Source: Phycisphaerales bacterium
Lineage (GTDB): Bacteria; Planctomycetota; Phycisphaerae; Phycisphaerales; SM1A02
Length of the DNA stretch: 64,000 nucleotides
Direction of reading: 5' to 3'
Assembly (NCBI GenBank): GCA_022447205.1
Contig: JAKVBQ010000008.1
Span: 16,453-80,452 of the forward strand
Below the pieces are notes generated by a model. That model was not told the origin of the DNA. It worked only from the letters and a program-made list of their open reading frames with translations, and searched no databases. A program made the position numbers and the translations under genes. Of this stretch, positions 1-64,000 are shown one piece after another (position 1 is the stretch's first letter; the number at the start of each line of letters is the position of its first letter).

Positions 1-963
1 ACCCTCGAGATGTTCCATCGTCTCGCGTATCTCGCGTTCACCCGAGAGAAACACCAGGATGTCACCCTCATCATGCTCGTCGAGCAGCTCCCGGACCGCA
101 TGCTCGATGCCCGACTTGAGGGAGGGATCCTCCTCGTCGTTCTCCTCGACATCGACCGGACGCCATCTGATCTCGACCGGATGGGTCCGTCCGGAGACCT
201 CGATGACCGGGCAACCACCGAAGTGCTCGCTGAAGCGTTCGGCATCGATCGTCGCACTCGTCACGATGACCTTGAGATCGGGCCTTCGTGGCAGGAGATT
301 CCTCAGGTAGCCGAGCAGGAAGTCGATGTTCAGCGAACGCTCGTGCGCCTCGTCCACGATGATCGTGTCGTAGGCCAGGAGATCCGGGTCGTGTTCCGTC
401 TCGGCGAGCAGGATCCCGTCGGTCATCAGCTTGATCGCGGTACGACTGCTGGTCTCCTTGGTGAAGCGGACCTGCCACCCGACCATGCCTCCGACCTCGG
501 AGCCGACCTCCGAAGCGATCCGTTCCGCGACGCTTCGAGCCGCCAGGCGACGTGGCTGGGTATGGCCGATGCGACCCCCGACGCCACGACCGAGTTCGAG
601 GCAGATCTTCGGCAGCTGGGTGGTCTTGCCGGAACCGGTCTCACCGCACACCACGACCACCTGGTTGGCCTCGATCGCCGCGGCGATCTCCGACCGACGC
701 GCACTGACCGGAAGTTCGGGCGGATAGTCGAGGGCTCTACCCGAGACCGCCGCGCGGGCGGCAAGCACCGCCTCCGCCTCGCCCAGCGCGGACTCGAGCT
801 TCGAGAGGGAACGATCGATGGGCTGACCCGACCTGGATCGTTTCTGGAGACGCCGAAGCCAGCGCCCGAGCTGCTCACGTTCCCGAGCCGGGCAACCACC
901 GATGCGACGACGAAGTGTCGCGATCGACGCCGGATCCGGGGGCTGCCTTTCTTGCCTGGGCAT
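1..963 (-). CDS. hrpA: ATP-dependent RNA helicase HrpA-like, 5' part only
   Basis: DEAH-box RNA helicase; the visible 321 residues are the N-terminus and the frame stays open to the left edge, so most of the protein lies outside. Seen: Walker A GETGSGKTTQ (107-116), QPRRLAA, VDEAHERS with DEAH at 204-207, and VTSATID (motif III) shortly after. Bacterial HrpA proteins are about 1300 residues with helicase, HA2 and OB-fold domains; only RecA domain 1 and the start of domain 2 are visible here. The first about 85 residues are a charged N-terminal extension as in the HrpA family. The ATG at 963 is the first one of this frame after the tRNA region. A long open frame on the opposite strand (10-993) is a shadow of this gene. 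HrpA versus HrpB cannot be settled fully without the C-terminus, but the N-terminal extension favours HrpA. Confidence 0.9.
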   Translation of the reverse strand, partial: MPRQERQPPDPASIATLRRRIGGCPAREREQLGRWLRRLQKRSRSGQPIDRSLSKLESALGEAEAVLAARAAVSGRALDYPPELPVSARRSEIAAAIEANQVVVVCGETGSGKTTQLPKICLELGRGVGGRIGHTQPRRLAARSVAERIASEVGSEVGGMVGWQVRFTKETSSRTAIKLMTDGILLAETEHDPDLLAYDTIIVDEAHERSLNIDFLLGYLRNLLPRRPDLKVIVTSATIDAERFSEHFGGCPVIEVSGRTHPVEIRWRPVDVEENDEEDPSLKSGIEHAVRELLDEHDEGDILVFLSGEREIRETMEHLEG

Positions 964-1046
964 GTTCGACATTCTAGATCCTTGCCGAGGTGACAAGGCG
1001 ACCATTCGCCAACATGACGTCGGAGTGGGTACGCTACCGATGACCA

Positions 1047-1120
1047 GGGCGCTTAGCTCAGTTGGCTAGAGCATTCCGCTTACACCGGAAAGGTCACTGG
1101 TTCGAGTCCAGTAGCGCCCA
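1047..1120 (+). tRNA. tRNA-Val (anticodon UAC)
   Basis: Complete cloverleaf: acceptor GGGCGCT (1047-1053) pairs with AGCGCCC (1113-1119), discriminator A1120; D arm GCTC/GAGC with GTTGG in the loop; anticodon stem TTCCG/CGGAA with loop CTTACAC giving anticodon TAC (valine GUA/GUG codons); T arm ACTGG-TTCGAGT-CCAGT. CCA is not encoded, so it must be added after transcription. It stands alone, 84 bp from the divergent helicase start. Confidence 0.97.
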
Positions 1121-1164
1121 TTCGTGTTCCGCCGATGACACCCCAATCCAGAGGATTTCCTCCC

Positions 1165-1608
1165 ATGCAGACCATGTTGCACGCCATGTTGATGCAGGCC
1201 GATTCCAACAACCTCCAGGGCATGAGCAACGGCGAAGTCGTCGCCTCCGCCGCGGCACTCGGAGGCGCGCTCATCTTCCTCCTCATCTACCTGATCATCG
1301 TGCTGATCATGCTGATCGGCCTCTGGAAGATGTTCAGCAAGGCCGGCATCCCGGGCATCCTCGCCCTCATCCCGCTGGTGCATCTCTTCTTCATCCCGCA
1401 GGTCGCAGGCAAGCCCAACTGGTGGGGCATCCTCCTGCTCGTCCCCGTGGTCAACATCGTCATCAGCATCCTGATCTGTATCGGTGTGGCCGAACGGTTC
1501 GGGCGTGGCGTCGGCACCGTCCTTGGGCTGATCTTCCTGGCCCCGATCTTCACCTGCATCCTCGGCTTAGGATCCGCCAAGTGGACGCCGCCCCCGGCAG
1601 CCGCCTGA
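1165..1608 (+). CDS. small multi-pass membrane protein, DUF5684-like
   Basis: 147-residue integral membrane protein. After a short polar N-terminus there are hydrophobic segments at about residues 30-55, 65-82, 88-108 and 118-138. The pattern WKMFSKAGIPGILALIP...GKPNWWGILLL...ERFGRG...LGLIF is typical of the uncharacterised DUF5684 family, often found beside signal peptidases or in planctomycete envelope loci. The start is placed at ATG 1165 rather than ATG 1135 because GAGG at 1151-1154 is properly spaced from it. It lies 44 bp after the tRNA and converges on the small gene at 1696-1938. Function unknown; the family assignment is from pattern recognition. Confidence 0.75.
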   Translation: MQTMLHAMLMQADSNNLQGMSNGEVVASAAALGGALIFLLIYLIIVLIMLIGLWKMFSKAGIPGILALIPLVHLFFIPQVAGKPNWWGILLLVPVVNIVISILICIGVAERFGRGVGTVLGLIFLAPIFTCILGLGSAKWTPPPAAA

Positions 1609-1630
1609 GGGAACCTCGCACGGAACAACG

Positions 1631-1649
1631 CCGATTCCCCGGGAATCGG
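1631..1649. other. short inverted repeat between convergent genes
   Basis: CCGATTCC (1631-1638) and GGAATCGG (1642-1649) form an 8-bp stem with a 3-base loop in the gap between the convergent genes ending at 1608 and 1696. There is no T-run on either side, so it is at best a weak or Rho-assisted terminator. Confidence 0.3.
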
Positions 1650-1695
1650 TGAACAGGCAGTGTCAGACGAACCGAGCCCGATCCGGTGGTGTCGG

Positions 1696-1938
1696 TCAGG
1701 GACGACCCGTGACCTCGGGTTCCCTGTCGAACGCCCATCGCTGGACCGAGGACCCGGGAACCGGAGCGGCTCGATAGAGATTGCCGTCGGAACGGAGTGC
1801 GAAGAAGTTGTTGTTCTTCGTGCACACGCCGACCCACTCACCGTTCGAGGCATCACGAGCGGTGGCGGCGATGCCCACACCGACGATCGCGGTGAGGAAG
1901 AGGGCGCGCCAGATGCGATTTTCGGTCCGTTGTGTCAT
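1696..1938 (-). CDS. small exported or membrane-anchored protein, unknown function
   Basis: 80-residue protein. Residues 1-10 are basic (MTQRTENRIW), 11-23 form a hydrophobic segment (ALFLTAIVGVGIA), and the rest is a small soluble domain containing GEWVGVCTKNNNFFALRSDG. This looks like a signal peptide or single-anchor mini-protein with one Cys. The start at 1938 is supported by a strong AAGGAGGT Shine-Dalgarno seven bases upstream; a longer in-frame version starting at 1977 is not. It is divergent from the FlgI-like gene (194 bp apart). I do not recognise the family; repetition of Asn/Arg/Ser in the soluble part suggests a small beta structure, which is a guess. Confidence 0.65.
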   Translation of the reverse strand: MTQRTENRIWRALFLTAIVGVGIAATARDASNGEWVGVCTKNNNFFALRSDGNLYRAAPVPGSSVQRWAFDREPEVTGRP

Positions 1939-2132
1939 GGGACACCTCCTTGAGGTGGTCCAGCCTACAGGCACCACGGTCGAGGCGGGCCAGGCTCGGC
2001 CGTGGTCGGTCGAGCCTGAGGCCGGGAGGAAGCGCTCTCACATCCCCCCATCAAGGGTCGCCGACAGGAACATTGTCCGAATCGCATGATCGGGATACTC
2101 TGACCAAAACCGTGGTACATGAAGCAGATACG

Positions 2133-4016
2133 ATGGCAATGATGACCCGCACACTCCGAACCCCCCTGCTGCTGATCGCCATGGCCGCTGCCATCCTCCT
2201 GATGACAGGCTGCCAGGACCTGTTCCTCGAGCGGGCGACGAAGCAGCCCAAGCCCAGTCGGATCGGGAAGACCAATTTCAACCACGAAGTGGACCCGATC
2301 CTGCGTGGCACGGTCGCCAGCGAAGGCGTGCTGACCGGCTTCCAGCCCACCGTGGTCCGAGGCTACGGCCTGGTCGTGGGGCTCAAGGGAACCGGAAGCA
2401 GACTGGTCCCGGCGAACGTCCGGGCGATGATGCTTGCGGAGATGTCTCGACGCGGAGTCGGCGATTCCAGCATCGGCTGGGGCCACCTCTCGCCCGAGGG
2501 GATGATCGACTCACTGGATACCGCGGTGGTCGTGGTCGAAGGGGTCATTCCCCCAGGTGCCACCAAGGGGTCCACGTTCGACGTCCGGGTGTTCGTCCTG
2601 CCGGGCTCGAGCACCACCAGCCTCGAGAGCGGCCGTCTCTACACCACCGATCTCAGACCGGGCGCCCTCGCCTCCGGCTCGAAGCAGGCCTTCCCCCTCG
2701 CCACGGCGAGCGGACCGATCTTCATCAATCCGTTCATCAGACCGGGCTCGACCCAGAGTGATGCGGTCAACCGGCTGAGCGGCCGCATCCTCCAGGGTGG
2801 CAAGACCAAGGAGGACATGCCGGTCAAGCTGCGCCTTGCAACGACCAGTCATGCCCGTGCGATGACCGTCCAGCAGGCGATCAACAGCAACTTCCCCCGC
2901 GAACCGGGCCAGTCGGACGACACCGCCCGAGGCGAGAGCGGCGATTCGCTCGTGATCACGATCCCCCCTTCCCATGCGGAGGAGACGGAACGCTTCATGC
3001 AGCTGCTGCGCCACACCTCACTGATGGTGGGTCAGGTGGATGCCACGTCACAGGTCGTCAGGCGAGGACTTCTGGCGAACCCCGTCAACGCGCCTTCGGC
3101 ACGCTGGCGCTGGTGCGCACTGGGACCGAAGGCGGTCCCGATGATCCAGGATCTGTACGACCACCCCGAGGAATCACCACGATTCGCCGCACTGAGCGCC
3201 GGAGCCCACCTGGACGATGCCCTGGTCGTGCCGCACCTGCTCGACCTCGCGGAGAAGTCCTCCAGCAAGAAGCGCCGCCTCCTCGCGATCCAGCACCTCG
3301 GCAGGATGGGGGTCAATCCCCGCATCGACATCGGCCTGAGAAGGCTGCTCGAGGATGAGGACGTCGACATCAGGCTCGCGACGTTCGAATCGATGCTGGA
3401 GCGCCGGGATCCGATCATCCAGGAGGCCACGGTCGACGGGAAGTTCCTGCTGAACCAGATCGCCTGCAGCTACCCGATGATCTACATCTCCCAGACCGGA
3501 CAGCCGAGGATCGCGGTGTTCGGGAGCGCCGTCGAACTGGCGAACCCGCTGACCCTCAACACCTGGGAAGGCCGCCTCCTGATGAAGCGGGATTCCGAAG
3601 AGGACGACAAGCTCCAGGTCTTCTACAGGCCGGACACGAGTTCGAGGGCGACGATCATCCTGGCCCCGGAAGAGCTCCCGGACTTCATCACCTTCCTCGC
3701 CCACCAGACCAGCGTGGACGACCCCTCCCCCGGCCTCGACCTGGGCTACGGCGAGACGATCAGCGCGATCCACGAGCTCTGGAGATCGGGCTATGTCCCG
3801 GCCGACTTCAAGGCCGAGCAGGACCGGGTCCTGGCGATGATCATCGCCAACGAGACGGATGACGAGCGGATCTCGAGACCGGAATTCGACAGCCCGGACC
3901 CCCCTGCCGACTACCAGCCGACGCGGCCCGGGGACCCGAATGCCACGGACCTTTCAAGACCGTCCAGAACCGGCCTTGAAGGGCAGGGCATACCTCGCGA
4001 TACTGTACCCAGGTAG
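2133..4016 (+). CDS. FlgI-like (flagellar P-ring family) lipoprotein
   Basis: 627-residue lipoprotein. Lipobox LLMTGC puts the lipidated Cys at residue 27. Residues about 50-310 match flagellar P-ring protein FlgI: GYGLVVGLKGTGS, the segment ending TAVVVVEGVIPPGATKGS with FDVRVFVLPGSSTTSLESG after it, and the later MPVKLRLATTSHARAMTV. The C-terminal half (about 330-600) begins with a helical HEAT-like stretch (FAALSAGAHLDDALVVPHLL, RRLLAIQHLG) followed by a beta-rich part not found in FlgI. No flagellar gene lies near; the next gene is smc, 105 bp on. Real FlgI has a Sec signal peptide, not a lipobox, and is about 370 residues. Probably an outer-membrane-attached ring or scaffold protein of another machine, which is inference. 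Starts at ATG 2133 or 2139 both lead directly into the signal sequence. Confidence 0.8.
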   Translation: MAMMTRTLRTPLLLIAMAAAILLMTGCQDLFLERATKQPKPSRIGKTNFNHEVDPILRGTVASEGVLTGFQPTVVRGYGLVVGLKGTGSRLVPANVRAMMLAEMSRRGVGDSSIGWGHLSPEGMIDSLDTAVVVVEGVIPPGATKGSTFDVRVFVLPGSSTTSLESGRLYTTDLRPGALASGSKQAFPLATASGPIFINPFIRPGSTQSDAVNRLSGRILQGGKTKEDMPVKLRLATTSHARAMTVQQAINSNFPREPGQSDDTARGESGDSLVITIPPSHAEETERFMQLLRHTSLMVGQVDATSQVVRRGLLANPVNAPSARWRWCALGPKAVPMIQDLYDHPEESPRFAALSAGAHLDDALVVPHLLDLAEKSSSKKRRLLAIQHLGRMGVNPRIDIGLRRLLEDEDVDIRLATFESMLERRDPIIQEATVDGKFLLNQIACSYPMIYISQTGQPRIAVFGSAVELANPLTLNTWEGRLLMKRDSEEDDKLQVFYRPDTSSRATIILAPEELPDFITFLAHQTSVDDPSPGLDLGYGETISAIHELWRSGYVPADFKAEQDRVLAMIIANETDDERISRPEFDSPDPPADYQPTRPGDPNATDLSRPSRTGLEGQGIPRDTVPR

Positions 4017-4121
4017 TTTCTCCCGATTCGGGCTGGAGCCCGTTTCAGAGTTCCGGCGATCAAGGGACGGTCGCCGCCGCCAGGCCCGGTGCAGGACACC
4101 GGTCGACAGGAGGTCGAGCCC

Positions 4122-7100
4122 ATGCGGCTTGCCAAGCTGACACTTTCAGGTTTCAAGAGCTTCGCCGACCACACGGAGTTCCACTTCAACGAGCCGATCA
4201 TCGGCGTCGTCGGCCCCAACGGTTGCGGCAAGAGCAACGTGGTGGACGCGATCAAGTGGGTCCTCGGCGAACGCAGCGCGAAGAGCCTCCGCGGCAGCGC
4301 GATGATGGACGTCATCTTCGCGGGCAGCGCCTCCAGGAAACCGATGGGCGGCGCCTCGGTCACCCTCACCTTCGAGAACCCCGTCAAGGTCTTCGAGGAG
4401 GAGGAACAGTCCGGTGGTGTCCGGTCCGTCAAGCGGCGCGCCCTGGGCGTGGACACCGAGGAGGTCGACGTCACCCGCCGACTGTTCAGCGACGGCAAGA
4501 GCGAATACCTGATCAACGGCAACAAGGTTCGACTCCGGGACATCAAGGAACTCTTCCTCGACACCGGCATCGGCACCAACGCCTACTCGATCATCGAGCA
4601 GGGCAAGGTCGACGCGATGCTGCTTGCCAATCCGATCGAACGTCGGGCGATCCTCGAGGAGGCGGCAGGCGTCGCCAAGTTCCGCACGCGCAAGGTCGAG
4701 GCCGCACGCAAGCTCGAACATGCCGAACGCAACCTGCTCCTGGTCAGGGAGCAGCTCTCGAACACCGAGCGTCGACTCAGGATCGTTCGGGGTCAGGCGG
4801 AGAAGGCGCAGAAGTTCTCCGACTTCGACGGACGCAGACGGTCACTCCTCGAGGGCATCTTCCTCGAACGGTTCCACGACCTGCACGAACGCCTGCACGG
4901 ACTGACCAGCCGACTCAGCGAGGTCACCACCGAACGCGACGAGGTCATGACCGCGGTCACCGAGCTCGAGGACGTCAAGCAGACCGCCGAGATCGCGAAG
5001 CACCAGGTTCAGCAGGAACAGCACGCGCTCGAACAACGCCGACTCGAGCTCACCAGCAACGAACAACAGGCTCGGCAGCGCTGCGAGATGACCCGGAGGA
5101 ATCTCGACGAGGCCAACCAGCAACTCCAACAGGACGAGAAGCGGATCGAGGAGCTGACCAGTTCCGTCGAGAGCCTCGCCACCCGCCTGGATGCGCTCGA
5201 TGGCGACCTGGCGGAACTCGCCAGCAGCAGTGCCGAGGCCGAGGAGGCCACCACCTCCTCCGACCAGGAACGCAGCGAGTGCTCGGAAGCCGCCGCCCAG
5301 GCCCGAGCGGAGCTCGACCGGGCACGTGACACCGCCTCCAGGATGGAACGGGACATCGTCGGCGTGGAGGGGCAGATCGCCTCCCTCGGCGAGCGCGAGA
5401 CCGCCCTCAAGGACCAGCTCGAACGACTCGAGTCACGCGGCGAGCCCTTCGCGAGGGAACTCGAACAGCAGCAGGCCGCGAGACAGCGGGAAGTCACGGT
5501 CCACGCACAGGCACAGGAGGAGGAGAAGACCCTCGGTGCCGAGCTCCACGAGCAGAATCGCATCACGGCCGCACTCGACGACCGACAGGCGATGCTGATC
5601 GGCGAACTCGGAGAACTCCGAGAGCAACGTTCCGCCTCGAACTCGAGACGCAGCGTGCTCGAGGAGATGAGCAAGGCACGGGAAGGACTCGGCTCCGCGG
5701 TCAAGAAGGTGCTCGAGGACCCGGAACGCTTCACGGGCGTCCACGGCCTGCTTGGGGACATGATCGAGACCGACCGGGAGCATGCCCAACTGGTCGAGTG
5801 CGCGCTCGGCGACGATCTCCAGGCGCTGATCGTCGACTCCACCGGCCCCGAGATCGATGGAACCCTGCGCACGCTCCGTGAACTCGATGGCCGCGTGGTC
5901 CTCCTTCCGGTCCGGACAACCGATGCAGAAGAGGGCGGACAGCCGACGACGAGCCCGAGGGCCTGGGTCCCCGGCGCGACCCCGATGACCTCCATGGTCA
6001 AGGCGGAGGGTGCCGCGGCACGCGTGATCGAACGCCTGCTTTCGAACTGCTGGCTGGTCGATTCGATCGACACCGCCAGGACCCTCGCCCGAACCACCCT
6101 GCCCCAGGGCAGGTTCGTGACCCATGCCGGCGAGCGGCTCGATGCCGACCGCCGCGTCGTCATCGCACCGACCCGGCGCGAGGACGCCGCACACGGCTGG
6201 CTCGCCCGCAAGGCGGAGATGCGTGAGCTCGATGAATCCGTGGTGACCATCGACGCACGAATCTCAGAACTCGAACGATCTGCCGCCAGCCTCGAGGCCG
6301 AATCAGGCACCGCGGTCGAGGCGCAGTCCGCACTCGCTCGCAGGATCGAGGAGGCACGCACCCGGATCACGGCAGCCACCCACCGAATCGAACGCATCGA
6401 CCAGATGATCGCACGCGTCGAGCGGGATGCCGCCGCGGTCAGGATCGAACGTCGGGAACTGCAGGAACGTTTCGACGCGATGCACCGCGAGGAACGGGAG
6501 CGACGCGAACAACTGGCCTCGCTGCGAGGCCTGCACCAGGAGCAGCGGGAGAAGGCCGAACGGCTCGAGAACGAGGCCGCGACCGCGACGGAACGAGCGG
6601 AGAAGGCACGCGAGACCCTGGAAGCCGCCAGACTCCGGCTCGGCGAGTGCAACGCCCGACTCGAGGCGGGACGTCGCGAACGACGCAACCTCGCACTCAA
6701 CCACGAGGAGTCCAGGCGCCAGCTTGCGATCTCCCGTGAACAGATCGACCACCGCCACGCCCAGGTCGCACGCTTCAAGAAGACCATCACGAGCTCCGAA
6801 CAGGAAGTCGCGGAAGCCACCGAGGCCCTGGCCAGGATGAGCGAGGGGTTCGCGGAACTCGCCTCGAGGACCGAAGCGTTCAACGCCAACCTCAACACCG
6901 CGTCGGAGAGCCTCCAGGCGGCGCGCACCCGCGGGACACAGGTCGAACGCGACCTGCATGCACTCGAGATGTCCCGGCGCGAGCTCGAGATCAAGCGCGA
7001 GGGGCTCGAGGAACGAGCGATCGAGGAACTGGAGCTCGACGTCAGCGAACGCTACCCGTCCCACCTGGAGACCCGAGAGGAGAACGGCTTCGCCGAGCTC

Positions 7101-7997
7101 GACCTGAACGAGGCGGAAGCCGAAGCCACTGAACTCAAGGAACAGATCCGCCGACTGGGCAACGTGAATCTCGATGCGATCACCGAACTCGAGAACCTCG
7201 AGGAACGCAACGAGGATCTCGAACGGCAGCTCGAGGACATCGATTCCGCCCGCGAGCAGCTCGAAGCGCTCATCGAGGAACTCGACACCGTGAGTCGGCT
7301 TCGCTTCGAGGAAACGTTCGAGGCGGTTCGGGAGAACTTCGCCGGTTCCTCCGGCATGTTCAGACGCCTCTTCGGCGGCGGGAACGCGGATCTCTTCCTG
7401 GTCCCCGACGAGGATGGCGAGATCGACTGGCTGGAAAGCGGCATCGAGATCCGCGCCAAGCCTCCGGGCAAGGAGCCCCGTGTCATCAACCAGCTCTCCG
7501 GTGGCGAGAAGACGATGACCGCGGTCGCCCTGCTGCTCGCGATCTTCCAGAGCAAGCCATCGCCGTTCTGCATCCTCGACGAAGTCGATGCGGCACTGGA
7601 CGAGGCGAACGTGGAACGGTTCTGTGCCGTGGTCCGTCAGTTCCTCGACAAGTCCCACTTCATCATCATCACCCACCACAAGACGACGATGCGCCTCTGC
7701 AACCGGCTCTACGGGGTGACCATGCCGCAGCGTGGTGTCTCCAAGCGGGTTGCCGTCCGCTTCGAGGAGGTCGGCGACGACGGTCGGATCGACGAGGCGG
7801 CCGAGGAGCGCGCCGGGCTCGAGGAGAGCGAGGTCCAGACGACATCCGAACCACCAAGGATGGCGGAAGAACCACCTCTGATCGAGATCGAACGTGCATC
7901 AGCGCCCCCGCCGCGATTCGACGTCGATGATGACGTGCCGGAGGAAGCCCCGGCAAGCCCACTCGCGAACGCCTGGAACGAGTCGGACCAGGACTGA
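4122..7997 (+). CDS. smc: chromosome partition protein SMC
   Basis: 1291-residue SMC ATPase that organises and segregates the chromosome, normally with ScpA and ScpB (neither is in the window). Walker [10 protein letters not shown] is at 31-39; two long Glu/Arg-rich coiled coils flank a hinge beginning near 537 ([15 protein letters not shown]); the signature LSGGEK is at 1125-1130 and Walker [13 protein letters not shown] at about 1150. A roughly 75-residue acidic, Pro-rich tail follows the ATPase head, longer than in most SMCs and likely disordered. Start at ATG 4122 has AGGAGG nine bases upstream and gives the canonical [15 protein letters not shown]-terminus. Complete and intact. Confidence 0.97.
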
Positions 7998-8035
7998 GCC
8001 GGTCCCGGTCCGTCGACCATCCGTCGGTGTGAAGC

Positions 8036-8638
8036 CTAGCCGTCGCCCTTGGGGGCGGATGCTTTCTCGGCGGACGCAGCGGATGCCAGGACACCCAGTC
8101 GAGACCGGAACGCCGCGTGCAGTGCGACGTACTCCGACCTGATCCGATCGAGTTCCTCCCGCCGGGACGAACTGGGTTCGTTCTTCGAGAGAGCGGCGGC
8201 CAGTGCGGCAATGTAGTCGGTGACCTTGAGCTGGGAGAGGATCAGGTCGACTTCCAGGGTCCGGCCGTCCCCGCCGAGGAGGGCGATCGTCGTTCGGTTC
8301 GCGATCCAGTCGCGCGCCTCGATCTCGGGCAACGGAAGCCAGGTCCTCGACGAATCGATCGGTGGCGGGCCGGCGAAGAGTGATTCCAGTGCCTTCGCCG
8401 ATCGTTCCGACGTGGTCGCGATGCGCCGGATGAGGGTCGCGGTTTCCGGGGGCACGGTCTTGATCGAGAGAAGCCCCCCCACCCGTGCTTCATCCTTGAG
8501 GGTGTCGAGCAGGAGGGCATGGCCCGCATCACGCTGAAGCGCGGGCCCCGCATGTTCGGGCAGCGGACCCGGCACCACGACCTTGCAACCCGTCACTGCA
8601 AGCAGGGACACCACGAACAGCAGGCGAAGCGAATTCAT
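8036..8638 (-). CDS. lipoprotein of unknown function
   Basis: 200-residue predicted lipoprotein: hydrophobic signal with lipobox LAVTGC, lipidated Cys18. The mature part is mostly helical, with a middle stretch WLPLPEIEARDWIANRTT and a C-terminal helix rich in Arg/Glu/Ala. No known domain recognised. Its ATG overlaps the stop of the upstream hydrolase by four bases (ATGA, 8635-8638), so it is translationally coupled and belongs to the isocitrate dehydrogenase - hydrolase - lipoprotein operon. It converges on smc, with only 38 bp between stops. Confidence 0.75.
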   Translation of the reverse strand: MNSLRLLFVVSLLAVTGCKVVVPGPLPEHAGPALQRDAGHALLLDTLKDEARVGGLLSIKTVPPETATLIRRIATTSERSAKALESLFAGPPPIDSSRTWLPLPEIEARDWIANRTTIALLGGDGRTLEVDLILSQLKVTDYIAALAAALSKNEPSSSRREELDRIRSEYVALHAAFRSRLGVLASAASAEKASAPKGDG

Positions 8639-9495
8639 GAGGCCTCCTCTTCGCCGAGGACCTCGAGCACCCGGTCCAGGAGGACCTGGAGCTCCGGTGA
8701 GGGCACGCCATCGGCCGGGAAGGGATTCGCCACGTTGAAGACGTGATTGCCACCAGGCACGAGGATCGGGTCACCGCCCGCGGCAACGGCGAGGACCCGT
8801 GCGGCTTCGGCGGGGACCGTGGGGTCCGCCTCGCCATGGAACACCGTCAGTCGCCTGCCAAGGCGCGCGGCATGAGCGGGTACGTCATGCGACTCGGGGT
8901 CCGCGTCGACTTCGTCATGGAACGCCCTGCCCACCCTGAGGAGCTGGCCCGTTCGCGCCGACTCGACCTCGAGGAAGCCCTCGGCATCCAGCTGAGCACG
9001 CTCCTCGGATCCGAGATCGGAGGTGCCTCGGGTCGACGAGGGAGCGGAGACGCTGATCACGTGATCGACGGCATCGGTCCTTCCGGCCATGAGGATCGAG
9101 GCGACCCCGCCCCGGGAATGCCCGAGCAGGGTGATCGGCAGCGCCGGTTCGATACCGGGCACGGCTCCGGAACGGATCGCATCCACCAGGGCTTCCAGGT
9201 CCTGCACCTGGCGGTTCCAGGTGTCGCGCTCGAAGAGGTCCGGACGGGCGAAGGTCTCGAATGCCCGTGTCATCCCGGAATGGGCCAGGTTGACGCGCAC
9301 CACATGCTGCCCCACCGTGGCGAGCTGCCGGGCGAGGAACGGGAACATCCCGTAGTCCTTGTATCCCTTGAACCCATGCACCACGATGACGGTCCCTCGA
9401 GCCGGACCTGATGGATGGTCCAGGTCGCAGACGAGCGGAACGGGACCCTCGGGATGGATCACGGACAGGTCGAAGGGTTCGGTGCTGTTCGTCAT
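8635..9495 (-). CDS. alpha/beta hydrolase
   Basis: 286-residue alpha/beta-fold serine hydrolase without a signal peptide, so cytoplasmic. Seen: oxyanion region VIVVHGFKGYKDYGMFP, nucleophile elbow GHSRGG, acid loop HGEADPTVP, and C-terminal GGNHVFN carrying the probable catalytic His. The spacing fits a small carboxylesterase or dienelactone-hydrolase-like enzyme of the kind that follows VHGFKG. Substrate is not predictable. The gene begins 14 bp after the isocitrate dehydrogenase stop and overlaps the lipoprotein start by four bases, so the three are very likely one transcript. Confidence 0.85.
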   Translation of the reverse strand: MTNSTEPFDLSVIHPEGPVPLVCDLDHPSGPARGTVIVVHGFKGYKDYGMFPFLARQLATVGQHVVRVNLAHSGMTRAFETFARPDLFERDTWNRQVQDLEALVDAIRSGAVPGIEPALPITLLGHSRGGVASILMAGRTDAVDHVISVSAPSSTRGTSDLGSEERAQLDAEGFLEVESARTGQLLRVGRAFHDEVDADPESHDVPAHAARLGRRLTVFHGEADPTVPAEAARVLAVAAGGDPILVPGGNHVFNVANPFPADGVPSPELQVLLDRVLEVLGEEEAS

Positions 9496-9509
9496 CCGGG
9501 AACCACCAG

Positions 9510-10532
9510 TCAGCCCATCCGCTTGACCAGGGCGTCAGCGAAGCCATCCGTCGACAACGAGCCGCCAAGGTCGCCAGTGGTCTCACCATCCTTCAGGCAG
9601 GCGTCGTAGGCCTCCCGGATTCGGACCGCGGCATCACGTGCGTTCTCGTCCTGGTGCAGACGGTGCAGGTGGTTCAGCATCATCACCGAACTCATGATGA
9701 GGGCGAGCGGGTTGGCGATTCCCTTGCCAGCGATGTCCGGGGCCGATCCATGGACGGCCTCGAAGACCGACTGTTCGATGCCATGATTCGCTCCCGGCGT
9801 GCAACCGAGTCCCCCCACCAGTCCGGCACAGAGATCGCTGAGCACGTCACCGTAGAGGTTCTCGCAGAGGATGATGTCGAAGTCCTCCGGGTCCTGGACG
9901 AGTCGCATGCAGCCGGCATCGATGATTCGTTCGTCGTACTCGATGTCGGGATAGGACTCGCTGATCGCACGGGCGCTGTTGATGAACATGCCGTCGGACA
10001 GTTTCATGATGTTCGCCTTGTGGAACACCGTGATCTTCCTGCGATCGCGTTCGCGCGCATACTGGAAGGCGAATTCCGAGATCCGGGAACATGCGCGTTC
10101 CGTGGCGACCTTCAGCGAGGTGACCACGCCGTCGGTGATCTCGTTCTCGATGCCGGAATAGAGGCCTTCGGTGTTCTCCCGGACCACCACGATGTCGACG
10201 TCATCGAACCGGGTCTTCACCCCGTCGAGATTGCGCACCGGGCGGACCGCGCCGTAGAGATCGAGCTTCTTCCGGAGGGCGACGTTGACGCTGGTGTACC
10301 CACCGCCGATCGGAGTCGTGCATGGCCCCTTGAGGGCGACCCCATGCTCCCGAATCGCATCGACGGTCGCCTTGGGAAGCACCGAATCGTGCCCCTGCTC
10401 GACCGCACTCGCCCCGGCGAGATGCTCCACCCACGTGACGTCCGCCCCACTGGCATCGACCACCTTCCGAGCCGCACGGGCGACCTCGGGACCAATGCCG
10501 TCTCCAGGAATCAGAACGCAGGTATGTGCCAT
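9510..10532 (-). CDS. isocitrate dehydrogenase, NAD-dependent type
   Basis: 340-residue beta-decarboxylating dehydrogenase. Motifs: PGDGIGPEV (9-17), VRENTEGLYSG, FHKANIMKLSDGMF (Lys/Asp of the active site), NLYGDVLSDLCAGLVGG and VFEAVHGSAPDIAGKG. The ENTEGLYSG phosphorylation-loop region and the FHKANIMK motif point to NAD-dependent isocitrate dehydrogenase (oxidising isocitrate to 2-oxoglutarate) rather than 3-isopropylmalate dehydrogenase, though the two are close and homoisocitrate dehydrogenase is a further alternative. Start at ATG 10532 has GGAG six bases upstream. It leads the operon with the hydrolase and lipoprotein and is divergent from the FAD oxidoreductase. Confidence 0.88.
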   Translation of the reverse strand: MAHTCVLIPGDGIGPEVARAARKVVDASGADVTWVEHLAGASAVEQGHDSVLPKATVDAIREHGVALKGPCTTPIGGGYTSVNVALRKKLDLYGAVRPVRNLDGVKTRFDDVDIVVVRENTEGLYSGIENEITDGVVTSLKVATERACSRISEFAFQYARERDRRKITVFHKANIMKLSDGMFINSARAISESYPDIEYDERIIDAGCMRLVQDPEDFDIILCENLYGDVLSDLCAGLVGGLGCTPGANHGIEQSVFEAVHGSAPDIAGKGIANPLALIMSSVMMLNHLHRLHQDENARDAAVRIREAYDACLKDGETTGDLGGSLSTDGFADALVKRMG

Positions 10533-10653
10533 GGTTGCTCCATCGCGCCGCCTCGGCGCCGCGTTTCAAGGCTGCTCAGGATACCATGGGGGACACCTCG
10601 ACTCCCGGATCGATCCGGAATGAGCGTCCAGCAGCAGCGGCACCCCACTCCCG

Positions 10654-11874
10654 ATGAGCACACCACCAAGCAAGGTCATCAAGCTGGACGCGCTCGTCAT
10701 CGGAGGCGGAGTCACCGGACTCTGGACCCTCGACAGACTGGTCGCAGCGGGACACGACACGGCACTGGTCGAACAGGACGCACTCGGTCAGGGGCAGACG
10801 ATCTGCGCCCAGGGCATCCTGCATGGCGGCACCAAGTACTCGCTCAGCGGTTTGCTGGCGCCGGGTGCACGACAGGTCGCGGAGATGCCGGATCGATGGA
10901 AGGAACACCTCGAAGGCGCCAACGCACCCGACCTCGGCCAGGTTCGGGTCAGAAGCGAGGCATGCCATCTCTGGCGGACCGATTCGATGAAGTCGATCAT
11001 CAGCATGGCCGGGGCGAAGGTCGCGCTGCAGGTCAAGCCGGAACCGCTCCAGAAGCATGAACGGCCCGCGGTCCTCGCCGGCTGCCCTGGCGACGTTGCT
11101 CGGCTTCCGGAGCTGGTCCTCGAGATGCCGAGTCTCCTCGAGACACTGGCCGCCCTTCACCCGGGGCGGATCATCAGGGGCAGGGTGGAGTCCGGGACCC
11201 CCACCGACGGAGAACATCACCGCTCGGCCGTCACCGTCGCCCTCGGTGAAGAGAAGATGCTCATCAGCGCTCGCTACGTGATCCTCTGTGGCGGCACCGG
11301 CAACGAGGACCTCCTCAGGATGTTCAGTCCCGATTCCTTGCCAGTGGCGATGCAGCGACGTCCGCTGCACATGGCGATGGTCAAGGGGGCTGACGACGCC
11401 CTGCCCGAATTGAACGGCCACTGCGTCGACGGAGCGAAGACACGGGTCACCATCACCAGCTCGACGGCTTCGGACGGCGAACGGGTCTGGCAACTGGGGG
11501 GCGAACTCTCCGAGATCGGATGCGGACGAGGCGAGGATGAGCAGCGAGCGGCAGCAAGGGCGTGTCTCAGGGCCACCCTGCCCGGTTTCGACGTGGACGA
11601 CGACAGGCTCAAGTGGGGCACGTACCGGATCGACCGGGCCGAGCAGGACAAGCATCCGGCCAGGAAACGGAAGTCCCGACCCGACGACGTCACCATCACC
11701 AAGGCGGGCGGTCTCGTCATCGTCTGGCCCACCAAGATGGTGCTCGCACCACGCGCGGCAAGACAGGTGAGCCACCTCTTCGAACCGGGCACGGGAGCTG
11801 GCGCGCCACCGTTCCCCGATCAGTCGCCCCCTCCGATCGCGAAACCTCCCTGGGAGACGGCGACATGGCACTGA
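10654..11874 (+). CDS. FAD-dependent oxidoreductase (DAO family)
   Basis: 406-residue flavoprotein. The N-terminus has the dinucleotide-binding ALVIGGGVTGLWTLDRL with the acidic end of beta 2 at ALVEQ, followed by GQTICAQGILHGGTKYSL, similar to the GlpD/DAO superfamily where GQGQT..A.G..H.G contacts the flavin. The C-terminus has TITKAGGLVIVWPTKMVLA, the second FAD contact. Its substrate is not clear: glycerol-3-phosphate or 2-hydroxyglutarate oxidases share this layout. Its last ten bases overlap the start of the aldo/keto reductase, so the two are co-translated and may act on the same metabolite. No Shine-Dalgarno is obvious before ATG 10654. Confidence 0.8.
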   Translation: MSTPPSKVIKLDALVIGGGVTGLWTLDRLVAAGHDTALVEQDALGQGQTICAQGILHGGTKYSLSGLLAPGARQVAEMPDRWKEHLEGANAPDLGQVRVRSEACHLWRTDSMKSIISMAGAKVALQVKPEPLQKHERPAVLAGCPGDVARLPELVLEMPSLLETLAALHPGRIIRGRVESGTPTDGEHHRSAVTVALGEEKMLISARYVILCGGTGNEDLLRMFSPDSLPVAMQRRPLHMAMVKGADDALPELNGHCVDGAKTRVTITSSTASDGERVWQLGGELSEIGCGRGEDEQRAAARACLRATLPGFDVDDDRLKWGTYRIDRAEQDKHPARKRKSRPDDVTITKAGGLVIVWPTKMVLAPRAARQVSHLFEPGTGAGAPPFPDQSPPPIAKPPWETATWH

Positions 11875-12635
11875 ACGAGCTCGGCAGCACTGGCCTGCAG
11901 GTCTCACGGCTGGGATTCGGCGCGTTCAAGATCGGCCGGAACCAGAAGACCAAGTACCAGACTCACTACGACCTCCCCTCCGATCAGGCGGTGCACCAGC
12001 TGCTCGACGGGGTCCTCGACTGCGGCATCAACCTGTTCGATACCGCCCCGGCCTACGGTGAGAGCGAAGCAAGGATCGGACGGTACCTGCGCGAGTCGGG
12101 CAGACGGGACGAGGTGGTGCTCTGCTCCAAGGTCGGGGAGACCTTCGAGGACGGGAGCTCAAGCTATGCCTTTGATCGGTCCTCGGTCGAGCGCTCCCTC
12201 GACACCAGCCTCGAACGGCTCGGTACCGGCCACATCGACCTGGTCTCGGTGCACTCCGATGGCAAGGACCTGGACATCATCAGGCGGAGCGATGTGCTCG
12301 AGGTCCTCGAGGAACGTCGGGCCCGCGGGGAGGTCCGGGCGATCGGTTTCTCCGGCAAGACCCTCGAGGGTCATCTGGCGTGCCTCGAGGCGGAGCATCC
12401 CATCGACGTGCTGATGGTCGAGCTGAATCTTCTTGAGCAAAGCCAGCTCCCGATCCTCGCCCCTGCCGCCGAAGCCGGCGTGGGCATCCTGATCAAGAAG
12501 GGGCTCGCCTCCGGGCGTCTGGAGGCCTCAGAAGCCCTGCCATGGCTTCTCTCGCATGAGGCGATCGGGAGTGTCGTCGTCGGGGGGCTGTCCCTGGACC
12601 ATGTCCGGGCGAACCTCGTCCACGTCCCGGGCTGA
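11865..12635 (+). CDS. aldo/keto reductase
   Basis: 256-residue NAD(P)H-dependent oxidoreductase with a TIM-barrel layout. The catalytic tetrad can be read: Asp and Tyr in LFDTAPAYGES, Lys in LCSKVGE, His in VSVHSDGKD. Ends with SVVVGGLSLDHVRANL, the usual nucleotide-contact region. At 256 residues it is shorter than the usual 280-330, lacking part of the C-terminal loops. Start at ATG 11865 begins MALNELGSTGLQVSRLG, the standard family N-terminus; it lies inside the last codons of the FAD oxidoreductase (10-bp overlap). Substrate unknown. Confidence 0.88.
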   Translation: MALNELGSTGLQVSRLGFGAFKIGRNQKTKYQTHYDLPSDQAVHQLLDGVLDCGINLFDTAPAYGESEARIGRYLRESGRRDEVVLCSKVGETFEDGSSSYAFDRSSVERSLDTSLERLGTGHIDLVSVHSDGKDLDIIRRSDVLEVLEERRARGEVRAIGFSGKTLEGHLACLEAEHPIDVLMVELNLLEQSQLPILAPAAEAGVGILIKKGLASGRLEASEALPWLLSHEAIGSVVVGGLSLDHVRANLVHVPG

Positions 12636-12672
12636 ACCCGACGGGTCGCGGAGCCGTTCGATGACCCGAAAC

Positions 12673-14007
12673 TCAGCGGGTGGGGATGACCAGGACCATG
12701 TCGACCTTCAAGTCACCGGGATCCGACCCGATCTTCGCACGGTTGGCCTCGTAGATCAGCTCCCAATGGCGAGCCTCTCCGTAGTGGGCCTCCGAGATCG
12801 AGGACAGGCTTTCACCCGAACGAACGATGTGAGTCCCTGATCCGATCTTCACCGGCGCAGGCCTGGTGTTCTTCGGGGGAAGCATCAGGACCTGCCCGAT
12901 CGAGAGACGATTCGGGTTGATCGCCGGATTGGCCTCCGCGATCAGTATCCAGGAGGTCTCGTTGCCGTAGAAGGCATCCGAGATCGAGGTGAGGGTGTCA
13001 CCCTCCTTGACCGTGTACCGGGTCATCGCGGTGTTGCTCGCCACGGGTTCGATCGGCCGAGTCACCTCGGGCGCGGAGGTCGGGGCTGGCGCCTCCGGCT
13101 TGGAAGGCACGGTGGTGGTCGTGGTGAGTACCAGCGTGTCATCTCCGGCACCCTTGATGGGCCGTTCCGGTTCGATGTTCAGGACGTTTGCCTTGACGAC
13201 GAGCATCGAGTCACCAAGGATCGCTTCACGGATCTCGCCGGCCTGCGCCTCATCGATGAAACCGGAGATCCTCATCGTCCCGGAGGCCTCATCCAGCCCG
13301 GAAACGGAGACCACGGTGTCCTCGACCAGAATCGCACACGGCCGGGTGGCATTGCGTGCCGCAAGGCCGCGAATGAGTCGATTGGTCGGCTCATCAAAGG
13401 TCAGTTCGAGCGAGGTCCAGGCATCACCAGTCTGCTCGTCGATACCGACGAGGTCGAGGGAGCGGGACGTCGATGGCACCAACGCCTTGCTCGGGAGGGT
13501 GTAGAGGAGCATCTGAAGACCGGTCTCATGCCGTTCCACGACGAGTCCGTATCGTTCCTCGAAGTACCCCGCCGGATCCGCTCCGAGCGCACGGCTCGTC
13601 ATGCCGGCCTCAGCGAAGACCGAGGCATCGTAGATCGGGAACCAGGCGGCGATTCCACTGCGGAAGACCTCGGGGCCCTGCTCGCGCAACTTCTGCCGCA
13701 ACTCCGCGAGATCCACGCCGACCGGGTTGGATGCCGGCACCGCGACACGGAAGGCAACGCTCGAACTGGCCAGGACCGGTGTCGTCTCCGCGACTGCCGG
13801 GGGAGACGCCGCCTCGACCGGCGCGCCCTCGAGGGCGATCGTCGGTGCGGACACGGGTGTTTCATCCTGTTCGGCTCGTTCCGGCTCGATGACCAACGAC
13901 TTCGACCCCTCGGACTCGTCACCACCGGTGACCGCGAGGTAGTAGAAGCCAGTCGTCATGAACGCGACAACCAGCACCACGATGAAGATCCGACCACCTG
14001 AAGACAT
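12673..14007 (-). CDS. membrane-anchored SecD P1-like / double LysM protein
   Basis: 444 residues. An N-terminal hydrophobic segment (about 6-26) acts as anchor or signal, followed by a Pro/Ala/Glu-rich linker. Residues about 85-290 match the first periplasmic region of the adjacent SecDF in order: AAWFPIYD against ARWFPIND, GADPAGYF against EADPAGYF, MLLYTLPSKAL against LLLYVTPEKSM, RPCAILVEDTVVSVSG against QPMAIILDGQVYSAP, then the ISGFIDEAQAGEIREAIL repeat of GSFSAEEISYLIRVL. Two LysM domains (about 330-377 and 393-442) end the protein and should bind peptidoglycan. SecD transmembrane helices are absent. GGAG precedes ATG 14007. It is the last gene of the tgt-yajC-secDF run, 166 bp after secDF. 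Likely wall-tethered partner of SecDF (inference). Confidence 0.85.
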   Translation of the reverse strand: MSSGGRIFIVVLVVAFMTTGFYYLAVTGGDESEGSKSLVIEPERAEQDETPVSAPTIALEGAPVEAASPPAVAETTPVLASSSVAFRVAVPASNPVGVDLAELRQKLREQGPEVFRSGIAAWFPIYDASVFAEAGMTSRALGADPAGYFEERYGLVVERHETGLQMLLYTLPSKALVPSTSRSLDLVGIDEQTGDAWTSLELTFDEPTNRLIRGLAARNATRPCAILVEDTVVSVSGLDEASGTMRISGFIDEAQAGEIREAILGDSMLVVKANVLNIEPERPIKGAGDDTLVLTTTTTVPSKPEAPAPTSAPEVTRPIEPVASNTAMTRYTVKEGDTLTSISDAFYGNETSWILIAEANPAINPNRLSIGQVLMLPPKNTRPAPVKIGSGTHIVRSGESLSSISEAHYGEARHWELIYEANRAKIGSDPGDLKVDMVLVIPTR

Positions 14008-14173
14008 GAGCGTTCTCCGGAGTATGTGACGTCAAGGCCTGTCTGAACGAGCCAACGTGCCCACATCATACGAGTGCGGGCCGATCTTCGCTGGCAGGCC
14101 CCTCCGCAGCCGTCGGTTTGTCCACGAGACAACCGGGCGTGGTCACGCCCGGCACTCGTCTCGAGTGGTCGGA

Positions 14174-17100
14174 TCAGTCGGTTTCGGCTGCCGCGTCCGT
14201 CTCTGAATCGCTCTCGTAGGTCGTCGACTGGTCCTTCCGACGGAAGACCATCGGAGCCGCGATGGCCACCGAGGAATACGTCGCGGCCACCAGGCCCACG
14301 AGGAAGGTGTAGGCGAACGGCCGGATGCCGGTTCCGCCGAGGACGAGGAGGATCATCGCGGTCACGATCGTGGTACCACTGGTCAGCACGGTACGGCTGA
14401 AGGTCTGGTTGATCGAGAGGTTGATGCATTCCTTCGAGGCATAGGGCAGGCGGCCCTTGTTCTCGCGAATACGGTCCAGGATGACGATGGTGTCGTTCAG
14501 GGAGTATCCGATGATCGTCAGGAGGCCCGCGATGACGTTCAGGTCGATCCTGAACTCCTCGATGTGGAGGGCGGAGGCCCATGGGGTCGAGCCCACCATC
14601 ACACTGATCGCGAGCGCTCCCAGGCAGACCGACACGTTGAAGCAGAGGGCGGTCACGGCGGCCAGCGAGTACCAGAGGTTGCCGAACCGCACCCAGATGT
14701 AGACCAGCATGCCGAGGAGACTGAGGATCACGGCCACGATCGCGCTGGCCACGAGGTCCTGCGCCACGGTCGCCGAGAAGCTGGAGACCTGTTCGAGGCT
14801 GGCCTCACGAGTGAGGGCGTTGGAGAGCAGCTCCCACTCGCGCCGGGCGAGCTGGGAATCCCAGGTCTCGAGGTCGACCTCGAATGAGCTGAGCGAGTCG
14901 TCCGACACGAGGATCGCGAAGTCCGAGTGGGCACCGGCCTCACCGGTACCGGAAAGTCCGATGACGCGGCTGCGTCGGCCCAGCGCGTCGGAGAAGTCCG
15001 GCTGGGTCCGCATGCGCTGGATGCGCTCCTCGAGATCGGCGGCGGTGATCGCGGGTTCGACATCCTCGAGCAGGACGAGCACGCCGCCCCGGTAGTCGTC
15101 GACGCGCTGGGTCAGCCCCTCGCGACCCAGGCATTCACCGACCGTCGCCTTCTCGAGCGAGAAGGTCCTGCTGGTGTGGCGATCATCGCCCTCACCGCTG
15201 AAGTGGACCGGCCTGGTGACGTTCAGCTGGTCGGCGAACGTCTCGACCACGGCGGCGACCACGGCACCCTCGATCGCGTCCTCGTCGGTCGCGTCCGGCG
15301 GATTCGCGACCTTCACCTGGAAGGCGCTGGAACCGACGCCCGCTGTGGTCTCACCCGAGGTGAGAACGGTCGCGTTGCCGAGCTGGCGAACGGGGGAATC
15401 CTCCGGAGCGGCGGCGGCCACGGCCTTGAGGCGGGCACGGACGTCCTCCAGCTGAAGAGCGAGTGATCCGTCACTGGTCGCAGGCTCACCCTCCTCGGCC
15501 ATTCGCGTGGACATGGTCAGGCTGACCCCGCCACGGAACTCGGTCTCGAGCATGTCGTTGCCACGCCCGAAGAAGAGGGAGAGGCCGACGATCGCGAGGA
15601 CCAGCGAGAAGACCTGGAAGACGTGCCGCCATCGAATCCAGTCGATGCTCGGCTGCAGCAGGCGGTGGATCGCGGGAATGATCACCGGCAGCATCAGCCC
15701 CGGGAACTTCCTCGCACCGAAGCCCTCGATGACGATGTCGAAGATCAGACGCGACACGAAGAGCGTGGTGAACAGGGTGCCCAGCACACCGAGCGACAGG
15801 GTCAGGGCGAAGCCCTTCACCTCGGTGACCGCATACTGATACAGCACGAAGCAGACGATCAGGTTGGTGATGTTGCCGTCGAAGATGGCGCTGGCGGCCT
15901 TCTTGTAGCCGAGGCGGACCGCGACCCGGAGGTCCTCCTTGTTGTTCACCAGCTCCTCGCGGATGCGTTCGTAGACGAGCACGCTCGCATCGACCGCCAT
16001 GCCGACGGTGAGCGCGATGCCGGCGAGGCCGGGCAGCGTGAAGGTGCCGTCGATCATCGCCATGATGCCGAAGATCATCAGCGCGTTGAGACACAGCGCG
16101 ATGTCCGCGACCAGCCCGGCGAAGAAGTAGTAGCAGAGCATCATGATCGCGACGACGATCACCGCGAGCATGACGGCCTCGAGACCCTTGCCGAGGTTGT
16201 CGGCACCGATCGAGGGGCCCAGCACGCTGGTCGAGATCGGTTCGGGGGACAGCCGCGCCTCGAGAGCGCCGGCGGCAAGGACGCGGATCAGGTAGCTGAT
16301 CTCCTCGGCGGAGAAACTGCCCTGGATGATGCCTCGATCGGAGATGCGGCTGTTCAGGTTCGGAGCGCTGTAGACCTGGCCGTCGAGGATGATCGCCATC
16401 GGCTGGTCGATGTTCGGAGCGGTGAGCTGACTCATCAGTCGCCCGCCGTTGGTGTCGAGGCTGAAGCCGACGGCGTCACGTCCGAGGTCGTCGGGCGTGC
16501 GGTAGGTCCGCTTCATCGACCACTGCTCGCCGTTCTCATGGGTCATCGACTTCTCGGGGGTCACGTAGAGCAGCAGGTAGATCTTGCCGTCACGTTCGCC
16601 GGCGACGAGGCCCCGTGGAGTGAAGTAACCGGCGGGATCCGCCTCGAGAGCAGCAAGCTGCTCCGGGGTGTCCGCCCACTGCTTGAGATCGTTGATCGGG
16701 AACCACCGAGCCACCGCGGAGTCGGTGTTTCGTGCGCCCCGCTCCTCGAGCTGCGTGCGCATGTCGTCGGGGTTCACCCCCTGAGGGTCGTTCACGGTGA
16801 CCGCGATGCGGTACTCGAGGACACCCGCGCCCTTGAGCATGCGCTTGAGGTCCTCCGGATCATCAAGGCCACTGCGGACCGCCTCGTACTCCCCGTAGGT
16901 CTGGAGCAGGCCGTCAAGCGCGTTGGACAAGTGCGGGAACTCCATGCGGAGCTCCTGGATCTGTTCCGCCCGACGGGAGGGCATCTCGACCACCACACCG
17001 TCCTCGATGGTGGTCCGCGGATCGTTGGGGAGCATCAGGACCGCCTGAACGCGCGCCTCGGGAAGTCGGGCCGCGAGCAGGGACGCCTTCAGTTCATCCG

Positions 17101-17671
17101 CCCTCAGTTCCGCGCGAGCGATGCGATCCTGGAACGCTTCGATCATCGCGGGAGCGAAGTCATCGGACTGCAGCATCGTGTTGAGCTGCTCGCGCGTCGT
17201 CTTGCTTTCGGCATGGAGGCCCTGAAGGGTCTCGAACTGAGCGATGCGATCGGGGTCCTCACCACCGAACCTGCTGGCGGCCTCGCCGAGGTCGAGGGCG
17301 GTCATGAGTTCGGACTCGCTGATCACCGACTGGGCGATCAGGTCCTTGAGCTCGGACTGGAACGCTTGCTGCCTGACCCGGACCTCGGGACTCGGCAGTG
17401 GCATGACGATCTCGATCCGGTCAAGCCCCTGGGGCTGGAAGGCGATGTCGAGGATGCCCTGGGGATTCACGCGCTGCTTGAGCACGTCGATCACCTGCGC
17501 GAGCACCTCGTCGCGATTGGCCTCACCCGGGATGTTCACGGCATAGACGAGGCTGACACCACCGCGAAGGTCCTTGCCGAGACGGATCTTCTGTTCGGGT
17601 GGAACGACGGACCACACACAGATGGTGATCACGGTCGCGATGAGCAGCAGTTTCGAGATGACGCCTTGCAT
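14174..17671 (-). CDS. secDF: protein translocase SecDF fusion
   Basis: 1165-residue single-chain SecD-SecF, the proton-driven export booster of the Sec translocon in the inner membrane. SecD half (1 to about 660): TM1 near 6-24, KDLRGGVSLVYAV, a large P1 region, and TM cluster with GMAVDASVLVYERIREEL. SecF half (about 690 to 1140): TEFRGGVSLTM, a second periplasmic domain, and GYSLNDTIVILDRIRENKG. Both halves keep their signature TM4 motifs. The P1 region is longer than in E. coli SecD, with extra helical material at about 70-270. Co-directional with yajC upstream (103 bp gap) and the SecD-like LysM gene downstream, the classic tgt-yajC-secD-secF order. Confidence 0.96.
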   Translation of the reverse strand: MQGVISKLLLIATVITICVWSVVPPEQKIRLGKDLRGGVSLVYAVNIPGEANRDEVLAQVIDVLKQRVNPQGILDIAFQPQGLDRIEIVMPLPSPEVRVRQQAFQSELKDLIAQSVISESELMTALDLGEAASRFGGEDPDRIAQFETLQGLHAESKTTREQLNTMLQSDDFAPAMIEAFQDRIARAELRADELKASLLAARLPEARVQAVLMLPNDPRTTIEDGVVVEMPSRRAEQIQELRMEFPHLSNALDGLLQTYGEYEAVRSGLDDPEDLKRMLKGAGVLEYRIAVTVNDPQGVNPDDMRTQLEERGARNTDSAVARWFPINDLKQWADTPEQLAALEADPAGYFTPRGLVAGERDGKIYLLLYVTPEKSMTHENGEQWSMKRTYRTPDDLGRDAVGFSLDTNGGRLMSQLTAPNIDQPMAIILDGQVYSAPNLNSRISDRGIIQGSFSAEEISYLIRVLAAGALEARLSPEPISTSVLGPSIGADNLGKGLEAVMLAVIVVAIMMLCYYFFAGLVADIALCLNALMIFGIMAMIDGTFTLPGLAGIALTVGMAVDASVLVYERIREELVNNKEDLRVAVRLGYKKAASAIFDGNITNLIVCFVLYQYAVTEVKGFALTLSLGVLGTLFTTLFVSRLIFDIVIEGFGARKFPGLMLPVIIPAIHRLLQPSIDWIRWRHVFQVFSLVLAIVGLSLFFGRGNDMLETEFRGGVSLTMSTRMAEEGEPATSDGSLALQLEDVRARLKAVAAAAPEDSPVRQLGNATVLTSGETTAGVGSSAFQVKVANPPDATDEDAIEGAVVAAVVETFADQLNVTRPVHFSGEGDDRHTSRTFSLEKATVGECLGREGLTQRVDDYRGGVLVLLEDVEPAITAADLEERIQRMRTQPDFSDALGRRSRVIGLSGTGEAGAHSDFAILVSDDSLSSFEVDLETWDSQLARREWELLSNALTREASLEQVSSFSATVAQDLVASAIVAVILSLLGMLVYIWVRFGNLWYSLAAVTALCFNVSVCLGALAISVMVGSTPWASALHIEEFRIDLNVIAGLLTIIGYSLNDTIVILDRIRENKGRLPYASKECINLSINQTFSRTVLTSGTTIVTAMILLVLGGTGIRPFAYTFLVGLVAATYSSVAIAAPMVFRRKDQSTTYESDSETDAAAETD

Positions 17672-17774
17672 GGTGTCTCGGTCGATCCTTTGGTCGAGCG
17701 TTCCGTGGCCGGACAGTCAGGTGGATACCGGCAGCGGAGGCTCTGGGTGTTTGGTCCGGGTGGAGCCGGCGGAT

Positions 17775-18203
17775 TCAGTTTCCGCTTCCTGCCCCTTCAA
17801 GAATGGCATCGATGTACTGACGGTCGAGCGTGATTCGTGTGTCACGGGATTCATCGACCTTGATGACCAGCTGGTCATCGTTGGCCTCGACGACGGAACC
17901 GATGATGCCACCACGAGTACGAATACGATCGTGCTTCACGACCTGCTGAAGCTGCAGGCGACGCTTCTTCTCGCGTCGACTGCTCATGAACGTGATGAAG
18001 ACGAAGAAGATCAGGATCGGCAGGAGCATGAACATCAGGCTCGGTGGCTGCGGTTGTGCCGCACCGTTCGCTCCACCCTGGGCGCCATCGGCAGCCGTGG
18101 CCGTGGCCGCCGGTGCGTCCCCGGCCAGGGCCGGAACCTCGGCCCCCTCCTGCAAGGTCGTCAGGACAAGAACTGGAATGTCTGAGTATGAAGAGGCTGT
18201 CAT
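17775..18203 (-). CDS. yajC: preprotein translocase subunit YajC
   Basis: 142-residue Sec accessory subunit. An unusually long Ala/Gly-rich N-terminal part (about 55 residues) precedes the single transmembrane helix (LMFMLLPILIFFVFITFM) and the conserved cytoplasmic domain SRREKKRRLQLQQ...VKHDRIRTRGGIIGSVVE. YajC is usually near 110 residues, so the N-terminal extension is odd. I place the start at ATG 18203 (AGGA nine bases upstream); an in-frame GTG at 18230 would add nine residues. It sits between tgt and secDF as in many bacteria. Confidence 0.9.
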   Translation of the reverse strand: MTASSYSDIPVLVLTTLQEGAEVPALAGDAPAATATAADGAQGGANGAAQPQPPSLMFMLLPILIFFVFITFMSSRREKKRRLQLQQVVKHDRIRTRGGIIGSVVEANDDQLVIKVDESRDTRITLDRQYIDAILEGAGSGN

Positions 18204-18241
18204 GGATGTTCCTGAACCGTCGTCACTCACAAATCGTCACA

Positions 18242-18266
18242 AGAGGCCCACGAGAGCCTCTTTTTT
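18242..18266 (+). terminator. terminator-like hairpin facing the plus strand
   Basis: AGAGGC (18242-18247) and GCCTCT (18256-18261) pair across an 8-base loop, followed by a T6 run. The U-tract is on the plus strand, yet both neighbours (tgt and yajC) are on the minus strand. It may stop antisense transcription into tgt, or be just a hairpin in the tgt-yajC leader. Confidence 0.4.
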
Positions 18267-18304
18267 CCCAAACCGAAGCCCGGACCCGACCGGATCCCAG
18301 GTGT

Positions 18305-19483
18305 TCAGTCCCCGTTTGAGGAGCCCTGAACCAGGACGGGCCAGCCCTCGGCAAGGGCAGACCACGAATCATCCCGGATCGCCCTCCGGATGTCCAGCAG
18401 CAGGCTTTGATAGTGGCAGAGGTTATGCAGGCTGGTCAGGGTCTGCCCCAGCCACTCATCCGCCATGAAGAGATGCCTCAGATAGGCCCTGCTGTAGCCA
18501 GAAGCGCAGACAGGACACTGGCATCGAGGATCGATGGGGCCGGGATCCTCGGCAAATCGAGCATTCTTGAGGCGCAAGGACCCCTCTCTGGTGAAGGCAT
18601 AGGCCTTCCGGCCGTTCCTGGTGGGCAGGACGCAGTCGAACATGTCCACGCCAGCGGCCACCGCCCGGACGATGTCCCGCTCGTACCCGACACCCATGAG
18701 ATATCGGGGCTTGTCGTCGGGCATCATGGCCGCGGTGGTGCGGACCACCTCCTCGATCTGCTCGGGGCTCTCCCCCACGGCAACGCCACCGATGGCGAAT
18801 CCGGGGAGATCGAACGCGCAGACCTGCTCCACGCTCCGCTGCCTGAGGTCGGGATCGGTCCCCCCCTGGATGATCCCGAAGAGCGCCTGCTCGTCACGCC
18901 GCTGGTGGGCGGCAATGCAGCGCTCGAGCCAGCGCGCGGTGCGATCGGTCGCGATCTCGAGCCGCTGCCGATGGGTCATGCCCTTCAGGCGGACCCGCTT
19001 CTCGGGATTGATGCACTCCTCCTCCCGGGAGGGCGGACAGTCATCGAAGGCCATGATGATGTCGGCACCGATGCGCTCCTGGACCTGGATCGAACGTTCC
19101 GGTGACAGGTGGACCTTCGATCCATTGACGAAGTTGGCGAACGTCACCCCGTCCTCGTCGATCGAGTTGATGTCCGCCATGGAGAACGCCTGGTAGCCGC
19201 CGGAATCGGTGAGGATCGGACCGTCCCATCGCATGAATTCATGCGAACCACCCATCGCCGCAACGCGCTCGTCACCCGGGCGGATCATGAGGTGGTAGGC
19301 GTTGTTGAGGATGATCTGCGATCCCGTCGAGCGCACCTGTTCGACGGTCAGGCACTTCATCGCGGCCGCGGTCGCGACCGGCATGAAGGCCGGGGTGTCG
19401 AACCCGCCGTGCGGCGTCTCGACCCGACCCAGACGGGCGGCATTGGTGGTGGTTCGCGCACTGATCGTGAATGAGAGTGACAT
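18305..19483 (-). CDS. tgt: queuine tRNA-ribosyltransferase
   Basis: 392-residue tRNA-guanine transglycosylase, which swaps guanine-34 in GUN anticodons for preQ1. Catalytic parts: TDSGGYQ (Asp93 general acid/base), GIIQGGTD, and DMFDCVLPTRNGR (279-291) holding the nucleophilic Asp. Zinc site: Cys320, Cys322, Cys325 (CQCPVC) with a His near 351 in SLHNLCHY. Length is normal. It is the second gene of the minus-strand export block, 17 bp after the rhomboid protease stop, and precedes yajC as in E. coli. Confidence 0.96.
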   Translation of the reverse strand: MSLSFTISARTTTNAARLGRVETPHGGFDTPAFMPVATAAAMKCLTVEQVRSTGSQIILNNAYHLMIRPGDERVAAMGGSHEFMRWDGPILTDSGGYQAFSMADINSIDEDGVTFANFVNGSKVHLSPERSIQVQERIGADIIMAFDDCPPSREEECINPEKRVRLKGMTHRQRLEIATDRTARWLERCIAAHQRRDEQALFGIIQGGTDPDLRQRSVEQVCAFDLPGFAIGGVAVGESPEQIEEVVRTTAAMMPDDKPRYLMGVGYERDIVRAVAAGVDMFDCVLPTRNGRKAYAFTREGSLRLKNARFAEDPGPIDPRCQCPVCASGYSRAYLRHLFMADEWLGQTLTSLHNLCHYQSLLLDIRRAIRDDSWSALAEGWPVLVQGSSNGD

Positions 19484-19500
19484 GCCGGATCAAGGCCTGC

Positions 19501-20700
19501 TCAGCGTTTCGATGACTCGCGGAGGATCCGTTTCTCCTTTGAAGTGAGGCTTTGGAGCCCCTTCTCATGGATCTTGGCGAGGATCCGGTCGATTTCCGCA
19601 TCCATCCTGGCCTCGGCGGCCGCACCGGCCTTCGCCCCCTTGCCGAGCCGACGATTCCGGGCGGAGCGACTGGTCGGATCGACTCGCCCGAGGAAGTCGA
19701 AGAAGCCGTGCAGGTGGTGCTGCCGGCGGATGAAGTAGAACCCGGCGATCGCGCCACCGAGGTGCGCGGCCTCGCCACCGGCATTGGACCCGTAGGTGTC
19801 GTTGTTGAAGATGAGGGTCAGGAGGGCGACCACGACCAGACCGTAGGCGAGGGTCACCAGTCGGATCGGTATGAGGAAGAACAACAGGACCATCAGGTTC
19901 GGAGCGAGATACGCCCCTGCAAGCAGCACCCCGAAGACGCCGGCACTCGCACCGATCAGGGGCACCTGCGGATCGTTGAAGAGCAGGAACGGCGCCGACA
20001 TTCCGAACATGCCGAGCGCCGCACCACCCGCGTTGAGCAGGAGGTACATGCAGGCGCCGAAGATGCCGCACAGCAGGTAGAAGGCGAGGAACCGCTTGCC
20101 TCCGAGATGCCGTTCCACGAGCGGACCGAAGATCCACAAGCCGAACATGTTGACCAGAAGATGCCAGAAGTCGGCATGCAGGAACTGGAACGTGATGAAC
20201 CGCCAGAATTCACCGCCGACCAGCTGCCCGGTGGATGTCGTGCCCACCAGGGCGCGGGAGGTCGAGAAGTAGCCGATCCGCTTGAAGAACGGCATGTTCT
20301 GGTAGAAGGCCTGGCCGATCTTCTTGTCGCCGGCATAGATGTCGCGATACCCCTGGATCAACGGAACCGCGGTCATCTGGCGCCCGCCCTGTCGGGGAAG
20401 GGTGTAGTTGGGTGCCTGGTCCAGGGGCGGCATGAATCGGAGGGTCTGTCCGGACAGGTTCGGCCCGGCCCCATCCGGACCGGCGAAGAGCACGCGGCCG
20501 ACACTGGTCCATGCGCCGGGTTTCTGCAGGGCCGCCACCGAGGGAGCGAGGAAACCATCGACCAGGTGGACGCCCACGCAGATGATGATGATCCAGATGG
20601 TCACGCTCAGCCCGCGCGCACCGGCCATCGCCCCCGCACCTGACCCGCCTGGACGTCGAGGTTGTCCTGTTCGTACCCAATCCCGGTCGTAGACACCCAT
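19501..20700 (-). CDS. rhomboid-family intramembrane serine protease
   Basis: 399 residues. Catalytic Ser252 in GASAGVFG and His313 in AAHLGGAIAGF form the rhomboid dyad; FQFLHADFWHLLVNMFGLWIFG is the family loop and TM2. TM1 is near 33-50, followed by a long periplasmic loop (about 55-165) that is larger than in GlpG and contains no known domain. The C-terminal about 65 residues are basic and helical, probably cytoplasmic. Cleaves membrane proteins within the bilayer; substrate unknown. Upstream gene of the tgt-yajC-secDF run. Confidence 0.9.
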   Translation of the reverse strand: MGVYDRDWVRTGQPRRPGGSGAGAMAGARGLSVTIWIIIICVGVHLVDGFLAPSVAALQKPGAWTSVGRVLFAGPDGAGPNLSGQTLRFMPPLDQAPNYTLPRQGGRQMTAVPLIQGYRDIYAGDKKIGQAFYQNMPFFKRIGYFSTSRALVGTTSTGQLVGGEFWRFITFQFLHADFWHLLVNMFGLWIFGPLVERHLGGKRFLAFYLLCGIFGACMYLLLNAGGAALGMFGMSAPFLLFNDPQVPLIGASAGVFGVLLAGAYLAPNLMVLLFFLIPIRLVTLAYGLVVVALLTLIFNNDTYGSNAGGEAAHLGGAIAGFYFIRRQHHLHGFFDFLGRVDPTSRSARNRRLGKGAKAGAAAEARMDAEIDRILAKIHEKGLQSLTSKEKRILRESSKR

Positions 20701-21316
20701 GGTGGCGCACTCTATCAGGTCTCCCCACCGCTGAGCGCCTCCAAACGGCGGCTCTTCGTGAAGGTGGCAATTCTGGGTGAATTCTCGTGCAACGACACCA
20801 GCGAAGGACTAGGGTGACCGCTGTGATCGGACCCTTGAGGGAGGGCCGTCACACACCTGATGTCCACGCGGCCGGGAACCGCGGGACATCGAAGACAATG
20901 CCGGGGGTCGGGAAGGAGCGAGGAGAAAGGGAGTCGAACAACTCGCATGCGTGAACGGTTCATGCGACCGTTTCCTGCACATCGAGACGCCATGCCGGCG
21001 TTGCGCTTCGCCCTGTCTGACGGGCCGAAGGCACCCTGGCCGGATGTCGAGGGGCACCATCCAGGTCGTTGGTGCCCCAGATCATCCTCGCGCCACCAGG
21101 CGCAGGCCGATCCTGTTCACTTCCATTTCGTTGATCTCGTCACGGACCCGGAGTCGTGCGTGGACACCATCCTTGCAATGCAGGGACGGTGGCCCTGTCG
21201 GTCCTCGGACCGGACAACGCCCCGATGCCACCCAGGCGGAGGGGCAGGGAGTCGTCGTTCGCCCACCCCGCATCGCCGGGTGGTTCGTTCGACGTGTGGA
21301 ATGAGGTCACGGAACG
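20701..21316. other. 616-bp gap with no supported gene
   Basis: The gap between the rhomboid start and the sorting-tail protein. Several open frames exist on both strands (for example 20860-21543 plus and 21117-21371 minus), but they are Arg/Pro/Ser-rich, lack ribosome binding sites, and one overlaps the following gene. One minus-strand frame ends in EINEMEVNRIGLRLVARG (stop near 21082), which recalls the C-terminal end of formylglycine-generating-type domains, so a decayed gene fragment is possible. No RNA gene motif was recognised. Promoters for both flanking genes should lie here. Confidence 0.5.
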
Positions 21317-21982
21317 ATGACGGCATCGTTGCGATCCATGAAGACCACCAACTGGGTGATCGTTGCGTCACTCGGGGCTGGCGGACCCACCGCGTTCACC
21401 TACGCCGACCTGGTGGAACGTCGGCCCGCTCACGCCCGGGTCGAGGCGATCCCGCCGCGACACGAGGTTCCCGGCGACGACCAGGACGCAGAGGGCGGAA
21501 TCGACTTCAACGACTTCGAAAGCGCGTTCTTCTCGGAATCTGACGACCAGGGCGCCATCGCACGCCTGCAGGTGAGGACCACCGGCGCGAGTCGCTTCGA
21601 ACTCGACATGGACCTGCACGTCGACCCCCCGCCCGGCTACAACCTGGAACTCGTCGACGACGATCCCGACGAGACCGGGCTCCTCGCGATCGAGCAGCCC
21701 GGAATCCTGTCGATCCACTCGAGGTCACTGGGACTGGTCGAGGGGGCGTCGATCCGGATCATCGACACCGTCAACGATCACGTGATGTCGTTCGTCCTGG
21801 ACATGGAGCTGGTCACGCTCGAGGTCCATCTCGATCCGGGGCTCTATCGGCTCCTGATCGAAGGCACCCTCGATGCAGGCGGACTCCAGAAGGAAGGCGA
21901 ACGAAGCAGGACGGTCTCGAGCCCGGGAACGATGTTGCTCCTGGGCGGCATGCTGACCGGTCTCAGGCGACGACGATCCTGA
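21317..21982 (+). CDS. exported protein with PEP-CTERM-like sorting tail
   Basis: 221 residues. A short N-terminal hydrophobic stretch (NWVIVASLGAGG) may be a signal peptide. The body is beta-rich, with Asp-rich spacers and no known domain. The C-terminus SPGTMLLLGGMLTGLRRRRS has the three parts of an exosortase-type signal: a Pro-containing motif, a hydrophobic helix and an Arg cluster, though the motif is PGT rather than PEP. No exosortase gene is in the window. Start could be ATG 21317 or ATG 21338; the second leads more directly into the signal sequence (MKTTNW). Surface or matrix protein by inference. Confidence 0.7.
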   Translation: MTASLRSMKTTNWVIVASLGAGGPTAFTYADLVERRPAHARVEAIPPRHEVPGDDQDAEGGIDFNDFESAFFSESDDQGAIARLQVRTTGASRFELDMDLHVDPPPGYNLELVDDDPDETGLLAIEQPGILSIHSRSLGLVEGASIRIIDTVNDHVMSFVLDMELVTLEVHLDPGLYRLLIEGTLDAGGLQKEGERSRTVSSPGTMLLLGGMLTGLRRRRS

Positions 21983-22007
21983 GCCCCCCTTCGCACCTGC
22001 ACCATCT

Positions 22008-22967
22008 TCAATCGTCGGAAGCGGCATCATCCCCGTCGGCATGACTGATCCGACCGATCACGTCCGCATCATCCTCGACCGGCGCCCACCCCGCATCGCT
22101 TGCTCGGCCGAGTTCATCCTCGGTGTACCTGACACGGTTCCCCATGCCCTTGCACACGTAACCACAGAAGAAGGCGATCGAGACGAGGTAGATCGCCCAG
22201 GGGCCATCGATCACGAGGAAGGTGCCGATGGCGAACATGATCGCCAGCACGAAACCGAGGCGTTCGGTCAGGACCATCGCACGAACGTAGCCGAGCCCCC
22301 GCCAGAGGAGCGCCTGCAGAGCCCGGCCCCCGTCGAACGGCAGGATCGGAAGCAGGTTCACCAGCAGGACGATCGCATTCATCCAGTGCAGGACGAAGAG
22401 TGCGGTCTCGAACCAGCTTTCATGCGTGGCAAGAAGCCCGTCCATGATCCCGGCACGACTGAAGACGTCCGGCACCACCGCCGAAAGGTCTCCGTTCAGC
22501 GACCAGAGCAGACCGCCGCACGCCATGAAAAGCAGGAGATTCGCAGCCGGACCTGCCAGCGCGGTGAGCAGGTGCGCCTGCCATGACCGAGGCAGCAGGG
22601 GAAACGCCAGTCCACCCAGCGGCCACACCAGGATCTCCGGGGCCGTCCCTCCGAACCGACGTGCCACGATCGCGTGCGCCGATTCATGGATGAGCAGCAC
22701 GATGAAGAGCGAAAGCAGCGCGACCAGTGTCCAGGTGATGCCGAGCGGAACACCCTCCGTCTGCCCACGACCCGCAAGGGCGACCCGAATCAGCTCGATC
22801 GCGACGAGGAGCAGGAAGATGACATGCACCCTGAGTTCGGTCCCGGCGATCCGGATCAACGGCATCGACCAGGACATGGGATTGCCAGCCCGAGGCGAGA
22901 GCCCGCCCCAGCCGCCTTCCGCGGTCCCACCACCAGGCAGGCGCCATCGCTCGTGCTGATCGGTCAT
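22008..22967 (-). CDS. site-2-type membrane metalloprotease (M50)
   Basis: 319 residues. Zinc motif HESAH at 94-98 within a transmembrane segment, and second conserved motif LPILPFDGGRAL (Asp third zinc ligand) near 215-225, as in the minimal S2P/SpoIVFB-like group. About six hydrophobic helices; no PDZ domain. The first 30 residues are Gly-rich and the family-conserved part begins near MSWSMPLIRIAGTELRVHV, so a shorter start at Met31 (22877) is possible; the ATG at 22967 has GAGGGGGG upstream. Acts inside the membrane, substrate unknown. Overlaps the end of the NUDIX frame; see that entry. Confidence 0.88.
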   Translation of the reverse strand: MTDQHERWRLPGGGTAEGGWGGLSPRAGNPMSWSMPLIRIAGTELRVHVIFLLLVAIELIRVALAGRGQTEGVPLGITWTLVALLSLFIVLLIHESAHAIVARRFGGTAPEILVWPLGGLAFPLLPRSWQAHLLTALAGPAANLLLFMACGGLLWSLNGDLSAVVPDVFSRAGIMDGLLATHESWFETALFVLHWMNAIVLLVNLLPILPFDGGRALQALLWRGLGYVRAMVLTERLGFVLAIMFAIGTFLVIDGPWAIYLVSIAFFCGYVCKGMGNRVRYTEDELGRASDAGWAPVEDDADVIGRISHADGDDAASDD

Positions 22968-23511
22968 CGCAGCCCCCCTCGGCTCGAGCGGCCTGCCAGA
23001 GATGGAATGCGGCGATCGTCTTCCCGTCGATCAGGTCGCCTCGAGCGATCGAGCTCGCGACCTCCTCCGGAGCCAGCAGGACGACCTCGATCGACTCACC
23101 CGGTTCGAGACGCTGTTGGACGGCGGTCAGTTCCCAGGCGCGAAAGACATGCATCAGCTCGTCGGACATGCCGGGCGAGGTGTAGAAACGCCCGATCGAT
23201 TCGATCGCCCCCGCTCGATAGCCGGTCTCCTCCTCCAGCTCACGAAGGGCCCCTCGTTCGGGCGCTTCGCCCGGTTCACGCTTGCCGGCGCAGAATTCGA
23301 GCAGCCCCCGGTCGACGGCGACCCGATGATTGGTGATCAGGACCAGCCGACCATCGTCCAGCTCGCCGATCACGGTGACCGCACCCGGATGTCGCACCAC
23401 ATCCTTTACGATGCTGCCATCACCATCGACCCATTCCATGCGCTCGACGGAGAACACGGGGCCGGTGTGGGTGACGGTGACTTGCGCAGGTACGTTCACA
23501 TTGGGCATCAT
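22684..23511 (-). CDS. NUDIX hydrolase, 3' end probably frameshifted
   Basis: ADP-ribose-pyrophosphatase-like NUDIX hydrolase. The Nudix box is intact: GKREPGEAPERGALREL followed by EEETGY fits G-x5-E-x7-REUxEExGU. The domain ends near AAFHLWQAARA. As it stands the frame runs on for 284 bp inside the M50 gene, coding for low-quality Arg/Asp/Pro-rich sequence. The junction holds a G6 run (minus strand, 22973-22978). Adding one G gives E-G-G-L-R-stop with the TGA at 22964-22966, overlapping the M50 ATG as ATGA. So a one-base deletion or a sequence error in the G run is likely, and the intended gene is about 22964-23511. Start: tandem ATGs at 23511 and 23508, with GAGG before them. Confidence 0.8.
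   Translation of the reverse strand: MMPNVNVPAQVTVTHTGPVFSVERMEWVDGDGSIVKDVVRHPGAVTVIGELDDGRLVLITNHRVAVDRGLLEFCAGKREPGEAPERGALRELEEETGYRAGAIESIGRFYTSPGMSDELMHVFRAWELTAVQQRLEPGESIEVVLLAPEEVASSIARGDLIDGKTIAAFHLWQAARAEGGCDDRSARAMAPAWWWDRGRRLGRALASGWQSHVLVDAVDPDRRDRTQGACHLPAPRRDRADSGRPCGSWADGGCSARHHLDTGRAAFALHRAAHP
22973..22978 (-). other. G6 homopolymer at the NUDIX/M50 junction, suspected indel
   Basis: Six Cs on the plus strand (six Gs in the transcript). One extra G would restore a clean NUDIX stop overlapping the M50 start by four bases. The same run is part of the M50 Shine-Dalgarno region (GAGGGGGG). Confidence 0.6.
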
Positions 23512-23520
23512 AGGAGCCTC
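23512..23520. promoter_or_regulatory. 9-bp divergent intergenic gap with a ribosome-binding site on each strand
   Basis: The nine bases AGGAGCCTC preceded by T separate the NUDIX start (minus, 23511) from the mlaF-like start (plus, 23521). Read rightward it supplies AGGAG for the ATPase; read leftward it supplies GAGG for the NUDIX gene. Each promoter must therefore lie within the opposite coding sequence. Confidence 0.6.
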
Positions 23521-24348
23521 ATGGCCAGAACAGGTACAGCAAGAGAAGGCGATGGTGGCAGGCCACTGGTGCAGGTCGAGGGTCTTCACAAGAGCTTCGA
23601 CGAGACGCCGGTCCTGAAGGGGATCGACCTGGCCTTCGCCCCCCACCGGACCACCGTGGTCCTGGGCCCCTCCGGTTGCGGCAAGTCAGTCCTCCTGAAG
23701 CACCTCGTGGGCCTGCTGCGCCCGGATCAGGGGGAGGTCCGGTTCGACGGCGAACGGATCGACACGCTGCCCGAACGGGAGTTCACCCGGATCAGGCGGC
23801 AGTTCGGGTTTCTCTTCCAGATGGGCGCCCTCTTCGACTCGCTCAAGGTGAGCGAGAACATCGAGTTCCCCCTCCGGGAGGCGGGCATCGCCGACCCCGA
23901 GGAGCGGCACGAACGGATCCGGGAGGTCCTTTCGATGGTCGGACTCGAGGCCTGCATGTCGATGATGCCCGCCGATCTCTCCGGGGGTCAACGCAAGCGG
24001 ATCGCACTGGCACGTTCGATCGTCCTGCGCCCGAGGGTGGTGCTCTACGACGAACCGACCACCGGCCTGGACCCGATCCGCTCGGACGTCATCAACGAGC
24101 TGATCCTGAAGTTGCAACATGAACTTGAAGCGACGAGCATCGTCGTGACCCACGACCTGACCAGCGCCTTCAAGGTGGCGGACCACATGGTCCTGATGCT
24201 GGACGGTCGGATCGTGATGGAAGGGCCACCGGAACGGTTCCGAGCCCCGGAAGACCCCGAGATCGCGCGATTCATGCAAGGGCGCGCCTCGAACCAGGAC
24301 CTCGCGGCGATCCGCGAATCAACCAGCAGGACCGGAGCTGCAACGTGA
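23521..24348 (+). CDS. mlaF: Mla-type ABC transporter ATPase
   Basis: 275-residue ATPase of a phospholipid-trafficking (MlaFEDB-like) importer or exporter. Walker A GPSGCGKS at 49-56, Q-loop QFGFLFQMGALFDSL, signature LSGGQRKRIALARS, Walker B VLYDEPTTGLDP, H-loop VTHD. The FQMGALFDSL segment is characteristic of MlaF/Mkl-type ATPases that energise MCE systems. The MCE-domain gene follows directly (GTGA overlap), while the likely permease is 19 kb away at 43475. Start ATG 23521 has AGGAG at the right distance. Confidence 0.92.
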   Translation: MARTGTAREGDGGRPLVQVEGLHKSFDETPVLKGIDLAFAPHRTTVVLGPSGCGKSVLLKHLVGLLRPDQGEVRFDGERIDTLPEREFTRIRRQFGFLFQMGALFDSLKVSENIEFPLREAGIADPEERHERIREVLSMVGLEACMSMMPADLSGGQRKRIALARSIVLRPRVVLYDEPTTGLDPIRSDVINELILKLQHELEATSIVVTHDLTSAFKVADHMVLMLDGRIVMEGPPERFRAPEDPEIARFMQGRASNQDLAAIRESTSRTGAAT

Positions 24349-25355
24349 ATGAACATGGACGCAACTTCGTCATCGGACTGGTGACCATCGTGGCACTGGT
24401 GGGCCTCAGCTCCCTGCTGCTGCAGTTCGGCGAGCTCGATCGACTCCTGAACCCGACCTACACCCTGAAACTCGAACTGAACTCCGCGGGCACGCTCAGG
24501 CCCGGCAGCCGCATCAGCCTCAACGGCGTGCAGATCGGCAGCGTCAACTCCGTGGGACTCGTCGAGGATCTCGAACATCCGGTCGTCATCGAGGCCTCGG
24601 TCGATCGTCGCTATCCGATCCCCGTCGGCACCTCCGCGGTCGTCTCCGATGCCCTGATCGGCAACGGCGGACGGATCGAGATGATCATGCCGGCGGACCG
24701 GACCCTTGATGGCCCGACTCTGCCGATGGACGGCACGGCGATGATCACGGGGCAGTGGCAGTCGCTCGGGGACACGATCGTGGAACAGCTTGAGGGGCAG
24801 ATGGTGCCGGTGATGGAGGCCCTGGACTCGTTCAACGAACTGGCCGCGGCATGGACCGGAATCGGAGACCGGGTGGGACGCATGCTCGACCCCGCACTCA
24901 GCGAGGAACCCGGTTCCGTCGTGGGCACGGTCGATGAACTCAACGCCACCCTGAAGAGTGCGGCGGAAGCGATGGAACTGGCGCGAACATGGCTGGGTGA
25001 CGAACAACTTCGTGCGGACGTCAATGCCGCCGCCTGGAAGGCCAACAAGCTCCTCGAAAGCGCCACCGAAGCCACCAACAACGTGAGCCGGCTCGCCGAG
25101 GAGGCGGGCGGCGACCTGAACCGACTCACGGATGCCGTCCTCCCGGTCACCGAGGAGATGGCACGAACCCTCGAACGCCTGGGGACCGTGCTCCAGTCCG
25201 CCTCCGAAGGCGAAGGCACGATCGGCCAGTTGATGAGCAATCCGGATCTCTACCGAAGCCTCGAGGAGGCTGCACGCAGACTGGACAACACCCTCGAGCA
25301 GCTCGAACTCCTGCTCCAGAAGATCCGGGACGAGGGACTTCAGGTCGGAACGTGA
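24345..25355 (+). CDS. mlaD: MlaD-like MCE-domain protein
   Basis: 336 residues: N-terminal anchor (about 8-25), one MCE domain at about 37-115 (SAGTLRPGSRISLNGVQIGSV, then PVGTSAVVSDALIGNG), then about 200 residues of amphipathic helix rich in Glu/Ala/Leu ending near LEQLELLLQKIRDEG. MCE proteins form hexameric rings that carry phospholipid across the periplasm; the long helical tail fits tunnel-forming types. It starts at GTG 24345, overlapping the ATPase stop by four bases (GTGA), so it is translationally coupled. Confidence 0.9.
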   Translation: MNEHGRNFVIGLVTIVALVGLSSLLLQFGELDRLLNPTYTLKLELNSAGTLRPGSRISLNGVQIGSVNSVGLVEDLEHPVVIEASVDRRYPIPVGTSAVVSDALIGNGGRIEMIMPADRTLDGPTLPMDGTAMITGQWQSLGDTIVEQLEGQMVPVMEALDSFNELAAAWTGIGDRVGRMLDPALSEEPGSVVGTVDELNATLKSAAEAMELARTWLGDEQLRADVNAAAWKANKLLESATEATNNVSRLAEEAGGDLNRLTDAVLPVTEEMARTLERLGTVLQSASEGEGTIGQLMSNPDLYRSLEEAARRLDNTLEQLELLLQKIRDEGLQVGT

Positions 25356-25396
25356 CGACCGGATGACGGTCAACGACCGACCGGAATCGACGGACG

Positions 25397-25438
25397 AAAA
25401 AGAGACGAAGGGGCGGATGGGATCCGCCCCTTCGTCTC
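25397..25438 (-). terminator. strong intrinsic terminator of the OmpA-like gene
   Basis: A perfect 17-bp stem (25402-25418 with 25422-25438, GGG loop) is followed on the minus strand by five Ts (plus-strand AAAAA, 25397-25401). It lies 40 bp past the OmpA lipoprotein stop and 46 bp past the convergent MCE stop, so it may also slow plus-strand transcription, though with no T-run on that side. Confidence 0.85.
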
Positions 25439-25478
25439 ATGGACCGTCATCGAACGCCGGAGCGTCGATCGGATCGAA

Positions 25479-26126
25479 TCACTCGTCGACCACGACCACC
25501 AGCTCGACTCGTCGGCTCTGTGCCTTGGTCGACCTGGGCTGATTGGGTCCGTAGCTCGCGTAGGAGATCTTCTTCGAGGGGATGCCCTTCGACTGGATGT
25601 ATTCACCCACGGAGAAGGCACGCTCGAAACCGAGATGATGATTGGTCTCGTAGCGGTCCTTGGACTTGCGGATGGGATCGGTGTCGGTGAAGCCGACCAG
25701 CCTGATCTCCCTGCCGGGGTAGTTGGACTTGATGTCGGAGACGACTGCGTTCAGCGAGTTCTTCGCACTCGACTTCAGCGTGTCGCGACCGGAATCAAAG
25801 AGCACGTCGCTCGGGAGGTTCACCACGATCTCACCACCGCGAGTCTCGGCCTGGAAGCCGCCGATGGTCGTCGCGCTGGGCGCGGTGGTCTGGTTGGCCA
25901 TGAGATCGGCCTGCAGCTGCTGGTTGCGCAGCTTGAGTTGGTCGTTCTGCTGGCGCAGGGTCTGCGAAGTTCTCTTCTGGTCGTCGAGTTGCATCCGCAG
26001 GGTGGTTGCTTCCTCGTGCAGCAGCGACTCCCGGTCCTGCGTGGACTGGTCGCATCCGCCGGCAGTCAGCATGACGAAGCCGCCGGCCAAAACTGCCCCG
26101 AGCCACATGAAACGTCGATGGGTCAT
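25479..26126 (-). CDS. OmpA-family peptidoglycan-binding lipoprotein
   Basis: 215 residues. Signal ends in LTAGGC with probable lipidated Cys25, a slightly atypical lipobox. A coiled-coil helix (about 40-75, EEATTLRMQLDDQKRTSQTL) is followed by an OmpA C-terminal domain: VNLPSDVLFDSGRDTLKSSA, IRLVGFTDTD and the peptidoglycan-contact region QSRRVELVVV. In TDTDPI the second Asp and the Arg of RRVEL match the diaminopimelate-binding residues. Links the outer membrane to the wall. Start ATG 26126 was preferred over 26195. Ended by the strong terminator at 25397-25438. Confidence 0.88.
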   Translation of the reverse strand: MTHRRFMWLGAVLAGGFVMLTAGGCDQSTQDRESLLHEEATTLRMQLDDQKRTSQTLRQQNDQLKLRNQQLQADLMANQTTAPSATTIGGFQAETRGGEIVVNLPSDVLFDSGRDTLKSSAKNSLNAVVSDIKSNYPGREIRLVGFTDTDPIRKSKDRYETNHHLGFERAFSVGEYIQSKGIPSKKISYASYGPNQPRSTKAQSRRVELVVVVDE

Positions 26127-26230
26127 CAGTACGGCATCCTTTCCGCTGTGTTCTGGTGTGGCCTGCACGCTCTCGGCAGGATGGTTGCATTTCACCCGCT
26201 GGAAGCGGATTCTGCAAGGCCCGCAACCTC

Positions 26231-27430
26231 TTACGTGAAGAGACCGGGGAAAACTTCAGCCCCGACATCGAGCAGCACCGGGCGCAGGAAGACCACGAGC
26301 ACCACCGCGAGCGCAAGATGCGGGCCGTAGGGGAGCTCCTTGCCGAGACCCGGGAGGACCCGCCCCCCGATGGCACGCAGGAGCACCCAGAGCAGGCCGA
26401 AGAAGGGCGCGAGGAAGAAGGCGACCACCGGATCCACGCAACCGAAGGCCGCACCCACCGCTCCAAGCAGGTGGACGTCACCTGCCCCCATCGCCTCCTT
26501 GCCGAAGGCCAGGGAGCCGAGGATCCGGACCGCCCAGACGACCCCTGCACCGCAGAGCCAGCCCCCGACCGAGGCGCCAAGCGCCATCACCAGAAGGGGC
26601 GGCTGCCCGTCGAGTGAGCGACCGATGAAAAAACCCGCGGCAATGCCCAGCAGGCAGGGCAGGAGGAAGAGCAGCTCGACGAGCATCTCACGTCGGGCAT
26701 GTGGGTAGTCCGCCAGGACATCCCCTTCCTGCACGTAGTCCTCGTAGTCCTCGAAGCTGTACCGCAGCACCCCGGTACGGAGCAGGCCCACGCCGAGCAG
26801 CGCCCCACCCAGCCCACCGAATGCGGCGATCGAGGCGGCCCAGCCGAGCGTCGGAATCGGCCACTCCCCCACCACCTTGGCATGGACCGGCAGGAGGGCC
26901 TGGATCGGCCAAAGGATCCAGCAGGCGATCGTCGTGAACCAGGGAATCTGGATCGGGATGATGAAGGTCCGGGCATCGATCACGGTCATCGCGAAGAGAC
27001 CGAGCAAGGTGAGCGCCCAGCAGAGGTAGGCCGGCCAGGAGCCGACGAGCTTCTGGCGATACCACCACTCACCACCGATCGCACTCCAGAAGTCGCTCGG
27101 TGGGATGAGATAGAGCAGCGCGGCCAGGCCGGCGAGCAACACGCCACCGGCGACCTCGACCAGGGGGTACTGGATCGAGATGCCGGCCGAACATCGGCCG
27201 CATCGACCGCGCAGGAGGAGCCAGCTGATGATCGGGATGTTGTCATGCCAGCGGAGGCGCGCACCGCATCGGGGACAGCGGCTTGGTGGGGAGACCACGC
27301 TGAGCCCGTTGGGCAGTCGATACATGACGACGTTCAGGAACGAGCCGGCGCAGGCACCGAAGGCGAAGATGAAGGCGAGCCCGACCCCCCAGCTCAACCA
27401 TTGCATCGTTGTCATCGATAGAGAACCCAC
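26231..27430 (-). CDS. prepilin peptidase (PilD/GspO family)
   Basis: 399-residue inner-membrane aspartic protease that cleaves and N-methylates type IV prepilins and type II secretion pseudopilins. Residues [12 protein letters not shown] precede the zinc site with two CxxC pairs (CPRCGARL and [10 protein letters not shown]). Catalytic aspartates: [11 protein letters not shown] and [12 protein letters not shown] cytoplasmic insert of about 30 residues ([20 protein letters not shown]) separates the two, longer than in PilD. No pilin or secretion gene is close. GTG at 27430 is used because GAGGAG sits six bases before it; ATG 27415 is an alternative. Confidence 0.93.
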
Positions 27431-27491
27431 GCAGTGCTCCTCTGGCTCACCGGGACACGCAGGGCGCTCCGCAGATCACTACATCGGTCGA

Positions 27492-27761
27492 TCACCCCTC
27501 GGGAGGTGCCTCTTCCGAGTGAATTTCATCGATTCGGAGGGACTTGACCCGCTGCTCGGCGTCGCCAAGGACCGCCTTGCAGCGCTTGATCAGCTGATCA
27601 CCACGCTGGTACGCGGCGATCGAAGCCTCCAGGCCGATCTCGCCCTGCTCGATCCTGCTGATGATCTCCTCCAGCGCATGGAGTGCTTCCTCGAACGGAA
27701 GGGAGGCGATCTCGGGATCCAGTTCGGTGGACGGGGCGTCGTCTTTTCGCTTCGCAGCCAT
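27492..27761 (-). CDS. xseB: exodeoxyribonuclease VII small subunit
   Basis: 89 residues, the normal size for XseB. The family helix pair is seen: LPFEEALHALEEIISRIEQG, then GLEASIAAYQRGDQLIKRC and a final AEQRVKSL helix. Together with XseA it degrades single-stranded DNA to oligonucleotides. It follows xseA by 9 bp. Confidence 0.95.
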   Translation of the reverse strand: MAAKRKDDAPSTELDPEIASLPFEEALHALEEIISRIEQGEIGLEASIAAYQRGDQLIKRCKAVLGDAEQRVKSLRIDEIHSEEAPPEG

Positions 27762-27770
27762 GAGCGGAGT

Positions 27771-29192
27771 CTACTCCGAGGGTGGTGTTTGGTCGACAGG
27801 CGGATCCTCGGTGCGGTCCTGCACCGTGGCATCGAACCGGCCGTCGGACAGGATCGTGGTCAGGGTCTGGCCGGAACGGACATCGCGAATCGAGCGCACG
27901 ACCCGACCATCCGCATCGAGGGTGCAGGCATACCCGCGAGCGAGCACCGCCCTTGGACCGACGCTTCGGAGTTGCCTCGATCGTGCATCGAGGTCCGACG
28001 CGGCACGCTGCAGTCGTCCGTCCAGTGCCAGCGCGAGCCGATCCTGCAATGCCGTGACCTTCGCACCGGCAGCCGACACCTGCGCGGTCGGCCGTTTTCC
28101 TTCGAGTGCGGTGGCAAGATTCGCCATCCTCAACCGTTTCCGATCGAAGGAGGCCGCGAGCGCACGGACCAGCCGAGCGGGGCTGCGTCCGAATCGTTCC
28201 CGCATCAGTTCCAATCGGCGCCGCAAGGCGGAGGCGAGCCGATCCGCCTGATAGTCGACCTGGGCCAGCAGTTCCTCCGCATCAGGCACCAGGTGCACCG
28301 CGGCCTGGGTCGGGGTCGATGCCCGTTGATCGGCGACGAGTTCGATGATCGAGGTGTCGACCTCGTGACCGATCGCGGCGACCAGCGGCGTCCGGCAGCG
28401 ATACGCGGCATCCGCCACGACACGCTCGTTGAACGCCCAGAGATCCTCGCGAGAACCACCTCCGCGCGTGACGAGGATCGCATCGATCCCGAGGCGTGAC
28501 GCATTCCGATCGAGCCCGGTGATCGCGCGGGCGATCTCTGCGGCGGCGCCGTCCCCCTGGACCCGGACATCGACGACCAGAAGTTCGACCGACGGCATCC
28601 GGTTCGCGGCGGTGCGACGGACGTCCTCGATCGCAGCACCACTCGCCGAGGTCACCACCGCGATGCGACGCGGGAACCCGGGGAGCGCCTGCTTGTGCCG
28701 CTCGTCGAAGTATCCCGCCTCCTTCAGCTCGGCACACAACGCCCTGAACTGCTGTTCAAGCGTGCCTTCGCCCTTGCGTTCGATCTTCGTCACGTAGAAC
28801 TGGGTGCGTCCCCCCGGTACCCAGTGGGAGACCCGACCGGTGACCAGGACCTCCTCGCCGGCATCGAGTGGTGGATCGAGAGCGACCCGTTCCGCATCCG
28901 AACGCCACATGACACAGGGCAGCACCGACCCCTCGTCCTTGATCGAGAAGTACCAGTGGCCGCGACGGTTGAGGTTGGTCAGTTCACCGAGCACCCGGAT
29001 CGAGCCACGGAAGCCGTCCTCGAGATGTCTCTTGATCCGTTCGTTGAGCAGGCTCGGGGTCAACGTGGGATCCGGCTTCGGGGCCGAACCGGGCTCGCCC
29101 CCTCCCGAGGACGGGGGCGGAGGCGCATCCGGGGGTTGTTCCCAGAGGGAACCGCCCAGGGCGGCATCGGGATTGAAGGGCTTCCTCGCCAT
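27771..29192 (-). CDS. xseA: exodeoxyribonuclease VII large subunit
   Basis: 473 residues with the XseA layout: OB-fold N-terminal domain (about 35-130, VLGELTNLNRRGHWYFSIKD), catalytic core (FPRRIAVVTSASGAAIED, RGGGSREDLWAFNE, AIGHEVDTSIIELVADQRA STP-type region) and a C-terminal helical part with the YACTLDADGRVVRS end. A Pro/Gly-rich N-terminal stretch precedes the OB fold. The start is ATG 29192, which shares the CCATGG palindrome with the recG start on the other strand; a longer form from 29237 or 29285 cannot be excluded. Confidence 0.94.
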   Translation of the reverse strand: MARKPFNPDAALGGSLWEQPPDAPPPPSSGGGEPGSAPKPDPTLTPSLLNERIKRHLEDGFRGSIRVLGELTNLNRRGHWYFSIKDEGSVLPCVMWRSDAERVALDPPLDAGEEVLVTGRVSHWVPGGRTQFYVTKIERKGEGTLEQQFRALCAELKEAGYFDERHKQALPGFPRRIAVVTSASGAAIEDVRRTAANRMPSVELLVVDVRVQGDGAAAEIARAITGLDRNASRLGIDAILVTRGGGSREDLWAFNERVVADAAYRCRTPLVAAIGHEVDTSIIELVADQRASTPTQAAVHLVPDAEELLAQVDYQADRLASALRRRLELMRERFGRSPARLVRALAASFDRKRLRMANLATALEGKRPTAQVSAAGAKVTALQDRLALALDGRLQRAASDLDARSRQLRSVGPRAVLARGYACTLDADGRVVRSIRDVRSGQTLTTILSDGRFDATVQDRTEDPPVDQTPPSE

Positions 29193-31329
29193 GGGACGTA
29201 CAATAGACGCACTCGCCGTGTCAGATACGAAATCCATCTCGATCCACACCCCACTCGGAACCCTGCCCGGGATCGGGGAGGCCATGCGCGGACGGTTCGC
29301 CCGACTGGGACTGAACGTCGTCGGTGACCTGCTTCGACACCTCCCGATGCGCTACGAGCACGAACTCGCGGAGCTTTCGATCGAGGCGGCCTGCGAACGG
29401 ATGGAAGCGGAACCCAAGGCCACGCTTGCGGTTCGCGGCACGATCGCGGTCATCCGCCGAGCGCCGGGCCGGCGCCCACGGATCGAGGCCACCCTCGAGG
29501 ACGAGACCGGCACCGCACGCCTGGTCTGGTTCAACGCCGGGTGGGTGATGGGCAAGCTCCATCCGGGCTTCGAACTCCTGGTCCAGGGCAAGGGCAGCCT
29601 CTATCGCGACACCCTCCAATTCTCGAATCCACGCTTCACGGTCCTTGACGATGACGAACCAGCCCCGCCGTCGAACGAGGATCGACTCCGACCGATCTAT
29701 CCGGGCAGCGAGGAACTCCCCTCCGCACGCATCGAACGCACGATCGAAGGCATCCTCGAAGCCGCCATCCGTGAGATCGAGGACCCCCTGCCGGAAACCT
29801 ACCGCGTGCAACGCGGGCTGATGCCGCTCGCCGATGCCTACCGGGCCGCGCATGCCCCGAAGGACGAGGAGGAGGCACGTCGCGCACGGGAACGCCTCGC
29901 CTTCGATGAACTGCTGCTGCTCCAGCTCGGCGTCATGATGCGCCGACACCACCTGCGCGAACGACTGCGGGCACCTGCACTCCGTTGGGATGACGAACTC
30001 GACGCGAGGATTCGCGCACGCTTCCCGTTCTCCCTGACCGGTGCGCAGTCACAGGTGATCCGCGAGATCGCCGCCGACCTCGCGCGGGAAGGCCCGATGA
30101 ATCGCCTGCTGCAGGGAGACGTCGGTGCGGGCAAGACCGTCGTCGCCCTCTACGGCATGCTCCTCGCCGCGGCCACCGGACACCAGGCGTGCCTGATGGC
30201 GCCGACGGAACTCCTGGCCGAACAGCACCTCGCCTCGATCAGGTCGATGCTCGCGGACAGCGACGTCGAGATCGTCCTCCTGACCGGCGGCCTCCCCGCC
30301 GCGATCCGACGGGAACGCCTCGAACGCATCGCCTCGGGCGACGTCGACATCGTGGTGGGCACGCATGCACTTCTCACCGAGAGCGTCCGCTTCAAGAGCC
30401 TCGCCCTCGCGGTGGTCGACGAACAGCACCGGTTCGGTGTCGCCCAGCGTGCCGCACTCCGGGAGAAGAGCGCGTCCGATGACCTGGTGCCCCATGTCCT
30501 GGTGATGACCGCGACACCGATTCCACGCACGCTGTCCCTCACGCTCTTCGGGGACCTCGACGTCTCGGTGATCGACGGGAGGCTGCCGGGACGGACGCCG
30601 GTCGTGACCCGCGTCGTCGGTGACGAGAAGCGTGACGACGTCTACGGCTACGTCGCGGACCGGCTGGCCCGGGGCGAGCAGGCGTACGTGGTCGTGCCCG
30701 CGATCGACGAATCGGATCTCGGCCTTGCCGACGTCCACTCGCACCTGGAACGACTGGCGGCAGGGTCGCTCGCCGGCTGCACGATCGAGGCGATGCACGG
30801 CCGACTCGATGCCGGGGAACGTGACGCGGTGATGCAACGCTTCCGTGACGGGGAGACCCAGTGCCTGGTCGCGACGGTCGTCATCGAGGTCGGGGTCGAT
30901 GTTCCCAGGGCGACGGTCATCGTCGTCGAACACGCGGAGCGCTTCGGACTCGCCCAGCTCCACCAGCTTCGGGGGCGCGTGGGCCGTGGCGAACTGCGCG
31001 GGGTCTGCGCCCTGATCGGCAACCCCACCACGGATGATGCGACCCGACGCCTGGAGGCGATCGCCTCGACGGAGGATGGCTTCGCGATCGCGGAGCTGGA
31101 TCTCGGGATCCGGGGACCGGGCGAACTCTTCGGTGCACGACAGTCGGGGCTGCCGCCCTTCCGCGTCGCGGACCTTGCCCGCGACATCGAGCTGTTGAAC
31201 AAGGCCCGCACCGATGCGGCGGCCTGGATCGAGCGCTCGCCGGAACTCGCGGCACCCGAGGAGGCCCTGCTCAGGCGGAAGCTGATGCTGGTCTATGGCG
31301 AGGCCCTCGGCATCGGCGACGTCGGCTGA
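29191..31329 (+). CDS. recG: ATP-dependent DNA helicase RecG
   Basis: 712-residue branch-migration helicase that reverses stalled replication forks. N-terminal wedge/OB region (VRGTIAVIRRAPG...LVWFNAGWV), helicase domain 1 with Walker A GDVGAGKTVVA, DEQH box in VVDEQHRFG, motif III VMTATPIPRTLSLT, domain 2 with VATVVIEVGVDVP and QLRGRVGRGE, ending in the family TRG-type wedge contact region. GAAGGG lies ten bases before ATG 29191; GTG 29218 is an alternative and would remove the overlap with xseA. Length is normal. Confidence 0.96.
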   Translation: MGRTIDALAVSDTKSISIHTPLGTLPGIGEAMRGRFARLGLNVVGDLLRHLPMRYEHELAELSIEAACERMEAEPKATLAVRGTIAVIRRAPGRRPRIEATLEDETGTARLVWFNAGWVMGKLHPGFELLVQGKGSLYRDTLQFSNPRFTVLDDDEPAPPSNEDRLRPIYPGSEELPSARIERTIEGILEAAIREIEDPLPETYRVQRGLMPLADAYRAAHAPKDEEEARRARERLAFDELLLLQLGVMMRRHHLRERLRAPALRWDDELDARIRARFPFSLTGAQSQVIREIAADLAREGPMNRLLQGDVGAGKTVVALYGMLLAAATGHQACLMAPTELLAEQHLASIRSMLADSDVEIVLLTGGLPAAIRRERLERIASGDVDIVVGTHALLTESVRFKSLALAVVDEQHRFGVAQRAALREKSASDDLVPHVLVMTATPIPRTLSLTLFGDLDVSVIDGRLPGRTPVVTRVVGDEKRDDVYGYVADRLARGEQAYVVVPAIDESDLGLADVHSHLERLAAGSLAGCTIEAMHGRLDAGERDAVMQRFRDGETQCLVATVVIEVGVDVPRATVIVVEHAERFGLAQLHQLRGRVGRGELRGVCALIGNPTTDDATRRLEAIASTEDGFAIAELDLGIRGPGELFGARQSGLPPFRVADLARDIELLNKARTDAAAWIERSPELAAPEEALLRRKLMLVYGEALGIGDVG

Positions 31330-31363
31330 ACAGGCGAACGGTCCCGGGTGGTATGGTCCGGAC

Positions 31364-33112
31364 ATGAGCAGCAACCGCGACCTCGCCGATCGATTCCTCG
31401 AAGCCGCCGCGATCATGGAGATCACGGGCGCGAACGGCTTCCGAGTGAACGCGGTCACGAAGGTCGCCCGGATCCTCGAGGACCTGCCCACCGAGATCGC
31501 CCCGATGGCGGACGACCTCAAGGCGCTGCAGGCGATCGACGGCATCGGCAAGTCGAGTGCGGAGAAGATCAAGGAATTCGTCGAGACCGGGACGATCAAG
31601 GATTTCGACGCGTTGCGCGAATCGATCCCTCCCGGACTGATCGAGGTCCTCGATGTGCCCGGGCTCGGCCCGAAGACGGTGAAGGTCCTCTGGGAGAAGG
31701 GCGACGTCGTCGATGTCGAGAGCCTCAAGGCGAAGATCGATTCCGGCGAGCTCGAGGGCATTCCCAGGATGGGCGCGAAGACCCTCGCCAACATCCGGGA
31801 CGCCATCGATTTCAGCGAGCGCAGCGCCGGTCGCATGCGACTCGGCGAGGCACTGCCGCTTGCCGACGCCCTGGTGGCGAGGCTCTCGAATGCACGCGGC
31901 GTGACTCGCATCGCCTACGCGGGCAGCCTGCGACGGGGCCGCGAGACGATCGGTGACATCGACATCCTCGTGGCCTCGACCACGCCGGAGAGCCCCACCG
32001 CCGCACTCACGAAGATGCCGGGTGTCGAGAAGGTCCTGCTCTCCGGCGAGACCAAGACCAGCGTCCGGCTCGAGTCCGGCGTCCAGGTCGACCTGCGCAT
32101 CGTCCCGGAATCGACCTTTGGTGCCGCACTCCTCTACTTCACGGGCAGCAAGGAGCACAACGTGATGCTGCGGGAGATCGCGATCGCGAAGTCGATGCGC
32201 CTGAACGAATACGGACTCTTCCCGGATGATGGCGCGGAGGAACCACCCCAGAAGCGCGGGATCGAACCGGTCGCCTCGGCGAGCGAACAGGACATCTACG
32301 ACGCGCTGGACATCAGGTTCCTGCCACCCGAACTCCGGGAGGACCGCAACCCTGTCGACTGGTCGGTGCCCGAAGACCTGGTCACGGTCAAGGCCATCAA
32401 GGCGGAGCTGCACTGCCATACCGATGCCTCCGACGGCGTGATGACCCTCGATGAACTGATCGAGCAGGCGCGCAAGCGAGACTTCCACACCCTCGCGGTC
32501 ACCGACCACTCCCGTTCGAGCGTCCAGGCGAACGGCCTGTCGGTCGATCGCCTGCTGGCCCAGATCGACGAGATCCACGAGGCGAACGAACGATACGAGG
32601 ACATCACGGTCCTCGCCGGCAGCGAAGTCGACATCCTCGCCGACGGACGCCTCGACTACGACGACGAGATCCTCGCCAGACTCGACTGGGTCGTGGCAAG
32701 CCCGCACACCAGCCTGCGGCAGGACCCCGCGAAGGCGACGGCACGCCTGGTGAAGGCGATCGAGCATCCGCTGGTCCATGTGCTCGGCCACCCCACCGGT
32801 CGACTGATCAATGAACGCGAGGGACTCTCGCCCGACATGGCGGAACTCATCGCGGCCGCGAAGGCGCACGACACCGCGCTGGAACTGAACGCGAATCCGT
32901 GGCGGCTCGACCTGCGCGACAAGCACGTCAGGCTGGCAAGCACGGAGGGTGCCCTGGTGACGATCGATACCGACGCCCACCGACCGGCCGACTTCGACCT
33001 GCTGAAGTACGGGATCCTCACCGCACGGCGCGGCGGCCTCACGACCGGACTCTGCCCGAACTGCTGGGACCGGGAGCGCCTCCGAGCATGGATCGACTCG
33101 AAGCGAACTTGA
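31364..33112 (+). CDS. polX: DNA polymerase/3'-5' exonuclease PolX
   Basis: 582 residues, family X polymerase fused to a PHP domain. N-terminal helix-hairpin-helix 8-kDa-like domain (LKALQAIDGIGKSSAEKIKE), fingers HhH (PGLGPKTVKVLW), nucleotidyltransferase palm GSLRRGRETIGDIDILV carrying two catalytic Asp, third Asp in VQVDLRIVP. The PHP exonuclease has ELHCHTDASDG, VTDHS, GSEVDIL, GHPTGR and DTDAHRP, all metal ligands present. Acts in base-excision gap repair. Starts 35 bp after recG and is likely co-transcribed. Confidence 0.95.
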   Translation: MSSNRDLADRFLEAAAIMEITGANGFRVNAVTKVARILEDLPTEIAPMADDLKALQAIDGIGKSSAEKIKEFVETGTIKDFDALRESIPPGLIEVLDVPGLGPKTVKVLWEKGDVVDVESLKAKIDSGELEGIPRMGAKTLANIRDAIDFSERSAGRMRLGEALPLADALVARLSNARGVTRIAYAGSLRRGRETIGDIDILVASTTPESPTAALTKMPGVEKVLLSGETKTSVRLESGVQVDLRIVPESTFGAALLYFTGSKEHNVMLREIAIAKSMRLNEYGLFPDDGAEEPPQKRGIEPVASASEQDIYDALDIRFLPPELREDRNPVDWSVPEDLVTVKAIKAELHCHTDASDGVMTLDELIEQARKRDFHTLAVTDHSRSSVQANGLSVDRLLAQIDEIHEANERYEDITVLAGSEVDILADGRLDYDDEILARLDWVVASPHTSLRQDPAKATARLVKAIEHPLVHVLGHPTGRLINEREGLSPDMAELIAAAKAHDTALELNANPWRLDLRDKHVRLASTEGALVTIDTDAHRPADFDLLKYGILTARRGGLTTGLCPNCWDRERLRAWIDSKRT

Positions 33113-33134
33113 CGCTGGCAGGAAGGGACACCGC

Positions 33135-33719
33135 ATGAATCACGGCGAACAGTTCACGATCCGACGAAAAGTCTTCAAGATCTTCGGAGGCGCGTTCCAC
33201 ATCTACGATTCCAATGGCAGACTCGTCGGCTACTGCAAGCAGAAGGCCTTCAAGCTCCGGGAGGATCTCAGGATCCACACCGACGAGTCCTGCACCGAGA
33301 CGTTGCTGGTCATCTCCGCACGGAACATCATCGATTTCGGAGCGACCTACGACATCGGGCTCCCGGACGGTACCGCCCTCGGATCGATCAAGAGGATGGG
33401 CATCGCATCGACGGTCCTCAGGGACCACTGGGTCCTCCACGACCCCGAAGAGAACCAGATCGGCGAGATCCTCGAGGATGGCCAGGGCCTCGCGTTCGCC
33501 AGGCGGTTCGTTCCGCTGGTCAGTCTCCTGTCACCGCAGGTCTATCACCTGACGGCGACCGGAACCGAAGTGCCGGCTGTCAGCTACCGAACCCACATGA
33601 ACCTGTTCGTCAGGCGGCTCGGCATCCGGATCGAGCAGGATGCACCGGCACTCGACGAACGCCTGGTGCTCGGCATCGGTTGCCTCCTGTGCGCGATCGA
33701 GAGCAGGGATGAACGGTAG
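33135..33719 (+). CDS. LURP-one/Tubby-like (scramblase-fold) protein
   Basis: 194 residues resembling LURP-one-related (DUF567) proteins, whose fold is related to Tubby and phospholipid scramblases. Seen: FTIRRKVFKIFGGAFHIYDS, VGYCKQKAFKLREDLRIHTD, LGSIKRMGIASTVLRDHWVL and the hydrophobic tail at the end. Role in bacteria is not known; membrane-lipid binding is suggested by the fold. Start 33135 has AGGAAGGG upstream and lies 22 bp after polX. Confidence 0.8.
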   Translation: MNHGEQFTIRRKVFKIFGGAFHIYDSNGRLVGYCKQKAFKLREDLRIHTDESCTETLLVISARNIIDFGATYDIGLPDGTALGSIKRMGIASTVLRDHWVLHDPEENQIGEILEDGQGLAFARRFVPLVSLLSPQVYHLTATGTEVPAVSYRTHMNLFVRRLGIRIEQDAPALDERLVLGIGCLLCAIESRDER

Positions 33720-33771
33720 GAGCTGCTAGACTCGAGGCGTTCGCACGCACACCTGACGAAAGGACCACGCC

Positions 33772-34137
33772 ATGTGGATCATCGGAGCCGTCATCCAGGT
33801 CATCATCAACGGCCTCATCTTCGGAGTCATTCTCCAGATCGCCAGCAAGATCGTCCTCAAGGATTCGATCGACTTCGGCGACGCCTTCAAGACCGCGATC
33901 GTGGCCTCCGCAGGGATCATCTTCGGCGACTACGCCCTGGTCGCGATGTTCGACGGAGGTGGCTACCAGGTCGCCAGGATCGCGAGTTACTTCCTCATCT
34001 GGACCCTCGCGCTCATGATCGTGGTCGGACTTGATCTCGTGCAATCCCTGCTGATCTCGGTGGCCTTCATGGTGATCACCTGGCTCGTGATCATGCTGTT
34101 CGGCCTGATCCTTGGAGCGACGCTCGCCGTGGCCTGA
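33772..34137 (+). CDS. small four-helix membrane protein, unknown function
   Basis: 121 residues and almost all hydrophobic: helices at about 3-24, 40-60, 70-90 and 94-118 with only short polar turns (KDSIDFGDAFK, DGGGYQ). No family recognised. AAAGGA precedes ATG 33772. Lies between the LURP-one gene and ffh on the same strand, 52 and 78 bp from them. Confidence 0.7.
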   Translation: MWIIGAVIQVIINGLIFGVILQIASKIVLKDSIDFGDAFKTAIVASAGIIFGDYALVAMFDGGGYQVARIASYFLIWTLALMIVVGLDLVQSLLISVAFMVITWLVIMLFGLILGATLAVA

Positions 34138-34215
34138 CCCGGGACACCGGAAGAGCCCGGCTGGTGGTACCCTGTTCCACCACGAGAAAGACGTCACCCA
34201 CCGAGACCCACGACG

Positions 34216-35697
34216 ATGTTCGAGACCCTCTCCAATCGACTGAACACGGCCTTCCGCTCCCTGTCGGGACGTGGCCGCATCTCCGAGGAGAACGTCCGCG
34301 ACGCGATGAAGGAGGTCCGGCGCAGCCTGCTCGAGGCCGACGTCAATCTCGAGGTGGTCACCCAGTTCTGCGAGGAAGTGACCCAGGAGGCGATCGGCTC
34401 CGAGGTCCTCAAGAGTCTCAAGCCAGACGAACAGATGATCGGCATCGTCCACGCCAGGCTCGTGGACCTCATGGGACCGGTCGACTCGCAGCTCCTGATG
34501 GTCGACCCGCCACCCACCGTGGTGATGATGTGCGGCCTCCAGGGAACGGGCAAGACCACCACCTGCGGCAAGCTCGCGGCCTGGCTGAAGAAGCGAGGCA
34601 AGCGTGTCCTGGTCGCGGCCGCCGACCTCCAGCGCCCTGCCGCAGTCGAACAGCTCCGCCAGGTCATCGAGGAATCGGTCGCGGAAGCACCCGGTGACGG
34701 GCACGTCGCCTTCCACGGTGAACCGGACAAGTGCGCTGAATACGGCAAGGCCACCGGCGTCGCGGTGCAGGTCTGCCAGCGCGCGCTGAAGCGAGCACGG
34801 ACCGAACGCTTCGACGTCCTGCTCCTCGACACCGCGGGTCGTCTCCACGTCGACGACGACCTCATGAAGGAGATCGAGGCGATCGACCGGTCGGTCCAGC
34901 CCCACCAGCGCATGCTGGTGGTCGACGCGATGACCGGTCAGGACGCCGTCAACTCCGCACGGGAATTCAACGACCGACTGGCGATCGACGGCGTCATCCT
35001 GACCAAGTTCGATTCCGACACCCGCGGTGGCGCCGCACTCAGCGTGAAGCGAGTCACCGGCGCACCGATCAAGTTCGTCGGTATCGGCGAGAAGATCACC
35101 GCCCTCGAGGAGTTCCACCCCGAACGGATGGCCGGACGGATCCTCGGGATGGGCGACGTGGTCAGCCTCGTCGAGAAGGCGCATGAGGAGGTCGACGAGG
35201 AGGAGGCCGAGAAGCTCGCCGAGAAGATGGCGAAGGGCCAGCTCACCCTCGACGACTTCACGAAGCAGCTCCGCACCATGCGCCGCATGGGCCCGCTGAA
35301 GCAGCTGCTCGGCATGCTGCCCGGCGTGGGCGGCGCGCTCAAGGACCTCGACATCGACGACAAGCAGCTCGATCGCCTCGAAGGCATCGTCAACTCGATG
35401 ACGCGGCGCGAACGCGAGGACACCTCGGTCCTCTCGAAGAGCCGGACCAAGCGGATCGCCAACGGTGCGGGCGTCCCGACCACCGAAGTCAACAAGCTCG
35501 TCAAGCAGTTCGGCGCGATGCAGAAGGTCACCAAGCAGATGGCCGGCATGGGTGCGATGGGCAAGATGAAGGCGATGCGCCAGATGCAGTCCGCCGGAGC
35601 CGGTGGCGGCATGGGCGGCATGCCGGGCTTCGGCACCCGCGGCTCGACCAAGACCAAGAGCGTCAAGAGCGGATTCAAGCGACGCAAGCGACGCTGA
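34216..35697 (+). CDS. ffh: signal recognition particle GTPase Ffh
   Basis: 493-residue SRP54 homologue that targets nascent membrane proteins to the Sec translocon. N domain helices (1-90), G1 GLQGTGKTT at 107-115, DTAGR at 205-209 (G3), TKFDSDTRGG (G4/insertion) and GIGEKITALEEF closing the GTPase. The M domain follows (about 330-440) with Met-rich helices, and a Gly/Met/Lys-rich tail of about 60 residues ends in RRKRR. No SRP RNA was found in the window. ATG 34216; conventional length. Confidence 0.96.
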   Translation: MFETLSNRLNTAFRSLSGRGRISEENVRDAMKEVRRSLLEADVNLEVVTQFCEEVTQEAIGSEVLKSLKPDEQMIGIVHARLVDLMGPVDSQLLMVDPPPTVVMMCGLQGTGKTTTCGKLAAWLKKRGKRVLVAAADLQRPAAVEQLRQVIEESVAEAPGDGHVAFHGEPDKCAEYGKATGVAVQVCQRALKRARTERFDVLLLDTAGRLHVDDDLMKEIEAIDRSVQPHQRMLVVDAMTGQDAVNSAREFNDRLAIDGVILTKFDSDTRGGAALSVKRVTGAPIKFVGIGEKITALEEFHPERMAGRILGMGDVVSLVEKAHEEVDEEEAEKLAEKMAKGQLTLDDFTKQLRTMRRMGPLKQLLGMLPGVGGALKDLDIDDKQLDRLEGIVNSMTRREREDTSVLSKSRTKRIANGAGVPTTEVNKLVKQFGAMQKVTKQMAGMGAMGKMKAMRQMQSAGAGGGMGGMPGFGTRGSTKTKSVKSGFKRRKRR

Positions 35698-35742
35698 ATT
35701 CCGAACCGGACGAATCCACCGCATGTGATGCGCCCGGGGCGC

Positions 35743-37179
35743 CTATTCCTCGATCGGCAACGGGTCGTCGACCCGGCCCGCGATCCAGTCGCGGATCCTT
35801 GGCATCAGGACCTCCCTGAGGAGGATCTTGATGCAGGCAGCGACAGGGATCGCGATCAACATGCCGTAGAGACCGGCCATCGCACCACCTGCGAGGATCG
35901 CGACCACGATCGTGACCGGATCCAGGTTGGTGGCCCTGCCGGCGATCAACGGCGTGAGCACGTAATCGTCGAGGAACTGACCGACGAGGAAGATGACGGT
36001 CGGCCAGAGCAGGATCGCCCACCAGACCATGCGTTCGGTGTCGGATGTCGAGAACTGGTCTGCAAAGAGAAGACCGATCGACAGCGGGAGTCCGATGCCA
36101 CCGAGATACGGCACCAGCGTGAACATGCCGACGATGATGCCGAGGGGGATTGCATACGGCACGCCCACGATCGTCCAACCGATCGCATAGATGACGGCCA
36201 GGATCGCGCAGATGACGATCCGCCCGCGAACGAAGCCGGAGACAGCCCTGTCCATCTCGTGCATGAGATAGACGGTGCGGTCCCGATGGTTCTCCATGAT
36301 CATGCCCTTGCCGAACTCGAGCACCTTCGGCCAGCCGACGCTGAACATGAAGAAGTAGAACGGGATCAGGAAGGCCAGCAGACCGAGTTCGACCACGCCG
36401 AGGATCACGGACCACACCCGGGCCACGCCGGACCCGACGATGCCGACCCAGTTGACGCCCGAGGCCTCGGTGTCCTGCCGGACTTCGGTCGTCCCGGCAA
36501 CCTGCTGGCGAGCCAGTTCCTCCTGGACGATTCGACGAATCCGCTCATCCTCCGTGAGGCCGGCCGATGCCCGGGAGGCGACCGCATCCGAGCCGACATC
36601 CGAAGGCGCTTCGCCGGCGACGTGGGTGACGACCGGTCCATCAGCCTCGACATCGGTGCTCGAATCAGTCCCCGCGTCATCCGAGGCCTGCTCGTCCGGG
36701 TCGACCGGTTCGGTCGAGTCCGCGGCGATCTCGACCCCGAGCCAGTTCTCCGCCTTGCCCAGGACCGTCTTCAGTTCCGGCTGGATCGAATCCGGAGCCC
36801 AGCTCACGGCATGATCGATCGCGCCGGTGTACTTGCCCTTGCGTACCGCGTCGACGAAGGAGATCGTCTGCCCCACCACCAGGGGGATGGTCAGTCCGAT
36901 GATCACCAACAACGTCACGCCACCGACACCAAGCACCGAACCGACGGCGAACGGACGCGAGAACCCGAGACGGCGCTGCATCAGGGAGATGACCGGTTCG
37001 AAGAGATACGCCAGGAGCAGCGCCACGAGCAACGGCACGGTCACCGAGCGCATCGCGTAGCCGAGCCAGACGATGCAGATCAGGATGATGATCCAGGCGG
37101 CGTCACGAATCGGCTGGATCTGCCAGAGATGGCGATCCGCCACGTTCGGAATCGATGACACCTGTTTCTGTGGTTTCAT
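35743..37179 (-). CDS. AI-2E family (PerM/YdiK) transporter
   Basis: 478 residues. Usual eight-helix AI-2E transporter layout: helices near 30-47, 54-72, 83-110, then after the insertion 280-300, 330-355, 360-385, 395-420 and 430-455, with the family GYPYLGGIGLPLS-type motif seen as TLVPYLGGIGLPLS and DDYVLTPLIAG. Between helices three and four there is an acidic, Ser/Thr/Ala-rich insertion (about 150-240) not present in typical members. Export of small molecules or Na+/H+ exchange has been proposed for the family. Converges on ffh. No ribosome-binding site is clear. Confidence 0.85.
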   Translation of the reverse strand: MKPQKQVSSIPNVADRHLWQIQPIRDAAWIIILICIVWLGYAMRSVTVPLLVALLLAYLFEPVISLMQRRLGFSRPFAVGSVLGVGGVTLLVIIGLTIPLVVGQTISFVDAVRKGKYTGAIDHAVSWAPDSIQPELKTVLGKAENWLGVEIAADSTEPVDPDEQASDDAGTDSSTDVEADGPVVTHVAGEAPSDVGSDAVASRASAGLTEDERIRRIVQEELARQQVAGTTEVRQDTEASGVNWVGIVGSGVARVWSVILGVVELGLLAFLIPFYFFMFSVGWPKVLEFGKGMIMENHRDRTVYLMHEMDRAVSGFVRGRIVICAILAVIYAIGWTIVGVPYAIPLGIIVGMFTLVPYLGGIGLPLSIGLLFADQFSTSDTERMVWWAILLWPTVIFLVGQFLDDYVLTPLIAGRATNLDPVTIVVAILAGGAMAGLYGMLIAIPVAACIKILLREVLMPRIRDWIAGRVDDPLPIEE

Positions 37180-37197
37180 GTGTGTCCGGGAAGACGG

Positions 37198-37602
37198 TCA
37201 GACCGCGCCGATGCCGGTCAACAGTGCATCACGACTGAACGCCTCGTCGAACTCATAGACGCCGCGGAAATCATCCAGGGAATCCTCGTCGGTCTTGCTC
37301 ATCAATCCGGCATCGATCATCGCGAAGACGATCCGTCCGAAATCAAGCGTCCGGTGGATGTTCCAGTTGCGCAGTACGGCAGGCGCCATCAGGCCCCATC
37401 GATCGATCGCGAGGTCGCGCAGCCCGAGACAGAACTCCTGACCGCGGATGTGACGCTCCTCGGCGGCGAGCTGGCTCTCCTGTTCGTAGATGCGTTCCTG
37501 CGTGTAGGTCAGGCCACCCTGGACGAACTCATAGGCTTCCGCCGGATACGGGGTCGACTCCAGGAGGGTCTGCCATTCGAAATCGTGCTGAGCGGTAGGC
37601 AT
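37198..37602 (-). CDS. Minf_1886 family protein
   Basis: 134 residues matching the Minf_1886 family, seen mainly in Planctomycetota and Verrucomicrobiota. Conserved pattern: YPAEAYEFVQGGLTYT, EERHIRGQEFCLGLRDLAI, RWGLMAPAVLRNWNIHRT, FGRIVFAMIDAGLMSKTDED. The FGRIVFAM and DFRGVYEFDEAF parts are the most recognisable. Function is not known. Lies 18 bp before the transporter on the same strand and is likely co-transcribed with it. Confidence 0.85.
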   Translation of the reverse strand: MPTAQHDFEWQTLLESTPYPAEAYEFVQGGLTYTQERIYEQESQLAAEERHIRGQEFCLGLRDLAIDRWGLMAPAVLRNWNIHRTLDFGRIVFAMIDAGLMSKTDEDSLDDFRGVYEFDEAFSRDALLTGIGAV

Positions 37603-37803
37603 GGACTCACCAGTTCAACGGGAAGCATCCGAACGATCCGCTCGGATGCGGGTGGGGGTGACGCGGCTGCGACATGGATACTGTAGTGTCTCGAACCACG
37701 AGTTTCTTCATCGGAAGTATCGGCTTCTTCGGATCTTCCGCGCCAGTCGCGAGATTCCCGGCCCTGAAACACCGGTATGAGCCATGAAGGCCGGGATACG
37801 GCC

Positions 37804-39120
37804 TCAGGCCCCCGAAACCCATGCCGGGGCTCGATCCAGATCCCGAAGAAGCCAGACGACCCCACCTTCGGGGTCCGGCAGGCCGGCCTCGATGTCCGAG
37901 AGCGGAATCGAGAGCAGTCCGGACTTGGGACCGGGGGCCAGGGTCACTTCATCCGGATCGAGGCCGAGCGCCCTCGCCCCATGCACGGTCGCCATCGGCA
38001 ACCACTCCTCGAGACGAGCCCCTTCGAGGGCGCACAAGGCCAGGGCATCATCAAGGACCGACAGCCGCCGCCCGCGTACGCCGGGCCCGGGCAGGCATGG
38101 CCGACCATCGGTACCCAGTGCGACGGGGATGCCGTGCTCCAACATCGCTCGCCAGGCGTGCGGCGGTGCGCTCTCATCTGGATGGCCGAGGTAACGGCTC
38201 GCTCGAGGACAATAGACCACGGTCACGCCGTGATCGGCCAGGAGCTCGAGATGACGAGGTTCCGCGTAGTTGAGGTGAACAACGACCCCGCGACCACCCG
38301 GCATCAATGGAAGCACCGAATCGATCGGATGCCTCCCCGGTGGCGTGACCTGATCCGGGTCGTACCCCGACTGTTCCAGCATCGCGGCAAACGCCCCCGC
38401 CCCGCGCAGGCACCACTCGACTTCAGCACGTGACTCGGCGAGATGGGTGACCACCTGACGGCCCGAGGCGGACGCAGCGTCATAGAGTTCGGCCCCCGTC
38501 GAATACGGCGCATGGGGCGAGATGCCTGGCATGATCCGCCCGGCACCGCAGTCACGTGCGGCGAGGTCACGGATTCGTTCGAGACCGGATGCGGTCCGAT
38601 CCCCATGCCCGATGACCTCAAGGCACCCGAGACCACCCAATCCCGTCCTGTACAGGGCCTCCAGCGCACGGTCAGAGCCACAGATGTCGGCCACGAACGG
38701 GCAACCACCCGCCAGGGAGGCCTTCGCTCCGATCTCGACCGCCCGCTCGACCGCCCCCGCCTCCTCCTGGGCCTTGCGATGTCGAAGCACCCCCCACAAC
38801 CACGCCTGGAACGAGCCCATCTCCGCAGGTGCCTCGAGATCGCTGAGGTCCAGGTGGACGTGCGCATTCACGAAGGGTGGGCAGACCAGGTGTTCGCGGT
38901 GATCCAGGAGCGCCACGTCGTCCCCGACCGGACCGATCGAGCTGGGATCCCCTGCCGCGATGATCCGACCACCCTCGAGCAGCAGGGCGCCGGGCACGTG
39001 GGCACCATTGGCGTCAGCAAGCACCCCAGCGTGGACAAGCTGACGGCCGGAAGGAGCCATCGAGCCCGAAGCGTTCGAATCGCTTCCACCCGCGGGGGGG
39101 ATTGAATGTGCATCACCCAT
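37804..39120 (-). CDS. amidohydrolase-superfamily deaminase-like enzyme
   Basis: 438 residues. Metal-site residues: NAHVHLDLSD (HxH), SPHAPYST, VTHLAESRAEVEW and the LGTDGRPCLPGP Asp. The layout (beta-sandwich start LLEGGRIIAAG, TIM barrel, closing strand) fits the S-adenosylhomocysteine/5'-methylthioadenosine deaminase or chlorohydrolase subgroup, and aminofutalosine deaminase (menaquinone route) is another possibility, as this family uses similar motifs. Start ATG 39120 has AGGACTG upstream; it is divergent from the OmpA lipoprotein (102 bp). Confidence 0.82.
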   Translation of the reverse strand: MGDAHSIPPAGGSDSNASGSMAPSGRQLVHAGVLADANGAHVPGALLLEGGRIIAAGDPSSIGPVGDDVALLDHREHLVCPPFVNAHVHLDLSDLEAPAEMGSFQAWLWGVLRHRKAQEEAGAVERAVEIGAKASLAGGCPFVADICGSDRALEALYRTGLGGLGCLEVIGHGDRTASGLERIRDLAARDCGAGRIMPGISPHAPYSTGAELYDAASASGRQVVTHLAESRAEVEWCLRGAGAFAAMLEQSGYDPDQVTPPGRHPIDSVLPLMPGGRGVVVHLNYAEPRHLELLADHGVTVVYCPRASRYLGHPDESAPPHAWRAMLEHGIPVALGTDGRPCLPGPGVRGRRLSVLDDALALCALEGARLEEWLPMATVHGARALGLDPDEVTLAPGPKSGLLSIPLSDIEAGLPDPEGGVVWLLRDLDRAPAWVSGA

Positions 39121-39222
39121 GAACAGTCCTCGCACACTACACTTTAGGGCGTATCGCCGAACGTGCCTGATCAGTGCGGGCACGGGACCGGCAGAGCACT
39201 CAACTCGAGCAGGGTATCAAGC

Positions 39223-40074
39223 ATGCGTACACCACTTCTCATCGTTGCAGGAACCTCGATCTTCGCATTCATGGCCACCGGCTGCGTGCCCCAGCAGAAG
39301 TACGACGAACTGCTGACCGCCTACCGCGGCAAGGAACAACACGCCATCAAGATGCAGGAAAACCTCGATGGTGCACGCGCGAACGAGAAGGTGCTCCGCA
39401 CCCAGCTCGACGACGCCCGCCAGAAGCTGAACGCCCTCGAGACGATGACCGCCCAGCAGTCCGACGAGCTCTCCGACATGGAAGACATGTTCCAGGGCCT
39501 CTCGCAGCGGATCACCTCGCTCCGGGTCGCGGCACTCCCGCCCGAGCTCAACGCGAAGCTCACGCGCCTGCGTGACACGCACCCCGACCTCCTCAGCTTC
39601 GACGAGACGACCGGCATGCTGCGCTTCAGCACCGATCTCTCCTTCGGACTCGGTTCCACCGAGCTCTCCCCGGAGGCCCGTCAGGCAATGGGCTCCCTGG
39701 CCTCGATCCTCAACAGCACCGACGGCTCGCCCTTCGACGTCGAGATCATCGGCCACACCGACAACGTTCCGGTCAGCCGCCCCTCGACCAGGCAGAAGTA
39801 CCCGGACAACATGCACCTCTCGGTCGGACGTGCGATGTCGGTCCGATCCACCCTCGTCGGCGACCAGGTCAACCCGGGTCGCGTGAAGGTCGGTGGCTGG
39901 GGCCAGTACCGTCCGCTGATGATGAACCCCGATCGTGGTGGCGAAGCGGCCAACCGACGGGTGGAGCTGTTCCTCATTCCCAGCACGATGACCGCAGCAG
40001 TTCCGATGGCGGACACGCCTTCGACCCCGGTGGTCACCGGTGGCACGAACGAGGACGACTTCCCGCCCAAGTGA
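39223..40074 (+). CDS. OmpA-family lipoprotein with coiled coil
   Basis: 283 residues. Lipobox FMATGC, lipidated Cys21. A long coiled coil (about 30-110, EQHAIKMQENLDGARANEKV, ARQKLNALETMTAQQSDEL) leads into an OmpA domain from about 150: VEIIGHTDNVPVSRPS, LSVGRAMSVRSTL and NRRVELFLIP. Its TDN and RRVE carry the diaminopimelate-contact residues. Paralogue of the lipoprotein at 25479-26126, but larger and without the same sequence in the coiled coil. Anchors the outer membrane to peptidoglycan by inference. AGGG precedes ATG 39223. Confidence 0.9.
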   Translation: MRTPLLIVAGTSIFAFMATGCVPQQKYDELLTAYRGKEQHAIKMQENLDGARANEKVLRTQLDDARQKLNALETMTAQQSDELSDMEDMFQGLSQRITSLRVAALPPELNAKLTRLRDTHPDLLSFDETTGMLRFSTDLSFGLGSTELSPEARQAMGSLASILNSTDGSPFDVEIIGHTDNVPVSRPSTRQKYPDNMHLSVGRAMSVRSTLVGDQVNPGRVKVGGWGQYRPLMMNPDRGGEAANRRVELFLIPSTMTAAVPMADTPSTPVVTGGTNEDDFPPK

Positions 40075-40422
40075 GCCTCTCTGCGGCCCGCGCCAGGACC
40101 CCATCCGATGGCCACTGCCGCCCGGCAGACAGGCACCGGATTGGTGCCTGCTGGGGGCAATAAAACGACCGGATTGCAAAAAATGAGCACTCCGGCCATG
40201 GAACTTGAGGCATTGGGGACTAGCCTCGAAGCAGGTGGTGACCGTTCACCGACCGAGGATCGGGTTCGATCCGGACTTCTGGGGTGGGAAACAGGGTCTG
40301 ATCGCACTTTCGTTCGCACGCGTCCTGACGCCTGCGAGCAGTCATGTCAACAGCACTCGATGGTCACGAGCGTGACCGAACCAACGGCTTCCAGCCACAC
40401 ATAGATGAAGGACGTACCAGAA
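40075..40422. other. 348-bp gap: one hairpin, no gene
   Basis: Contains a CAGGCACC / GGTGCCTG stem (40130-40137 with 40143-40150, 5-base loop) past the OmpA stop but without a following T-run, so only a possible Rho-dependent terminator. No open frame with a good ribosome-binding site. Promoter of the following large gene should be in the right half. Confidence 0.45.
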
Positions 40423-43344
40423 ATGATGCCGCACAAGATCTGTATCCATGCCATCGGTATCTGCTGTATTGCAGGACTTGCCTCGACCACCTTCGCCACC
40501 GCTTCAAGTGGTCTGGACATCGAGATCAACGAGGTCAGGACCGAACAGAGCGGGGCGGACATCGACGAGTTCATCGAACTGCGTGGCAACGCCGGGGCGA
40601 GCCTTGACGGACTCACCTACATCGTGATCGGCGACGGCGACAGCTTCCCGCCGACCCAGAACGGCTACATCGAGGCGGTCGTCGACCTCAGCGGCAACAG
40701 CATCGGCTCCAGCGGATACTTCGTGATCGCGGAGGACACCTTCACCCTCGGCACCGCTGACCTGACCGCCGCCCTGAACTTCGAGGGCTCGGACAACGTC
40801 AGTCACTTCCTCGTCTCCGGGTTCACCGGCAGCCTCAACCAGGACCTCGACGAGGACGACGACGGCACGCTCGACATCACCCCATGGGACTCGATCCTGG
40901 ACTGCTTCGCCCTCCTCAAGAACGCGACGCCGGACGGCAACAGCGACGAGTACTACTACTGCGACGAGACCGTCGGACCCGACTCCGGCTTCGTTCCCGG
41001 CCACGCCTACCGTTGCGAGGACACGCGCGAACTCCGCGCCGGTGCCTTCGACCTCGGCATCGACGACAGCCCCGGCGAAGCCAACGCGGAATGCGGCGGC
41101 GGCGGCGGCGGCGGAGAGCTCATGATCACCGAGATCAGGATCGACCAGCCAAGCAGTGACACCGATGAATACTTCGAGCTGATGGGCGACCCGAACACCG
41201 ACCTCACCGGCCTGACCTACGTGGTCATCGGCGGCACCGGCAGCGACCCCGGCGGCAAGGTCGAGGCGGTGATCCCCCTCGACGGCTACACGATCGGAGC
41301 CACCGGCATCTTCTGGGCGGCCGAGGAAACCACCTCCTTCGGAACCCCTGACGCGGTCTTCACCAACGAGATCGACTTCCAGAACGGCCAGAACGTCACG
41401 CACCTCCTCGTGCGCGACTGCACCGCCGGGGACAACGACGACCTCGACGCCGAGAACGACGGCATCCTGGATGAGCCCCTCCCCTGGTCCGAGGTGATCG
41501 ACGACGTCTCGGTCGTCAGGACCTTCGGCAGCGGCTTCCTCATCTACTCCGACAACACCGTGGGACCGGACGGCTCCTTCCTGCCGGGTCAGGTCTATCG
41601 CTGCTCCCCCGATTCGACCTGGAAGGTCGGAGGCTACGACCCCGGCGACGGCACCGACACGCCCGGCGCCGAGAACCTCCCCTGCCCCGCGATCCAGTGT
41701 GGTGGCGAAGATCCCAGGAACTGCTTCGAAGCCCGGGCCGAACCCGGCTGCTCCGACTTCTCCTGCTGCTCCCTGGTGAACGAGGTCGACCCCTCCTGCG
41801 GCGAAGTGGAATGGGACAGCAACTGCGTCTCGATCGCCCAGAGCGTCTGCCTTTCCGGAAACCCGGCTCCCTCGCTGGTCCTCAACGAGGTCCGCATGAA
41901 GCAGGGCGGCAGTGACGATGACGAGTACTTCGAACTGACCGGCGATCCCGGCACCAGCCTCGACGGCGTCAGCCTCCTGGTGGTCGGCGGCAACGGCGTC
42001 GACATCAACGGCTCGGTCGAGACCGCGATCAACCTCTCCGGCAACGCGATCAACAGCCTCGGCTACTTCGTCGCCGCGGAAAGCACCTTCACCCTGGGCG
42101 CGGCCGACGCGATCATGGACCTCCTCTTCAATGACGGAGGCAACAAGACCCTGATGCTGGTCCACAACTTCACGGGCACCGTGAACGGCGACCTCGACAA
42201 CAACGACGACTGCACGCTCGATGCCACCCCATGGGATGACGCGATCGATGCAGTCAGCTTCATCAGCACGTTCGACACCAACTGCACCTACGCCAATGCG
42301 ATCGCAGGACCGGACGGGGACTACAGCCCCGGACACGCCTACGTGTGCGGCCAGCCCGGCAACTGGGGCGTGGGCACCTTCTATGTCGACGACGAGAACG
42401 CCGCGGACACCCCGGGTGCCGCCAACCCCGACGACTGCGACACCTCGGACTGCGAGGAGTGCATCGATCGCGGCCTGGATGTCGTGGCCTGCGACCTCCT
42501 CCAGACCTATGCCGGCGACTGCTGCAACGTCTGGGATGCGAGCTGCGACGCGTTCGTGGCGAACAACCTGACCTACGAGGCCAGCGCACCGGTCGATGTC
42601 CAGGTCGTCGAACTCAGGAGCGACCAGATCGGCGACGACAACGACGAGTACTTCGAGCTCCAGGCGACGCCCGACACGGCACTCGACGGGTACTCCGTGA
42701 TCGTCATCGGTGATGGTTCGGGTGGTTCCGGCCAGATCGAGACGCGGATCCCGCTCATCGGTGCGACCACCGACGAGAACGGGCTGCTGGTGATCGCCGA
42801 CAGCTTCACCTACACCCTCGGCACCCCGGACTACGATTTCAACTTCAACATCGAGAACAACGACAACATCACGACCCTCGTCGTCTACGGATTCTCCGGA
42901 GACGACCTGGAACCGGACGTCGACACCGATGACGACGGCCTGATGGATGTCATGCCGTGGGTCGAGTCGACCAGCTGCGTCGCGATGCTCAGCACCGATG
43001 ACCCCGAGAGCGGCGACCTCGTCTACTGTGACAACCAGGTCGGACCGAACAAGGTGGGCGCCCCGGGCCACATCTACTTCGACTGCGATCTGGGCGCCTG
43101 GCAGATGGGCCTCTTCGACCCGGTCGGCGAAACCGACACCCCCGGTGTCCTCAACAACGGCTGCGAAACCGGAGGACCCGACTGCGTGGGTGACTTCGAC
43201 GACAACGGCAAGGTCGATGGCGCGGACCTCTCCGCGCTGCTCGGTGCCTGGGGCACCGCCAATGCGTCCATCGACCTGACCGGTGACGGCAACGTCGATG
43301 GCGCGGACCTCTCGGTCCTCCTCGGCGCCTGGGGCGACTGCTGA
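40423..43344 (+). CDS. secreted protein with four lamin-tail-like repeats and dockerin tail
   Basis: 973 residues with signal peptide (cleaved near residue 30). Four repeats start at about 32, 233, 486 and 727, each opening with a form of EIRxDQ...DDDEYFEL and containing GLTYVVIGGTG, a PW turn, and TVGPDGSFLPGHAY. This resembles the lamin-tail/LTD fold of secreted bacterial proteins. Two Cys-rich inserts (CCSLVNEVDPSCGEVEWDSNC near 455, CDLLQTYAGDCCNVWDASC near 700) separate repeats. The C-terminus (about 922 on) is a dockerin-like pair: DFDDNGKVDGADLSALLGAW and LTGDGNVDGADLSVLLGAW, bounded by Cys. Start ATG 40423 has AAGGA upstream; ATG 40405 and 40426 are alternatives. Followed by a clear terminator. 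Confidence 0.9.
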   Translation: MMPHKICIHAIGICCIAGLASTTFATASSGLDIEINEVRTEQSGADIDEFIELRGNAGASLDGLTYIVIGDGDSFPPTQNGYIEAVVDLSGNSIGSSGYFVIAEDTFTLGTADLTAALNFEGSDNVSHFLVSGFTGSLNQDLDEDDDGTLDITPWDSILDCFALLKNATPDGNSDEYYYCDETVGPDSGFVPGHAYRCEDTRELRAGAFDLGIDDSPGEANAECGGGGGGGELMITEIRIDQPSSDTDEYFELMGDPNTDLTGLTYVVIGGTGSDPGGKVEAVIPLDGYTIGATGIFWAAEETTSFGTPDAVFTNEIDFQNGQNVTHLLVRDCTAGDNDDLDAENDGILDEPLPWSEVIDDVSVVRTFGSGFLIYSDNTVGPDGSFLPGQVYRCSPDSTWKVGGYDPGDGTDTPGAENLPCPAIQCGGEDPRNCFEARAEPGCSDFSCCSLVNEVDPSCGEVEWDSNCVSIAQSVCLSGNPAPSLVLNEVRMKQGGSDDDEYFELTGDPGTSLDGVSLLVVGGNGVDINGSVETAINLSGNAINSLGYFVAAESTFTLGAADAIMDLLFNDGGNKTLMLVHNFTGTVNGDLDNNDDCTLDATPWDDAIDAVSFISTFDTNCTYANAIAGPDGDYSPGHAYVCGQPGNWGVGTFYVDDENAADTPGAANPDDCDTSDCEECIDRGLDVVACDLLQTYAGDCCNVWDASCDAFVANNLTYEASAPVDVQVVELRSDQIGDDNDEYFELQATPDTALDGYSVIVIGDGSGGSGQIETRIPLIGATTDENGLLVIADSFTYTLGTPDYDFNFNIENNDNITTLVVYGFSGDDLEPDVDTDDDGLMDVMPWVESTSCVAMLSTDDPESGDLVYCDNQVGPNKVGAPGHIYFDCDLGAWQMGLFDPVGETDTPGVLNNGCETGGPDCVGDFDDNGKVDGADLSALLGAWGTANASIDLTGDGNVDGADLSVLLGAWGDC

Positions 43345-43393
43345 TCGGCCCCAGCTCCCATGCACGCTCCGGCGTGCCGAATCCTGAATCCAG

Positions 43394-43425
43394 CAACGCC
43401 TCCGATCACCGGAGGCGTTGTCTTT
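43394..43425 (+). terminator. intrinsic terminator of the repeat-protein gene
   Basis: CAACGCCTCCG (43394-43404) pairs with CGGAGGCGTTG (43410-43420) across a 5-base loop to give an 11-bp stem, followed by TCTTTTT. About 50 bp past the stop codon of the repeat protein. Confidence 0.92.
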
Positions 43426-43474
43426 TTCCAGACAGAACCGCAAGCGAGTGGAACGCGGATATGCTCAAGGAACC

Positions 43475-44308
43475 ATGAACCTCATCGCCCAGCCAATCAT
43501 CAGACTCGGCAGTCTCGTCCACGACGGCGTCGACGGCTTCGGGCGATTCACCCGGTTCACGGGGAACGTGCTCTACTGGATCGTCTCCCAGCCGAGCTCC
43601 TGGATGCGCTGGCGGAACCTCGCCCCCCAGCTCTACGCAGTGGGCGTCCTCAGCATCCCGGTGGTCGCGATCACCGGGATGTTCATCGGCATGATCCTGG
43701 CCCTCGAAGGCTTCGCACAGTTCGCCTCGCTCGGCCAGGAGGACCGGATCGGTGGTGTCATCAACGCCTCGGTCACCAAGCAGATCGGCCCGGTCCTTGC
43801 CGCCGTGATGCTGTCGGGACGGGTGGGTGGCGCACTGGCTGCGGAACTGGGCACGATGAAGGTGACCGAACAACTCGATGCCCTGCGTGCCATGGGGAGC
43901 GACCCGATCAGGGTGCTGGTGGTCCCTCGATTCATCGCCTGCCTGGTCATGACCCCGATCCTCACGGTCTACTCCGACATCCTCGGCTCCTGGGGGGCCT
44001 GGCTCGTGGTGGTGCGGATCTTCGAGGTGCCCAGTGCCGACTACTGGTTCCACACCGCGAACTTCGTCACCTGGTGGGAACCGGTGGGCGGTCTCGCGAA
44101 GAGCGTGTTCTTCGGAGCCTGCATCGGACTCGCCGCGTGCTACAAGGGCTTCTACTGCAGACCGGGTGCCGCCGGGGTCGGTCGGGCCGCGACGGCCGCA
44201 TTCGTCTCGAGCTTCATCGCGATCATCATGATCAACCTCGTGCTTGCGCACTTCCTGAACACCTTCCGACAGATCGTCGATCCGAACGAGACCAGCTTCT
44301 TCTTCTGA
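43475..44308 (+). CDS. mlaE: MlaE-type ABC transporter permease
   Basis: 277-residue permease of the Mla phospholipid system. Family motifs: IPVVAITGMFIGMILALEG, QIGPVLAAVMLSGRVGGALAAELGTMKVTEQLDALRAMG read in order, and VPRFIACLVMTPIL. Five to six hydrophobic helices. The ATPase and MCE proteins (23521-25355) are about 19 kb away, so the system is split in this genome, unless a further set exists outside the window. AAGG precedes ATG 43475; it follows the terminator at 43394. Confidence 0.92.
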   Translation: MNLIAQPIIRLGSLVHDGVDGFGRFTRFTGNVLYWIVSQPSSWMRWRNLAPQLYAVGVLSIPVVAITGMFIGMILALEGFAQFASLGQEDRIGGVINASVTKQIGPVLAAVMLSGRVGGALAAELGTMKVTEQLDALRAMGSDPIRVLVVPRFIACLVMTPILTVYSDILGSWGAWLVVVRIFEVPSADYWFHTANFVTWWEPVGGLAKSVFFGACIGLAACYKGFYCRPGAAGVGRAATAAFVSSFIAIIMINLVLAHFLNTFRQIVDPNETSFFF

Positions 44309-44336
44309 ATCGACCCGACCATGCCAGGAGGCCTCC

Positions 44337-45521
44337 ATGTCGTTCCGCCTCGATACCAGTGCCGGCATCGCATCCGTCGCCTTGTCCATGAGCCTCTCCC
44401 TGTTCGCGGCCACCACGGCCGTCGCGCAGCCGGAGGTCGGCGGCCCCCCGGTCCATCCGATCTCGAGGGTCGACCCACGCGTCTACGAAACGACGCTCAC
44501 CGCCGACATCTTCACCGAGAAGCGAGAGCTCACCGAACGCGACCCCCTGCTGGCCGATCAATCGGAACTGGTGGTGCCCATCATCATGCAGGGGGCGTTC
44601 TCGCGGACCTACCCGGACTCGATCGTGGTCGCGGGCCAGATCAACGGCCAGTTCCATGAAGCCGGCACCGTGCCCTGGACACTCCGAGGTCCCCACCCCG
44701 ACGGCACCGCGGAGATCGTCATCGAATTCGCCGATCTCAGAGCACGCACACTCGGCGTCCGAGTCACCTGGCGGGAGCAGTCATGGCTCGCGGTCGTCGA
44801 CGAAGCCGCGGCCATGCAGGTGACCTGGCCGGTCGAGTGGCCGGAGACCGTGCGCCCCTTCCTCGCGCCACAACCCTGGATCCAGTCGAAGGCCGAGATC
44901 ATCACGAACTTCGTCCAGAGGACCACGCAGGGCAACCTCAGGAGGGTCACGCCGTACAGCGCGGCCAAGGAACTCACGCGACAGACGATCGCCCTCTTCA
45001 CCTCGATCAGCGGGACCGGGAACGAACGCCGGAACCTCGGGCAGATCACCGGCCTGCAACTGACCGGTGCGGAGGAGGCGATGGAACTCGGGCGTGGGTC
45101 CCCGAACGACCTCGTGTGCTGCTGCGTCGCGGTGCTCAAGGCCGCCGGCATCCCGGCTCGGCCGGTGGTCGGCGTCGCCAAGGAATTCACGAAGGAGATG
45201 AAGCAGGTCACCCAATGGCGCGTCTGGGGCGAGTTCTACCTGCCCGGGTCGGGCTGGATTCCATTCGACCCGAACATGATGCGTGGTTCGGGCATCGACA
45301 ACAGGAGTCTCGATGCGGCATGGCGGGGTTTCGCGAACGTCAAGGAGCTGGATGAACGCATCCCGGTCGCCTACCGATTCCAACCCAAGGGCAGCCACTG
45401 GGACGAGTGGCCACCGGTCTGGGGCTGGTTCTACGGCGGCAACCTCCAACGCGTCCTGAGGATCTACCCGCAGACATCGCTCATGAGGATCAGCCGCGGC
45501 AAGGGCGAGCCGGATCCGTGA
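44337..45521 (+). CDS. exported transglutaminase-fold protein lacking catalytic Cys and His
   Basis: 394 residues with a signal peptide (cleaved after about AVAQ, residue 31). The transglutaminase core is recognisable, from RVTPYSAAKELTR to SGWIPFDP. In active members the motif is G-x-C-x-D; here it reads G254-S-P256-N-D258, then LVCCC. The usual HAW is R295-V-W297. Only Asp311 (in PFDP) of the triad remains. The window's other transglutaminase (52485-53459) has GVCQDF and SHAW at the aligned positions. So this protein is probably not a classic transglutaminase or protease, unless one of Cys261-263 is used. AGGAGG precedes ATG 44337; it follows mlaE by 28 bp. Confidence 0.85.
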   Translation: MSFRLDTSAGIASVALSMSLSLFAATTAVAQPEVGGPPVHPISRVDPRVYETTLTADIFTEKRELTERDPLLADQSELVVPIIMQGAFSRTYPDSIVVAGQINGQFHEAGTVPWTLRGPHPDGTAEIVIEFADLRARTLGVRVTWREQSWLAVVDEAAAMQVTWPVEWPETVRPFLAPQPWIQSKAEIITNFVQRTTQGNLRRVTPYSAAKELTRQTIALFTSISGTGNERRNLGQITGLQLTGAEEAMELGRGSPNDLVCCCVAVLKAAGIPARPVVGVAKEFTKEMKQVTQWRVWGEFYLPGSGWIPFDPNMMRGSGIDNRSLDAAWRGFANVKELDERIPVAYRFQPKGSHWDEWPPVWGWFYGGNLQRVLRIYPQTSLMRISRGKGEPDP

Positions 45522-45527
45522 GCATGC

Positions 45528-46388
45528 TCACCCATCCGACTTCGACGGCCTGCTTGGACGCACCACCCCGGAAGGCTTGTTGATCTGACCGCTCCCCCCC
45601 TGGCCCCGAGCGCCCGCTCCGGGCACCACGATCGTGATGCCGTTCGATCTCCGGGGGATCGTGGACTCGACAAGTTCCGGTGCCACATCCTCCCTGAAGA
45701 CGAAGTTCGCAGGATCACCGAAGAGCTGGACACGACCGGTGAGGATGGCGGAAGAACCCGCCTCGAGCATGCATGCGGTCCGAACGGACATGGTGTCGCG
45801 CACAGCCTTGACGACGATCGGTTCATCAGGCGCTTCCCCGGTGCTCCAGCTGCGAGTCCCGGTCACGCCGGCGGTCGGGCGTTCGATCGCGAACGGACCA
45901 CGACCATGACGAACGGATGCCCGACCGTCGATGAGCGCGGCCCACGCACACTCACCGGGACCGACGGCAAAGGTCACGCCACCGGCATCGGAACGAGCCC
46001 GAAGCGATGACGAGGTCCTGAGCGCGACGGGACCTTCGACGAGGGGATCGATCGGCAGGTCAAGACGCACCGAACCCTCGAAGGGACCGACGATCTCGAA
46101 GAGGCCGTCGATCGAGGCGCTGCCATGCGGGTTTGGATCACAGAGGAGGTCCCAGTGCACGAGCAGAGCGCCATCCTCTCGATCGACCGAGCCGATGAAC
46201 CGGATGCGTCCGTCCTTGTTGCGCTGACCGTGGACGGTCAGGATCAACGGCACGGACTCGACCTGGTCGATGACGACGCGAGCTCGGTGTTCGGACCGGA
46301 CCGGAGGCTCATCCTCGACGGGACAGAAACCGACCATCGACGTTCCGAGGAACGCGACAAGCAATCGGATGGTTCGTTTCCATTCCAA
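45528..46388 (-). CDS. exported protein of unknown function
   Basis: 286 residues. Hydrophobic N-terminus (IRLLVAFLGTSMVGFC) resembles a signal peptide; VGFC is a poor lipobox. Body has no recognised domain; several stretches suggest beta strands (VESVPLILTVHG, GLFEIVGPFEGSVRLDL, GGVTFAVGPGECAWAALID), and the tail is Gly/Pro/Arg-rich. The frame opens with TTG at 46388 after GAGGAGG eleven bases upstream; no ATG gives a better start. It is downstream of the flavoprotein, 116 bp apart, same strand. Confidence 0.55.
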   Translation of the reverse strand: MEWKRTIRLLVAFLGTSMVGFCPVEDEPPVRSEHRARVVIDQVESVPLILTVHGQRNKDGRIRFIGSVDREDGALLVHWDLLCDPNPHGSASIDGLFEIVGPFEGSVRLDLPIDPLVEGPVALRTSSSLRARSDAGGVTFAVGPGECAWAALIDGRASVRHGRGPFAIERPTAGVTGTRSWSTGEAPDEPIVVKAVRDTMSVRTACMLEAGSSAILTGRVQLFGDPANFVFREDVAPELVESTIPRRSNGITIVVPGAGARGQGGSGQINKPSGVVRPSRPSKSDG

Positions 46389-46504
46389 CGGGACAACTGC
46401 CTCCTCACATGGAGGATCGGCCGTCGGGAGGAGGATCTTGTCGGAACCGGCGGCAAACGAGTCGACTCCCGCGGACGAAGCCGGAGTCTCCGGAAGTTCG
46501 ACCG

Positions 46505-47131
46505 TTACCGGACGACTTCGCCCGAACGCATGCGCTCGACGGCGGCGACGACCTCGGCAACGAGATCGTCATCACCGGGCAGGTTGTGCTTCCCGTAGGC
46601 GTCACGGGGCGGAATGATCCTGACCCCCATACCGGCAAGGCGCGCACAGTTGTCAACGAGGATCTGGTTGTGCATCGAACCGTGCATCGTCGGCGCGAGA
46701 AGCACCTGGGAGAGGCCCTGCTCCATGCGACCGAGTGCCGAGGCCATCGCAGTGGTCACCACGTTGTCCGCGATGCCCGCGGACACCTTGCCGATCGAGT
46801 TGTAGGTGGCGGGCGCCATCAGGTACACGTCGAACGGATCCTGGTCGGAGAGATGCTCCGATGCCGCGGTGAGTGCGGTCACGCAGGGCTCGTTGGTCGC
46901 CCACTCGAGTGTTTCAGCGGTCACGAAGCGAAGCGCCTCGTCGGAGCAGAATGCCCGGACCGTCGCGCCCCTTCGCCGCAGGCTCCGGGCCAGGGTCGGC
47001 GTCATGTAGGCCGCGATTCCGCCGGTCACCAGGAGGGCGATCCTGATTTCATGCAGCTCGTCACCTTCGCGAGGCACCTCGTGGTCGCCGAGATCACTGG
47101 GTGTCGGTGGTTGTCGGTTCCAGTCTTGCAT
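46505..47131 (-). CDS. CoaC-like flavoprotein decarboxylase domain, stand-alone
   Basis: 208 residues. FMN-binding HFCD family: IALLVTGGIAAYMTPTLARSL, MAPATYNSIGKVSAGIADN and LLAPTMHGSMHNQ. Related enzymes are the N-terminal half of CoaBC (4'-phospho-N-pantothenoylcysteine decarboxylase) and other flavin decarboxylases. No CoaB ligase domain follows, and the usual catalytic His position after the GG motif and the PXMNXXMW motif differs here (PTMHGSMHNQ). So it may be a CoaC variant or another HFCD enzyme. Starts 9 bp after the hydrolase. Confidence 0.78.
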   Translation of the reverse strand: MQDWNRQPPTPSDLGDHEVPREGDELHEIRIALLVTGGIAAYMTPTLARSLRRRGATVRAFCSDEALRFVTAETLEWATNEPCVTALTAASEHLSDQDPFDVYLMAPATYNSIGKVSAGIADNVVTTAMASALGRMEQGLSQVLLAPTMHGSMHNQILVDNCARLAGMGVRIIPPRDAYGKHNLPGDDDLVAEVVAAVERMRSGEVVR

Positions 47132-47140
47132 GGATGCATT

Positions 47141-48025
47141 CTAGCGCCCGGCCGGGGCGACCTCCCCGAGAAACGCGGTCATCTCGTCGATGAACCGCTG
47201 CTCGTCCGCAGGGGTGTCCAGCCCGTTGTGACCACCCTGGAGCACCACATGGCGCGCATCAGGCACGACCTCCATGATGTCGTCGAGATGAGAAGCAGGG
47301 ATGACCTCGTCCTCGTCATGCTGGATGAGCAGGATGGGGACCGGTTCGAGCGTACGCAGGGCACCAATGGTGTCGAAGGGACTCCGGACCAGGAAGGGCG
47401 GCACGCCATAGCGCCAGGCGAGGCCGGCGACGCTGGCCGGTGGTGTCTGGAGAATCATCCCGGCAGGCGTCCGTTCCAATGCGACCTGGGTCGCGAGCGC
47501 TCCACCGATCGAACGACCGAAGTAGACCAGTCGGCCCGTGTCGACCTCCGGCCGTTCCTCGAGCAGGTCGATGAAGGCGAGGACATCGGTTCGGAGGTGT
47601 TCCTCGGAGGGGCGTCCCTCCGCACGGCCGTAGCCACGGAATTCCGGCAGGAGGACGTTCCACCCCATGCCGGCAAGGTAAGAGGCTTCCCCGATCCAGC
47701 GATCGATGAGCATGCCGTTGCCGTGCAGCATCACCACCACGCCTCGAGGCGAGGTCGCATTGGCTCCGACACCCGGCAGGAACCAGGCATGGACCCGACC
47801 TTCATCGGTCTCGATCGCCCACTCCTCGAATCCCTCCGGCGGTCCGGGGAGGACCGAGCCCCCCATCGCCCAGCGTGGGAAGACCAGGTGGTCCTGCAGG
47901 AGGAACAGGGTGAACGCCCAGACGACGTATGCCCCGACGAGACTCAATGCAATGGTCGTGAACATCCTGACTGGGGTCCGTCTCTTCTCCACACGGAACT
48001 CCTGGGGGTTCCCACATGCCGTCAT
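47141..48025 (-). CDS. alpha/beta hydrolase, membrane-anchored
   Basis: About 294 residues with one N-terminal transmembrane helix (MFTTIALSLVGAYVVW). Hydrolase signature: VMLHGNGMLIDRW, nucleophile GRSIGG, Asp region DEDEVIPASH and His in GGHNGLDTP. Similar to BEM46/YfhR-type hydrolases. Catalytic domain probably periplasmic. Start is uncertain: ATG 48025 gives an extra 20 residues; the helix begins with ATG 47965. Co-transcribed with the flavoprotein, 9 bp downstream. Divergent from the glycosyltransferase. Confidence 0.8.
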   Translation of the reverse strand: MTACGNPQEFRVEKRRTPVRMFTTIALSLVGAYVVWAFTLFLLQDHLVFPRWAMGGSVLPGPPEGFEEWAIETDEGRVHAWFLPGVGANATSPRGVVVMLHGNGMLIDRWIGEASYLAGMGWNVLLPEFRGYGRAEGRPSEEHLRTDVLAFIDLLEERPEVDTGRLVYFGRSIGGALATQVALERTPAGMILQTPPASVAGLAWRYGVPPFLVRSPFDTIGALRTLEPVPILLIQHDEDEVIPASHLDDIMEVVPDARHVVLQGGHNGLDTPADEQRFIDEMTAFLGEVAPAGR

Positions 48026-48168
48026 GACCGATGGACGCGGGACAGTGTACCTGCGGGTTCGACCCACGGAGCGGATAAGAGTGGCGAAGGCCCCGCCCAG
48101 AAGCGATGTTCCGACCTGATCAGGTCCCGGTGGCCCATTCGGACCAGTGGTTCGGGTATCGTCTGTCC

Positions 48169-49014
48169 ATGTCCAGCGTCGTGGTGCTCCTGCCCGTACA
48201 CAATGAAGAATGGTTGATCGGATCCGTCCTCGGACAGGTCGTCGACTATGCACGAAGCCATCCCGACTGGCGCTTCGTCTTCGTGGACGACGGCTCCTCG
48301 GACCGGACCCCGGAACTGATCGCCGAACGACTCGCCGAACTCGAGACCGACCGGATCCAGCTGCGTGCCCTCACCCCGAACCGGGGCAAGGCGCGCGCGC
48401 TCAGGACCGCGGTGCTCGAATGCGAGGAGGACGTGATCCTCTTCACGGACGGCGACCTCGCCTATCCACTCGACCACCTCGATCTCCTGGTCGAGGCCCT
48501 CGACGAGTCCGACATCGCGATCGGCTCCCGAGCACTGACCGAAGGACCGCAGACGAACATCACGTTCACCAGGCGCCTCGTGGGGACCACCTTCAACCGC
48601 GCCGTCAGGCTGATCACCGGACTCCCGTTCCAGGACACCCAGGCCGGCCTGAAGGGCTTCAGGCGAGATGCCGCCAGAGTCCTCTTCAGGGCGCAGTTCG
48701 TCGAGGACTTCGCCTTCGACGCGGAGCTTCTCTACCTCGCCAAGGTGCTCAGACTTCGTGTCTCGGAGATCCCGGCCCATGTCTCGGCACGACACTCGTA
48801 CAAGAAGTCGAGGGTCAACATGCTGCGTGATCCCCTCCGCATGTTCCACTCCCTGATCAGGATGCGCATCGCACACCGCAATCTCCGACAGCGCACCGAA
48901 ACCGAACGACGCGAGGACGAGTCCACCGTCGAGATCGGGATCGAACCGGGAGTGGAAAGCGCGATCGAGGCCAGGGCCCCCCGCACCAGGCGAACGGTCC
49001 AGACCGGGGGATGA
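48169..49014 (+). CDS. glycosyltransferase family 2 (dolichyl/polyprenyl-phosphate sugar type)
   Basis: 281 residues. GT-A motifs: LLPVHNEEWLIGSVL, FVFVDDGSSDRT (first DxD-like site), LTPNRGKARALRTAV and the metal DxD in LFTDGDLAYPLDH. After the catalytic domain there is a basic helical tail, without the two transmembrane helices seen in many DPM1/ALG5-like enzymes. Adds a sugar from a nucleotide donor, probably to a polyprenyl phosphate (inferred). Its last four bases overlap the deacetylase start (ATGA). Confidence 0.85.
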   Translation: MSSVVVLLPVHNEEWLIGSVLGQVVDYARSHPDWRFVFVDDGSSDRTPELIAERLAELETDRIQLRALTPNRGKARALRTAVLECEEDVILFTDGDLAYPLDHLDLLVEALDESDIAIGSRALTEGPQTNITFTRRLVGTTFNRAVRLITGLPFQDTQAGLKGFRRDAARVLFRAQFVEDFAFDAELLYLAKVLRLRVSEIPAHVSARHSYKKSRVNMLRDPLRMFHSLIRMRIAHRNLRQRTETERREDESTVEIGIEPGVESAIEARAPRTRRTVQTGG

Positions 49015-49823
49015 CGGCGAACGATCGAAAGATCCTGCTGAGCTTCGATGTCGAGGAGTTCGATCTCCCGAACGACTTCGGTGGCGTGGTGGACGAGTCG
49101 GAGCAGCTCTCGGTCGGCCGCGAAGCGTTCGAACGAACCCTCGACCTGCTGGACCGGATCAACATCCCGGCAACCCTGTTCCTGACCGGGCGGATCGCGG
49201 AGCACTGCGCCGATCTCGTCCGTGACGCCGCGGGCACCCATGAGATCGCTTCACATGGCGTGCGTCACGACCGGTTCGAGATGCAGGACTACGCCGAGTC
49301 CAGGCGCATGCTCGAATCATGCTCCGGAACGACAGTCACCGGTTTCAGGATGGCACGCCTGCAGCCGGTCGATGTCGAGGCACTCAGGTCGGCAGGCTAC
49401 GACTACGACAGCTCGGAGAATCCGATCCGCCTCCCCGGGCGCTACGACAACCGACACCTCCCCCGCCGACCGCGGATCGAGGATGAACTGGTTCGCATCC
49501 CGATCTCGACGACACCGCGCCTGCGGATCCCTCTCTTCTGGCTCGCCTTCCGCCACATGCCCCGACCGATCCTGCGTGCCTCGCTCCGACGGACCCTCGA
49601 TGCAGACGGCCACCTCGTCCTCTTCTTCCACCCGTGGGAACTGCTCGAACTCCGACGTTCGCGACATCCAATGCCGCGCGTGGTTCGCCATGGCGGTGGG
49701 AGTCGGCTCGCTCGTCGCATCGAGGTCGAACTCGGCCGACTCCGCGATCGAGCGACGTTCGCCCACATGAAGGACCTTGCCGACTCCATTCGTGCAAGGG
49801 CCACACCGGCACGGGACGACTGA
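49011..49823 (+). CDS. polysaccharide deacetylase-family protein
   Basis: 270 residues, NodB-homology fold. The N-terminus has SFDVEEFD with the catalytic Asp; motif 2 is IASHGVRHD (two metal His); later GFRMARLQPV and LFFHPWELLEL. Resembles DUF3473/PEP-CTERM-locus deacetylases used in exopolysaccharide synthesis. The start overlaps the glycosyltransferase stop by four bases, so a pair acting on the same glycan is likely. Confidence 0.87.
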   Translation: MTANDRKILLSFDVEEFDLPNDFGGVVDESEQLSVGREAFERTLDLLDRINIPATLFLTGRIAEHCADLVRDAAGTHEIASHGVRHDRFEMQDYAESRRMLESCSGTTVTGFRMARLQPVDVEALRSAGYDYDSSENPIRLPGRYDNRHLPRRPRIEDELVRIPISTTPRLRIPLFWLAFRHMPRPILRASLRRTLDADGHLVLFFHPWELLELRRSRHPMPRVVRHGGGSRLARRIEVELGRLRDRATFAHMKDLADSIRARATPARDD

Positions 49824-49874
49824 CTCCTTCGAAGCAGTGCGTCCCGCACCGGCCGTGACCGGACCGCCGAAGCA

Positions 49875-52322
49875 TCAGCCACCGGCACCGGGCCTCCCGG
49901 TCATCCCCCAGGCTTCGGTGTCGGGTCGACGCCCCGAACGACCGTCACAGGAGAGACCATAGGCCTCGATGATCGCGAGCACGTCGGTGACACCCACCGC
50001 GCCGTCCCCGTCGATGTCGAACCGGTCGTCCCAACCTTCGTCACCTTCGACCGAGCCGTACCGCGAGATCAGCTCGAGCAGATCACCAACACCGATGATC
50101 CCGTCCTGGTCGACGTCCTCGGGGCAGTCCGTGCAGCGCGATTCGAGATCGGGACCGAGGTCCAGCGAACGAAGCGCGTGCTCGATCCGGTCGATGATGA
50201 GGCAGTCCTCGTCGGGAAGCATCAGCATGCCACCCGATTCGAACGCGTAGTGCTGCCCCGCTTCGATGGCGTTCTGATCGTCCGCCACGGCGATGATCCG
50301 TGCTCCGATCTGACCGGCCAGTTCGCCCGCGCGCCTCGCGAAGACCATGTCCGTGGATGCCTCATGGTCATCATCGCATCCACCCGGATAGTTGTCGGTG
50401 ACATGAATGATGATCCTGCCGGCACCGGCTCGGAACGGCTCATCGAAGCGATCAGCGTTCGCCAGGCAGACCGGTGGATGCTCGCACAGCGTGGGATCGC
50501 CGTCGGCGTCGCAGCACGGCGAAGGATCACCGCTCGCACAGTCCACGGCCTCACCCTGGAGCAGCACCTCGTAGAGGGCGCGATCCGATGCTTCCGACGT
50601 GCCGCCCCCACCGGAGAGCTCGAGGCCGGCGACCGCCTCCCTGAAGACGGCGATGTCCTCACCCAGACGATGTTCGACCCGGACCGTGTCACGGAAACTG
50701 ACCAGGCCGAGCCTTGCGCACCCGTTCGATCGTTCCTCGATGATGGCAAGGAGCTTCGAGTCCTCGGAATCGAGATCCTCGGTCAGGGTGTAGAACGTCT
50801 CGCCCTTGCTTGCCGTGACGTCGAAGACGAAGACGACATCGAGTCGCCCCTCGCATTCGTCGGGAATGCCGTCACCATCCTCGTCGAGGCTCTCGCCCGA
50901 AGCGATGTCGAGGTCGTCGAACCGACCGTTGCCGTTGCAGTCGGACGTCGATCCGTCCTGGTTCTCGCATTCATCGGGCACACCGTTCCCATTGCAGTCG
51001 GTGAGGGTGCCGTCGAGGAGCTGGCAGCTGTCGAGGAAGCCGTCCTCGGTGCAGTCGAGCGCGGGATCCGCCATGATCTGTTCGAAATCGGCGACACCGT
51101 CGGCATCACAGTCCACCCGGACCAGCGAGAGGTACGCCTCGCCCGATCCGCCCGCGAAGAGGTCACCGGTCAGTGCATGCCCGCCCCCGACATCGACCGA
51201 GGCGGTGGCCCCGTCACTGGTACCGCGCAGTCGTATGGTGGGAACGAACCCCTCACCGGCGGCGAACACGTGGGCATGGACATTGTGTCCGCCCCAGGAA
51301 CCACCGCTCCCGACGAGGAGGTCGTCTCCATCGATGGCGACACTGCGACCGAACTGCGAGGCATCCTCGGGCGAGGCGATCACCTGATCGAGTACCCACT
51401 GCCCACCATCGAACTCGTAGACATACACCCTGCCGTCATCACCGACTGCCGGCGCACCGACCACGATCCGACCGTTCGCCGCATCAAGGGAGCCACCGAA
51501 GTTTTCCGCGCCGGGCGGTGCCGAGATGGTGAGCATCGGCGGCGTCGGGAGGGAATCGGCATCCCCGACCTTGCAGATGAAGATCTCGTCGCGACCCGGC
51601 GCCGAGATCACGACCGAACGATCCCCCGCCTCCCAGGCGAGCGCATGACCGAAACCGTCACCCTCGAGGCCGTCGGGAAGCCTGAATGTCTCATCCAGGA
51701 GCCACTGACCGTCCTCGGAACGGACATGCCGTTCGACGAGACCGTCACGTGCACCGGGTGCACCGATGTAGAGTCCATCGAGATCGTCGAACACGATGCA
51801 TGACCCGAAGGATGCGCTCGAGACGATCCGATCCGGAACGATCGCCTGCATGTACTCGAAGGCGTTCGGAAGCCGCTGGTAGAGGAACACCCCACCCGCG
51901 TCGTTCGCATCAGGACCGTTCAGGTACGGCGCGCCGACCGCGACGAACTGGCCCGATCGAGCGATCGAGGAACCGAACGCGGGGTGGAGATCGGGATCGC
52001 CGCCATCGGTCCCTCCGCCATCAGGCTCGGGATCCGGAACGGAGAGGATGAACGGATCGGCCCAGTCGAAACCGGCACCACCCTGCACCCAGACGCGTAC
52101 CGTCCCCTGCCTGAGCAGCGAGGTGTCGTCTGCCGGTGCACCCACCAGCACCATGCCCTGACTCATCAGGACACAGGCTCCGTGCCGGGCGCTGGGCGAG
52201 GCATCAACGGCCTCCAGCACCTGGAATGGATCCTGATCCTCGGCTGAACTCCCCGCCCAACCCGTGCCGACGATGCAGGCGATCGCGAAAGCCAGCACAC
52301 CACTCGATTCTCTTGTCTTCAT
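49875..52322 (-). CDS. secreted FG-GAP / calcium-loop / VWA protein with dockerin tail
   Basis: 815 residues with signal peptide (cleaved near AWAGSSA, about 25). Residues about 30-390 contain FG-GAP-like repeats (FGSSIARSGQFVAVGAPY, GFGHALAWE, FGRSVAIDGDDLLVGSG). Next come thrombospondin-type-3-like acidic loops (DCDADGVADFEQI, DCNGNGVPDECEN, DEDGDGIPDECEG), then a VWA domain from about 495 (DVVFVFDVTASKGETFY, i.e. a MIDAS variant), and a dockerin-like tail: EDVDQDGIIGVGDLLELI and FDIDGDGAVGVTDVLAII. Secreted or surface, probably calcium-binding. Start ATG 52322 has GGAG upstream. Same strand as the cassette at 52485-55849, 162 bp on. Confidence 0.85.
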   Translation of the reverse strand: MKTRESSGVLAFAIACIVGTGWAGSSAEDQDPFQVLEAVDASPSARHGACVLMSQGMVLVGAPADDTSLLRQGTVRVWVQGGAGFDWADPFILSVPDPEPDGGGTDGGDPDLHPAFGSSIARSGQFVAVGAPYLNGPDANDAGGVFLYQRLPNAFEYMQAIVPDRIVSSASFGSCIVFDDLDGLYIGAPGARDGLVERHVRSEDGQWLLDETFRLPDGLEGDGFGHALAWEAGDRSVVISAPGRDEIFICKVGDADSLPTPPMLTISAPPGAENFGGSLDAANGRIVVGAPAVGDDGRVYVYEFDGGQWVLDQVIASPEDASQFGRSVAIDGDDLLVGSGGSWGGHNVHAHVFAAGEGFVPTIRLRGTSDGATASVDVGGGHALTGDLFAGGSGEAYLSLVRVDCDADGVADFEQIMADPALDCTEDGFLDSCQLLDGTLTDCNGNGVPDECENQDGSTSDCNGNGRFDDLDIASGESLDEDGDGIPDECEGRLDVVFVFDVTASKGETFYTLTEDLDSEDSKLLAIIEERSNGCARLGLVSFRDTVRVEHRLGEDIAVFREAVAGLELSGGGGTSEASDRALYEVLLQGEAVDCASGDPSPCCDADGDPTLCEHPPVCLANADRFDEPFRAGAGRIIIHVTDNYPGGCDDDHEASTDMVFARRAGELAGQIGARIIAVADDQNAIEAGQHYAFESGGMLMLPDEDCLIIDRIEHALRSLDLGPDLESRCTDCPEDVDQDGIIGVGDLLELISRYGSVEGDEGWDDRFDIDGDGAVGVTDVLAIIEAYGLSCDGRSGRRPDTEAWGMTGRPGAGG

Positions 52323-52484
52323 CGGTTGCTCCAACAAGCCCCTGGTCATGAACGATGCGCGGCTGCGACATGACAGCCCGCTCGACATGAAGAGGCGCGT
52401 GATGGCGCATCCGTACGAGCAACCGACGTCTTTTCTCGAATGGCAGGCAGGAAAGCCGCTGACGAGCCGCCAGAGGCGAAGGGG

Positions 52485-53459
52485 TCACTGCTGCTGTTGC
52501 TGCTGCTGGTCCTCGGCACCACCGTGGCGGGGATGCTGGTGATCCCGATCGACCTCGGTCGGGATCACCGGATAGAGGGGAAGATCCATGGAATCGGTCC
52601 GCATCAAGGGGGCTCGGTGCGCCCTCGCCTCGAGCGACCGGATGTAGACCTCGGTCTCGAGGGTCTCGCTCGCATTGCCGGCGTAGATCCCCCGGTTGGG
52701 CGGGACGTCGTCATAGCTCCGCCCGTAGGCGACCACGACGTGGTGCACGCCGGGATCGACATGATGCGTCGCGTCGTAGGGCAGCCAGCCCGAGGAAGGC
52801 GACCAGAGCTCGAACCAGGCATGCGACTCGGCCGGCTCATCGCGACCGGACTGGTGGAGATAACCGTTGACGTACCGGGCAGGTATCCCCGAGAGTCTCG
52901 CGAGTCCGATCGAGAGATGCGCGAAGTCCTGGCAGACGCCGGCACGCTTGGTGAGCACCTCTTCCGTGGTCGAGTCGTAACGGGTGACCTCCGGCATGTA
53001 CGTGAAGGTTTCCTTCAGATGACCGGACAACCGCTGCACCCATTCGCCGATCGTGCCGGCATCGGCGAGTCCAGCTTCACGATGCACGCGTTCCAGCGCA
53101 TCCGTGTGCAGGATCGGCCCACCGAACTCGAGGAACTCGAATTCGCGTATGCCGTGACCGCTCACCGGCAGGGAATCGGTGCACGTGGAGGCCGCCTGAT
53201 CGGGCACGCTCGTCTCGACGACGCTGCGGCACAGCACCTCGATCCGGTCGTGCCAGTCCGCGATCGCGAACCAGTGGTAGATGTTCCCCAGCCAGTCCTC
53301 GGCCCACCGTGCGGGCCGGGTCCTCGGTCCGACCTCGAGGTTCCATTCGAGCAGCGCCTGGTTCCGTTTCGATCGAGGCTGCATCCGGAGTTCGACATGC
53401 GACTCATGGATGTAGTCGTCGTACCTGAAACGGAGCCTGTGTTCGATCTCGAGCAGCAT
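52485..53459 (-). CDS. transglutaminase-like cysteine peptidase (cassette with alpha-E and ATP-grasp)
   Basis: 324 residues. Bact_transglu_N domain (about 5-90) then transglutaminase core: Cys176 in AGVCQDFAH, His213 in ESHAWFELW and Asp229 in LPYDATHH, a full triad. Ends with an unusual run of seven glutamines encoded by CAG/CAA repeats (about 52488-52511). Last gene of the ATP-grasp - alpha-E - transglutaminase operon found in many bacteria; its substrate is not established, but peptide-bond or crosslink cleavage in the envelope or a ribosomally made peptide are proposed. Starts 9 bp after alpha-E. Confidence 0.9.
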   Translation of the reverse strand: MLLEIEHRLRFRYDDYIHESHVELRMQPRSKRNQALLEWNLEVGPRTRPARWAEDWLGNIYHWFAIADWHDRIEVLCRSVVETSVPDQAASTCTDSLPVSGHGIREFEFLEFGGPILHTDALERVHREAGLADAGTIGEWVQRLSGHLKETFTYMPEVTRYDSTTEEVLTKRAGVCQDFAHLSIGLARLSGIPARYVNGYLHQSGRDEPAESHAWFELWSPSSGWLPYDATHHVDPGVHHVVVAYGRSYDDVPPNRGIYAGNASETLETEVYIRSLEARAHRAPLMRTDSMDLPLYPVIPTEVDRDHQHPRHGGAEDQQQQQQQ

Positions 53460-53468
53460 CCAAGAACC

Positions 53469-54410
53469 TCACACCCTGAAGAAACGATCCGTGATCGATG
53501 CGTTCAACCGCCCGATCTCATCCGCGAGTGATGCCAGCCCGTCCGGCCTGAGCGATTCACCCGGTGATTCCGCCGCCTCGAAACGGAGGCGTGCGACGAG
53601 CATGCCGACCCGCCGGATGGGGTCGGTCGAGTGCCCGTGTCGCTCGACGCTCTCGAGGCACCGCTCGACTTCCGTGAGGCACGGAAGCACCCCGCGCGGC
53701 GCCTGGGGCGCAAGGACCAGGAAGCTCGCGATCCGTTCGGCATCGAGGCGCGCCCCGGCGACCCGGCGATAGGCATCGAGCGCAGCGACCATTCGAAGGA
53801 GGGAGCGCATCCTCGCGTAGAGGACCGGGGCCTGTTCATCGCTCTTCCCGACCAGGCCCGGAAGCATGACCTCGAGGACGCAGGTGGTGCGGAAGGCCCT
53901 CTCGAGCATCGTCCCCGCCTGGAGGAAGCGCCAGGGATCGCCACGACCCGCGGTGTGTTCCATCGCCCCGCAGACCATGAAGATCCGTCGTTCGATCTCC
54001 TCCATCGCGGAACGCATGGCAACCAGTCCCCTGGGCGGATGTTCCGACCAGTCTTCGACGAGATGCCAGGTCTCGTTCAGGAGCGTGAAGACCTCGGTCC
54101 CCGCGGCACCCATGAAGGCACGTGCGTTCTCGCGTGCGGAATGGAGGCTGGCGACTGCGGACATCGGATCACTCCGATGGAAGAGCAGCCGCTCGATCCG
54201 TTCATCCGGGCGCTCGCAGTCCCACGAGCCGAGGGAGAAGATCCTGGCGATGTCCTGCCAGATGCCCGGCGGCAGTTCCGGATCGATGCCGCTGATCTCG
54301 GCACAGAGGGACTCGATGCTTCGTGCCGCGCGCACCAGGCTCGATGCCCGCTCGACATAGCGACCGATCCAATAGGCGCTTTCAGCGGCACGGGAAAGGG
54401 TGACGGTCAT
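53469..54410 (-). CDS. alpha-E domain protein
   Basis: 313 residues, all-helical alpha-E family. Seen: the first helix LSRAAESAYWIGRYVERA, later SARENARAFMGAAGTEVF, VCGAMEHTAG, FLQAGTMLERAFRTTCVLEV, the repeated ERA..T pattern typical of the family. It is nearly always adjacent to an ATP-grasp and a transglutaminase gene, as here. Function is unknown. Its first bases overlap the ATP-grasp stop (ATGA, 54407-54410). Confidence 0.92.
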   Translation of the reverse strand: MTVTLSRAAESAYWIGRYVERASSLVRAARSIESLCAEISGIDPELPPGIWQDIARIFSLGSWDCERPDERIERLLFHRSDPMSAVASLHSARENARAFMGAAGTEVFTLLNETWHLVEDWSEHPPRGLVAMRSAMEEIERRIFMVCGAMEHTAGRGDPWRFLQAGTMLERAFRTTCVLEVMLPGLVGKSDEQAPVLYARMRSLLRMVAALDAYRRVAGARLDAERIASFLVLAPQAPRGVLPCLTEVERCLESVERHGHSTDPIRRVGMLVARLRFEAAESPGESLRPDGLASLADEIGRLNASITDRFFRV

Positions 54411-55849
54411 CGCACCCCTCCGCTTCCCTGAGCCAGGACCCAGGTGTCCTTGCTTCCCCCGCCCTGCGAGGAGTTCACGACATAGGACCCTCTTTCAAGT
54501 GCCACGCGCGTCAAGCCCCCGGGAAGGATCCGGGTCCGGTCACCGACCAGGGCGAACACCCTCAGGTCCACCCGACGTGGTTCGAATGAGGTGCCGAAGT
54601 GAGTCGGATGCGAACTGAACTCGACAAGGTGCTGTGCGATGTACTGGCTCGGATCATCCTCGAAGCAGGCCCTGAACGCCTCGATCTCCGCCCGGGAGGC
54701 GGTCGGACCGACCAGCATCCCGTAGCCTCCGGCTCCGCCTGCAAGCTTCACGACCATCTCGTGCATGTGCTCGCGGATGTAGGCGGCATCATCGGCAAGC
54801 CAGCCTCTCCAGGTCCGGACCTGCTGGATGACGGGGTCCTCGTCGAGGAAGAACCTGATCAGGTCGGGAATGCAGGGATACACGGCCTTGTTGTCCGCGA
54901 TGCCGGAACCGGGTGCGTTCGCCAGGGCGACGTTTCCGGTCCGGTAGGCGTGCATCAGGCCGGGAACGCCGAGCATGCTCCCATGATCGAACGAGACCGG
55001 ATCAAGGAACTCGTCGTCGATCCTCCGGTAGATGACGTCGACCCGCTGCCGGCCCTCGATCGTGCGCATGAACACCTGGTCGTCCTCGACGACCAGGTCC
55101 CGGCCCTCGACGAGCGGTGCGCCCATCTCGTTGGCGAGGAAGGAATGCTCGTAGTACGCGGAGTTGTAGATGCCAGGAGTGAGGACGGCGACCACGGGAT
55201 CCTCGCGTCCGTGCGGGGCGGAATGACGGAGGGTGTCCAGAAGCATGCCGGGATAGGTCTCGACCCCGCGGACCGCATGGCCCTGCATCAGTTCGGGAAA
55301 GACCCTGGCGGTGAGGTTCCGGTTCTCGAGGACGTAGCTGACGCCACTCGGACAACGACAGTTGTCCTCGAGCACCAGGAACGACCCGTCACTGTCTCGA
55401 AGGAGATCGCTTCCGACGACATGGGTGTAGATGCCGTGCCGAGGCCTCACCCCGATCACGTTGCGGAGGTACTCCTTCATCGACATGACCAGCTGGTGCG
55501 GGACGAGGCCCTCCTCGAGGGTCCGCTGGGGGCCGTAGATGTCCTCCAGAAGGAGGTTCAGGACGGTGATCCGCTGGGTGATGCCGGACTCGATCGCCTG
55601 CCATTCGCTGGGACCGATGATCCGGGGCACGAGGTCGAAGGGGAAGATGCGCTCGATGCCATCGTCCTCGCCGTACACCGTGAAGGTGATGCCCTGGTTC
55701 ACCAGGGAAAGTCGCTGCATCTCCTCCCGACGCACCAGTTCCTCAGAGCCGAGTTCGTCGAGCCTTGCGAGCACCTCCCGATAGTCGGGGCGCGGCACAC
55801 CATCGGCCTCGAGGGCCTCGTCGAATCCACGATCTGCTGCAATCCAGTC
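54407..55849 (-). CDS. circularly permuted ATP-grasp type 2 protein
   Basis: 480 residues. Family motifs: GVRPRHGIYTHVVGSDLLRD, FLVLEDNCRCPSGVSYVLEN, TPGIYNSAYYEHSFLA, YRRIDDEFLDP, and the C-terminal NSSQGGGSKDTWVL. ATP-grasp enzymes of this group make amide bonds, in this cassette probably with glutamate or a peptide, which has not been shown. The start is uncertain: a frame from ATG 55942 would run over the divergent porin start, whereas GTG 55849 clears it by 74 bp and starts near VDWIAADRGFDEAL. I chose GTG 55849. Confidence 0.88.
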   Translation of the reverse strand, partial: DWIAADRGFDEALEADGVPRPDYREVLARLDELGSEELVRREEMQRLSLVNQGITFTVYGEDDGIERIFPFDLVPRIIGPSEWQAIESGITQRITVLNLLLEDIYGPQRTLEEGLVPHQLVMSMKEYLRNVIGVRPRHGIYTHVVGSDLLRDSDGSFLVLEDNCRCPSGVSYVLENRNLTARVFPELMQGHAVRGVETYPGMLLDTLRHSAPHGREDPVVAVLTPGIYNSAYYEHSFLANEMGAPLVEGRDLVVEDDQVFMRTIEGRQRVDVIYRRIDDEFLDPVSFDHGSMLGVPGLMHAYRTGNVALANAPGSGIADNKAVYPCIPDLIRFFLDEDPVIQQVRTWRGWLADDAAYIREHMHEMVVKLAGGAGGYGMLVGPTASRAEIEAFRACFEDDPSQYIAQHLVEFSSHPTHFGTSFEPRRVDLRVFALVGDRTRILPGGLTRVALERGSYVVNSSQGGGSKDTWVLAQGSGGVR

Positions 55850-55923
55850 CACGGGGCACGATCGTAGGGCCTTCGTGGGGTTCCGCAACCACGGCCCGCA
55901 CCTGCCGGCCGTAAGATGCCGGC

Positions 55924-57336
55924 ATGATCGATCACCCATCAAGGCTCCGGGAAGTCACCAGGATCGCGACATGCATCCTGCTTCTCTCATGGGGAGCGAC
56001 GGTCGCCAACGCCCAGGCCCCGAACACCCCTCGTGCACACGAACCCATCAAGCTGTCATCGCCTCGGGACGGATCGTTCCTCAGCCTCGCGACGATGGAA
56101 CAGACCAGGCACTGGGCGCCGATCTCGACCTGGACCAGCCCGGAATTCTCCCATGTGGATGACGCACGGGACTGGGATCTCTTCGCGCCACCCCCTCCGG
56201 AGTCTCGTGGCCTCGGTACCGATCCGGTCCTCGGTGCGCCACTCGCCTATCCACTCGCGCCGATCCGCAACGTGATGAACCTGACGTACCAGAACAACAT
56301 CAAGTTCGACATCTACGACGCGCTGGTCTACCAGCACGTCTCGAGAACCATCGACGATGCCCCGGCCGATTCGCTCTTCAACCGATTCGATGCCACCGTG
56401 CACGCCAGAACCTGGAAGATCGAGGGCCAGGGGTCGGGTGTCCTCACATGCAGCGTCCGCGCCAACAACAACCTCCTGGACACCCCCACCCCGAGCGAGG
56501 CGATCGGAGCATTCAGCCCTCTCGACGTCATCGCCAGCAACACCTCCTTCCTGATCAAGCGTCTCGAATTCAGGCAGGCCTTCCTCGATGAACAGGTCAG
56601 CCTCACGGTCGGCAAGGGCAACCCGAACGACTGCATCGCATCGAACCGCTTTGCATGGGATGAAACGACCCAGTTCATGGCGGCGACCTTCGACGGAGGG
56701 AACTACCCCGTCGGATACGGCGGGTACATGCCGATCGTCTCCCTGCAGGTGATCCCCTCCGAGGGGTACTACGTCACCGGCGCGGTCACCAGCGGACTCG
56801 GCTCGGCCCATGACCCCTTCTCCACCCTGGATGACGGGCTCTACTGGTGCGCGGGAGAGACCGGCGTGGTGATCGAGGCCGGCGAGGAGCGACTGCAGGG
56901 CCGCTACTCGATCTCGTTGATGAATTCGAACACCGGGAATGACACCGTCGACCGCGCGACCCGGACCAACGGCAACGCCATGGCCCTGGTCGCACAGCAG
57001 CAGGTGACGCCGTCGGCCGCATTGTGGTCGCAGTACCTCCTCAGTTCCGACCGGATCGGCCCCGCCGAACAGGAATTCACGTTCGGACTCTCCATCGAGG
57101 ACTGCTTCGGCAGGAATGATGATGGATTCGGCATCGCGGTCGGCTGGAGCAAGCCCTCGACCTCCGCCTACCCGGGCTGGCGGGAACGACTCCAGTTCGA
57201 GTCCTGGTATCGACTGCAACTCACCGAGACCTGGCAGCTCTCACCGGACTTCCAGGTCCTGAGTCGCCCCTCCGACCCGAGTGCTGCGGACCGGCCGGTC
57301 TACGCGGTCGCGCTGCGACTGCTCACCACGTTCTGA
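55924..57336 (+). CDS. OprB-family carbohydrate-selective porin
   Basis: 470 residues with a signal peptide (cleaved about ANAQA, 31). The barrel sequence alternates polar and hydrophobic residues; family-like parts include NVMNLTYQNNIKFDIYDALV, RLEFRQAFLDEQVSLTVGKG and the aromatic ending YAVALRLLTTF, typical of outer-membrane barrels. OprB-type porins pass sugars. Start codon ATG 55924 lacks a clear Shine-Dalgarno. Divergent from the ATP-grasp gene. Confidence 0.82.
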   Translation: MIDHPSRLREVTRIATCILLLSWGATVANAQAPNTPRAHEPIKLSSPRDGSFLSLATMEQTRHWAPISTWTSPEFSHVDDARDWDLFAPPPPESRGLGTDPVLGAPLAYPLAPIRNVMNLTYQNNIKFDIYDALVYQHVSRTIDDAPADSLFNRFDATVHARTWKIEGQGSGVLTCSVRANNNLLDTPTPSEAIGAFSPLDVIASNTSFLIKRLEFRQAFLDEQVSLTVGKGNPNDCIASNRFAWDETTQFMAATFDGGNYPVGYGGYMPIVSLQVIPSEGYYVTGAVTSGLGSAHDPFSTLDDGLYWCAGETGVVIEAGEERLQGRYSISLMNSNTGNDTVDRATRTNGNAMALVAQQQVTPSAALWSQYLLSSDRIGPAEQEFTFGLSIEDCFGRNDDGFGIAVGWSKPSTSAYPGWRERLQFESWYRLQLTETWQLSPDFQVLSRPSDPSAADRPVYAVALRLLTTF

Positions 57337-57353
57337 GCCGGAGTCGCCACGAA

Positions 57354-58040
57354 TCAGGCGACCTCCTCGATGCAACGAGGGCCGTCGTTCGCCGGGTTGT
57401 TCACGAACCGACTCACCTGAATCCCATCAAGCACGCGTTCGGGTGCGGGTGATGCCAGCTTCGCCACGGCATCCAGCGGGGTTCCATCCGAACCGTCATC
57501 GAGCCATGCCGCCCAGTCCCGTTCGGCGAGAATCACCGGCATCCTGTCGTGCAGCTTCGACATGAAGCGGTTCGGCGTGGTGGTGAGGATGGTCACCGAC
57601 TCGACCTCCCGCCCATCAGGCCCCTTCCAGCACGCCCACAAGCCGGCCAGTGCCATGAGTGCCCGATCCTTCCGACGAATCAGCCAGGGCTGCTTCCCGC
57701 TCTCACCGGGGGCCCATTCGAAGAAACCCGTGGCCGGCACGAGACACCGGTGATCAACCCACGCCTTTCGGAATGAAGGCTTCTCGGGTGCGGTCTCGGA
57801 CCGCGCATTGATCATGCGACTGCCGATCGAGGCATCCTTCGCCCAGGAGGGGATCAGTCCCCAGTGCATCCCTCCGACATCACGACGAGGCGTCCCATTC
57901 AACTGGAGCATCCGCCTGACGACCGGGATTCGCTGGGTGGGAGCGATGTTGAAGCGAGGCTGCCAGGAGAAGCGGACGACGGCATCGAATGCCGAACCGA
58001 CATCATCCGGCCCTTCCTGTAGACAGTAGCGTCCGCACAT
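57354..58040 (-). CDS. yedK: SOS-associated peptidase (HMCES/YedK)
   Basis: 228 residues. Cys2 in MCGRYC is the nucleophile that crosslinks to abasic sites in single-stranded DNA. Also NIAPTQRIPVV, HWGLIPSWAKD, SRMINARSETAPEK, FFEWAP and HDRMPVIL (last His/Glu catalytic region). ATG 58040 is required so that Cys comes second after Met removal; GGAG precedes it. Standard size for the family. Converges on the porin gene. Confidence 0.95.
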   Translation of the reverse strand: MCGRYCLQEGPDDVGSAFDAVVRFSWQPRFNIAPTQRIPVVRRMLQLNGTPRRDVGGMHWGLIPSWAKDASIGSRMINARSETAPEKPSFRKAWVDHRCLVPATGFFEWAPGESGKQPWLIRRKDRALMALAGLWACWKGPDGREVESVTILTTTPNRFMSKLHDRMPVILAERDWAAWLDDGSDGTPLDAVAKLASPAPERVLDGIQVSRFVNNPANDGPRCIEEVA

Positions 58041-58108
58041 CTCTGGCTCTCCACGGAAAGCGTAGCATACGGACACTCGAATCCCCGGACATGAACGGAG
58101 CACGATCG

Positions 58109-59077
58109 ATGAACGTCACCCTCACCCTGTTGTCCCTGATTCTGGCGACCAGCGCACCAACCGGACAGGACGCGCCGGTGCAGGAGGCGATCACCGCCGA
58201 GGTCGATGTCACTTCGCTCACGAGCGGTGCCGGCGCCCCCCGGACAAGCCTGGTCGTCGAGGCCATCAGGATCCAGGCGCGGACCGTTGATCCGGATGCA
58301 CGTGTTCGACTCAAGGAAATCGGAACCCTCGAGCTCGAGGCCGACGAACTGGGCTGGGTTCACGTGACGAAGGTCATCGAGGCCATGGGCAAGACCGAGC
58401 CCTCGGAACGCATCACACCAGAATCACTCTATGTGGATCGAAGAGAGACACGGGACGGCATCGGACGACACTTCTTCGGCAGGGAGATCGCCCGGGTGAT
58501 GGGCCACCTGGGTGCAAGCTGGCTGGAACGGCCCAGCCGCGAGAAGGAGGAGCGCACCTCCCTGCTCATCGAGATGCTCGGGGTCGAGAACGACACTGAT
58601 GTCGCCGACATCGGAGCGGGAACCGGCTACTTCACCTTCCCGATCGCCCGCAAGGCCGTCGATGGCACGGTGCATGCCGTCGATATCCAGCCGGAGATGC
58701 TCGAATTCATCGAGGCACGCAAGCGAACGGAGGGTGTCGACAACGTGAAGGGTGTCCTCGGCACGATCACCGACACGAAGCTGGAGCCGGAATCGATCGA
58801 CCTGGCGTTCGCGGTCGATGCCTACCACGAGTTCTCGAATCCGGTCGAGATGCTGCTGTCGATCAGGAAGGCCCTTCGACCCGGAGGTCACCTGGTCCTC
58901 GTCGAATTCAGGCTCGAGGATCCCGAAGTCCCGATCAAGAAACTCCACAAGATGAGCGAGGCGCAGGCGAAAAAGGAACTCGAGGCGATGGGTTTCGACT
59001 GGGTCCGTACCGATGACAAGCTGCCACGCCAGCACGTGCTCGTCTTCAGGAAGCCGGCGGCACCGGAGCCTGAATGA
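58109..59077 (+). CDS. exported SAM-dependent methyltransferase
   Basis: 322 residues. Hydrophobic N-terminus MNVTLTLLSLILATSAPTGQ is a probable signal peptide, so the enzyme should act outside the cytoplasm if it is processed. Class I methyltransferase: motif I VADIGAGTGYFTFPIA, then VHAVDIQPEMLEF, and AVDAYHEFSNPVEML. The segment between signal and motif I (about 25-150) has no clear match. A SAM-dependent enzyme outside the cytoplasm is unusual. ATG 58109 is chosen because GGAG lies eight bases upstream; ATG 58091 would add six residues. Confidence 0.82.
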   Translation: MNVTLTLLSLILATSAPTGQDAPVQEAITAEVDVTSLTSGAGAPRTSLVVEAIRIQARTVDPDARVRLKEIGTLELEADELGWVHVTKVIEAMGKTEPSERITPESLYVDRRETRDGIGRHFFGREIARVMGHLGASWLERPSREKEERTSLLIEMLGVENDTDVADIGAGTGYFTFPIARKAVDGTVHAVDIQPEMLEFIEARKRTEGVDNVKGVLGTITDTKLEPESIDLAFAVDAYHEFSNPVEMLLSIRKALRPGGHLVLVEFRLEDPEVPIKKLHKMSEAQAKKELEAMGFDWVRTDDKLPRQHVLVFRKPAAPEPE

Positions 59078-59097
59078 CACGCTCATCGGCGGACGGA

Positions 59098-60720
59098 TCA
59101 GGAACGGACCGCGCTGAGGGGCAGCCTCTCGGCGATCTCCTCGAGCAAGGCATCCATCGAGAAGGGCTTGAGCAGGAGTCCCTGTGACGGGCGGATGTCC
59201 TCGCGCCTCACTGCCTTCGGATTCCCGGTGATGAAGATCGTCTGGACCTCCCGGCCGAGCCTCGACTCGATCGCCGCGACCAGCTCGATGCCGTTCTCGC
59301 GACCGAGGTTCATGTCCACGACGCACACGTCCACCGTGCCGTCACGAATCATCGGACATTCGAAGACGCCTTCGGAACCCGCGAACGACGCCACCTCATG
59401 GCCCGCACTCGAGACCGCCTGTTCGATCAACGTCCGGATCAGTTCGTAGTCCTCGATGACGAGGATCCTCCCGAATGCCGTCAGGTCGGCGACGGACTCG
59501 CCGGCGACCGTTTCGGGGCCGATCATGTCCAGACAGGGAAGATCGATGGCGAAGCAGGTCCCCTCTCCGATCGTGCTGTCGAGGGAGATGCGCCCTTCGA
59601 TCGATTCCACGAAGTTCGAGACCATCGCAAGGCCGATACCGACTCCGGCACCGGGCGCCTTCGTCGTGAAGAAGGGCTTGAAGACCTCCTCCTGGATCTC
59701 GTCGGGAATGCCGCTGCCATCATCACGAACCCGAAGCCTGACCCACCGTCCTTCATGATCCTGTTCGAGATCGAGCGTCACCTCGATTCGACCACCCTCG
59801 GTGATGCTGTCCCGGGCGTTCAGCACGAGGTTGATCACCGCCTGCTGGAGACCTCCGACATCGATGAAGATCGTGGTGTCGAAGGGAACGTTCGACGTGA
59901 ATCCGAGCTCGACCGATTCCGGCATCGCCGGCTTGAGCAGCGAGATCGTCGCCTGCATGCACCCCTCGATGTTCACGGCTCGGGCCTGGACATCGTCCGG
60001 GTTCCCGAGCAACTGCATGTTGTGGGTGAGGCCACGCGCACGGGTCACGGCAAGCTGGATGAGGGAAAGTGAATCACGAACCCGTTCGGAAAGATCCGCT
60101 TCCTGCTCGGCTGCCCGGGCATGTCCATGAATCGCGGTGAGCATGTTGTTCAGGTCATGCGCGAATCCCACCGAGACCGCAGACAGGCATTCCATCTGCT
60201 GGGCGACACGCATCGACCGGTCGATCTTGACGGGTTCAGGTGCCGCCTGTTCCTCCGTCCTCTTCACATGGGCGCAGCAGGCAGGCGGCTCCTCGGGAGC
60301 ACTGATCTCGAGATCAGGCTTGACCTCCCGAATCGAACGCATGTCACGAATGAACGATGTGAAGCCGGCCGCTTCGTTGTCGATGCGGATCGGGCTGATC
60401 GACAGCTGGACCGGAAAGCGCACGCCCCGACGGTCCACCGCCTCGAGATCGACCGTCTTCCCGACCACCGGGCCATGGCCCTGCGTCAGATACCGGTAAA
60501 AACCCCTCCTGTGAGCCTCAATGAGGTCTTCAGGAATGATCAGCTCATCGAGTCGCCGCCCACAAGCTTCAGAGGCACTCCAGCCGAATGTCCGCTCCGC
60601 CTGGTCGTTCCAGATGACGACTCGACTGTCCAGATCAACTGAAATGACCGCATCAAAAGCCGAATCCAGCAGCTGCCGGACTCGGTGGGTTCCACTCGGC
60701 ATGTTCTGTTCATGAGTCAT
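59098..60720 (-). CDS. hybrid histidine kinase, PAS - HisKA/HATPase - receiver
   Basis: 540 residues, no membrane segment. PAS domain (about 15-125, LDSAFDAVISVDLDSRVVIW). A short linker with CCAHVK. Kinase core: H-box GFAHDLNNML with His188, N-box NLVLNARDSI, G1 VRDDGSGIP, F-box PFFTTKAPGAGVGIGLAM. Receiver: ILVIEDYELIRTL, phospho-Asp in VCVVDMNLG, Lys in LLLKPFS. No DNA-binding output domain. AGGGGGG precedes the ATG. Divergent from the metalloprotease gene (214 bp), which could be its target. Confidence 0.92.
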   Translation of the reverse strand: MTHEQNMPSGTHRVRQLLDSAFDAVISVDLDSRVVIWNDQAERTFGWSASEACGRRLDELIIPEDLIEAHRRGFYRYLTQGHGPVVGKTVDLEAVDRRGVRFPVQLSISPIRIDNEAAGFTSFIRDMRSIREVKPDLEISAPEEPPACCAHVKRTEEQAAPEPVKIDRSMRVAQQMECLSAVSVGFAHDLNNMLTAIHGHARAAEQEADLSERVRDSLSLIQLAVTRARGLTHNMQLLGNPDDVQARAVNIEGCMQATISLLKPAMPESVELGFTSNVPFDTTIFIDVGGLQQAVINLVLNARDSITEGGRIEVTLDLEQDHEGRWVRLRVRDDGSGIPDEIQEEVFKPFFTTKAPGAGVGIGLAMVSNFVESIEGRISLDSTIGEGTCFAIDLPCLDMIGPETVAGESVADLTAFGRILVIEDYELIRTLIEQAVSSAGHEVASFAGSEGVFECPMIRDGTVDVCVVDMNLGRENGIELVAAIESRLGREVQTIFITGNPKAVRREDIRPSQGLLLKPFSMDALLEEIAERLPLSAVRS

Positions 60721-60888
60721 CAGTACCCCCCTGAACCTGTTCCTGGTCGACCCCTGTCACGAAGACAAGGCATGTGAGCTGGCTGACATTCGAGGAAATG
60801 GCAAGGTCCGAAAAGTTCAGGAACATCGAGAAATGGCCCTCGGCATGGAAAACCGAGGTGCTACGATGAAAACGGCCTGAGACGGCAA

Positions 60889-60902
60889 AAAAACCGGTTT
60901 TT
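60889..60902. repeat. 14-bp palindrome upstream of the metalloprotease gene
   Basis: AAAAACCGGTTTTT, perfectly self-complementary, 33 bp before ATG 60935. AT-rich ends stand out from the GC-rich surroundings. It could be an operator, or a weak bidirectional terminator for the divergent pair; nothing more can be concluded from sequence alone. Confidence 0.5.
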
Positions 60903-60934
60903 CAGACCAACCGATCTGCAGGAGCGGATGCAAG

Positions 60935-63232
60935 ATGACCCAGAGAAAGATGACTCGTCTTGAGTGGCTGTGGGTGCTGCTGGCTGGTGCTGTCCTCATG
61001 CCTCTCCCGGCAAGCCAGGCCGGGAGCGCCGGCGACGAGATCCTGGAATCAACCGGCACAATCCTGAAAACACCCCCGACTGCCGAGTTCATCGATGCGG
61101 CGCTCTTCTCGCTCCAGGTCCCCACCTATCCGAGCGACGGATTCTCCGTCATGCTTCCGATCGAGGGGGAGCACCTGGCCATTGACCTGACGCGGCGGAC
61201 ACGTTTCGCGAACTTCATGATTCTCGAAGGCAGGGAGAGCACGCTTTTCCCCCGAAAAGCCCCGCCATGCAGGGCCTACCGGGGGGTGATCCGAGGCAAG
61301 CCGGGTTCGGCTGCGGCCCTCTCCCTGAGGCGCCACGGACTCGAAGGGATGATTCAGACACCGGAAGGTGAGCGATACTTCATCCAGCCCCTGTCCTCCG
61401 GGGAACGGGGCACCCACGTCATCTACCGTTCTTCGCGCACCGAGGAATCGGCCTGGTGCGAGGCGATCTCCATCGCCCCCCCCACAGACGAGCCTGATCC
61501 TCCGATGCACGGCGGCCTTGCCGGAGCCGGAGCGAAGAGCCTGCGCATGCTCGTCGAGACGGATCATCCCTTCCTGCTCCTGAATGACGAGGATCCGGAC
61601 ATCATGGTCGCCGACGTCGAGAGCATCTACAACGTCGTCGACCTGGTCTATGAACGTGATCTGGATCTCAACGTGTACCTCGGCGGGATCATCATCCGGG
61701 ACCAGGGATCGTCGTATTCGGGCACGACGTCCTACGAACTCCTCTGTGACCTGACAGAGACCTGGAGCACGCACTACGACCTGTGGACCTTCGATGCCGT
61801 CCAGTTGATGACGGGCATAGAGCTCGATGGCCCGATCGGAACCGCCTATCTCAACAGCGTGTGCTCGGGAATCGTAGAGGCATGCCAGACACTGGCTCCG
61901 TTCTGGGCGCTGAGCGTCGTCGAAAGCCGGTTCAACCAGAACCATGACCTGCGCGTGGCACTCTCCGCCCATGAGATCGCACACAACCTCAGTGCAACCC
62001 ATTGCTCAGGTTCCGCCTGCAACATCATGTGCCCATCGATCGGGATGTGCGGCGGGGCCAGCGGCACGAACCTTCGTTTCGGGACGGTGTCCAGGCTGGT
62101 GATCGATTCGTACCTGGCAGACGCATCCTGCCTTCCGAACCGAACGCTGCTGGATCTCCCGCTCGAGGACCAGTTCAACCCGAACAACACTGGTGAAATC
62201 GAGGCTCCAAATCCCCAGAAATGGTTCCACGCGGCAAGCGCTCGGGTCTCACCGCAAATCCCCAATGAGCCGAGTGGGAACAGCTCCCTGACCATGAACG
62301 GCCAGTATGGACACGAATCGATCAAGGCCTCGATCACCTCGCACCCCTTCAACCTTCATCAGTACAGGGATGTGACCGTTTCATTCTGGGCCGGATACTG
62401 GGGCACGGGCAACCTGCCCGACCTCGAGGTGGAGTACCTCGGGCAGGATCGCACATGGCACCTGGCGGACTCGATCCCGATCACGGAGGCGTATCAGGCA
62501 TTCGTGGAATTCACCGTTGAGATCCCGGATGAAGCCTGCTGGGAAGGTGCGATGATCCGCATTGCAACCGATATACACGGCGAAACCCTCACGGAGATCT
62601 GGGGGGTCGACGATCTCCTCATCGACGGCACCCCGTTCACGGGAACGGCGAACGACGAATGCACGGAAGCAGCCCCGTTGCAGAACGGACTGAGTGAATT
62701 CGAGACCCTCGGTGCCACCGCTTCGGCGGACCAGCTCGGCTGTGGAGGATCGCCTGATCTCGGCATGCTTGCTGACAACTGGTATGCCTACACGGCAACC
62801 TGCAGCGGGGACCTGCTCATGGTCACCTGCGGGCTGGTCGATTTCGATTCGCGCATCACGCTCTACCGAAAGTCGGACTGCGACGAGGGCACCCTGGTTC
62901 CCATGGCATGTGACATGCCTGATCCACCGACCTGCAACGGTGCACCAGGCTCGCTCCTCGAAGCTCGGGTGACCGAAGGCGAGGCGTACCTCCTTCGAAT
63001 CGGGAGCATGGATGGCAGCACGGGATCCGGACAGATCTACATCGGGTGCACGCCGGTCGAGGACCCTCCATGCCCCGCTGACCTGGATGGCGATGGCGTC
63101 ATTGGAGGCGCGGACATCGCACTCCTCCTGGGTTCCTGGAACACCGCGGAAGGGGACCTTGATGGAGACGGCACCACGGGGGGGAGCGATCTTGCCACCG
63201 TCCTCGGATCCTGGGGCCCCTGTCCGGAGTGA
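60935..63232 (+). CDS. secreted reprolysin-like metalloprotease with dockerin tail
   Basis: 765 residues with signal peptide (cleaved about SQAG, 30). A prodomain-like region (about 40-200) contains CRAYRGVIRGKPGSAAALSL, then the metalloprotease domain with zinc motif HEIAHNLSATH at 346-356 (HExxHxxxxxH of metzincins) and Met-turn-like NIMCPSIG. Next a beta-sandwich region (about 430-560), a Cys-bounded domain and the dockerin-like tail: DLDGDGVIGGADIALLLGSW and GDLDGDGTTGGSDLATVLGSW. Likely a secreted, zinc-dependent protease held on the surface by a dockerin-type interaction. The next gene is a paralogue. Confidence 0.92.
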   Translation: MTQRKMTRLEWLWVLLAGAVLMPLPASQAGSAGDEILESTGTILKTPPTAEFIDAALFSLQVPTYPSDGFSVMLPIEGEHLAIDLTRRTRFANFMILEGRESTLFPRKAPPCRAYRGVIRGKPGSAAALSLRRHGLEGMIQTPEGERYFIQPLSSGERGTHVIYRSSRTEESAWCEAISIAPPTDEPDPPMHGGLAGAGAKSLRMLVETDHPFLLLNDEDPDIMVADVESIYNVVDLVYERDLDLNVYLGGIIIRDQGSSYSGTTSYELLCDLTETWSTHYDLWTFDAVQLMTGIELDGPIGTAYLNSVCSGIVEACQTLAPFWALSVVESRFNQNHDLRVALSAHEIAHNLSATHCSGSACNIMCPSIGMCGGASGTNLRFGTVSRLVIDSYLADASCLPNRTLLDLPLEDQFNPNNTGEIEAPNPQKWFHAASARVSPQIPNEPSGNSSLTMNGQYGHESIKASITSHPFNLHQYRDVTVSFWAGYWGTGNLPDLEVEYLGQDRTWHLADSIPITEAYQAFVEFTVEIPDEACWEGAMIRIATDIHGETLTEIWGVDDLLIDGTPFTGTANDECTEAAPLQNGLSEFETLGATASADQLGCGGSPDLGMLADNWYAYTATCSGDLLMVTCGLVDFDSRITLYRKSDCDEGTLVPMACDMPDPPTCNGAPGSLLEARVTEGEAYLLRIGSMDGSTGSGQIYIGCTPVEDPPCPADLDGDGVIGGADIALLLGSWNTAEGDLDGDGTTGGSDLATVLGSWGPCPE

Positions 63233-63334
63233 CCGAACGAATGTGCCTCAAGCTCCGGTGACCTGAATTTCTCGTCCAATCAGCAAGAACACCACTCAGA
63301 AGCAAGCCGCGAAACAGTACCATCAAGGTCCTTT

Positions 63335-63357
63335 AAGTGCCTAAACAGCAGGCACTT
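63335..63357 (+). other. hairpin between the two metalloprotease-like genes
   Basis: AAGTGCCT (63335-63342) pairs with AGGCACTT (63350-63357), 7-base loop, about 100 bp past the first stop. The following bases (CCGTAATTT) are not a convincing U-tract. It could be a weak terminator of the upstream gene or a leader structure for the next one. Confidence 0.4.
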
Positions 63358-63387
63358 CCGTAATTTACCGGACCTCATGGAAGACCC

Positions 63388-64000
63388 ATGCTCCTTGCTG
63401 CCGTACTGAGTCTGAACGTGTTGCTGGTACCTGCCTGTCTGGTTGAAGATGAGGCTGTCCACGATGCAACCGAGATGGCGAGGAGGCCGGCGGCCAAGGC
63501 GGCCGAAGAGCTGATCGCCCCGACCTACCTGAACCTCGAGAAGATCGATGGCCTTCCAGGAACGTTCACGTTTGTGATTCCCGTCGAAGGGACGGAAGTC
63601 GAACTCGACCTCGTGCACAGGCCGATCCGGGATCGCGGCTGCCTCGTTCTCAGGCAGTCCGAACGCCGTCTGAAGCCGATCCTGGGCCTTCCGTCGTGTA
63701 CCTACCGTGGGGTCATCAGGAACCAGCCCGGCTCCCTGGTGGCTGTCTCGATCCGGAACGGCTTGATCGAGGGCATGATCAGTACCGCTTCCGGCAAGCG
63801 GCTCTTCATCCAACCGATGGACGGCAAGGGGACCAACCACGTCCTCCATGCGGGATCACGTCGAGACAGGGAGGACCTCTGCATCCTGCCCGTCCAGGAC
63901 GGCGCATGGAGCGAAGAGCATGACGGAGGTCTCGCAGGAGAGGACTCCGCGACCAGAACCCTTCGGCTCGGCGTCGACACCGACCAAGAACTCTATGCAC
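63388..64000 (+). CDS. metalloprotease-like paralogue, truncated at the right edge
   Basis: The visible 204 residues match the first part of the preceding protein: CTYRGVIRNQPGSLVAVSI against CRAYRGVIRGKPGSAAALSL, FIQPMDGKGTNHVLHAGSRR against FIQPLSSGERGTHVIYRSSR, and HDGGLAGEDSATRTLRLGVD against MHGGLAGAGAKSLRMLVETD. A hydrophobic start (LLAAVLSLNVLLVPACLV) is a signal peptide, possibly with Cys18 in a lipobox-like VPAC. The zinc motif would lie outside the window. A tandem duplicate with strong divergence. Confidence 0.85.
   Translation, partial: MLLAAVLSLNVLLVPACLVEDEAVHDATEMARRPAAKAAEELIAPTYLNLEKIDGLPGTFTFVIPVEGTEVELDLVHRPIRDRGCLVLRQSERRLKPILGLPSCTYRGVIRNQPGSLVAVSIRNGLIEGMISTASGKRLFIQPMDGKGTNHVLHAGSRRDREDLCILPVQDGAWSEEHDGGLAGEDSATRTLRLGVDTDQELYA

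Follow-up and report, generated by a model that had tools for sequence, protein, structure and literature searches.

The last gene of the secDF run in the window (the whole stretch of DNA that was analysed, 64,000 nucleotides from a Phycisphaerales bacterium) encodes a membrane-anchored LysM protein that carries a P1 head of the SecD type in the linker between its anchor and its LysM domains. Sequence comparisons establish the homology of this segment to the P1 head of SecDF, and the simplest source for it would be a copy from SecDF inside the same operon. The LysM gene behind secDF is older than the head graft; the LysM protein in this position seems undescribed and may be more important than the graft itself. 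The features concerned are listed below.

12673..14007, minus strand: gene of the P1-head/LysM protein, an open reading frame of 444 aa with the stop within the coordinates
13927..13989, minus strand: N-terminal membrane anchor, about residues 7-27, read off the sequence
13198..13773, minus strand: SecD P1-head domain, about residues 79-270, from BLASTP, profiles, the AlphaFold2 model and the fold search
12877..13017, minus strand: LysM domain 1, residues 331-377, Pfam PF01476
12685..12831, minus strand: LysM domain 2, about residues 393-441, one of two LysM stretches in Pfam, with limits read off the sequence
14174..17671, minus strand: secDF, the presumed head donor, identified with Pfam and NCBIfam, 166 bp upstream of the LysM gene
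16256..16813, minus strand: P1 head of SecDF, residues 287-472, the region homologous to the graft, from Pfam and BLASTP
17775..18230, minus strand: yajC, Pfam PF02699
18305..19483, minus strand: tgt, Pfam PF01702
19501..20700, minus strand: gene of a rhomboid-family protein, Pfam PF01694

The protein is arranged as membrane anchor, linker, P1 head, second linker and two LysM domains. A sequence-only reading had described 444 residues with an N-terminal anchor and two LysM domains, and the open reading frame and Pfam agree with it (LysM PF01476 at 61 bits against a cut-off of 20.9, in two stretches), the anchor being read off the sequence. The anchor pattern G..[KR]-stretch-Y[YFWL] was present in 56 of the 67 LysM open reading frames of the fetched loci. 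The same reading had placed the gene at the end of a rhomboid-tgt-yajC-secDF run; Pfam identifies the rhomboid, TGT and YajC, and the gene is the last of the run because the next one, encoding an aldo/keto reductase, lies on the opposite strand. Scans of positions 12300-21200 returned promoters and terminators at about chance level (1 versus 0.8 and 4 versus 3.0 in shuffles, respectively), and no tRNA genes were found in 10000-22000. The gap between secDF and the LysM gene contains an inverted repeat (14133-14152) of two perfectly matching 8-bp arms around a 4-base loop; it has no T run and was not called a terminator.

Four peptide pairs had been said to occur in the same order in the two proteins, and they do, at residues 120, 142, 167 and 222 of the LysM protein and 321, 343, 367 and 423 of SecDF. 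BLASTP against the SecDF of the window aligned residues 86-239 with 287-440, with 53 of 163 columns identical (33%) and an E value of 2e-18 for this one single comparison. In a Smith-Waterman alignment with SecDF, residues 78-285 scored 194, while 1000 shuffles gave a mean of 40 and a maximum of 69; as controls, the rest of the protein scored 53 against SecDF and the segment scored 32 against SecDF from residue 701 to the end. When the P1 regions of 46 SecDFs of the order were combined into a profile, it matched the window protein at E 3e-27, so that the profile comparison with SecD P1 was significant. The Pfam model SecDF_P1_head (PF22599) gave E 3.6e-4 and 20.8 bits, against a curated cut-off of 27. 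Among other carriers of the head it gave 17.4 bits in G001 and 40.7 bits, above the cut-off, in G033, and went unreported at E up to 1 in G013. At E up to 0.01, NCBIfam assigned the window protein to LysM-type families only, with no SecD family among them, and its secD model scored 31.2 bits for the G033 protein against a cut-off of 244.4. With the window protein as the query, its own genome gave three hits: the protein itself, SecDF and one more LysM gene.

The predicted fold points the same way. The AlphaFold2 model of residues 78-285 (pLDDT 87.7, pTM 0.86) is not independent of the homology, because 12 of the 17 alignment rows were SecDF. A Foldseek search of the PDB with this model ranked SecDF or SecD chains in all of the first ten places, nine with E values of 0.01 or lower; the TM-scores reached no more than 0.28-0.39, which means a loose superposition overall. 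In VIA-align, model residues 6-188 aligned to residues 112-247 of 3aqo with Z 10.0 and an rmsd of 3.9 over 130 residues, and the best unrelated chain reached Z 2.5. The comparison by structure prediction thus ended in a match to solved SecDF chains. A model of the g33 form of the head (G164 protein; again 12 of 17 rows SecDF) had pLDDT 68.7, falling below 50 at 1-4, 45-71, 76-85 and 190-201, and SecDF was still first at E 1.2e-5. Pfam at E up to 1 matched neither the P1 base (SecD_1st, PF21760) nor the membrane domain (SecD_SecF_C, PF02355) in the window protein, nor a rotamase or SurA_N domain. With the fold match limited to the P1 head and no base or membrane family matched, the graft is a P1 head. 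The first proposal, that a SecD P1-type domain was duplicated into a LysM protein, is therefore supported by sequence, predicted fold and neighbourhood for the head and not for the whole P1 region.

The neighbourhood of secDF was conserved well beyond the window. Of 61 genomes, 51 have a LysM gene that follows secDF in the same orientation, a count made up of the window, G013, 47 fetched loci, G042 and G046; G021 and G024 ended at contig ends and were left unjudged, and the loci of G048, G052 and G053 were unfetched. The best LysM match lay away from secDF in five genomes (G041, G045, G049, G057 and G060, of families f5 and f6), and in G045 no LysM gene followed secDF within the fetched region, the secDF loci of the other four being unfetched. 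In other orders and classes, all nine hand-picked loci encoded a membrane-anchored LysM protein downstream of secDF and on its strand; they were chosen because both hits sat on one contig and give no frequency for those groups; the gap was below 450 bp in seven and about 1 kb in two (G475 and G417). The secDF-LysM pair thus occurs across several orders and classes. Mostly headless proteins of this kind were seen behind secDF in many Planctomycetota (loci L033-L086, L273-L281, L283 and L284). An apparent SecDF-LysM gene fusion in G013 (a 1079-residue open frame) was discarded: SecDF is read in a different frame and stops ahead of the LysM start, so these are separate genes. It had been supposed that the gene would be kept next to secDF in related genomes. 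This holds for the LysM gene, while the head itself was found in four genera only.

These four genera, g1, g13, g33 and g55, contributed 17 carriers among 18 genomes (2/2, 4/5, 8/8 and 3/3, respectively) in a search of 181 genomes of the family with an alignment of four members as the query. The fifth g13 genome, which is 54% complete, gave no match. Whole-model matches to the P1-head/LysM protein came from ten other genomes, with near-complete ones in G160 and G161; the match in G162 was cut by its contig. The g55 heads are strongly diverged and were matched by the g33 profile at E 1.2e-15, 5.8e-15 and 2.3e-11. Most of the 181 genomes were covered by the genome search alone, which divergence of the g55 kind might escape. 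The carrier gene follows secDF in 16 of the 17 genomes, and in G162 the contig begins inside the gene. Outside the four genera, no head was among the matches listed for 400 genomes of the order, nor among those listed for 392 genomes of the phylum, where the only carriers in the draw were G000 and G013; about four candidates were scored per genome, a diverged head like that of G097 was missed by the same search, and strongly diverged copies elsewhere could be missed too. A scan of a wider contig collection yielded 79 loci, and the head-bearing ones are most likely the carriers already found.

We also considered that LysM proteins behind secDF might generally hide a diverged head, and this was unsupported in the sets tested. 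The SecDF P1 profile was significant in only three of 56 LysM open reading frames (window, G001 and G033), the later-found carriers being outside that set. Two group profiles run over 71 LysM open reading frames gave one non-carrier at E 0.96 and none lower, and among the open reading frames of 91 further loci no LysM protein other than those of carriers was matched at E up to 1.

As to origin, an older membrane-LysM protein behind secDF would have gained the head, most simply once, in an ancestor of the four genera. In a SecDF tree made without the P1 columns (57 rows) the carriers fell together with SH-aLRT 83, and in a reduced tree of 35 of these rows they did so at 91/79 and in 90% of 200 bootstrap trees. 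The tree holds 14 of the 17 carriers (G013, G162 and G163 were left out for their incomplete SecDFs), and SecDF sequences thus lend moderate support to the carriers being one group. Other grafts aside, the window head is closest to the SecDF heads of its own order (residues 7-181 of 208, E down to 4e-24), and as a single query it hit nothing below 0.1 among those SecDFs and free heads in the set that come from other orders and classes. The profile of the window's group matched SecDFs at 1e-32 to 1e-19 in its own family, 1e-17 to 1e-13 in other families of the order, 1e-13 to 0.002 in other orders of the class and 0.005 in another class. The source of the g33 heads is less clear than that of the window's group: mainly their second half matches SecDFs.

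It could be argued that the g1/g13 heads and the g33/g55 heads were acquired in two independent grafts, a question of origin that stands beside those of function. The two groups lie apart on long separate branches of the best P1 tree, the profile of one against the other is weak (E 2.7e-5, as compared with 2e-34 and 1.5e-11 for each against SecDF heads), and some free-standing heads match the g33 head about as well as SecDFs do. Against this, the carriers group together in the SecDF trees, the head sits at the same place in the protein, and one origin was not rejected (p-AU 0.274). We therefore regard two grafts as rather unlikely, with a real chance left to them.

Once in place, the head appears to have been maintained. 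Its dN/dS was 0.08-0.16 in six close, partly overlapping pairs, compared with 0.27-0.70 for the preceding linker (40-45 codons) in five pairs, the sixth being saturated; the LysM domains gave 0.06-0.22 in the six pairs and SecDF 0.06-0.09 in the five measured. These figures are rough, because some sequences occur in more than one pair and dS reaches at least 0.9 in four of the six; in two pairs at greater distance the head came out at 0.38, with dS exceeding 1.6. The values indicate a head under purifying selection yet faster-evolving than SecDF. Between the two species of one genus the heads are 38% identical, while their SecDFs are 80% identical outside P1. The most conserved stretch of SecD heads (DG.V..AP.L...I...G.I.G.F) is largely lost in the window's group, so binding may not be kept. 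It might be that the captured domain has been retained for its stiffness alone, as a spacer from membrane to wall that has no function in Sec. Such a role would suit the fast evolution of the head, the Pro/Ala-rich linker that headless relatives in nearby genera have at its position, and the g55 protein of G095, in which Pfam reports LysM only, though the g33-head profile still matches. The low dN/dS of the close pairs argues against it, though conservation of the fold alone could explain this, and the neighbour's own functional domain is an improbable choice for a chance spacer. We consider a mere spacer unlikely.

We tentatively favor, at somewhat less than an even chance, a model in which the SecDF translocon has this protein as a wall-anchored accessory, with a second head that would hold emerging chains or dock partners. 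Its anchor would be placed beside SecDF and its LysM domains, presumed to bind the wall, would grip peptidoglycan. Peptidoglycan is a plausible LysM substrate because the genome has two transpeptidase-domain genes. Another LysM protein of this genome (G000:C16:29873-32488), which matches both LysM repeats, is encoded about 1.3 kb from a transpeptidase-domain gene. A P1 head that has neither the P1 base nor the proton-driven membrane part would act as a passive second head, holding polypeptides that leave SecYEG/SecDF or docking the periplasmic chaperones that SecD's own head docks. Fixed to the wall and freed of the proton-driven part, it would hold or dock near the exit rather than pull, and export sites would be kept under the wall and chains handed on. 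In E. coli, cross-links connect the P1 head of SecD with PpiD, a chaperone anchored in the membrane, and the head is said, from E. coli and Vibrio work, to contain the substrate-binding cavity (PMC11470409). AlphaFold models put SurA on the SecD head (PMC9987972), and in a model given by a review the BAM complex of the outer membrane receives energy from moving periplasmic domains of SecDF (PMC8669966). The data support the domain make-up, gene order, likely origin and selection of the protein; its contacts and its binding we infer. Counting against an accessory role, besides the fast evolution of the head, the loss of its most conserved stretch and the Pro/Ala-rich linker of headless relatives, the adjacency of secDF and the LysM gene may be operon history only, and one family of the order (G045) lacks the LysM gene at this place. 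A loss of parvulin in carriers, with the head as its replacement, did not emerge as a clear trend: 11 of 15 genomes had PF00639, and the four in which it was not found were the carriers G013, G180 and G095 and the non-carrier G019.

The same domain could instead work on SecDF itself. As a regulator or decoy, the detached head would tune SecDF by wall contact, competing with the SecDF head for substrate, for chaperone or for the contacts between head and base. It is a derived copy of its neighbour's own domain in the same operon, and the part leading back to the P1 base is lost, as expected of binding without moving. We know of no head-head contact, however, which we count against such a regulator, and the sequence holds nothing that separates it from a holdase. 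This, too, seems improbable to us, to about the same degree as the spacer.

P1 heads also occur outside SecD elsewhere in the phylum. In 79 phylum genomes we found 19 open frames of less than 600 residues with a P1 head above the cut-off; 18 of these proteins were fetched, and none matched LysM at E 1e-4. Free-standing heads in other planctomycetes mean that the module is not unique. In G457 a Ser/Thr protein kinase (L255:1639-3348; Pkinase 155.6 bits) has a C-terminal P1 head (SecDF_P1_head 40.1 bits) and is possibly a sensor using the head of the export motor. P1-head proteins lie upstream of secDF, on the same strand, in G463 (L242:5130-6224, about 1.2 kb away, with the P1 base above cut-off too) and in G475 (L243:4319-5173, 56 bp away). 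A second SecDF-like open reading frame in G032, of 402 residues (L075:2558-3763), has a P1 head and no Pfam match to the SecD membrane domain. The window's genome itself has a further P1 head, which the Pfam head model picked up in a short lipoprotein-like protein on contig C12 (L238:4477-5025); such proteins, of about 155-183 residues, are encoded beside chorismate synthase (L238, L266-L272). They looked at first like a trait of carriers only (8/8 carriers and 0/7 others in the first set), an idea that was dropped when weaker relatives appeared in other genera. Strong orthologues (E below 1e-45) were found in 14 of the 181 family genomes, all carriers (14/17).

Such free-standing heads, among them the kinase fusion, the lipoprotein-like forms and the one in the window's genome, would suit an envelope function apart from Sec, the LysM protein merely lying behind secDF with its head turned to another ligand and P1 heads serving planctomycetes as a general extracytoplasmic binding module. 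We think this quite improbable, since the LysM gene stands behind secDF in most of the genomes compared as well as in loci of other orders and classes, and since the window head is closest to the SecDFs of its own order.

A broader form of the accessory model is that, across the Planctomycetota, a dedicated LysM subunit, widely encoded behind secDF, ties the SecDF translocon to the wall, and that in one clade the subunit acquired a second copy of SecDF's substrate-binding head and turned into a passive second head for the export motor. In this breadth the proposal is doubtful. A SecD head copied into the adjacent LysM protein suggests that this small group of planctomycetes may hitch part of the export machinery to the wall. 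To our knowledge, little is known beyond a few model bacteria of how export sites are positioned under the wall and of what receives chains after SecDF. The LysM protein behind secDF, with SecDF's own head in one clade, is a candidate for both the placement of export sites and the receipt of chains, and the clade offers a natural comparison, with the head in 17 genomes and the same gene headless in nearby genera.

No architecture of this kind had been known to the sequence-only reading. In the open-access literature we found no description of a SecD head in a LysM protein or of a LysM protein behind secDF; that part of the claim stands for the LysM fusion, and the P1 head outside SecD is not unique. 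Compared with SecD and SecDF (PF22599; PDB 3aqo, 5yhf and 5xan), the window protein is alike in the sequence and predicted fold of the head and differs by having no match to the P1 base or the membrane domain, so it would have no proton-driven motion of its own. It shares two LysM domains above the cut-off with LysM proteins (PF01476), from which it differs by its membrane anchor, its place behind secDF and the P1 head in its linker. The free-standing P1-head proteins of Planctomycetota likewise carry the head outside SecD, but the 18 fetched gave no LysM match at E 1e-4; two lie upstream of secDF, one is a kinase fusion and several are lipoprotein-like. Finally, PpiD and YfgM, described in PMC11470409 as membrane-anchored periplasmic partners of SecYEG and SecDF, are similar in being anchored envelope proteins thought to act at the translocon exit, a role that is conjectural for our protein. 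Unlike PpiD/YfgM as portrayed there, the window protein has no PPIase domain, and it itself carries the partner's head domain together with LysM domains for the wall.
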